Assembly: GCA_012837615.1 (NCBI GenBank)
Contig: DUQX01000071.1
Coordinates: forward strand, 1-32,340
Origin: Bacillota bacterium
Lineage (GTDB): Bacteria > Bacillota > Dethiobacteria > DTU022 > UBA8154
Reading direction: 5' to 3'
DNA: 32,340 nucleotides
How positions within the stretch are numbered: position 1 is the first letter of the stretch; each line of letters opens with the position of its first letter. This document shows, piece after piece, positions 1-32,340 of the stretch. The position numbers were made by a program, and so were the translations under genes. A model generated the notes under the pieces. It saw only the letters and a list, made by a program, of their open reading frames with translations. It ran no database searches and was not told where the DNA came from.

Positions 1-42
<42 letters not shown>

Positions 43-51
43 ATATTATGG

Positions 52-143
52 CGGAGAGAGTGGGATTCGAACCCACGAAGCGAGCTTTAACCCGCTTAAT
101 CGCTTAGCAGGCGACCGCCTTCGACCGGCTCGGCCATCTCTCC
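52..143 (-). tRNA. tRNA-Ser(GCT)
   Basis: Reverse complement GGAGAGATGGCCGAGCCGGTCGAAGGCGGTCGCCTGCTAAGCGA...GGGTTCGAATCCCACTCTCTCCG; long variable arm; anticodon loop CTGCTAA. Confidence 0.92.
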
Positions 144-173
144 GCATTTTGTATCTAGTTTTTCTCTTTTTGG

Positions 174-257
174 CGGAGGGGGTGGGATTCGAACCCACGG
201 CTCTTTCGAGTCACCGGTTTTCAAGACCGGCTCCTTAAACCGCTCGGACACCCCTCC
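174..257 (-). tRNA. tRNA-Ser(TGA)
   Basis: Reverse complement GGAGGGGTGTCCGAGCGGTTTAAGGAGCCGGTCTTGAAAACCGG...GGGTTCGAATCCCACCCCCTCCG; anticodon loop CTTGAAA; long variable arm. Confidence 0.92.
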
Positions 258-298
258 TGGTTGTTCCCAGGCAAAACCGTCAGTGTTTCCGTAGAAAG

Positions 299-327
299 AG
301 TATAGCATAAGATAGGCACAGTGTCAA
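299..327 (-). promoter_or_regulatory. SigA-type promoter for the tRNA operon
   Basis: Minus strand TTGACA-N17-TATACT, about 40 bp upstream of tRNA-Ser(TGA). Confidence 0.8.
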
Positions 328-438
328 CCAAAGGGCAAATCCGCAAATCCACAGTTCCGGTGCAATAAAACCCGCTCAAATAAAACGACTTTACCGGCCC
401 GACTGTCCCCTTTAAAGCCGTAAAAATTTCTATCTTTT

Positions 439-1731
439 TTAACCGGGCTTGATAATTCCTTCGTGATCAGGAGGAAAATAGGGCCGCAACGCTTTCGGAA
501 TAACAATACTGCCATCTTCCTGCTGATAGTTTTCTAGAATAGCAGCCAGCGTCCTTCCAATGGCAACGCCGGAGCCGTTCAAGGTATGGACAAATTCTGT
601 TTTTACCCCCGGAGCAGGGCGAAAGCGTATACCGGCGCGGCGGGCTTGAAAATCGCGGAAATTGCTGCAGGACGATACTTCCCGGTAGGCGCCGTAAGCG
701 GGAAACCAGATCTCCAGGTCATATTTTTTGGCCGCGGCAAACCCCAGATCACCCGTACACATAAGCATTACCCGGTAAGGTATCCCAAGAAACTGCAGCA
801 CCTTCTCCGCATTGCCTACCAGCTTCTCCAGCTCTGCGTTGGAATCTTCAGGGGTAGTGAATTTAACCAGCTCGACCTTGTTAAACTGGTGCTGTCTAAT
901 CAGCCCCCGGGTGTCCCTGCCGTGAGCCCCGGCCTCGGCCCGGAAACAGGCGCTGTAAGCAACATAATAAAGGGGCAGCTGCTCCTTCTCCAAAATTTCC
1001 TCACGGTGCATGTTGGTCACCGGGACCTCGGCTGTTGGAATCAGCCAGTACTCCGTCCCGGCAACATTGAAGGCATCTTCAGCAAACTTCGGAAGCTGGC
1101 CGGTGCCAATCATACTCCTGCTGTGGACTAAAAAAGGAGGAAAAATCTCCTTGTAGCCGTGTTCGGAAGTATGCAGATCGAGCATAAAATTGATCAATGC
1201 CCTTTCCAGGCGGGCGCCTTCTCCTTTGTAAAGGACAAAGCGCGAGCCGGTCATTTTACCGGCCCGGGGAAAATCCAGTATTCCCAGCCTTTCCCCCAGT
1301 TCCCAGTGCGGCCTGGCGTTAAACTTAAATTTTGGTATATCCCCCCAGCGGCGGACCTCTTTGTTATCCTCTTCTGTTGACCCTACGGGCACCTCCGGAT
1401 CGGGGAGATTGGGAATATGCAGGAGTATCTTCTCCATGGCAGTTTCGATTTGCTTCTGCTCTTCATCCAGTTCTTTGATACGCTCATTTACGAGGCGCAT
1501 CTTCTCCACAAGCTCCGTTGCATCGCGCCCTTCCTTTTTCAGCCGGCCCACGTCCTTGGAAACAACGTTGCGCTGGTGTTTCAGCTTCTCCACTTCCTGC
1601 AACAGGTCCCTCCGCTTCGTATCCAGGAGCAGGAAATCATCCAGGGCGGCTTTTTCGCCTTTGGCCTCTATCGCCCGGCGCACCGCCGGGATATTTTCCC
1701 TAACAAAACGTACATCCAACAATTTTACCAC
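439..1731 (-). CDS. serS: Seryl-tRNA synthetase
   Basis: 430 aa; N-terminal coiled-coil arm and class II core ([22 protein letters not shown], ...[35 protein letters not shown]). Confidence 0.97.
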
Positions 1732-1746
1732 CTACTTCATCGATAA

Positions 1747-3480
1747 TTACATCTCCTCGGGGGCCTCTATACCCAAAAGTTCAAGCCCGTTATGCAGAAC
1801 AATCCGAACACCTTCGATCAGCAGCAGTCTCGCCTCTTTTAAACTGCCGCCTGCCGTAAGGACAGGACAGTTATGGTAAAACTTATTAAAATCCCTGGCC
1901 AGGTCAAGAAGGTAGCGTGCCAGGAAAGAAGGGCGGTATTCTTCAGCAGCTCGCCGCAACTGCTCCTTAAAACGCGCAAGGGTTATTAATAGCTGCTCTT
2001 CTTCGGGAGCCTCCAGCAAGCCTTCCGCTCTGGCCAGCGCACCGTCAAAATGCCGTTCACCGGAGCCCGTTGCACTTTCCCCCAGAGCCTTTTTCAAGAT
2101 ACTGCAGATACGCGCATGAGCATACTGAACATAGGGCGCCGTCTCCCCCGAAAAGTCAAGCACTTTTTCCCAATCAAATTCGACATCCTTAATACGATCG
2201 TTCACCAAATCCCCAAAAATTATAGCTCCCAGCCCGACCGCCTTTGCAGCTTTTTCTTTGTTTTCCAGGCCGGGGTTTTTTTCGCGAATAATGTTTTGGG
2301 CCATTTCAATCGCTCTGTTGATCACATCCTCGAGGAAGATCACTTTCCCCTCTCGAGTGGACATCCTTCCATCCTTAAAATGAATCAAACCGAAGGGTAC
2401 GTGAATACAATCGTCGGCCCAGGGAAAACCCAACAACTCAAGCAGCTTAAAAAACTGCTTAAAGTGCAGGGTTTGTTCCGCACCAACCACATACAAGAGT
2501 TTGCTAAAACGGTATGTCTTATATCTGTAAATCGCTGCAGCAAGGTCTCTGGTAATATACAGGGCTGCGCCGTCTTTTTTACGCAGCAGGCAAGGGGGCA
2601 GCCCATAAGGCTCTAAATCAGCCAGCAGGGCCCCTTCGCTCTCCTTCAGCAGACCTTTTTCCCGCACGAGCTCCAGGGTTTCTTCGAGCATGTTGTTGTA
2701 AAAGCTTTCCCCCTGGTAGGAATCAAATTCAATACCCATCAGCCTGTATAAACGCTGAAATTCGATTAGGCTCAGGCCGCGAAAATGCTCCCATATCCCT
2801 ACAGCATCCTCGTCCTCTAACTCGAGTTTCCTGAACCAGTAACGCGCTTCTTCATTCAGCTCCGGTTCTTTTTCGGCCTCCCGGTGAAACTGCACGTAGA
2901 GGTGGTAGAGGTAATGCACGGGGTCTTTCTGCAGCTGAGAGCTATCTCCCCAGCGGCGAAAAGCCACAATTAATTTGCCAAATTGCGTTCCCCAGTCCCC
3001 GATATGATTAATACCCACCACGCGATAGCCCAGCGCCCTATATATCCGGTAAAGAGCACTACCGATAACAGTGGAACGTAAATGCCCAACACCAAAAGGT
3101 TTGGCGATATTGGGTGCTGAATAATCTATTACTATTGTCTTGTTTTGCCCTTTTTCTTTTCCGTAATCTATGCCCCTGCCAGTTATCTCCAACAACAATT
3201 TTTCAAAGAGGTAGGGACGGTCAATATAGAAATTAAGATAGGGACCCCTGTTTTGAACAGTTCCGGGGATACTTCCCGGCTCTATGCGGGCAGCAAGTTC
3301 AGCTGCTATAACATGGGGCGGTTTTTTTTGCCGGCGTGCCAGCACAAAACAGGGAAAAGCATAATCCCCCATGCCCGGCTCAGGAGGAATTTCCAACAAC
3401 GGGGCGATCTCAGCGGGGCTCATCGCTATCAGGGAAGAAAGCAAGCCGGCAACCTCTTCTTTAAAGGTAAGCAAACCCAA
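1747..3480 (-). CDS. argS: Arginyl-tRNA synthetase
   Basis: 577 aa; class I signature SAPNIAKPFGVGHLRSTVIG; DALR-like C-terminus. Confidence 0.97.
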   Translation of the reverse strand: MGLLTFKEEVAGLLSSLIAMSPAEIAPLLEIPPEPGMGDYAFPCFVLARRQKKPPHVIAAELAARIEPGSIPGTVQNRGPYLNFYIDRPYLFEKLLLEITGRGIDYGKEKGQNKTIVIDYSAPNIAKPFGVGHLRSTVIGSALYRIYRALGYRVVGINHIGDWGTQFGKLIVAFRRWGDSSQLQKDPVHYLYHLYVQFHREAEKEPELNEEARYWFRKLELEDEDAVGIWEHFRGLSLIEFQRLYRLMGIEFDSYQGESFYNNMLEETLELVREKGLLKESEGALLADLEPYGLPPCLLRKKDGAALYITRDLAAAIYRYKTYRFSKLLYVVGAEQTLHFKQFFKLLELLGFPWADDCIHVPFGLIHFKDGRMSTREGKVIFLEDVINRAIEMAQNIIREKNPGLENKEKAAKAVGLGAIIFGDLVNDRIKDVEFDWEKVLDFSGETAPYVQYAHARICSILKKALGESATGSGERHFDGALARAEGLLEAPEEEQLLITLARFKEQLRRAAEEYRPSFLARYLLDLARDFNKFYHNCPVLTAGGSLKEARLLLIEGVRIVLHNGLELLGIEAPEEM

Positions 3481-3599
3481 TCACGTTCCTTTAATTTAAT
3501 ATTTTATTCAATAATAGCTGTGAATGTAATATAATATGCCTTTTCATTATTCTACCTTAATTGTGAAAGGAATACAATTCTATAAGGCAATTAAGGCAA

Positions 3600-5672
3600 T
3601 TATTGCTCCGGGTTAATGTAGAAGGGACGCCTGATTTGCAGGTTCAGTGCATTATATTCCTCTGGAAACTGCCAGGGCTCGCCCTCCACATAAAAGGCCA
3701 GACGGTCCTGTGGAAAATTTTCCCCCAACGTAAGTAGCAGGGCATCGACAAAAAGAGCTGCCAGTGCCTTCTGCTCCGGTGAGGCTTCAGGAGGAAACAA
3801 TTTTTTTATTGAAGATGTCCAGTCCAGGATAATACGATCCTCCAGCAGCTCAACTTTAATCAACTCCGGTTTTTCAGCTAAAAAGAAGCTGCTTTCCGCC
3901 AGGACAATATCAACCATTTCTTTAGGGGTTTGGGGTTTGTGCTCCAGCTGCACTACTTCGCGGGGAAGCAGGTAATACCGTTCACCGGAACAATAGGGAA
4001 AATAAAGCAATTTTGTATTATCCCCCGGCGAACGTGAAGGGAAAACCCTGTCAATAAACAGGCCTTCGGTACCAAGTGTCTCGACCTCTTCCCCTGAGAG
4101 CAGAAAACGTATTCCTTTTACATGGGGATACTGTGAAACGGTAGAGATAAGGGAATCGATGATTCCTGTAACCTGGCCCGCTCCACCTAATTTGCCCAGC
4201 TCTTCTGGAAGGTCTATTATTGCAACGCCTTCATCTAGAGAAATATTGATGGCGGTATCCTTGGGAATAGTGCGGAATAGATTGCTTAAACGCCGCGGCC
4301 CCTTAACCAGCTCATTAATAGCGGTCTGCACCATCATCTGGTCTATTTTAATCCCGCGATTTACAGGTACAAGATGCTCAGCATGTTCATCATAAAAATA
4401 AAGCTTGAGGTAAACTTCACCCGCCGGAGCATCAAATACTACCGGACGGTAAATTTCCCCCTCTATCTCGCTCTCTTCGGTTACCCCAGCCTCCTCGAAA
4501 AAGAACTTGTGAACGGGAATATCTATAACAAAAATATTCCCGTCATTGCCGGCAAGGGTGAGAATGTTACCATTCCCCGACAGGGCAAGCTTCTCTATCT
4601 TGCTGGCCATTTCCAGCTTCTGTAGGATATTACCCCTGTTGTCAAAGACAAGCACCTTACTAAAATCATCGCTGTATTCCTGCCAGGAGGAAGCCACAAT
4701 CCTCTCCCCGTAACAGGATATATCCAATAAAGAACCACCTGGAATCCGCTTATCCCAGAGCAAATAGCCTTCTTTATGAAAGACAAAAAGGTTGCTCCCG
4801 GAACCGGAAAAAGCGCTATAAGCGAAGATGCAATCTCCTTTATCCGCAATATCCAGCCAGCTTATCTCTGCGCTTATCGAACATGTTGATATAAGCCGAG
4901 GATTAGCCCGGGCATCAAGCAGATACAAGTTTAATTTGTCGCCGGTATAGGCAACGGCATAATCCCCACACCCAGAAATAGACGCCAGCAAAGCCTCCTC
5001 CTCAAAAACGACCTCGCCCCCCCTTAGATAAACAAGGCTGTTGGAATCCTCCCCTTTCTCCAGGTAGCAGAGATCGCCCCCGGAGAGGACCTCCAGCTTG
5101 AGCAGTGGACCGGTTTCCCTGCTCAGGAGCGTTGTTCCCCACCGATCCAGGAGATAAAGAGTATATCCATCTTCCTCAGCCAGAGAAAACGCCAAACAAT
5201 CACCATTTTCCGCAAGGGCAAGCTGCTCAACTTTCCCCGCATAGGAGCTTTCCCAGAGGACACTTCCATTTTTTTCGCTTAGATAATACACTTTCCCCTG
5301 ATCAGTGCCTACAGCCAGGTAACGGCCGTCCGGGGTCAACCCGGCGGATAGCGGAAGCCCCTCAGGGGTAAATTCCCATTTCAACTGTCCTTTATCGTCA
5401 ATCATATTTACAGAACGCGAGTCCAAGCTGAATAGAATGCTATCCCCCGTATCCGATATTGACAGGGCATAAACCGTCATCTCGGGATTAACGACCGAAA
5501 AGCGGCCGCGAAGAAACTGCTCATCTGAGTTTTCCAGGCCGCTTACCACCGGTTCAATCGGTGGCTGCTCCCCTTCGAAAGTCAGCGCTCCGGGAATACA
5601 GGCAGAATTGAATAATAGAGCTAACAAGAATACAAAGGTTATAACCCGCTTCATGCCTTTATTAATTTTCAT
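3600..5672 (-). CDS. Lipoprotein with N-terminal beta-propeller-like repeats and two C-terminal GerMN domains
   Basis: Lipobox LLFNSAC; repeated PDGRYLAVGTDQGKVYYLS-type blades; two GerMN-like segments (AINELVKGPRRLSNLFRTIPKDT..., ...EQKALAALFVDALLLTLGENFPQDRLAFYVEGEPW). Confidence 0.75.
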   Translation of the reverse strand: MKINKGMKRVITFVFLLALLFNSACIPGALTFEGEQPPIEPVVSGLENSDEQFLRGRFSVVNPEMTVYALSISDTGDSILFSLDSRSVNMIDDKGQLKWEFTPEGLPLSAGLTPDGRYLAVGTDQGKVYYLSEKNGSVLWESSYAGKVEQLALAENGDCLAFSLAEEDGYTLYLLDRWGTTLLSRETGPLLKLEVLSGGDLCYLEKGEDSNSLVYLRGGEVVFEEEALLASISGCGDYAVAYTGDKLNLYLLDARANPRLISTCSISAEISWLDIADKGDCIFAYSAFSGSGSNLFVFHKEGYLLWDKRIPGGSLLDISCYGERIVASSWQEYSDDFSKVLVFDNRGNILQKLEMASKIEKLALSGNGNILTLAGNDGNIFVIDIPVHKFFFEEAGVTEESEIEGEIYRPVVFDAPAGEVYLKLYFYDEHAEHLVPVNRGIKIDQMMVQTAINELVKGPRRLSNLFRTIPKDTAINISLDEGVAIIDLPEELGKLGGAGQVTGIIDSLISTVSQYPHVKGIRFLLSGEEVETLGTEGLFIDRVFPSRSPGDNTKLLYFPYCSGERYYLLPREVVQLEHKPQTPKEMVDIVLAESSFFLAEKPELIKVELLEDRIILDWTSSIKKLFPPEASPEQKALAALFVDALLLTLGENFPQDRLAFYVEGEPWQFPEEYNALNLQIRRPFYINPEQ

Positions 5673-5944
5673 ACCTTTATTGATTATTGAGGAGTATTTC
5701 TTTATATGATTAATAAATGTATGAATAACAATCTACCCTCTTCGGTTTTCAGTTTTCAGTTTTCAGCCTTAGCCTTTTTGCCTGGCCTTAAGCTTTTGGC
5801 TTTTGCTTTTAGTCTTTAGCCTTTTTAGTCTTATGGTTATCTGCGGAAAACCGGGCTGCAGAACCGTTCCTCGAAAAGGCTATACCCCTTAGCAGTCCAG
5901 GTAAAGCCGGCCCGCTGCTACCTTCCCTTCCAGCATCGTGCATA

Positions 5945-7405
5945 TTAAGCCGGTTCAGGGCTTTCCAGCATCTCCAACTCGCTCCGGAGCTCCTGTATAC
6001 TATTGTCTACCGGCAGGATAAAGTAAAAAGTGCTTCCCTTGTCTTCCCGACTTTCCTCCAGGCCGATTTCCCCCCCATAATGCTCGATTATTTCCTTGCA
6101 AATGGACAACCCCAAACCTGTTCCGCCCAGGTAACGGGATCTGGCTTTATCCACCCTGTAAAAGCGCTCAAAAATATAAGGGATGGCTTCTTCAGGAATG
6201 CCGCAGCCTGTATCCTGCACAGTAACACGAAGATAATTTTCGTCGCTGGTGGCGATAAGCTTCAGCCACCCCCCTTGTGGGGTATACTTTATAGCGTTGT
6301 CTAAAAGATTAAACAGGACCCTCTTCAAAGCTTCCGGGGAAATATTAAGCAAAGGAAGCTCTTCGTCAATTTCTGTAAAAAGTTTCAACTCCTTACGAGC
6401 CACTCGCAGCTGTATAGCATCCAAAACATCTGTTAAAAGATCTTTTAAGGGAAAAATTTCTACCCTTTCAGCCACTTCCTGCCTCCTGGTCAGCTCCAAA
6501 AGGTCTTCCACCAGGTAGATTAACCGCTGGGTTTCATGGTAGATATCGTCCAAAAATTCTCTTTGCTCTTCCGGCTTCATCTCGTATTCTTTTATCGACT
6601 GTAGGCAGAGGTGTATAGAGGCCAGCGGTGTTCTCAGTTCGTGGGACACATCCGCCACAAACCGCGTTAGGCGCTGATTCGTCTCCTTTATCCTGCTGGC
6701 CATAATGTTAAACTGCTGCGCCAGCCTACCTATTTCATCTCCTGAAGTAACGGGTATATTCTGATCAAGCTTACCTTCTGCCATCTGCTGTGCAGCACTC
6801 GTTAGCTTTTTTATCGGTTCTGTTAGACGGTGTGAAAAAAGCACCACGAGACCACCGGCAAATAGCAACGCAAGAATGGTAAATATTAAGAGAAAGCGTT
6901 GAACAGCCATAAGTGTTGCATATACAGGGTTTAAGGAAGAGGCCAGGAAGACAACCCCCAGCGGGGTGCCGTCCTCTTCTCTTACGGGAACCGATACCTG
7001 AAGAACCCACTGTTCGGAAATCCGGCTGTATTGGATGCTGCTACCCTTGCCTTCCTTTAGGGCAGTATATATTTCCGGGCGTTCTATTTTAGTACCGGAC
7101 AAACCCCCTATGCGCACAGAATCTCCTAAAACAAGGTTATCCGGGCTGACAATAATGACCCTGGCATTAATCTGCCGGCTGATATTTTCAGCAACGCTGC
7201 TCAGGAGGACCGGATCGGCATCGTCTCTTAAATAGGTAATGATAGATTCAGCAGCCAGCCTGCCGGTCCGTTCTAAGTTTTCTTCCTCGGCGGAGAGATA
7301 ATGTTTTTCGAGCATATTTAAAAGCACTATCCCTGTCGCCAACATAATCGCTACAATAAGCAAAAGGTAAGTTATAGTCATCCTCAGTCGAATGCTGTTT
7401 AACAT
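5945..7405 (-). CDS. Membrane-bound sensor histidine kinase (HAMP, HisKA, HATPase_c)
   Basis: 486 aa; VADVSHELRTPLASIHL, NLLDNAIKYTPQGG, DTGCGIPEE, GGTGLGLSICKEI. Confidence 0.95.
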   Translation of the reverse strand: MLNSIRLRMTITYLLLIVAIMLATGIVLLNMLEKHYLSAEEENLERTGRLAAESIITYLRDDADPVLLSSVAENISRQINARVIIVSPDNLVLGDSVRIGGLSGTKIERPEIYTALKEGKGSSIQYSRISEQWVLQVSVPVREEDGTPLGVVFLASSLNPVYATLMAVQRFLLIFTILALLFAGGLVVLFSHRLTEPIKKLTSAAQQMAEGKLDQNIPVTSGDEIGRLAQQFNIMASRIKETNQRLTRFVADVSHELRTPLASIHLCLQSIKEYEMKPEEQREFLDDIYHETQRLIYLVEDLLELTRRQEVAERVEIFPLKDLLTDVLDAIQLRVARKELKLFTEIDEELPLLNISPEALKRVLFNLLDNAIKYTPQGGWLKLIATSDENYLRVTVQDTGCGIPEEAIPYIFERFYRVDKARSRYLGGTGLGLSICKEIIEHYGGEIGLEESREDKGSTFYFILPVDNSIQELRSELEMLESPEPA

Positions 7406-7417
7406 TTATTCGCGGAT

Positions 7418-8104
7418 TTATACCTCCCTGAACTTATAACCGGCCCCCCAGACAGTAAGAATATAGCGTGGATCTGCCGGGCGCTCTTCAATCTTTTCCC
7501 TTAAATGCCTGATATGGACATCTACCGTGCGCAGATCGCTTTCATAATCGTATCCCCAAACCTCCTCCAGGAGCTGCTCCCGGGAATAGACCCTCCCGGG
7601 GTTGGAAGCTAAAAAGCTTAGCAGGGCATATTGTTTGGAAGTAAGGGAAACCTCACGGCCTTTTATCACGACCTTTTGTTTAATCAGATCTATTTCCAGG
7701 TCTCCCAGGGTAATTTTTTTCTTCCCCGCCGCGGCCCCCTGGCCGGTGCGGCGCAAAATAGCCCTGATTCGCGCTAAAAGCTCTCGCGTATTAAAAGGTT
7801 TAGTCATATAATCATCCGCGCCCAGTTCCAATCCGAGTATCTTATCGATATCCTCGTCCCGCGCGGTCAGCATGATAACCGGCAGGTCTGACTTGCGCCT
7901 TATCTCCCGGCAAACCTCGAAACCGTCTATTTTCGGCAGCATCAGATCCAGAATAATAAGATCGGGTTCATTCCTGGAGAAAACTTGTAAAGCTTCTTCA
8001 CCATCATAGGCGACATCAACCCTGAAACCCTCTTTTTCAAGGCTAAACTTGAGCGCTTTAGCCAGGGTTTTTTCATCTTCTACCAGCAGAATTCTTTTTT
8101 GCAT
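7418..8104 (-). CDS. OmpR/PhoB-family response regulator
   Basis: 228 aa; receiver domain (LVEDEKTL..DLIILDLMLPKIDGFEV..KPF) plus winged-helix DNA-binding domain. Confidence 0.96.
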   Translation of the reverse strand: MQKRILLVEDEKTLAKALKFSLEKEGFRVDVAYDGEEALQVFSRNEPDLIILDLMLPKIDGFEVCREIRRKSDLPVIMLTARDEDIDKILGLELGADDYMTKPFNTRELLARIRAILRRTGQGAAAGKKKITLGDLEIDLIKQKVVIKGREVSLTSKQYALLSFLASNPGRVYSREQLLEEVWGYDYESDLRTVDVHIRHLREKIEERPADPRYILTVWGAGYKFREV

Positions 8105-8119
8105 GGACTCAATTTCCCT

Positions 8120-8710
8120 TCAAGCATATTCCTTGTAAAGGGCCATCACCTGCTTGATATCCTCCCATACGGGACGTTTTTTCGACGGATCACGCAAAAG
8201 GGCAGCCGGGTGAAATGTAGGCATGAGCATTCTACTACCCAGTTGGCGCCATTTTCCCCGTTCCCTGGTAATATAAAAGTCCCGGGAGTCGAGGAGCACC
8301 TTTGCCGCTACGGCCCCCAGTGTAACAATGATCGGCGGATCGATCAACTCGATCTGTTTCACCAGGAGAGGGTAGCAGGTTTCAATCTCCTCCTGCAGCG
8401 GATTACGGTTTCCGGGAGGACGGCATTTAACGATATTGGCAATATATAGCTCCTCCCTCCTCCAACCGGCGGCGGAAAAAATGCGATCAAGCAGTTTACC
8501 CGCCGCGCCGACAAAAGGGCGGCCTAATCTGTCTTCTTCACCGCCTGGCCCTTCGCCTATAAACATAATCCTGGCGTGTGGATCACCCTCGCCAAAAACC
8601 ACATTTCTGGCCCCTTTATGCAGCGGGCAGCGCCGGCATTTGAGGCAAAGTTCCCTCCACTCATCCAGGGAATTAATGTGCAAAGTTTTTTTTAACAGCG
8701 GATCTTCCAA
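8120..8710 (-). CDS. Family 4-type uracil-DNA glycosylase (Fe-S)
   Basis: CLKCRRCPLHKGARNVVFGEGDPHARIMFIGEGPGGEEDRLGRPFVGAAGKLLDRI and TFHPAALLRDPSKK. Confidence 0.93.
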   Translation of the reverse strand: MEDPLLKKTLHINSLDEWRELCLKCRRCPLHKGARNVVFGEGDPHARIMFIGEGPGGEEDRLGRPFVGAAGKLLDRIFSAAGWRREELYIANIVKCRPPGNRNPLQEEIETCYPLLVKQIELIDPPIIVTLGAVAAKVLLDSRDFYITRERGKWRQLGSRMLMPTFHPAALLRDPSKKRPVWEDIKQVMALYKEYA

Positions 8711-8800
8711 AACGGTTCACCCCATCCCAGTTCTCAAACTTCCCAGGGTTATTATCCAGTATGCTTATTCCGGGTACATTTTTAGATACATCATAGTAAT

Positions 8801-8834
8801 GGATGCGACAGAAAGCCGTCCCCTGTCGCATATC
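8801..8834. repeat. Hairpin/dispersed-repeat-like element
   Basis: GGATGCGACAG-AAAGCCGTCCC-CTGTCGCATATCC inverted repeat with a 2-nt bulge. Confidence 0.5.
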
Positions 8835-8899
8835 CTGCTTGCATTTACATTACATGTCCCCAATGATTATATTCTTGACTTTTCCCGGGATTCCTTTTT

Positions 8900-8934
8900 G
8901 AAAATAAATGAAAAGAAAGGGCGCAAACCCTTTC
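8900..8934 (-). terminator. Intrinsic terminator downstream of pdxS
   Basis: Minus strand GAAAGGG-TTTGCG-CCCTTTC followed by TTTTCATTTATTTTC. Confidence 0.6.
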
Positions 8935-9017
8935 AATAGTATCTTTACGAACAATCAGCCCGCCGAGGCTTCCTTAAGTTTAAATTAGATTAGAATTGCA
9001 ATTGGGAAGTGAATATT

Positions 9018-9911
9018 TCAAGCCTGGCCCCTATTTTGCATGAGCTCAGCCTCGGAGAGCAGCGAGACATCAATCCCGGGCATCGCTTCGCCCAGCCCGC
9101 GAGAAATATCGACCAAAAGTTCGGGATTATCGTAGTGTAAAGCAGCTTCAACAATTGCCCTTGCCCTTTTCTCCGGCTCTTTAGACTTAAAAATACCGGA
9201 ACCGACAAATATCCCGTCTGCCCCCAGTTGCATCATTAGCGCCGCATCGGCCGGCGTAGCAATTCCCCCGGCAGCAAAATTTTTTACAGGCAACTTCCCC
9301 AGTCTTTTTACTTCCAGAACCAATTCGTATGGAGCGCCCATTTCCCTGGCAAGCGCCATTAACTCGTCCTCGGGTGCACCCTTCACTCTCTGGATCTGAT
9401 CCATCACCTGGCGCATATGCCGTACCGCTTCTACCACATTACCGGTTCCCGGCTCTCCCTTGGTACGAATCATAGACGCCCCTTCTCCAATGCGGCGCAG
9501 CGCTTCGCCCAGGTCTCTGCAACCGCAGACAAAAGGAACCTTAAATTGGTGTTTATTAATATGATACTTTTCATCCGCAGGAGTAAGCACTTCACTTTCA
9601 TCTATATAATCAACGCCCAGAGCTTCCAATATCTGCGCTTCGACAAAATGTCCAATACGGCACTTTGCCATAACAGGGATAGCAACAGCCTCCATAATTT
9701 CCTGGATGACCTGGGGATCGGCCATGCGCGCCACACCGCCGGCAGCCCTGATATCCGCCGGTACCTTTTCCAGAGCCATTACCGCTATTGCGCCTGCCGC
9801 TTCGGCAATTTTAGCCTGTTCGGGGGTGGTAACATCCATGATAACCCCGCCTTTTCGCATCTCCATCATCCCTTTTTTAGCCCTGGATGTTCCTTTTTCA
9901 ATCATTATCAA
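9018..9911 (-). CDS. pdxS: Pyridoxal 5'-phosphate synthase subunit PdxS
   Basis: 297 aa; [49 protein letters not shown]. Confidence 0.97.
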
Positions 9912-10106
9912 CCAACCTCCTGCTGTTTCCCAAAACCTTGTTACCTGCGGGTTTGGTTTACGTTTATGCTGGTCATATTTTACTATATTAAAAAATAATT
10001 AACAAGATATAAGAGCAGTGTTTAAGTGATAAACGGCACTGCACTATCCTTAATAATATCACGCAACAATATCATGGAAAAATGCCTGAAAATGAAAGGA
10101 TAATAG

Positions 10107-11249
10107 TTATCGAGCTTCGTAAAATTTGTATCCGGTCAAGAGCCTGCTTTTTTGCCGCTCCCTTTCCAGGGCAATCTCCACCAATTTATCGATTAGCTCG
10201 CTGTAGGGTATGCCGCTATGCTCCCAAAGCTTGGGATACATGCTGATCTTAGTGAAGCCAGGCATAGTATTAATTTCACTGACAAAAATCTCCTTTTCCC
10301 GCTCCCGGTAAAAAAAATCAACTCTTCCCAGGCCGCAGCATTCTATTGCCTGAAAGGCAAGTATAGCGTATTCCCTTATCTTCTCCCGGATCTCCGGTTC
10401 CAGGGGCGCGGGAATGATCAGCTGGGAACGATCGTCGATGTACTTTGCCCGGTAATCATAAAAATCACCGCTGGGGATAATCTCCCCGGGTATGGAAGAA
10501 ACAGGGTCATCCCCTCCCAGGACGCTGCATTCTATTTCCCGCCCGTCAATAAAGGTCTCCACAATCGCCTTTCGGTCATAGCGCAAAGCCGTTTCTATTC
10601 CTGTAATAAGCTCCCCCTGATCCGAAGCTTTGCTTACACCCACGCTAGACCCCAGATTGGCAGGTTTGATGAAACAGGGGTAACCTATTTTTTCCTCAAT
10701 CATTTCGATGATAGAACTTCGTTCTCTTTCCCACCGGTAATCCTTTAAGGCAATAAAATCGGCAACGGGAAGCCCGCTATGCTGAAAGAGGATTTTCATA
10801 AACTCTTTATCCATACCAACAGAGGATGAAAGAACGCCTGCGCCTACATATGGTGCCCCCATAAGCTCAAGCAAACCCTGAACTGTGCCATCTTCACCGT
10901 AAGGGCCATGAAGAACCGGGAAAACAACATCCAGGGGAATAAACTCCACCTCCCTGCCCTGCTCCTTGGAACCGTTCTCCTTGAACAAAACCAACCCCGG
11001 GGAAAGGGGATTGGTCACCAGCGCAGCGAAGAAACAATCCCCCGGTACTTCTTTTTGCTGCAGCGCCTGCAGCGGGTCCCCTCCGGCCAGCCACCGGCCG
11101 TCTTCTGTAATACCGACGGGAATAATCTCGTATTTATTTTTATCCATCGCGGCCATGACTGAGGCGGCAGAAAGCAGTGAAACAGCGTGTTCGCCTGAAC
11201 GCCCCCCAAAGAGAACACCTATCCTTATCCTACCAGCCAAGATCTTCAC
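10107..11249 (-). CDS. ddl: D-alanine--D-alanine ligase (start codon uncertain: GTG at 11249 or TTG at 11240)
   Basis: ATP-grasp; [67 protein letters not shown]. Confidence 0.95.
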
Positions 11250-11315
11250 CCCTTTGAAGTTGAGGAAGCTCCTCGTTATAAACGGGGAGCTTTCCAGCTT
11301 AGGTTTGTCTTAGAC

Positions 11316-13403
11316 TTAACTTCCCTCTTTTTCAGCTTTTGCCGCAGCGATAATTTTTTCCGCCTCCTGGAAGGGAACTTCTTCATAATGAGAAAAAGCC
11401 AAGGTAAAAGAACCTCTCCCCTGCGTCATCGAACGCAGATCTATCGCATAATTGTACATTTCGGCCAGAGGAGCTTGCGCCTTAATGGTCTGCATGCCTT
11501 CGCCGGGAATCATCCCCTGGATTCGGCCCCTCCTGCTGTTCAGATCGCCCATAATATCGCCCATATAATTTTCCGGAACAGTTACCTCTACATTCATAAT
11601 CGGTTCCAAAAGCACGGGATCGGCCTCATCGATCGCCCCTCTTAACGACATGGAAGCAGCTATCTTAAAAGCCATTTCGGAAGAGTCTACCGTATGGTAA
11701 GAACCATCGTAAAGGGAAACCTTAATATCCACAACCGGGTAACCGGCCAGGTTGCCTTCTTCCATGGCCTCAAGAACGCCTTTCTCCACCGCAGGTATAT
11801 ACTGGCGGGGAACAACACCGCCGACAATTTTATCCTCAAAAACAAAACCTTCACCCCGGGGCAGAGGGCTTACTTCCAGAAAAACATGCCCGTACTGGCC
11901 GCGCCCGCCGCTCTGTTTTTTATATTTCCCCTCTTTTTTAGATGTCCCTCGGATTGTTTCCTTGTAGGGAACCTTGGGAGTAGAAAGCTTGACCTCCACA
12001 CCAAACTTTTTGGCCAAGCGATCAACAATAACATCGAGGTGTGTATCCCCCATGCCGGAAATAAGGATTTGCTTCGTTTCTGTATTCCTTTCCACACGAA
12101 AAGTCGGATCCTCTTCCAGAAAACGTTGCAAGCCAGCACTGACCTTTTCTTCATCACCCTGGGATTTTGGCTCCACAGCAAAGCTAATCACCGGAGCAGG
12201 AAAATCAATCGGCGGGAAGATAACGGGGCTGCCTTTATCGCCCAGCGTATCCCCGGTAGCGGTCACCGCAAGTTTAGCTACAGAACCGATATCCCCTGCA
12301 ATGATCTGGTCAGCCGGCAGCTGATTTTTCCCCCGCATAAAGAAAACACTTCCGATACGCTCCATTTTGTCTTTGTTAAAGTTATATACCTGGGAATCGG
12401 CCTTTAGAACACCCGAATAAACGCGGAAGTAGTTTACCCTGCCCACATAAGGGTCGGCCAGCGTTTTAAAAACCAGTGCTGAAAGAGGTTCGTTAACATC
12501 GGCTTTTTTGATCACATCTTCTTCTTTGTTGGGAACTGTGCCTTCTACCGGAGGCCTATCCAGCGGTGAAGGAAGCGCGCTCTGTATCAGATCCAGCAGA
12601 GGCTGCATACCATAATTCATCGTCGCTGAACCGCAAAGAACGGGAACTATCCTGCCCTCCAGCGTTCCCTTGCGCAAGGCGCTATTTATCTCTTCTTCAC
12701 TCAGGAGCTCCTCCTCTAAATATTTCTCCATCAGTTCATCATCCGTTTCCGCCGCCGCTTCTACAACCTTTTCCCGAAGTTCTTCCGCTTTCCCCAGCAG
12801 ATCCTCCGGAATATCCTCCTCCTGCACCTTAAGCCCTTCCTTATCAGCATAAACGAGGGCCTTCATCCTGACGAGATCGATTACGCCCCGAAAAGAATCC
12901 TCTTCTCCTAAAGGAAACTGCAGGGGAAAAACCTTCAGGCCGAAAAAGCTGCGCAGCTGTTCCAGAACAGCATCAAAATTAGCATTTTCCCTGTCTATTT
13001 TGTTGATAAAAACCAGACGCGGCAAGTTGTATTTGTCCGCATAACTCCAAACTTTTTCAGTACCTACTTCTACCCCTGAAACGGCACAGACCGCGATAAC
13101 AGCGCTGTCAGCTACCCGCAACGCTCCCTGGACTTCACCCACAAAGTCAAAATAACCCGGGGTGTCGAGCAAATTAACTTTTACCCCCTTCCATTCCAGG
13201 GGGGCCAACGCAGTGCTTATCGTCACCTGCCTCTTTATTTCATCCTGATCGAAATCCGTAGTGGTATTGCCCGCATCAACTTTGCCCAGGCGGGTAATTG
13301 CCCCCGAGGTATAGAGCATCGCCTCGGCCAGGGATGTTTTTCCAGCACCTCCATGTGATATTAAGGCTACATTTCGTATCTGCCCGGTGTTATAATTTTT
13401 CAT
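11316..13403 (-). CDS. Elongation factor G-like translational GTPase paralog
   Basis: 695 aa; G1 SHGGAGKTS, G3 DTPGYFDF, G4 NKID; EF-G domains II-V; switch I region divergent (DQDEIKRQVTIST). Confidence 0.92.
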   Translation of the reverse strand: MKNYNTGQIRNVALISHGGAGKTSLAEAMLYTSGAITRLGKVDAGNTTTDFDQDEIKRQVTISTALAPLEWKGVKVNLLDTPGYFDFVGEVQGALRVADSAVIAVCAVSGVEVGTEKVWSYADKYNLPRLVFINKIDRENANFDAVLEQLRSFFGLKVFPLQFPLGEEDSFRGVIDLVRMKALVYADKEGLKVQEEDIPEDLLGKAEELREKVVEAAAETDDELMEKYLEEELLSEEEINSALRKGTLEGRIVPVLCGSATMNYGMQPLLDLIQSALPSPLDRPPVEGTVPNKEEDVIKKADVNEPLSALVFKTLADPYVGRVNYFRVYSGVLKADSQVYNFNKDKMERIGSVFFMRGKNQLPADQIIAGDIGSVAKLAVTATGDTLGDKGSPVIFPPIDFPAPVISFAVEPKSQGDEEKVSAGLQRFLEEDPTFRVERNTETKQILISGMGDTHLDVIVDRLAKKFGVEVKLSTPKVPYKETIRGTSKKEGKYKKQSGGRGQYGHVFLEVSPLPRGEGFVFEDKIVGGVVPRQYIPAVEKGVLEAMEEGNLAGYPVVDIKVSLYDGSYHTVDSSEMAFKIAASMSLRGAIDEADPVLLEPIMNVEVTVPENYMGDIMGDLNSRRGRIQGMIPGEGMQTIKAQAPLAEMYNYAIDLRSMTQGRGSFTLAFSHYEEVPFQEAEKIIAAAKAEKEGS

Positions 13404-13483
13404 AACTGCCTGCCCCTGCTCAATACGCGAATCACGGGACAGGCTAACACCTCCTTCCTCAACAATGAGTTTACTTTATTTTA

Positions 13484-13984
13484 TTACTTTTTATTCTTCT
13501 TCTCCCTGATATAGTTAATCAGGCCGCCCTTGGCCATTATCCCCTGCATAAAAGGCGGAAAGGGAACTGCAGTAAAAGTACTGCCGCTGGAAAGATCGCT
13601 TATTTTTCCCTCTTCCAGGTTAATCTCCACCTGCCGGCCTTCTTGCAAAGAAGCAGCAGCTTGTGCTGATTCGAGAATGGGGAGGCCAATATTTATCGCG
13701 TTGCGATAAAAAATGCGCGCAAAGCTTTCTGCTATGACACAGCTAACTCCCGCCGCCTTGATCGCCAGCGGGGCATGTTCCCGGGAACTGCCACAACCGA
13801 AATTTTTACCGGCAACGATAATATCACCGGGGGATACTTTAGCCGCAAAGGTGGGGTCAGCGTCCTCCATACAGTGCAGGGCCAGTTCACCCGGGTCAAA
13901 GGTATTCAGATAACGGGCCGGAATAATCGCGTCCGTGTCAACATCATCTCCAAAAGTCCATACTTTGCCTTTTAGGATGTTCAC
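13484..13984 (-). CDS. leuD: 3-isopropylmalate dehydratase small subunit
   Basis: 166 aa; GDDVDTDAIIPARYLN, GKNFGCGSSREHAPLAIKAAG. Confidence 0.93.
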   Translation of the reverse strand: MNILKGKVWTFGDDVDTDAIIPARYLNTFDPGELALHCMEDADPTFAAKVSPGDIIVAGKNFGCGSSREHAPLAIKAAGVSCVIAESFARIFYRNAINIGLPILESAQAAASLQEGRQVEINLEEGKISDLSSGSTFTAVPFPPFMQGIMAKGGLINYIREKKNKK

Positions 13985-15258
13985 CTCGCATCACCTCCTC
14001 CGATTTCCCGGGGGTGAGCGATAACACCGGATACCGCCGAAGCCGCGGCTACAGCGGGCCCGGCTAGATATATACGGCTCTCGGGGTGCCCCATGCGCCC
14101 GACAAAATTGCGGTTGGTGGTAGCCACAGCTACTTCTCCCCCGGCCAGTATTCCCATGTGGCCTCCCAGGCAAGGGCCGCATGTCGGAGTGCTTACTGCA
14201 GCTCCCGCCTCGACAAAAATCTCCAGCAACCCTTCGCGCATAGCTTGCAGATAAATTGCCTGGGTAGCGGGAATAACAATAAGACGCACCCGCGGATGGA
14301 CCTTCTTGCCCTTTAATAGGGCGGCCGCCTGGCGCAAATCCCCGATCCTGCCGTTGGTACATGATCCAATCACTACCTGGTCTATCTCCGTTCCGGCCAC
14401 ACTCGAAACAGGCCTTGCATTGGCCGGACTATACGGCAGGGACACTTGCGGCTCCAGGCTTTCCACATCCCAGTTGTATTCCTCCGCTACCGGAGCTCCT
14501 TCATCACCCAGCACAGCTGTATACGGCCGCGCCGTCCTGCCTGTAAGGTATTTGCGGGTAACCTCGTCCGGCGGGATAAGCCCTGCTTTGGCACCTGCCT
14601 CAATTGCCATATTGGAAATGGTAAAGCGGGCATCCATATCCAGCCGGCTGATCGCGGAACCGCTGAATTCAAGTGCGGCATAGCGCGCTCCGTCGACCCC
14701 GAGCTGCCCGATAGTATATAAAATAAGATCTTTTCCTCCAACCCACGGCGGCAAATTGCCGTGGAAGGCGATCCTGATCGTATGCGGTACTTTAAACCAG
14801 AGTTCGCCGGTGGCCATGACCGCAGCCAGGTCCGTACTTCCAACACCGGTAGCAAAAGCGCCCAGCGCTCCGTAAGTGCAGGTATGGGAATCTGCCCCGA
14901 TTACCACTTCTCCTGGCAATACAAGCCCCAGCTCCGGAAGCAGGGCGTGTTCAATACCCATACGGCCAATTTCATAATAATGAATAATTCCCTGCTGGCG
15001 GGCAAAATCGCGCATTAACTTCACCTGCTCAGCCGTCTGAATATCTTTATTGGGAGTAAAATGGTCCGGGATAAGTGCGATACGCTCCTTATCAAAGACC
15101 TTTTCCGCGCCGGTTTTTTTAAATTCATTGATCGCCACAGGTGCGGTAATATCGTTTCCCAGGGCAAAATCTATTTTTGCATTAATTAGATCCCCGGGGG
15201 AAACCCTCTTTTTTCCTGACGCCCTGGCCAAAATCTTTTCTACTATGGTCTGCCCCAA
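13981..15258 (-). CDS. leuC: 3-isopropylmalate dehydratase large subunit; probable TTG start at 15258 (the ORF track uses an upstream ATG at 15294)
   Basis: Aconitase family; GADSHTCTYGALGAFATGVGSTD, GSCTNGRIGDLR, TPTCGPCLGGHMGIL; GGGGGAGG ribosome-binding site 6 nt before the TTG. Confidence 0.93.
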   Translation of the reverse strand: MGQTIVEKILARASGKKRVSPGDLINAKIDFALGNDITAPVAINEFKKTGAEKVFDKERIALIPDHFTPNKDIQTAEQVKLMRDFARQQGIIHYYEIGRMGIEHALLPELGLVLPGEVVIGADSHTCTYGALGAFATGVGSTDLAAVMATGELWFKVPHTIRIAFHGNLPPWVGGKDLILYTIGQLGVDGARYAALEFSGSAISRLDMDARFTISNMAIEAGAKAGLIPPDEVTRKYLTGRTARPYTAVLGDEGAPVAEEYNWDVESLEPQVSLPYSPANARPVSSVAGTEIDQVVIGSCTNGRIGDLRQAAALLKGKKVHPRVRLIVIPATQAIYLQAMREGLLEIFVEAGAAVSTPTCGPCLGGHMGILAGGEVAVATTNRNFVGRMGHPESRIYLAGPAVAAASAVSGVIAHPREIGGGDAR

Positions 15259-15353
15259 TGTTTTCCTCCCCCTTTCTCTCCTTGCAATCTCCATTCTACT
15301 ATAAAAATAATATCTTGTATATAATTGTTCTGTCTTGTGAAGGGCAAAACATT

Positions 15354-15384
15354 AAAAAATAAACAGCGCCCGGAATATCGGGCG
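15354..15384 (-). terminator. Intrinsic terminator between ilvN and leuC
   Basis: Minus strand CGCCCG-ATATTC-CGGGCG followed by CTGTTTATTTTTT. Confidence 0.65.
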
Positions 15385-15425
15385 GCGATAAGATTTATAT
15401 TTTCCCAAACTAAACCCCTTCATCT

Positions 15426-15926
15426 TTAAGCCCTCAATTCTCTTGTAACTTTGCTTCCCCTGAGCAAGGAAACACTGCCTGTCGATACGATTTCCTTAAT
15501 GCCGAATTCCTGCATCATTAACAAAAAAGCCTGCAGCTTTTGTTCCTCGCCGGTCACCTCAATAATCATGGAGTCAGGCGAAATATCGATAATTTTAGCG
15601 CGAAAGGTAGCTGCCACCTGCTGGATTTCACTGCGCCTGCCCGGTTCTGCCTTCACTTTAATCAGCATGAGTTCGCGCTCAACAGAGGTTTCATCCGTAA
15701 GATCGTTTACTTTGAGCACATTAACAAGCTTATTGAGCTGTTTGACTATCTGCTCGACCGTAAGAGGATCTGCTTCTACGGTAACCGTCATCCGGGAAAT
15801 CCCGGGTTCCATTGTCGGGCCAACAGCTATATTTTTTATATTATACCCCCTGCGGCTGAAAAGGCCCGATACCCTGGTCAACACCCCGGGGCGATCCTCC
15901 ACAAGGATGGCAAGGATCCTCTTCAC
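15426..15926 (-). CDS. ilvN: Acetolactate synthase small subunit
   Basis: ACT domain; [39 protein letters not shown]. Confidence 0.96.
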   Translation of the reverse strand: MKRILAILVEDRPGVLTRVSGLFSRRGYNIKNIAVGPTMEPGISRMTVTVEADPLTVEQIVKQLNKLVNVLKVNDLTDETSVERELMLIKVKAEPGRRSEIQQVAATFRAKIIDISPDSMIIEVTGEEQKLQAFLLMMQEFGIKEIVSTGSVSLLRGSKVTRELRA

Positions 15927-17602
15927 CTTTCCTCACCCCCGATCATCTCTACAATGGACGTGTTGGGCGCAACCATGGGCATGACATCCTCCTCAGGATC
16001 TACTTGAAAATCGATTACAACAGGACCCGGTGTATTAAGGGCGATCTTGACCGTTTCCTCTACTTCTCCGGGGCTTGCAACACGGAAACCCCTGGCCCCA
16101 TATGCCTCTGCCAAGCGGACAAAATCAGGGCCTCCGGCCAGATTTGTATGGGAATAACGGCCTCCGTAAAATAGTTTCTGCCATTGCCGCACCATCCCGA
16201 GATACTGGTTATTAATAATAGCTATTTTAACCGGAAGGTCGTATTTGACTGCCGTGGCAAGTTCCTGGGAATTCATCTGGAAGCTGCCGTCCCCGGCGAT
16301 ACAGAGAACCACTTTTTCGGGAAAAGCCACCTGCGCTCCAATTGCAGCAGGAAGGCCAAAACCCATAGTGCCTAACCCTCCCGAGGAAATAAGTCTACGC
16401 GGACTTTTTAGGCGGTAATATTGCGCAGCCCACATCTGGTGCTGTCCTACATCTGTCGTTACAATAGCTTCCCCGGCGGTAAGGCGACAAAGCTCCTCAA
16501 TAACAAACTGCGGCTTGAGGCAGTTATTTGACTCCTGCCTGTAACGCAAGGGATAGTTTTTTTTCCAATCGACTACTTTCTTGCACCACATCTCCGTATC
16601 GCCCGGCTGTACACGCTTGAGCATTTCAGCTAAAACACGCTTCACATCACCGACTATAGGAATATCGGCAAGGACATTTTTTCCAATCTCTGCCGGATCA
16701 ATATCAATATGAATTATCTGCGCATTTGGTGCAAAAGTGTCGAGTTTTCCCGTAACACGGTCATCAAAACGCACCCCCATCGCCAGAAGCAGATCGGCTT
16801 CGTTGATGGCATTGTTAGCAGCATAAGTTCCGTGCATACCCGGCATCCCCAGAAAAAGTTCATACTCATAGGGAATGCTCCCCATTCCCATCAGGGTTGT
16901 AGTTACAGGAATACGGGTTTTTTGCGAAAACGCCAGCATCTCCTCGTGCGCGCCGGAGCTGGCTACCCCTCCTCCGGCATAAATCAAAGGCTTTTTCGCT
17001 TCCTTGACGGCTGTACATGCCCTGGCAATCTGGCCCAGATGCCCTTCATAGATGGGCTTGTAAGTGGATATTTCCAGCCGGTCGGGGTAATCAAACTCTC
17101 CCTCCTGAGCCTGAATATCCTTGGGTAGATCGATCAGCACCGGCCCCTTGCGCCCGGTATTGGCAATAAAAAAAGCTTCTTTTAAAATCCAGGGCAGTTC
17201 ACCGATATCCTTTACCAGATAATTATGCTTTGTAATCGGTAAGGTAATACCCGTGATATCGGCCTCCTGGAAAGCATCGGTTCCGATAAAAGGCGTAGCC
17301 ACCTGCCCGGTAATGGCAACAAGCGGAACAGAATCCATATAAGCGGTAGCAATACCTGTCACCAGGTTGGTAGCTCCGGGACCGGATGTGGCGATAACAA
17401 CTCCCGGTTTGCCGGTAACCCTAGCATAACCATCCGCCGCATGAGCAGCGCCCTGCTCGTGACGGGTTAAAATATGCCGCTTGCCCATTTTATATATTTC
17501 ATCATAGAGGGTTAAAACCGCGCCTCCCGGAAAGCCAAAAACAACATCAACATTTTCTTTTTCCAGGCAGGCCAGGACCATCTGGGCTCCTGTTAACCTC
17601 AC
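15923..17602 (-). CDS. ilvB: Acetolactate synthase large subunit
   Basis: ThDP enzyme; [44 protein letters not shown]. Confidence 0.97.
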
Positions 17603-19305
17603 TGTTTTTCACTCCTCCCCGGAATATCCAGGATGGCTCCCCGCGCTGCAGAGCTGACCTGTGCAGCATAACGCCGGAGATACCCTTTTGTTACGGCGGG
17701 TTCGGGTAAACGCAACTTATCCTGACGCTCCTGCCACTTCTCAGGCGAGATAAGAAGTTCCAGCCTTCTTCCCGGGATATCGATCTCAATCATATCACCA
17801 TCCTCTACTATGGCCAGGGGCCCCCCTTCTATTGCTTCAGGAGATATATGCCCCACAGCAGCTCCCCTGGTAGCTCCGGAAAATCGCCCGTCTGTGATCA
17901 GCGCTACTTCTTTATCCAGTCCCATACCGGCTACCGCTGAAGTCGGGGTAAGCATCTCCCTCATGCCGGGCCCCCCTTTGGGCCCTTCAAAACGAATTAC
18001 GACCACATCCCCGGGGACAATCTTTCCTCCATACACTGCTTCCACGGCAGCCCCTTCTCCATCGAATACCCTGGCCCTGAGCTTTCTTTGCTGCATCTCC
18101 GGGGCTACCGCACCCTGTTTCACTACCGCCCCTTCAGGGGCAAGGTTGCCAAAGAGAATAGCCAGGCCCCCTTCAGGACGATACGGTTCTTTTATAAAAC
18201 GGATAACCTTCCCGTCAGGAGAAGGCGCGGAAGCAAAATTGGCGCCGATCGTCTCCCCGGTCACCGTAATTAAACTTGTATCAAGAAGATCGCCTGCGGC
18301 CAACTCCTTCATTATAGTCTGGATGCCGCCCGCTCTGTTCAGATCTTCAATATGATCAGAGCCCGCGGGGCTTAACAGACAGAGCTGGGGAGTCTTCTCG
18401 CTGATCTTATTAATTTCGGCCAGATCCCATTTTATACCCAATTCGCTGGCGATAGCCGGCAGGTGCAGCACCGTATTCGTAGAACAGCCCAAAGCCATAT
18501 CAATCGCCAGGGCGTTACGGAATGCCTGCGGACTCATTATCTGTGAAGGGCGCAAATCCTTATGCAAGAGCTCCATGATCTTCATTCCGGCTTCTTTTGC
18601 CAGTCTTAAGCGCTGAGCCGCAACCGCCGGCACGGTGCCGTTCCCGGGCAGAGCCATCCCCAGGGCTTCCGTTATACAATTCATGGAATTTGCTGTAAAC
18701 ATTCCCGCACATGAACCGCACCCCGGGCAGGCAGCCATTTCCAGACCTTCAAGTTCTTCCGGAGTCATGCGTCCGGCCTTTACGGCACCTACGGCCTCGA
18801 ATATACTGCTGAGGCTCACAGTACTGTTATCATAATACCCTGCAAGCATGGGGCCCCCGCTGATAAAGATTGCAGGAAGATCCAAACGGGCAGCGGCCAT
18901 AAGCATTCCGGGTACAACCTTGTCACAATTGGGTATAAAAACCAGGGCGTCAAAGGCATGTGCCTCTGCCATAGATTCCACACAATCAGCAATAAGCTCC
19001 CTGCTTGCCAGGGAATACTTCATCCCCACGTGCCCCATGGCAATTCCGTCACAGATAGCAATTGTCGAAAATTCTACCGGTACTCCCCCCGCAGCATAAA
19101 TGCCGGATTTCACCGCTGCAGCAATTTTATTCAGATGAATATGGCCGGGAACAATTTCATTCGCTGAATTCACCACACCAATAAGCGGTTTATTAAGTTC
19201 CGCAGGATGATAACCCATGGCATAGAAAAGAGAGCGGTGCGGGGCTTTTTCCAACCCTTTTTTTACTATATCGCTGCGCAAGTTTTTACTCCCCTCCTTT
19301 AGCAT
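17599..19305 (-). CDS. ilvD: Dihydroxy-acid dehydratase
   Basis: 568 aa; [48 protein letters not shown]. Confidence 0.97.
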
Positions 19306-19356
19306 TTAAAGCATTAAAACATTGCTCATATCCCCTCACTTGACGGCAATCTTTTA

Positions 19357-20286
19357 TCATGAATAAACAGGAGTGCCGGTGTTTTGTGCATAGTTATGAA
19401 AAATTTCCATCAGTTTTTTAGTCATGGGGCCCGGGACACCACCGCCTATAGCACGCCCGTCAACAGAGGTTACGGGTACCAGTTCGGCAGCCGTTCCCGT
19501 TAAAAAACACTCCCCGGCAATATAAAGATCGTGCCGTGTGAAAGGAGCTTCTTTAACTGTAATCCCTTCTTTCGCCGCCAGCTCCATCACCGTATTGCGC
19601 GTTACTCCCTCCAGAATCCCCAGATAAATAGGCGGGGTTATCAGTTCTCCATACTTGTTTACGATAAACACATTGCATCCGGAACCCTCTACAACATAAC
19701 CCTGCTCATTTAGGACAATCGCATCCAGCACCCCTGCCTGGGTAGCCTCAATTTTAACCAGAATATTATTGAGGTAGTTCAGCGACTTAATACGCGGCTC
19801 CAACGTATTTGCATTGCGCTGGCGCGTTACAGCGGTAGTAACGCTTAACCCGTGATCATAGTACTCCTGAGCGTAAAGTGAAATCTTATCGGCAATAATA
19901 ACCACCGTAGAGCCGGAGCATTTTTGGGGGTCCAGGCCAAGGTCTCCGGGGCCACGGGAAACTACGGTCCTGATATAAGCATCCTGCAAGTTGTTGCGGC
20001 GCACAGTCTCCAGCGTAGCCTCTGCCATTTCTTCCATTGAAAGAGGAATATCGAGCAATAAGTGGTGCGCGGATTCATAAAGCCTCTGCAAATGCTCCTC
20101 CAACTTAAAAATGCGGCCATTATATGCGCGTATTCCCTCAAATACCCCATCACCATAGAGAAACCCATGATCAAAAACAGATACTTTAGCCTCTTCCCTA
20201 GAACAATATTTTCCATTAAGGTATATCTGCATACCTATACCGGTCAGACTCCCGGTATACCGGTTATCTGACTTACCTCCCTTCAA
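19357..20286 (-). CDS. ilvE: Branched-chain amino acid aminotransferase (start possibly the internal ATG at 20232)
   Basis: PLP fold IV; YLNGKYCSREEAKVSVFDHGFLYGDGVFEGIRAYNG, EGSGCNVFIVNKYGELITPP. Confidence 0.95.
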   Translation of the reverse strand: MKGGKSDNRYTGSLTGIGMQIYLNGKYCSREEAKVSVFDHGFLYGDGVFEGIRAYNGRIFKLEEHLQRLYESAHHLLLDIPLSMEEMAEATLETVRRNNLQDAYIRTVVSRGPGDLGLDPQKCSGSTVVIIADKISLYAQEYYDHGLSVTTAVTRQRNANTLEPRIKSLNYLNNILVKIEATQAGVLDAIVLNEQGYVVEGSGCNVFIVNKYGELITPPIYLGILEGVTRNTVMELAAKEGITVKEAPFTRHDLYIAGECFLTGTAAELVPVTSVDGRAIGGGVPGPMTKKLMEIFHNYAQNTGTPVYS

Positions 20287-20302
20287 TCTCTCTCCTTTTT
20301 AT

Positions 20303-20565
20303 CTAAAAAAACTCCCCCATCCATACAAGGGACGGAGGAGCGATCTCCGCGGTACCACCCTTCTTGCCCTATCATGAGGGCCTCCTCAAGCGCGAAACCT
20401 TTCCCTTTAACGGGGGAATGCCGTCCACCCTTACACAGCAGATCAGGTAATGAAGCAGTTGCCTTCAGGGAAGAACTCCAGGGCGACCAAAAGACAACTT
20501 TCCACCGGTTCCCAGCTTTTCCGGCTCTCTGCAGGAAAGGGCTGTCCTTTTATATCCCTGTCATT
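20303..20565 (-). promoter_or_regulatory. T-box leader of the ilv operon
   Basis: Minus strand contains T-box sequence AAGGGTGGTACCGCGG, stem I-like AGAGAGCCGG..GCTGGGAACCGGTGGAAAG, and terminator CTCCTCCGTCC-CTTGTAT-GGATGGGGGAG-TTTTTTT. Confidence 0.92.
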
Positions 20566-20636
20566 GTTTTGTACATCAGTTACATTGTATTGCTTACCAT
20601 TCAGGATTGTATTGCCTGCTTACCGCTTACAAGCAT

Positions 20637-20669
20637 GTTCAAGCATATGAATTTTCAAGCATATGAAGG
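20637..20669. repeat. Direct repeat TTCAAGCATATGAA x2 upstream of the T-box leader
   Basis: gttcaagcatatgaattttcaagcatatgaagg. Confidence 0.7.
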
Positions 20670-20722
20670 AAAAAATTAATTGTTATTAATTATATATGCA
20701 CAAGGCCTCTTTGTCAACAACT

Positions 20723-20779
20723 TATGGGATCGAGGTCTCTCTTTTCCTGCTTTAAAAAGCAGTTTTTTGATCCCACACC
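20723..20779. repeat. Nested inverted repeat with internal terminator-like hairpin
   Basis: TGGGATC...[CTGCTTT-A-AAAAGCAG TTTTTT] GATCCCA. Confidence 0.55.
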
Positions 20780-20798
20780 CACGAAGATTTTTATTCAT

Positions 20799-20827
20799 AG
20801 ATGGCTAAGATGGCTAAGATGGCTAAA
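20799..20827. repeat. 9-bp tandem repeat, three copies
   Basis: atggctaag atggctaag atggctaaa. Confidence 0.85.
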
Positions 20828-20953
20828 ACTAACTAATGATCCCGGATGGCCCACCTTATAATATAACCCCGTGCAGCAACCACTCAGAGCAAAACATAAA
20901 CAGAGCACAGGGAACGGCAGGTGTGTGGAAGCCACAGTATAAAAATTGCTTAC

Positions 20954-21056
20954 CACTCTGAGCGTAGTGTCACTTTGTATGTACTTGTCACTCTGAACGT
21001 AGTGAAAAGTCAGGATCCTTCGCTAACGCTCAGGATGACACCTTCGTCAGGATGAC
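20954..21056. repeat. Dispersed-repeat-like intergenic element with imperfect hairpin
   Basis: CACTCTGAGCGTAGTG and CACTCTGAACGTAGTG copies; GTCACTCTGAACGTAGTGAA...TTCGCTAACGCTCAGGATGAC imperfect inverted repeat; further TCAGGATGAC copy. Confidence 0.65.
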
Positions 21057-21236
21057 GACCTTGCGCATAGCTGAGCAGTTGCCCCATGTAGTTATCCCGT
21101 GTAGTTATCCCGGCAAACCGCTATATATTTTACCATGGAACGTATATCCAGGGCACAGATGGGAATTATAGAGTTCAGATATACCGGCATACATCTTAAA
21201 GAAGCGACTATCAAATAAAGGAGGTTATCACGCCTT

Positions 21237-21464
21237 ATGGGAACATCGGTTGCCTTACAAATTAGCGGCAGGAACAAGCTCAGAGGAAGAGTGATCAACA
21301 TTACACCCGGTATCGTAACCGCCGAGGTGGAAATCGATATCGGTAACGGCAACAGGATTACCGGGGTAATCACAAAAAATTCTCTGGAAGAAATGCAAAT
21401 TCAGACAGGGGAAGAGATCACGGCTCTGATCAAAGCAACCTCGGTCATGTTTATGAAAGAATAA
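21237..21464 (+). CDS. Stand-alone TOBE/Mop-domain protein (molbindin)
   Basis: 75 aa; ALQISGRNKLRGRVINITPGIVTAEVEIDIGNGNRITGVITKNSLEEMQIQTGEEITALIKATSVMF. Confidence 0.9.
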   Translation: MGTSVALQISGRNKLRGRVINITPGIVTAEVEIDIGNGNRITGVITKNSLEEMQIQTGEEITALIKATSVMFMKE

Positions 21465-21570
21465 CCCCCCGAAAAGGCACGCCCTTGCCGGATAAAGCAA
21501 GGGGGCCAGGGGTAAGGCCTGCCTGTTTATTGCAAAGATAAACTTATGCAGGTTTTCTTTATTAAACTTT

Positions 21571-21609
21571 TTTTAAGCCTGTTTTTTGAAATAAAAAACA
21601 GGCTTAAAA
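21571..21609. terminator. Bidirectional intrinsic terminator between convergent genes
   Basis: 17-bp perfect stem TTTTAAGCCTGTTTTTT-gaaat-AAAAAACAGGCTTAAAA, T tracts on both strands. Confidence 0.85.
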
Positions 21610-21619
21610 TTTTTCATAA

Positions 21620-22645
21620 TCACCTGCTTTTTCCAAAATGGCACCTTGGGTAAGTACAATCAGGGCACGTGTAGCAAAGGCCGCCGTGGCCTAATGCAGT
21701 AATATCCCAAGCCTCTACCCGCTCCCCGGCCAATAATCTGGGTAAAACAAGATCAAAGATCGTCGTTTTATAATACATTACACTTCCGGGCAACCCCATA
21801 ATAGGTAGATCATCAAGGTATGCCAGCATAAACATGGCACCGGGCATTACAGGCGAACCATAGGTAACAAGCCGGCCACCTGCAGCTAAAATGGCTGCAG
21901 GCGTAACATCATCGGGATCAACAGCCATGCCTCCGGTAACAACTACCAATTGAGCCCCGGCATCCCGGGCTTTTTTTATGGCACCGGTGATCATTTGCTT
22001 ATCATCCGGCAAATAAGTCGTGCTGATTACTTCACAGCCGTATGTTTTAATTTTGGATTCGATTACCGGAGCAAATCCGTCGCGTACCTTGCCGGAATAC
22101 ACTTCATTTCCAGTTACAATTATCGCTATTGCCAGGGGGTTGAGCGTTTTAACCGTAATAACCGGCCCATTCTTTTCTATCAGTGACTTCATTTCTTCTA
22201 TCTTTGTTTTTTTTATGGTCAGTGGAACGATCTTGGCAGCGCCTATAAGATCACCTTTAGCGACAACGCTGTTATTGTGGATGGTAGCCACGACCATCTC
22301 CGGAATACTGTTTACACCTGATAATCCCTCAACATCAATTTTTAACAACCCATTTCTTCCTGCAAAGATATCGACCCTGCCCGTTTTTGCTTCCCCACAC
22401 ACCGTCCCTTCACCAATAATTTCTTCAGCAAGGGCAAGGGCAGCATCGTTTTCATGTAATTCATCCTTATCCAATTCATATACATAAATTTTATGTTTGC
22501 CCATTTCCAACAGCTGTGGAATATCCTCCTCCAGGATAATCCGTCCCTTACGAAAAGGAGCGCCTTTATACTTACCAGGTACAATCTTTGTCAAATCTTG
22601 ACCCAGAACCTGCCCGACCGCCTTTTCTACAGGTACAATTTTCAT
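21620..22645 (-). CDS. Molybdopterin-binding (MoCF_biosynth-domain) protein with C-terminal CX2CX2CX4C motif; probable start at ATG 22645
   Basis: LAIAIIVTGNEVYSGKVRDGFAPVIESKIK, VVVTGGMAVDPDDVTPAAI, GLPGSVMYYKTTIFDLVLPRLLAG; tail CYTCPDCTYPRC; RBS GAGGGG 7 nt before the ATG (ORF track starts at 22705). Confidence 0.85.
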   Translation of the reverse strand: MKIVPVEKAVGQVLGQDLTKIVPGKYKGAPFRKGRIILEEDIPQLLEMGKHKIYVYELDKDELHENDAALALAEEIIGEGTVCGEAKTGRVDIFAGRNGLLKIDVEGLSGVNSIPEMVVATIHNNSVVAKGDLIGAAKIVPLTIKKTKIEEMKSLIEKNGPVITVKTLNPLAIAIIVTGNEVYSGKVRDGFAPVIESKIKTYGCEVISTTYLPDDKQMITGAIKKARDAGAQLVVVTGGMAVDPDDVTPAAILAAGGRLVTYGSPVMPGAMFMLAYLDDLPIMGLPGSVMYYKTTIFDLVLPRLLAGERVEAWDITALGHGGLCYTCPDCTYPRCHFGKSR

Positions 22646-22716
22646 ATTCAACCCCTCTTTCAAGTTTTGTGCTGCTAAGCCGGCCGCCCAATGTAACTCT
22701 CTCACATTAATATATC

Positions 22717-22740
22717 CGTTATGTTAATGATAACATAGCG
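22717..22740. promoter_or_regulatory. ModE-box-like operator (site A)
   Basis: CGTTATGTT-AATGAT-AACATAGCG; outer palindrome TATCCG..CGGATA; covers predicted minus-strand promoter -10 (TTATCT-N17-TATCAT, 22727..22755). Confidence 0.65.
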
Positions 22741-22838
22741 GATAAAAAAAGATAACCCTCTATTTTTTTTCCATCCCTTAAATATCCGTACGTAGTAGGG
22801 GCTTAAGTAGGGATATTGTTAATGTTTTTTAGCAGTTA

Positions 22839-24134
22839 TTATGTACTCCATTGAACAGTAACTGAACCGTATTTTTCACGCGCATAATCACAACACTTCA
22901 AGAAAACAGGCCTTCCGGTCGAAAGAAGAGCCTGAGCCAGGATGGCCTCTGCAAGGGGTCTAAAACCCCGCGGCACTTCTACAGCTCCATTACCATGTAC
23001 CAACTCAAGTTGCCCCCCGTTCAGCCCGATAGCCCAGGCAATAATACTTCGGTAATGTTCCGGGAATGAAAACCTGGAGTGTATCACCAGCTTTCCACTG
23101 CTATCGAGATTGGCAAACCCGATATTGTAAGCCCGGGGGTGGCAGATTGGTTCTGCCATCGCCTTATCGCCCTGCGCGTTGTTTGATATTACCGAAGCTT
23201 CCTCCTTCCTTAAAAATTTATATTTCGCTTTTACCTTTCGAGCAGCCTTAAGTGCATTTTGCAGGGAATCAGCACAAACAACGGCAAGCACTTCATCTTT
23301 GCTTTTTATTTCCTCTCTGCAGATACTGAGAATGGGGCGGTTAAACTCAAGCCCTTTCTCCTGTACAGAGGATGCCGGACCGCTTAAGTAATTGCTCCCT
23401 AAAACATCATGGGAAGTAATTATTCGGTTAACCCCGGGCACTTGCCACGCTTCATCTACTTCGACAGCTACCAATTCTGCATGAGAGACCCCGGTACGAA
23501 CCAGCACCAGGTGCAAAGCATCAGGTGGGATCCTGATACCCAGTTCGGGGACCGGGGTCCAAGTATCCGAATCGGCGGTAATAAAATCATACGCAACTTG
23601 TTGGAGATCAATCATTTTTTTGCCAAGCGGAATCCCTGCGGCCAGCTCATTAATACCAATTTCGCCGCGAACAACCCGGGCGGCATCCTCAATGGCACCA
23701 ATCCGCTTTTGCATAACCTTTTCGCTATTACAGCATTTAAAGGGCTGCTGATAAAACCAGCTCTGTATATCTTCCCTGCCCAGGAACGAATTGCTCTCCA
23801 ACATTGAAGCTCCGGCGACAATTGCCTTTCCGGAACAACGCAAGCAACCGGGGCTGTCATGGATGGCCCAGGCCAATTGCAGAGCTTGCAGGGTTCCGGC
23901 ATTTTTTATACCTTCTTTGGTAGTAACAACAGTAACATCAGGCAACTCCCCAAGAGCAATATTGCAGGCAAAAGCTGTTTTTCCATTGATAATGATAAAA
24001 CAATTTTCGCAGTCCCCTGCGCCGCACAGGCTAATATCCAGGAGCTGGTTTTGGAAAAGGACGGCCAGGGGCACCGCAGGATCTGCGACTACTCGCCATA
24101 AAACACCGTTTATATTCAGCTCTTTTTTTATCAT
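22839..24134 (-). CDS. Truncated aldehyde oxidoreductase/xanthine dehydrogenase-like protein: 2Fe-2S domains, hammerhead domain and only the start of the Moco domain
   Basis: 431 aa; CGAGDCENCFIIINGKTAFAC (plant-type 2Fe-2S), GCLRC...KCC (degenerate second cluster), ALHLVLVRTGVSHAELVAVEVDEAWQVPGVNRIITSHDV (a/b hammerhead); ends after STGRPVFLKCCDYAREKYGSVTVQWST. Confidence 0.8.
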   Translation of the reverse strand: MIKKELNINGVLWRVVADPAVPLAVLFQNQLLDISLCGAGDCENCFIIINGKTAFACNIALGELPDVTVVTTKEGIKNAGTLQALQLAWAIHDSPGCLRCSGKAIVAGASMLESNSFLGREDIQSWFYQQPFKCCNSEKVMQKRIGAIEDAARVVRGEIGINELAAGIPLGKKMIDLQQVAYDFITADSDTWTPVPELGIRIPPDALHLVLVRTGVSHAELVAVEVDEAWQVPGVNRIITSHDVLGSNYLSGPASSVQEKGLEFNRPILSICREEIKSKDEVLAVVCADSLQNALKAARKVKAKYKFLRKEEASVISNNAQGDKAMAEPICHPRAYNIGFANLDSSGKLVIHSRFSFPEHYRSIIAWAIGLNGGQLELVHGNGAVEVPRGFRPLAEAILAQALLSTGRPVFLKCCDYAREKYGSVTVQWST

Positions 24135-24202
24135 CGGTAAACTCCAGAAAAGCTTCTTTACATCATGACTTCTTTCTTTTTAATCCACAGTTCTAGAAAC
24201 CC

Positions 24203-24226
24203 CGCTATGATAGTGTATTCATAACG
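24203..24226. promoter_or_regulatory. ModE-box-like operator (site B)
   Basis: CGCTATGAT-AGTGTA-TTCATAACG within CCCCG..CGGGG; covers -10 of predicted minus-strand promoter TTTACA-N17-TATCAT (24207..24235). Confidence 0.6.
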
Positions 24227-24235
24227 GGGTGTAAA

Positions 24236-25468
24236 TTAGAACTCAAAAATACTCCCAGCGTTATTAATCGGAATTACCGATACCATCGATTCCTCTTCTA
24301 CCGGGGGATGCCCTGCCTGCAAATCAATTAACGCATTGTAGTTTAACAACGATCTCAGCATCGTTGATTTTTGACCGGGTAATATTTTTACCTTGCCTAC
24401 ACCTTCCTCAACAAACATCCGCCCCCGCAAAAAACGGCGAGTTTTTCCGCTTTTACGGTATTCGTCAATACAGACTGCCGTGGTTATTTCCGGAGTAAAA
24501 GCTAAGCCCTGCATTTGACGCAAAACGGGGGAAACCAAAAGGTGATACCCTACCAAGCATGCCGAAGGATTGCCGGATAAGGCCAATACCGGTTTGGAAC
24601 CCCACAGTCCGCCGCCGGAGTGGCTGCCGGGTTTGGCCTGGATACCCCAGAATAATATGTTTACCCCCATTTCACTTAGGAGCGGTAATGCCTGGTGATC
24701 AAATTCCCCCAAAGCAGTGCCTCCGGTTGTAATAACCAGGTCTGCCTTATTGAACATCTCCTCCATTGTTTGCTTAAAACTGTCCCTGGTGGAGGTTCCC
24801 CTCATATACTTTACACCGACTATTTGTCCCCCATCCTGGAGGACCAGCGATTCCAATATCGGCCCGTTGCTGTCTCTGCTCTCCCCCGCTACAGGCGTTA
24901 AATGATGGGGAATTATATCCGGACCTAAACATAGAATCGCCACAGAAGGACGGCGGTTGACCAAAACCTTTTCTTGACCGAAAGCCGCCAACACACCCAG
25001 GGCTCCCGGAGTTAGCCGAGAATTGCGCCACAGGATTAAATCGCCTTCCTTAAAATCTTCCCCCTGAATTTTAACGTTAGCACCAGGGGCAATTTCCTCC
25101 TCAAGTATCAAGTAATTATCCTTTAAAACAGCTAATTCTTCGGGTATTACCGCCGCCGCACCCTCCGGCAATACTCCGCCGGTGACCACTTTTACAGTAT
25201 TACCCGGGGTAAGAGGATAAGCAGGAATTTCCCCCGAACCGAGCTCTTTCCCATTTAAGAGCTCACAGCCTCCGTGCAAGTCTTTTTTATGGACAACAAA
25301 TCCGTCAACCGCAGATTGCGCACAAGATGGCAAATCCCAGGCAGCTACCACATCTGCAGCAGCAATGCGATGTAAAGAGTCCATCAGCGATACGGTCTCC
25401 GGCTGAAGCGGAATCGTTACATTATGAAGCATCTCCCATGCTTTTTCAACAGCCACATCTGTAAGCAT
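24236..25468 (-). CDS. moeA: Molybdopterin molybdenumtransferase MoeA
   Basis: 410 aa; SAVDGFVVHKKDL, GDFKEGD-like segment, DSNGPILESLV, ITTGGTALGEFDHQ, ALSGNPSACLVGYHLLVSPVLRQM. Confidence 0.93.
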   Translation of the reverse strand: MLTDVAVEKAWEMLHNVTIPLQPETVSLMDSLHRIAAADVVAAWDLPSCAQSAVDGFVVHKKDLHGGCELLNGKELGSGEIPAYPLTPGNTVKVVTGGVLPEGAAAVIPEELAVLKDNYLILEEEIAPGANVKIQGEDFKEGDLILWRNSRLTPGALGVLAAFGQEKVLVNRRPSVAILCLGPDIIPHHLTPVAGESRDSNGPILESLVLQDGGQIVGVKYMRGTSTRDSFKQTMEEMFNKADLVITTGGTALGEFDHQALPLLSEMGVNILFWGIQAKPGSHSGGGLWGSKPVLALSGNPSACLVGYHLLVSPVLRQMQGLAFTPEITTAVCIDEYRKSGKTRRFLRGRMFVEEGVGKVKILPGQKSTMLRSLLNYNALIDLQAGHPPVEEESMVSVIPINNAGSIFEF

Positions 25469-25644
25469 CTTTTAAACCTCCGCCTGAGATGACCAGTAAA
25501 TAAGTAGCAATTACCCCACTTCCTATCATTCAATTAAAAGCAAACAGCTATTCCATTTTTGAAAATAGTGTTAACGGTTGCCATAATGACAAAACATTAC
25601 CCTTTCCGAAAAGCCTTATCCGGGTGCCTCCGTTGGCTACCATC

Positions 25645-27696
25645 TTAACCAAGCTTGACAATACGGCAGGCATTGCCTCTCATTGTAATATAACCCGAAA
25701 CTTCGTCTCTCACCCTGGTATCCAGCAGTAAATTACAGTTGGCCGACGCCCAGCCGTGGGGAACAGATACCACGCCAGGCAGTATGTCATCGGTGACCTT
25801 GGCTTTAATTTTGATCCTGCCGCGCGGGGTTTGTATGCCAATCATCTCACCATCGATGATATCATATTTCTTGGCGGTAACAGGGTTTATTTCCGCTTCC
25901 GCTTCCGGATTTAACACCCTCAAGGCCGGCACATCGCGCATCTGGGCACCGATCCACTCCTCCCGCCTGGCCCCGGTGAGCAGCGTCTCCGGATATTGCT
26001 CGGAGAAGATGGGATCAGCCGCCTTGCTCTGCTGCGGCTCCACATGGACCGGCAGGCCCGAATGCCCCAGTTCTTCCATTCTGGCAGAATAAATTTCTAT
26101 TTTTTTGCTGTCGGTGGCAAAACCTATCTTTTCATAGATATTGTATTCCTTCTCTGCAAAATACAGTCCGGCGGGATGCTCTTTTAGTTGCTGTATAGTA
26201 ACACCTGTCGTGGAGAAAAAGTGCTCTACCACTTCTTCATCCGTCTTCCAGGGGAAGTATTCGCCCAGGCCAACCCTGTGCCCCAGATTGCTCCAGATTT
26301 TCCAAATTGGCATGCTCTCATGTAGCGGATCGATAACCTTTTTGCGCAACAGGATATAGGGGACACCGTAAGAGATGGCGTAGGGGAAACCTCCGATACC
26401 GGTCTCTTCCAGGGAAGTGCAGGCAGGAAGAGCATAGTCAGCCAACTGCGAAGTTTCGGTCATGAACGGGTCTATACTGACAAATAGCTCCAGATTTTTA
26501 ATCGCTTCTAAAAAGCGGTTGGTATCGGGGAATGTTAACGCCGGATTGCTGCCGGAGCTGAAAAGCGCTTTAATCGGATACGGTTTCTCCGAGATGATGG
26601 TCTCCGTCATCATGGAGGCGGAACCGTAAGGAGGAGTGCGTTTGCCGAACTGGTGGAAAACAGGGTACTCATCGTATCCCAGGTTCTTTTCCTCTACCGG
26701 CACACGCAGGTCAGCAAAGCGGGGTTGCGGACAGGTGACCCATCCACCCGGGGTATCAACATTGCCAGTAATGGACATCAAGACGCCAAAAGCCCTTTCC
26801 GTCTGGAGGCCGTTGGCATACTGGTTCAGGTGGCCGACGCCTTCCACGATACAGGATCTTTCAGTATTCGCAAAAATTCGTGCAAAACGCCTTACTTCTG
26901 AGGCTGGGACACCGGTGACCTCTTCAGCTTTTTCCGGCGTGTATGCCTTAACATGCTCCACCAGCCTGTCAAAACCTGTGGTCCATTTGTCTACAAATTC
27001 CTTGTCCCACAGCTCTTCCGCGATGATGACGTTCATCATGGCCAGCGCCAAGAAAGCGTCGGTACCGGGACGGATCGGCTGGTAAATACCTTCCTTGGCC
27101 AGCGGAATTCGTCTTGGATCAATAACAATTAGCTTGGCTCCGGCCTGAACCCTCTCGCGTATTATGTTCCCCTGCGGGAAGTAACTTGCATCCGGATTAT
27201 GCCCCCAGAGAATAATGCAATCTGCATTCCGCGGCTCTTCCACCGGATAGCGCCCAAAGGTAATCTGACGGGCCAGAATGCGTGTGCGGAAACAAATACC
27301 TTCCGGGTTGAAGAAATTCTGGGAGCCAAAAGCTTTGGCGAAACGCTGGTTAAAGGCTGCCATCTCAAAATGTTCGACACCAACCGAGCCTGTCCAGGTA
27401 GCCAGGGTGCGGGCGCCGTACTTTTCTCTTAACTCCAGCAATTTGGCACCTATTTCGTCAAAAGCCTGGTCCCAGGAAATTCGCTGGAAACGCCCGTTCA
27501 CTTTCTTCATTGGGTACTTTAAGCGGGCTGGTGAATAAATCAGCTCCACCAGGTGTTTGCCTTTCTCGCAAAGCTCACCTTTGTTCAACCAGTTCTCCTT
27601 CGTACCTTCTACCTTAACAAGTCTGCCGTTTTCCACATAAGCGTCAATGCCGCAGCTATTAATGCATAAACCACAATCAGTCTTAATAATTTCCAT
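25645..27696 (-). CDS. Molybdopterin (bis-MGD) oxidoreductase, single catalytic subunit
   Basis: 683 aa; N-terminal CX2CX3CX27C Fe-S motif, no Tat signal; RFAKAFGSQNFFNPEGICFRTR, LIVIDPRRIPLAKEG, C-terminal molydopterin dinucleotide-binding domain; RBS AGGAGG. Confidence 0.95.
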   Translation of the reverse strand: MEIIKTDCGLCINSCGIDAYVENGRLVKVEGTKENWLNKGELCEKGKHLVELIYSPARLKYPMKKVNGRFQRISWDQAFDEIGAKLLELREKYGARTLATWTGSVGVEHFEMAAFNQRFAKAFGSQNFFNPEGICFRTRILARQITFGRYPVEEPRNADCIILWGHNPDASYFPQGNIIRERVQAGAKLIVIDPRRIPLAKEGIYQPIRPGTDAFLALAMMNVIIAEELWDKEFVDKWTTGFDRLVEHVKAYTPEKAEEVTGVPASEVRRFARIFANTERSCIVEGVGHLNQYANGLQTERAFGVLMSITGNVDTPGGWVTCPQPRFADLRVPVEEKNLGYDEYPVFHQFGKRTPPYGSASMMTETIISEKPYPIKALFSSGSNPALTFPDTNRFLEAIKNLELFVSIDPFMTETSQLADYALPACTSLEETGIGGFPYAISYGVPYILLRKKVIDPLHESMPIWKIWSNLGHRVGLGEYFPWKTDEEVVEHFFSTTGVTIQQLKEHPAGLYFAEKEYNIYEKIGFATDSKKIEIYSARMEELGHSGLPVHVEPQQSKAADPIFSEQYPETLLTGARREEWIGAQMRDVPALRVLNPEAEAEINPVTAKKYDIIDGEMIGIQTPRGRIKIKAKVTDDILPGVVSVPHGWASANCNLLLDTRVRDEVSGYITMRGNACRIVKLG

Positions 27697-27876
27697 CGTT
27701 AAACCTCCTAATAAATTTCCAGTTACCTAACTTGACATCATACGCTGCTCTAACCTTTAAAGTTTACAATGTGCAAGCGATCCGTATCCCATCAATACTT
27801 TTACCAAATTATCTCCAAACGCCAAAAATATGTAACTCATTAATAATTCCTACAAATTTACCTAAACACCCCCGTT

Positions 27877-27918
27877 CGTTATGCACCCTCAGACATTTGT
27901 GCCATATTTGACATAATG
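27877..27918. promoter_or_regulatory. Two overlapping ModE-box-like operators (sites G and C)
   Basis: G: CGTTATGCA-CCCTCA-GACATTTGT (27877-27900); C: ATTTGTGCC-ATATTT-GACATAATG (27895-27918). Confidence 0.5.
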
Positions 27919-27947
27919 AGTATAATATAAAAAACTTTCAAAGTCAA
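27919..27947 (-). promoter_or_regulatory. Promoter of the molybdopterin oxidoreductase gene
   Basis: Minus strand TTGACT-N17-TATACT; -10 directly abuts site C. Confidence 0.7.
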
Positions 27948-28087
27948 GACCATAGGTATTGTAGGGAATTTTCTTGAAATTATAGGCGCAAAAACATCGC
28001 ATTTTAACACATGTGTTTTATCTTATTTGGAACTACATGCATAGAACTAATGTTAGAACTAGAGCTACATCCACGGGGCCAAAGAAA

Positions 28088-28516
28088 CTAGAACCCATGG
28101 AAAAAGTCAAAAAAAACACTGTCTGTCACAGTGATTACATCCTTTTTATATTGTTTGTAAATTTTTAGCAGTTTCTTTCCCTTGGAAGTTAGTTCGGCAC
28201 CACTTTTTCGCCCCCCAGCCTGCCTTTGAACCAGTTTTAAACCTAGCCTTTCTTCCGTAGCCTTGATCTTACCCCAGGCCGCTCTGTAGGACATGTTTAA
28301 TTTTTCCGCCGCCTGCTTGATGGATCCCGTTTCCTCAATAGCCTGAAACAGAGCCACGCGCCCGCCGCCGAAGACAACGGCACCGTCCACTTCGAGCCAC
28401 AATTTTATTTTTGGCTGTATCTTTTTAAGAATATCTTCGTTTTCTTTTTCATTCGGCATATTTCGCTCAACTCGCTCTTTAGCTTTTCTATCTTTAATGT
28501 AAGTATAGCGAAGCAA
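28088..28516 (-). CDS. ModE-type HTH regulator lacking a TOBE domain (start may be the internal ATG near 28459)
   Basis: LEVDGAVVFGGGRVALFQAIEETGSIKQAAEKLNMSYRAAWGKIKATEERLGLKLVQRQAGGRKSGAELTSKGKKLLKIYKQY; ORF ends about 20 aa later. Confidence 0.9.
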   Translation of the reverse strand: MLRYTYIKDRKAKERVERNMPNEKENEDILKKIQPKIKLWLEVDGAVVFGGGRVALFQAIEETGSIKQAAEKLNMSYRAAWGKIKATEERLGLKLVQRQAGGRKSGAELTSKGKKLLKIYKQYKKDVITVTDSVFFDFFHGF

Positions 28517-28529
28517 CCTTGGAGTGTCA

Positions 28530-28567
28530 ATGTTGCAGGATGCCTCTTGCTTGCACGTCCTGCAACA
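28530..28567. repeat. 10-bp perfect inverted repeat between fmdE-like and ModE-like genes
   Basis: TGTTGCAGGA ... TCCTGCAACA. Confidence 0.65.
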
Positions 28568-28601
28568 TTCCCCTTACGACTTACATTCCCCTTACGACTT
28601 A
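28566..28601. repeat. 18-bp tandem duplication spanning the stop codon of the FmdE-like gene
   Basis: ATTCCCCTTACGACTTAC repeated twice. Confidence 0.9.
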
Positions 28602-29185
28602 CAAGCCGGGCATATTACCCTGCCCCCATCAAGGCTTGCCCAGGGCTCCATAAAGGCCTCACCACATTCCGCACATGAAACAAAGGGAAACAAACGAGGT
28701 TTTCCGGGAATTTTTATTTTTATCTGTTGGACATCCAGTAATTTATTATCTTTCAATTCCATTAATTCCAAACCGCGTTTACCGCGAATATCAATCCACT
28801 GCTGTTTTTCTTTTTCTGTAGCAGTCCCCACCTTTACTTTACGATGAAGAAGCAGAGGCTCATTGGAGGCCCAAAGGGGTACTTTTAGGAGAATGCGTAT
28901 TCCTTCACCGGTTCTTTTTTCCACCCAGCTAAAAGCAAATTTACCGCGATTATATATTATTAATCCATCATTACCCAGCGTGCACCCGGTAATATATTGA
29001 ACCCCGTCGATCCCGCAAACATCATTCTCACAAACCGCTATGTGGGTTTCTCCCAGCTTTCTTAATGCTTTGTCCAGCGTTGCCATTGCCAAAACACTTG
29101 CCCTGAATCCAACTGCTATACCGGGACAGATGTGCCCGTGAAAATCAACCGTTTCTTGCCATAATTCTTCATGTCGAATGGACAT
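28592..29185 (-). CDS. FmdE-family protein with C-terminal zinc-ribbon-like CX2C...CX2C; start at ATG 29185
   Basis: DFHGHICPGIAVGFRASVLAM, CENDVCGIDGVQYITGCTLGNDGLI, CAECGEAF...VICPACKS; AGGAGG RBS 6 nt before the ATG. Confidence 0.9.
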   Translation of the reverse strand: MSIRHEELWQETVDFHGHICPGIAVGFRASVLAMATLDKALRKLGETHIAVCENDVCGIDGVQYITGCTLGNDGLIIYNRGKFAFSWVEKRTGEGIRILLKVPLWASNEPLLLHRKVKVGTATEKEKQQWIDIRGKRGLELMELKDNKLLDVQQIKIKIPGKPRLFPFVSCAECGEAFMEPWASLDGGRVICPACKS

Positions 29186-29324
29186 TTCTAACCTCCTAAA
29201 ATATTTATAAATCAAAGAGTCTTTCATCTTCCGGATCGATTATGTTTTTGTCCCTTTATTATGCTTTTATAACTTTCATTGCGACTATAAAATACCAATT
29301 CTTCTTTAATCTTACTTTCAGTTA

Positions 29325-30176
29325 TTACGCTTTTGGATCTTTCATTGTGACACCGATGTTTACAGGCCGGCCAAAATACATTGAAGTAGAGACAATTGCA
29401 TCTACCCCCGTTGCCGCATATTGTTCAACATTATCTTCGTTTATACCACCGGCGGCAATACACAGAATTTGTGGAAAATCTTTTTTAATTACCTTCACCA
29501 GATCCACCAATTTTTCGGGAGGCAATTTGTCAAACTGCAACCCATCAACACCTGCCTTGCACAAAGGTATAGCCTCCTCCGGCTGCTCAATTTCAACGAC
29601 CACCTTTTTTTCGCAACTTTTTATTTTTAACTGCTCTATTATAGCAGCAGGTTTATCCCATGAGCTATCAAAAACCCGGTGCTGTTTAAAAATAAGTATC
29701 GATTCCGACAAGCCAAGCCGGTGCGGGAGCCCTCTGCCGCACAAAACAGCTTTTATGGAAAGCTCTTTTGTTCCCGGAAAGACTTTTCTAGTTGACAATA
29801 TAGACACTTTTTCGTTTACCTTCCTCGCTTTTTCCACCAGCCTGTGAGTGCGGGAGGCTATACCGCTGGCGTATTCCAGGATATTTTGAGAAGTTTTCCA
29901 GAGCAAATGCAACACCCCGGCTTTGCCGGCAACTTTCATAAAAATCTCTCCGGGGCTAATTTTTGAGCCGGAGGGGAGATACTCAAGCACCTCCCCTCCC
30001 TTCAGCACGGTTAATCTAGCCACTTCCTCGGTTCCGCATAGAACAGCTTCGTCTCTGCTGAAAAAATGCATTTCGCCATCCTTTTCAACGATATCTAGCA
30101 GATATGTTGTCAGATCCATATAGGGTATATCTTCTTTAAGCCATCTTTCCAGAGCTTCATCTGTGATATTTACCAT
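29325..30176 (-). CDS. modD: ModD-like protein (quinolinate phosphoribosyltransferase/NadC superfamily)
   Basis: 283 aa; EDIPYMDLTTYLL, SRDEAVLCGTEEVARL, NILEYASGIASRTHRLV, STRKVFPGTK; AGGAGG RBS. Confidence 0.88.
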   Translation of the reverse strand: MVNITDEALERWLKEDIPYMDLTTYLLDIVEKDGEMHFFSRDEAVLCGTEEVARLTVLKGGEVLEYLPSGSKISPGEIFMKVAGKAGVLHLLWKTSQNILEYASGIASRTHRLVEKARKVNEKVSILSTRKVFPGTKELSIKAVLCGRGLPHRLGLSESILIFKQHRVFDSSWDKPAAIIEQLKIKSCEKKVVVEIEQPEEAIPLCKAGVDGLQFDKLPPEKLVDLVKVIKKDFPQILCIAAGGINEDNVEQYAATGVDAIVSTSMYFGRPVNIGVTMKDPKA

Positions 30177-30285
30177 GGAAACCTCCTCGTAGTTTGATAA
30201 TTAATGGTGCGGAATAGCCGGAATAGATCTGAACGAAGCATTATATTTAAATAAACATAGCGATATTTAAAAAAAATGGCTACCA

Positions 30286-30305
30286 TTAATAAATATATTT
30301 ATTAA
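30286..30305. repeat. 20-bp perfect palindrome between the kinase-like gene and modD
   Basis: TTAATAAATATATTTATTAA. Confidence 0.6.
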
Positions 30306-30324
30306 AATTATCTTGTAAGATCAT

Positions 30325-31080
30325 TCAGGAAAAATATGTGCTCGATTCTAAGAGGTTGCTTACCAGAAGCTTTAACGTTTCCTGGAGTACCCCTCTTCTC
30401 TTGGATAAAAATAATAGTTCCCTTAGGATTTCCTGTTTTACCAGCTCTTTGTCCAGTCCAAGCTCACTGCTAAATATCTGGAACAATTCCCCGATCATGG
30501 CTATTTTCCACGGTGAAAAAGGGGGCGAATAGGTAAGCCCAAAAGCACAAAGGCTTCCGATATCCTCCTCCATCCTCCCCTCCCGGCATTCTTCAAAATC
30601 GATCCCGTAGATCCTCTCCCTGATAATAAAATTCCTAAAATTTACATCCCCCATAATTAACTGCCTTCCGGCAATTGCCTTCGACATAGCATAAAAATCC
30701 TTAAACCAGCAGCAAAGGCTGTAAATACTTTGATAAGTAGGCCCCTTTAGCGAACTGTTTTCAGAACCGCTGACGCTCTCCTGCCAAAAAAAATAATCAA
30801 TAAATAATGGGCCTTCCAGATATTCCAGTAAAATGTAATTTCCACCTACTCCGTACACCCTGGGAACGGGAGCCCCTTTTTCTTTTAATAAGGAGAGCAT
30901 TTTAACTTCCTTAGGCATTCTATCGGGACGAGAGTATTCCTTATACACCAAATATTTTTGGTTTTGATCCAGGCTATTCGTTTTAACCAAAAAGACATTG
31001 TTCTTTCTGCTGGTAAATTTCTTTTCCACAGAAAAACAATATAGATCTTTGTTATTTATTTGTGTAAGGTTATCTAACAC
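30325..31080 (-). CDS. Small protein-kinase/aminoglycoside-phosphotransferase-fold protein (GTG start)
   Basis: 251 aa; YLVYKEYSRPDRMPKEVKMLSLLKEKGAPVPRVYGVGGNYILLEYLEG, MGDVNFRNFIIRERIYGIDFEECREGRMEEDIG. Confidence 0.75.
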   Translation of the reverse strand: MLDNLTQINNKDLYCFSVEKKFTSRKNNVFLVKTNSLDQNQKYLVYKEYSRPDRMPKEVKMLSLLKEKGAPVPRVYGVGGNYILLEYLEGPLFIDYFFWQESVSGSENSSLKGPTYQSIYSLCCWFKDFYAMSKAIAGRQLIMGDVNFRNFIIRERIYGIDFEECREGRMEEDIGSLCAFGLTYSPPFSPWKIAMIGELFQIFSSELGLDKELVKQEILRELLFLSKRRGVLQETLKLLVSNLLESSTYFS

Positions 31081-31191
31081 AAAATCACTCCTAAAAGGAA
31101 AATGACTTGTCCGGGTTTAAGTTTCTTATAATTTTAAGCGGTAAGATAATCAAAGCTTTACATGCTTATATATTAATAACAGCAAATAACC

Positions 31192-31266
31192 AAAAAAAAG
31201 AAGTTTTGGCGGAGAAGGGCTATCATACAAACACTTCAAGGATAAGCCACCTCCACCGCCGAAACA
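31192..31266 (-). terminator. Structured hairpin with T8 tract upstream of the kinase-like gene (terminator/attenuator-like)
   Basis: Minus strand GGCGG-TGGAGGT-GGCTTATC...GATAGCC-CTTCT-CCGCC-AAAACTTCTTTTTTTT. Confidence 0.55.
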
Positions 31267-31426
31267 TATTAGGAGGTTAAGCTGTTAGCGTTGCCAATGT
31301 TAATAGGGAGTATTCAACAAATCTTCTGCAATCATTCACCTCCCAGGTTAAATTAAATTATTGCTCTAAATTAGAGTCATTATACATCTTCAAAATCATT
31401 GCGCACCATCTATGCATCATCAGGAT

Positions 31427-31450
31427 CATTATGCATCTATATACATATCG
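31427..31450. promoter_or_regulatory. ModE-box-like operator (site F)
   Basis: CATTATGCA-TCTATA-TACATATCG. Confidence 0.5.
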
Positions 31451-31481
31451 TAAAGACATTGAATCATTTCGAGTCATCAAA

Positions 31482-31502
31482 GCCCGGGGCCCGGGGCCCG
31501 GG
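31482..31502. repeat. 7-bp tandem repeat, three copies of GCCCGGG
   Basis: gcccggg gcccggg gcccggg. Confidence 0.9.
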
Positions 31503-31610
31503 AATGCCCTGGAATTTACCACCTCAGTAATATTAGCAATATTATAAAAGCTCAACCCGACAACTTCACAGGTCAACAATCAACATCTCATTAACAATTT
31601 GTAATAGGCT

Positions 31611-31658
31611 ATATGTTAATATCATTATGCCAAATTTGTCATAATGATATTAACATAT
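31611..31658. promoter_or_regulatory. 48-bp near-perfect palindrome containing ModE-box-like operator (site D, core 31623-31646)
   Basis: ATATGTTAATATCATTATG-CCAAATTTGT-CATAATGATATTAACATAT, 19-bp perfect arms. Confidence 0.75.
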
Positions 31659-31675
31659 CCTGTAACAGCTGTCAA
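31647..31675 (-). promoter_or_regulatory. Predicted promoter reading toward the kinase-like gene
   Basis: Minus strand TTGACA-N17-TAATAT; -10 directly abuts site D. Confidence 0.6.
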
Positions 31676-31705
31676 GGTTTCTGGTCAATTTTTTTTTTGG
31701 TTAAT

Positions 31706-32340
31706 CTAAAAATATGTGCTAGAAATAAGATAAAAAAAGAGGAAAAACAGAGGAACGGCAGCTATGGCCAGTTTATCTTTTCTCGACAAAATCTGAGAAT
31801 GCAGATATGTTCTGGCGGTATAGAGGCCAAAAGCACGGCTCTCCATAGAAATGGTCAGAAAATCCACCTTGCTCAAGGCCGAGATCACCAGAGGAACCAA
31901 AAGGTACCTCACCGCCCTGATCAAATTACGCGGCGAAAGCCCCTCCAGCTCAATCCCCTTGGCCATCTGTGCATTTTTCACCTGTTCCAGCTCCAGGTGG
32001 AAAATGGGAATAAAGCGTAGGGCAGTAATAAGCATAAAACCAAACCTGTACGGCAGCCCGGCCTGCATCAGGGCATAGGCAAGCCTGTTCGGATCCGTGG
32101 TAGCCACAAAAAGATAACTGGAGCCGATAATATTAATAAAACGCAGCATCATGCTCAACCCGCCCAGGAATCCTTCAGACCAAATCGAGAAGCACACGGG
32201 GCCCAGAGATAGCTGCCAGAGCAAAGCACCTTTTTTTACCGCTAAAACCTGGACGAAGAAAATAAAAAAGCCGAAAACGAGTATAAAACGCAGCTTGCGT
32301 GAAAAAAAGGCCAGGCCTAACCCTGCCAGGCCATAAAAAA
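31706..32340 (-). CDS. ECF transporter transmembrane (T) component, CbiQ/EcfT family; 5' end off the right edge
   Basis: Multiple hydrophobic segments, QMAKGIELEGLSPR and SMESRAFGLYTART motifs; the reading frame stays open upstream of the listed 32224 start (...YGLAGLGLAFFSRKLRFILVFGFFIFFVQVLAVKKGALLWQ). Confidence 0.85.
   Translation of the reverse strand, partial: FYGLAGLGLAFFSRKLRFILVFGFFIFFVQVLAVKKGALLWQLSLGPVCFSIWSEGFLGGLSMMLRFINIIGSSYLFVATTDPNRLAYALMQAGLPYRFGFMLITALRFIPIFHLELEQVKNAQMAKGIELEGLSPRNLIRAVRYLLVPLVISALSKVDFLTISMESRAFGLYTARTYLHSQILSRKDKLAIAAVPLFFLFFYLISSTYF

Follow-up and report, generated by a model that had tools for sequence, protein, structure and literature searches.

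Candidate ModE-type operators of two sequence classes in a molybdenum gene island of a Bacillota bacterium

The ModE box of E. coli is ATCGNTATATA-N6-TATATANCGAT, as quoted in PMC545781. For the helix-turn-helix (HTH)-only ModE of Desulfovibrio, no E. coli-type sites were found (PMC545781); Mo/W regulation in Desulfovibrio was linked to a CGGTCACG-N14-CGTGACCG motif and to an integrase-Mop chimera (PMC545781). Another kind of regulator, the TaoR-like proteins, joins an HTH-17 domain to a PBP-like domain, according to PMC11980592, which cites Rajeev et al. 2019.

We compared these systems with a molybdenum (Mo) island in a 32,340-nucleotide stretch of Bacillota DNA, hereafter the window, which is contig C25 of a genome of 2,109,814 bp in 151 contigs. 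As in the E. coli system, there are dyads of 9+6+9 layout, a regulator of winged-HTH fold, sites that lie at promoters, and Mo transport, cofactor and enzyme genes as putative targets. The island differs in that its regulator lacks the two Mop domains and in that the genome encodes three paralogs rather than one. An earlier reading of the window from sequence alone (the sequence-only reading) had matched the sites to the E. coli consensus: this holds for the 9+6+9 frame and for the CGNTAT/ATANCG outer ends, with G or A at position 2, but not for the inner half, which is TATGTC or TATGCA here and TATATA in E. coli. Searched at 3 mismatches, the strict E. coli pattern shows no enrichment in this genome, with 19 matches versus 24 for the control. 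With the HTH-only ModE proteins of Desulfovibrio (PMC545781) and Agrobacterium (PDB 2ijl), the local regulator shares a single ModE DNA-binding domain without Mop; unlike in the Desulfovibrio report (PMC545781), the HTH-only proteins here adjoin TATGTC-N6-GACATA sites. The CGGTCACG-N14-CGTGACCG motif is absent from the window at up to 3 mismatches. The Desulfovibrio chimera, later named TunR, resembles the present system in regulating Mo/W transport but differs in its DNA-binding domain and motif.

The genes of the island are listed here with the lettered sites that are predicted to control them.

21237..21464, plus strand: stand-alone molbindin (Mop), TIGR00638 80.9 bits
21620..22705, minus strand: MoeA-like molybdopterin-binding (MoCF) protein, PF00994; predicted target of A
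22839..24134, minus strand: 431-aa protein resembling the N terminus of molybdopterin aldehyde oxidoreductase (AOR), NF045668 positions 1-307 of 905; predicted target of B
24236..25468, minus strand: MoeA, PF03453, PF00994 and PF03454
25645..27696, minus strand: molybdopterin oxidoreductase, formate-dehydrogenase-like, PF00384, PF01568 and PF04879 (match to TIGR01591 under its cut-off); predicted target of C
28088..28516, minus strand: class M regulator, ModE-type winged HTH only, TIGR00637 72 bits, PF00126
29325..30176, minus strand: ModD, TIGR01334 205 bits, above the cut-off; predicted target of E
30325..31080, minus strand: APH/Bud32-like kinase, PF01636; predicted target of D and F

The minus strand of the island also encodes FmdE and a CbiQ-type EcfT. 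No operator was found at the molbindin gene. Stand-alone AOR-like proteins of 431-436 aa, without cofactor domains, are conserved beside moeA in two relatives, G001 and G018; the latter is a metagenome-assembled genome labelled Dethiobacter alkaliphilus (Bacillota, Dethiobacteria). A T-box leader (RF00230) lies at 20325-20573 of the window, 5' of a branched-chain amino acid operon.

The sites themselves, scored with matrices for the two classes (M and T) that are described below, are the following.

A, 22717..22740: M-type, M 23.4 and T 11.1 bits; 5' of the MoeA-like (MoCF) gene
B, 24203..24226: T-type, T 20.1 and M 7.5 bits; 68 bp 5' of the 431-aa AOR-like gene
C, 27895..27918: M-type, 18.4 bits; 5' of the molybdopterin oxidoreductase gene
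E, 30239..30262: M-type, M 19.0 and T 7.9 bits; 62 bp 5' of modD
F, 31427..31450: T-type, T 24.2 and M 10.5 bits; upstream of the kinase gene
D, 31623..31646: M-type, M 26.7 and T 11.1 bits

Every one of these sites is intergenic. A, B, D and F lie where the sequence-only reading had put them and match CRNTATG-N10-CATANYG with 0 mismatches, while E, with one mismatch, had been overlooked. Of a weak overlapping pair that it had also proposed, one member is site C, a good M-type site, but the other, at 27877, scores 2.2 bits. It had counted four intergenic copies of TATG-N10-CATA; the window has 6 copies in all, where dinucleotide shuffles lead one to expect 0.28 and none of 100 shuffles had more than 2. 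The two extra copies, at 20646 and 30103 (the latter within modD), are not full sites.

Several sites have features beyond the core. The palindrome of site A extends to TATCCG..CGGATA, and its counterpart in G001 (L082:9022) is M-type as well; the architecture of site C is also repeated in that relative (L082:14275). Site B is flanked by CCCC/GGGG and lies immediately past the moeA stop. A near-perfect palindrome of 48 bp (31611-31658) has site D at its core. A and B are likewise extended, with differing flanks (GATA, GGGG), and across 159 sites flank complementarity at positions -1 to -4 is modestly raised (35-43%, versus 26-30% expected). Between F and D, at 31480-31503, is a low-complexity tandem repeat of the CCCGGGG type.

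A scan of the genome and its relatives had been set beforehand as the test by which the operator reading could be refuted. We searched the genome by pattern and then scored the matches with the matrices. The exact pattern CRNTATG-N10-CATANYG occurs just 6 times in the whole genome, 4 times in the window and as a pair on contig C131 (60 and 341), upstream of a gene truncated by the contig end; the reversed control gave 0. When one mismatch is allowed, the count rises to 20, and that of the reversed pattern to 4. The 20 sites include a pair upstream of modABC (C63:7621 and 7678), a site flanked by the genes for a MOT1 molybdate transporter and a radical-SAM protein (C131:3156), one that is 72 bp 5' of a TrmO-like gene (C137:36784) and one that is 52 bp 5' of tupA (C106:10515). 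Matches at Mo/W genes score about 17 bits or more; the other one-mismatch matches score at most about 14, with any matrix. Among relatives, the exact pattern is present in 27 of 60, and the reversed control in almost none. There, the sites precede genes for MoCF and AOR-like proteins, MoeA, molybdopterin oxidoreductase, modABC, tupABC, MOT1, the tungsten aldehyde:ferredoxin oxidoreductase (AFOR) and the kinase; in the full set of 98 genomes of the class, this one included, modD is also among the genes preceded by such sites. Of 142 sites scored by matrix, 133 lie between genes. The spread is not random, and sites are conserved 5' of Mo transport, cofactor and enzyme genes, in relatives as well, so the proposal of ModE-type operators came through; that of a single operator class did not, as we describe below.

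The genome encodes three ModE-type HTH proteins. The class M protein, encoded within the window, scores 72.0 bits against TIGR00637 (E 3.2e-20), which is below the curated cut-off of 98.5. Its AlphaFold model (pLDDT 84.5) has as its best Foldseek matches in the PDB E. coli ModE (1b9m, 1b9n and 1o7l) and the Agrobacterium protein 2ijl, with an E value of 1.1e-7 for 1b9m. Fold and family both bear out the presence of a ModE-type HTH gene inside the island. The protein has the winged-HTH DNA-binding domain of a full-length ModE; its C-terminal tandem Mop/TOBE molybdate-binding domains were not found by profile searches of the 28088-28516 product, which has no known ligand domain. The stand-alone molbindin had been put forward as the regulator's partner, which would amount to a ModE split into an HTH protein and a separate molbindin. 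We rejected this idea: a stand-alone Mop occurs in only 5 of the 12 class-M genomes (p 0.065). The class X protein (contig C123) is HTH only, with the helix motif SYSQAWKLI. The class T protein (contig C66, 762-1940) is a ModE-type HTH (PF00126/TIGR00637) fused to a PBP_like_2 domain (PF12849), and its C terminus matches TupA (NF041772, 145 bits). Class T is like TaoR in fusing a DNA-binding domain to a PBP-like domain and in its association with W/Mo enzyme and transport genes, but it differs in its domains: its HTH is of the ModE/LysR type and its other domain is TupA-like, whereas TaoR-like proteins have HTH-17 (PMC11980592). A limited literature search found no description of a ModE-TupA fusion.

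The sites next to these genes fall into two classes: class M sites read TATGYC-N6-GRCATA, and class T sites read TATGMA-N6-TKCATA. For the comparison, we used sites that were found without any constraint on half-site positions 8-9 and that lie no more than 2 kb from a regulator gene. At position 9, the class-M half-sites have C in 38 of 58 and A in 2, while the class-T half-sites have A in 37 of 44 and C in 3. At the level of whole sites, 25 of class M are C-only and 1 is A-only, as against 1 and 20 for class T (Fisher, 4e-11). The class-M loci with sites are from Bacillota, Planctomycetes, Actinomycetota and a few Deltaproteobacteria. The patterns also track the genes across genomes, most of which are draft metagenome assemblies, and related genomes were taken as independent in these p values: of 98 genomes, 11 contain the exact T pattern, and every one of these encodes class T (p 2.6e-6). 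The exact M pattern is present in 9, namely 6 of the 12 that encode class M and 3 of the 86 in which class M was not detected (p 6e-5). The other 6 class-M genomes have no exact M-pattern site. Of the 3 in which class M was not detected, two (G014 and G019) are close relatives that carry the same Mo genes; since most of the assemblies are drafts, absences such as that of class M from these two may be assembly gaps.

By matrix score, A, C, D and E are assigned to class M and B and F to class T, and these assignments do not change if the training sites of the compared genomes are dropped. Some of the sites used to train the T matrix had been selected by pattern, so its scores keep some dependence on that pattern; the comparison with positions 8-9 unconstrained is free of it. 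A, B and E are less canonical than the sites of relatives. The sequence-only reading had given all of the sites to the local protein; with two classes, B and F instead fit the paralog on C66. We also asked whether M+T pairs form a composite device of their own, but among 13 pairs within 300 bp, from six genomes, the 7 that are mixed are what is expected at random (p 0.51).

The sites lie close to promoters. D starts right after the -10 of TTGACA-17-TAATAT, and C right after that of TTGACT-17-TATACT; both promoters are on the minus strand and oriented towards the genes. B includes a -10 (TATCAT, minus strand), and no recognisable promoter was seen at F. Many matrix-scored sites adjoin or overlap a sigma-70-like promoter in a fixed register, either directly past the -10 or with the operator's TTGACATA as the -35 and a spacer of 17-18 nt; the -35 part of this fit is inherent in the M motif, but the -10 part is independent of it. 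In E. coli, the operator of ModE at modA has repressor geometry. Because C and D start just past a -10 and B contains one, we ascribe the same geometry to the present sites, and by this likeness we infer repression.

Could there be a single operator class, with every site bound by the local ModE-like protein and the differences at positions 8-9 being noise or simply tolerated? The frame CRNTATG-N10-CATANYG is common to all of the sites, related HTHs could overlap in specificity, and the same promoters carry both types. However, the split at position 9 is nearly complete between sites beside class M genes and sites beside class T genes, and the 11 genomes with the exact T pattern all carry class T and none class M, so we consider this reading unlikely. 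Class X might instead be the true binder of some sites, such as E, and of the modABC pair: that pair scores best with the X matrix, which also gives E 16.8, and exact CGTTATGCTT..AAGCATAACG sites occur in genomes that have X and not M. But genomes with the X pattern number only 4 (p 0.16), there are hardly any sites beside the class X genes themselves, and A and E score higher as M. Class X could bind at some of these sites, but as their true binder it is improbable, more so than a single class.

Nor do the palindromes seem to act mainly as RNA hairpins, whether attenuators, terminators or a Moco riboswitch. A, B and D do fold strongly as RNA (z -6.5 to -7.7), and flank complementarity is slightly above expectation. 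However, F and E fold no better than shuffles, for which reason we rejected hairpins as the main function; neither A nor D is followed by a T-run on the coding strand; sequence is conserved besides pairing; and the operators adjoin -10 elements. The covariance model of the Moco riboswitch (RF01055) had no match above its gathering score in the window or the genome. We rate the RNA reading as very improbable. Least credible of all are chance palindromes: intergenic DNA is AT-rich, but none of 100 shuffles reached the observed number of sites, and the reversed-pattern controls are near 0 across 98 genomes.

We therefore favor, with a probability of nearly 0.8, the reading that the palindromes are operators of a Mo/W regulon that is run by at least two ModE-type regulators differing at positions 8-9. 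Binding itself, repression and the oxyanion sensed by each regulator are what we infer from sequence. Within the shared 9+6+9 frame (CRNTATG...CATANYG), the regulators would differ in the bases that they recognise at positions 8-9 of the half-site. The HTH-only class M protein would read TATGYC-N6-GRCATA, at A, C, D and E. Class T, with its TupA-like tungstate-binding domain, would read TATGMA-N6-TKCATA, at B and F and also at the sites at tupA, TrmO and the MOT1/radical-SAM genes elsewhere. A bound dimer would most likely block RNA polymerase at -10/+1 or at -35, and the genes would therefore be repressed while the regulator is in its DNA-binding state.

As the two site spellings match two sister regulators, the cell seems to wire Mo and W signals into one gene set. 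An evolutionary extension of this reading, for which we see the odds as even, is that ModE duplicated in Dethiobacteria-like Bacillota and that the operators diverged at two half-site bases, which gave orthogonal, interleaved Mo and W channels with the kinase as a core member. The HTH-only ModE would then serve molybdenum enzymes and cofactor, and the ModE-TupA fusion would read intracellular tungstate via a recruited transporter subunit. The motifs are candidates for the sequences recognised by the ModE-TupA fusion and by HTH-only ModE proteins, for which PMC545781 had left both sites and sensing open. Paralogs that differ at two operator bases would also be a clean case of keeping Mo and W signals apart.

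New Mo/W genes are suggested by the motifs as well, notably those for the APH-like kinase and a TrmO-like protein, which lie in a cluster with a molybdate transporter gene. Kinase homologs were found in 11 of the 12 genomes with class M and in 11 of the other 86 (p 7e-8, which is optimistic because the genomes are related and were treated as independent). In Dethiobacter, the kinase gene adjoins the MOT1 gene, the order in G018 being TrmO-like gene, site, kinase, MOT1. The kinase (window 30325-31080; L301 1492-2250) has no sequence relative in the PDB.

Some further sites and genes were noted. TATGYC-N6-GACATA is present in deltaproteobacterial loci with HTH-only ModE homologs (L163 2924, L158 15473, L176 2766 and L186 3535), and these sites are a possible lead for the Desulfovibrio-type ModE. 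About 6 kb from the modABC pair, CGTTATACATATATAGGTATAACG (G000:C63:13880-13903) is a dyad nearer to the E. coli ModE inner half. Lastly, a radical SAM gene of the AmmeMemoRadiSam type is followed by one for a 388-aa protein without a family match (L016 917-3102); the pair is found again in G018 (L086 14582-16730), where it adjoins an operator.

Follow-up and report, generated by a model that had tools for sequence, protein, structure and literature searches.

Operators abutting molybdenum-gene promoters as probable targets of a short ModE-like protein in a Dethiobacteria genome

Two 24-bp palindromes, here called sites C and D, directly abut the −10 elements of two promoters in the window – the whole 32,340-nucleotide stretch of DNA analysed – and the same arrangement is found at further promoters and in other species. 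C and D are probably operators of a repressor, most likely an HTH-only ModE-like protein encoded in the same window (referred to as w-type), which would occlude RNA polymerase at −10/+1. In the mechanism proposed, a w-type dimer would bind the 24-bp palindrome, spanning about −6 to +18; occupation of C would switch off the Mo oxidoreductase gene, and occupation of D the transcript running towards an APH-like gene. By analogy with ModE, repression would prevail with sufficient molybdate or tungstate and be lifted under scarcity, and the regulon would comprise Mo/W uptake, cofactor and enzyme genes, all controlled by promoter occlusion. Protein–DNA contact, the direction of the effect and its dependence on metal are what we infer here, from sequence and by analogy.

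The window corresponds to contig C25 in a 2.1 Mb draft genome of ~89% completeness. Its leftward genes encode a CbiQ-like transporter subunit, an APH-like kinase, ModD, an FmdE-domain protein and the ModE-like HTH protein, followed – also leftward – by a molybdopterin oxidoreductase (FDH/PhsA-like; the Mo oxidoreductase), MoeA, an XO-like fusion and a MoeA-like MoCF protein (Table 1). The XO-like protein (431 aa, 22839–24134, minus strand) matches only the first ~310 residues of a 905-aa aldehyde oxidoreductase model, and a similar short form is present in the related genomes G006 and G005. Elsewhere in the window, an ordinary T-box leader (20325–20573, minus strand) lies upstream of a branched-chain aminotransferase gene (19357–20286).

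Table 1. Coordinates of genes, promoters, operator-like sites and other features (window positions unless a locus is named).
Feature	Position	Strand	Support or remark
Class-2 (canonical ModE-box) site A, upstream of MoeA-like MoCF gene	22717..22740	-	pattern match
Class-2 site B, upstream of XO-like gene; holds −10 of TTTACA-N17-TATCAT (24235-24207)	24203..24226	-	
Molybdopterin oxidoreductase, 683 aa, FDH/PhsA-like; putative target of C	25645..27696	-	family matches
Possible second operator, overlapping C and sharing its right arm	27877..27900	-	inferred
Class-1 operator C, minus strand CATTATGTCAAATATGGCACAAAT, zero gap to −10	27895..27918	-	3 mismatches to class-1 palindrome
Mo oxidoreductase gene promoter TTGACT-N17-TATACT	27919..27947	-	10/12 match; kept in G006 and G005 orthologues
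HTH-only ModE-like protein, 123 aa, 'w-type'; proposed repressor	28088..28459	-	
ModE-like gene promoter TTGACA-N17-TATACT	28502..28530	-	11/12 match
FmdE-domain protein	28592..29227	-	PF02663, 112 bits
ModD	29325..30176	-	TIGR01334, 205 bits, above cut-off
Weaker site E, between APH-like gene and modD	30239..30262	-	1 mismatch to CRTWATG-N10-CATARYG; PWM 12.3
APH-like kinase; first gene downstream of D	30325..31080	-	PF01636, 29.7 bits
Terminator-like hairpin with T-run in D leader, before APH-like gene	31191..31265	-	fold
Weaker site F, in D leader	31427..31450	-	1 mismatch; PWM 8.4
48-bp palindrome; core is D, arm includes −10	31611..31658	.	arms 96% complementary
Class-1 operator D, minus strand CATTATGACAAATTTGGCATAATG, zero gap to −10	31623..31646	-	0 mismatches
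D promoter TTGACA-N17-TAATAT	31647..31675	-	10/12 match; TG before −10
Class-1-like site CATTATGTCATTATAAGCATAATA	L173:651-674 (G005:C30 about 370150)		

The pattern CATTATGNCAAATNTGNCATAATG, built from C and D, matches only these two places in the window at up to three mismatches (0.00 expected from 100 shuffles). Together with a promoter scan, this search bore out the original prediction that the minus-strand promoters of the Mo oxidoreductase gene and of D run into their operators with zero gap; the predicted transcription starts lie near 27911 and 31640. Site C, which is conserved in G006 and G005, may in fact be two overlapping operators (27877–27918), since G006 retains an extra half-site, GCATAA(C/T)G, immediately downstream of it: the right half-site of the possible second operator reads CATAACG here (27877–27883), CATAATG in G006 and, more weakly, CATACTT in G005. 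A divergent plus-strand promoter at D was considered and rejected, as inspection by eye found no suitably spaced −35 element preceding the mirrored TAATAT.

As the promoter scan returned 31 promoter-like matches in the window against 20.7 ± 4.0 in shuffled sequence, such matches are weak evidence on their own, and the geometry was therefore tested by comparison with relatives. The sample comprised 39 sites of the type of C and D (class 1) from the same and related genomes, promoters were accepted at 10/12 matches or better, and dinucleotide-shuffled flanks (300 shuffles) served as the control. In the first layout, a −10 element ends 0–1 bp before the site; it occurs at 8 of the 39 sites against 0.04 expected, a count reached by none of the 300 shuffles, although the sites are not independent – three of the eight are C and its orthologues – and about five different promoters are represented. 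Besides C and D, examples come from G005, where a TupA-like operon and two other promoters are arranged in this way, and from G022, with the XO-like gene; the TupA and Mo oxidoreductase promoters of G005 look like the result of duplication. The abutting geometry is thus not a matter of chance.

In the second layout, the −35 element lies inside the site: TTGACA falls within the right half-site and the −10 follows at 17–18 bp, often with a 12/12 match. This is found at 15 of the 39 sites, again a count that no shuffle out of 300 reached, against an expectation of 3.9, raised by the fact that TTGACA can come from the site itself. The genomes concerned are G018, G020 and G022 as well as members of a different family (G072-G074, G082, G083 and G085), and several of these loci have a second operator ~90–130 bp away.

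Conservation at the Mo oxidoreductase gene itself points the same way. In the orthologues from G006 (86% identical) and G005 (84%), the block GTCTTGAC...TTTTTATATTATA(C/T)T-CATT(A/G)TGTCAA..ATGGCA(C/T)AAATG is kept, so that the promoter–operator is the longest block aligned across the three species in an otherwise diverged upstream region. A second Mo oxidoreductase copy in G005 (81%) has no good site upstream, and the APH-like gene of G022 did not show the exact layout of D.

The protein most probably acting at these sites, the w-type protein, matches the ModE family TIGR00637 with an E value of 3e-20 and 72 bits, below the curated cut-off of 98.5. Its PDB matches are 2ijl (the best), 1b9m and 1o7l, with ModE chains at E 3e-7. 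It ends ~20 residues after the HTH, the only domain found by Pfam, which detected no C-terminal molybdate-binding (molbindin/TOBE) domains; given this and the score, the protein is called ModE-like rather than a full ModE. In a tree of HTH domains, it belongs to a clade of 14 genomes (support 0.96), in which the recognition helix, SYRAAWGK, is invariant and the wing is altered to GGxxSG(A/S)xLT.

Class-1 sites co-occur with this clade. At one mismatch or fewer, a site is present in 6 of 98 genomes, and all six carry the clade (14 of the 98 do), a co-occurrence with P ~3e-6 (14 carriers) or 4.8e-6 (15 carriers) when kinship of the genomes is ignored; a reversed control pattern matches in 1 of 98. 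At up to two mismatches, a w-type protein is found in 8 of the 13 genomes with a site and was not detected in five, of which G018 is only 62% complete and the others look like chance. In G085, two perfect class-1 sites flank the w-type gene; in the window, a PWM scan gave no class-1 site at that gene's own promoter. Just upstream of this promoter, a 12-bp perfect inverted repeat, AATGTTGCAGGA-N17-TCCTGCAACATT (28530–28571), was noticed by eye.

C, D and two further sites, A and B, are not one operator family; comparison separates them into two distinguishable classes. Two 7-bp arms 10 bp apart are common to both: A, B and D fit CRTWATG-N10-CATARYG without mismatch, and the right arm of C is imperfect. 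A and B read CGTTATG-N10-CATAGCG and have the canonical CGTTAT/ATAACG arms, which C and D (CATTATG) lack. Class 1 (C and D) can be written as CATTATGnCA-N4-TGnCATAATG, and class 2 is the canonical ModE box, CGTTATG-N10-CATAACG. The inner C and A (positions 9 and 10) occur in 100% and 90% of class-1 sites against 10% and 20% of class-2 sites, and position 2 is A in 72% of class 1 against G in 92% of class 2 (20 sites each), a contrast that is partly built in, since it was the class-1 pattern that served to collect the sites of that class.

A and B had also been said to cover the −10 elements of their promoters. For B this holds, the −10 of its promoter (10/12) lying inside the site; the promoter at A (TTATCT-17-TATCAT) is present but weak, matching at 8/12 by manual count and thus under the scan threshold. 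The orthologous places of B in G006 and G005 are class-2 sites too, and those of A also have sites. Class-2 boxes form a pair upstream of modA-modB-modC in the same genome and are found upstream of modA-type genes in ~10 relatives, including genomes without the window-type ModE-like protein. Another pair, 28 bp apart (L013:9853-9904; G000:C63:13852-13903), precedes an operon for an NTPase, a methyltransferase and ECF transporter subunits (S, two ATPases and a CbiQ-like protein), which suggests, as far as the sequence goes, that this transporter is under Mo/W control.

The existence of two classes bears on which protein acts at C and D, because the genome encodes three ModE-type HTH proteins: the HTH-only protein of the window, a fusion with a TupA-like domain (on contig C66) and a stand-alone protein (C123) whose gene lies beside one for a YqeC-MobA fusion. 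The fusion (L015:723-1937, G000:C66) joins a ModE-type HTH to a TupA-like substrate-binding domain, and similar long ModE frames are present in many genomes of the family. C and D might be variant ModE boxes bound by the C66 fusion or the C123 protein, alone or in a share with the w-type protein, a reading that we regard as unlikely. Both proteins are at hand in the same genome, the fusion has a plausible oxyanion-sensing domain, the outer half-sites and 24-bp spacing of C and D are those of ModE boxes, and in G022 the XO-like and APH-like genes have class-1 and class-2 sites next to one another. However, proteins of both the C66 and C123 types are present in many genomes of the family that have no class-1 site, and genomes with such proteins carry class-2 boxes at modA.

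Nor is repression the only conceivable outcome of binding. ModE-type proteins can also activate, as E. coli ModE does at the moa promoter when molybdate-bound (PMC2408646), but activation at the class-1 sites seems improbable: the promoters are already near consensus, and sites at −6/+18 or over a consensus −35 occupy polymerase-blocking positions. Sigma-70-type promoters are found with the site overlapping or abutting −10/+1 or −35, and in both layouts the bound protein would occupy DNA that RNA polymerase needs, in keeping with repression. The predicted repressor-like placement at or over −10/+1 is accordingly well supported, with the abutting layout recurring at other promoters and species. 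It is more improbable still that the inner TGnCA-N4-TGnCA repeat serves an unrelated regulator, such as one of the Crp/Fnr or NikR type; in class 1 this repeat is as strongly conserved as the outer arms, but the co-occurrence with the w-type clade, the Mo/W targets and outer arms spaced identically to those of ModE boxes speak for a ModE-like protein. The least probable reading takes the palindromes for RNA hairpins at the transcript 5′ end rather than protein sites on DNA: in the abutting layout they would indeed be transcribed there, and 5′ hairpins are predicted in the candidate sRNAs described below, yet in the second layout the palindrome lies over the −35, outside the transcript, which argues against such a role, and over D Rfam gave only sub-threshold microRNA and snoRNA models.

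A putative w-type repressor with an operator class of its own can be set against better-known systems. The E. coli ModE consensus is quoted as ATCGNTATATA-N6-TATATANCGAT (PMC545781), and the E. coli-type box and the Geobacter sulfurreducens modDABC site (PMC545781) share with the present sites the 24-bp inverted repeat, the 7-bp arms 10 bp apart and a place at Mo-gene promoters. A and B closely match those boxes, whereas C and D differ in their CATTATG arms and conserved inner nCA/TGn, which class 2 lacks. The single-domain ModE of Desulfovibrio resembles the w-type protein in having the ModE DNA-binding domain without molybdate-binding domains, and its sensing mechanism is unknown; its sites, CGGTCACG-N14-CGTGACCG, are quite different from class 1 (PMC545781). 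MopA and MopB of Rhodobacter capsulatus are likewise ModE-like paralogues in one genome and repress at Mo-boxes (PMC6925177), but either suffices at shared promoters, whereas here different site classes seem to go with different paralogues, and the putative repressor has only the HTH. The protein in PDB 2ijl, a 135-aa 'molybdenum-binding transcriptional repressor', is also a short ModE-type HTH protein, and its alignment with the w-type protein covers the HTH region only (query residues 25–104).

Genes near class-1 sites encode the Mo oxidoreductase, XO-like proteins and aldehyde oxidoreductases, AFOR, a TupA-like transporter, MoeA and MobB, which indirectly supports a putative Mo/W link, although in G005 several sites neighbour genes for surface proteins, or other genes, that have no evident part in Mo/W metabolism. 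As TupA and AFOR are among the targets, the signal may be tungsten.

A further group of class-1 sites marks a candidate sRNA gene. In G003, G004 and G005 (L080:1430-1690, plus strand; L081:1430-1690, plus; L053:13030-13290, minus), a near-perfect promoter, TTGACA-N16/17-TATAAT, is followed after 7 bp by a class-1 operator, a variable linker, the conserved AATAACCCCTCTTCTCCCGGC...CCGGGATTTTT and an intrinsic terminator, with no ORF found downstream in the promoter direction; a C-rich stretch before the terminator is predicted to be single-stranded. From this organisation, the locus may encode a Mo/W-regulated sRNA. Its 17-mer occurs exactly in three places (in those same three genomes) among the matches listed for 71 genomes; at two mismatches, matches are scattered across the order, and only exact and one-mismatch copies in the genus (g4) were counted as meaningful. 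One such one-mismatch copy lies at G005:C30:370096, near the class-1-like site CATTATGTCATTATAAGCATAATA.

Comparable sRNAs are known from iron metabolism: IsrR is an iron-sparing sRNA with single-stranded C-rich stretches, and FsrA binds Shine–Dalgarno sequences through a C-rich motif (PMC9410917). Like these Fur-regulated sRNAs (PMC9410917), the candidate has a metal-regulator operator at its promoter, an intrinsic terminator and a single-stranded C-rich stretch that could pair with Shine–Dalgarno sequences; unlike theirs, its operator is of the Mo/W class-1 type. It is conceivable, if on balance doubtful, that a ModE-like clade without a sensor domain, which would have a separate operator class and a Mo/W regulon other than that of the canonical ModE boxes in the same genome, also represses this C-rich sRNA in at least one genus, scarcity of Mo/W releasing a possibly metal-sparing sRNA. 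Were this so, the release would parallel the Fur-controlled FsrA and IsrR, and the candidate would – judging from a limited literature search – be the first known metal-sparing sRNA under a Mo/W operator. The analysis yields a defined operator, a promoter geometry, a regulator clade and a target list for Mo/W control in relatives, and a clade with so clean an operator opens metal sensing by single-domain ModE proteins to in vitro tests that need only one short protein and synthetic DNAs.

The target of D is less certain than that of C, given that its arrangement was not found in G022 and that a long leader (~540 bp) with a terminator-like hairpin separates it from the APH-like gene; the fold over 31180–31290 has −32.7 kcal/mol (z −3.9). 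A Moco riboswitch in this leader was considered and rejected, the Rfam Moco RNA motif giving no match at the gathering threshold, nor any with E ≤ 5 over 31050–31700. Around site F (31371–31450, minus strand), the leader contains several direct repeats resembling the half-site GATGCATAATGA. Further along, at 31280–31345 (minus strand), inspection by eye found GGGAGGTGA, then an 11-codon ORF (MIAEDLLNTPY) and, before the terminator-like hairpin, a CCTCC stretch; this region could be an attenuation leader.
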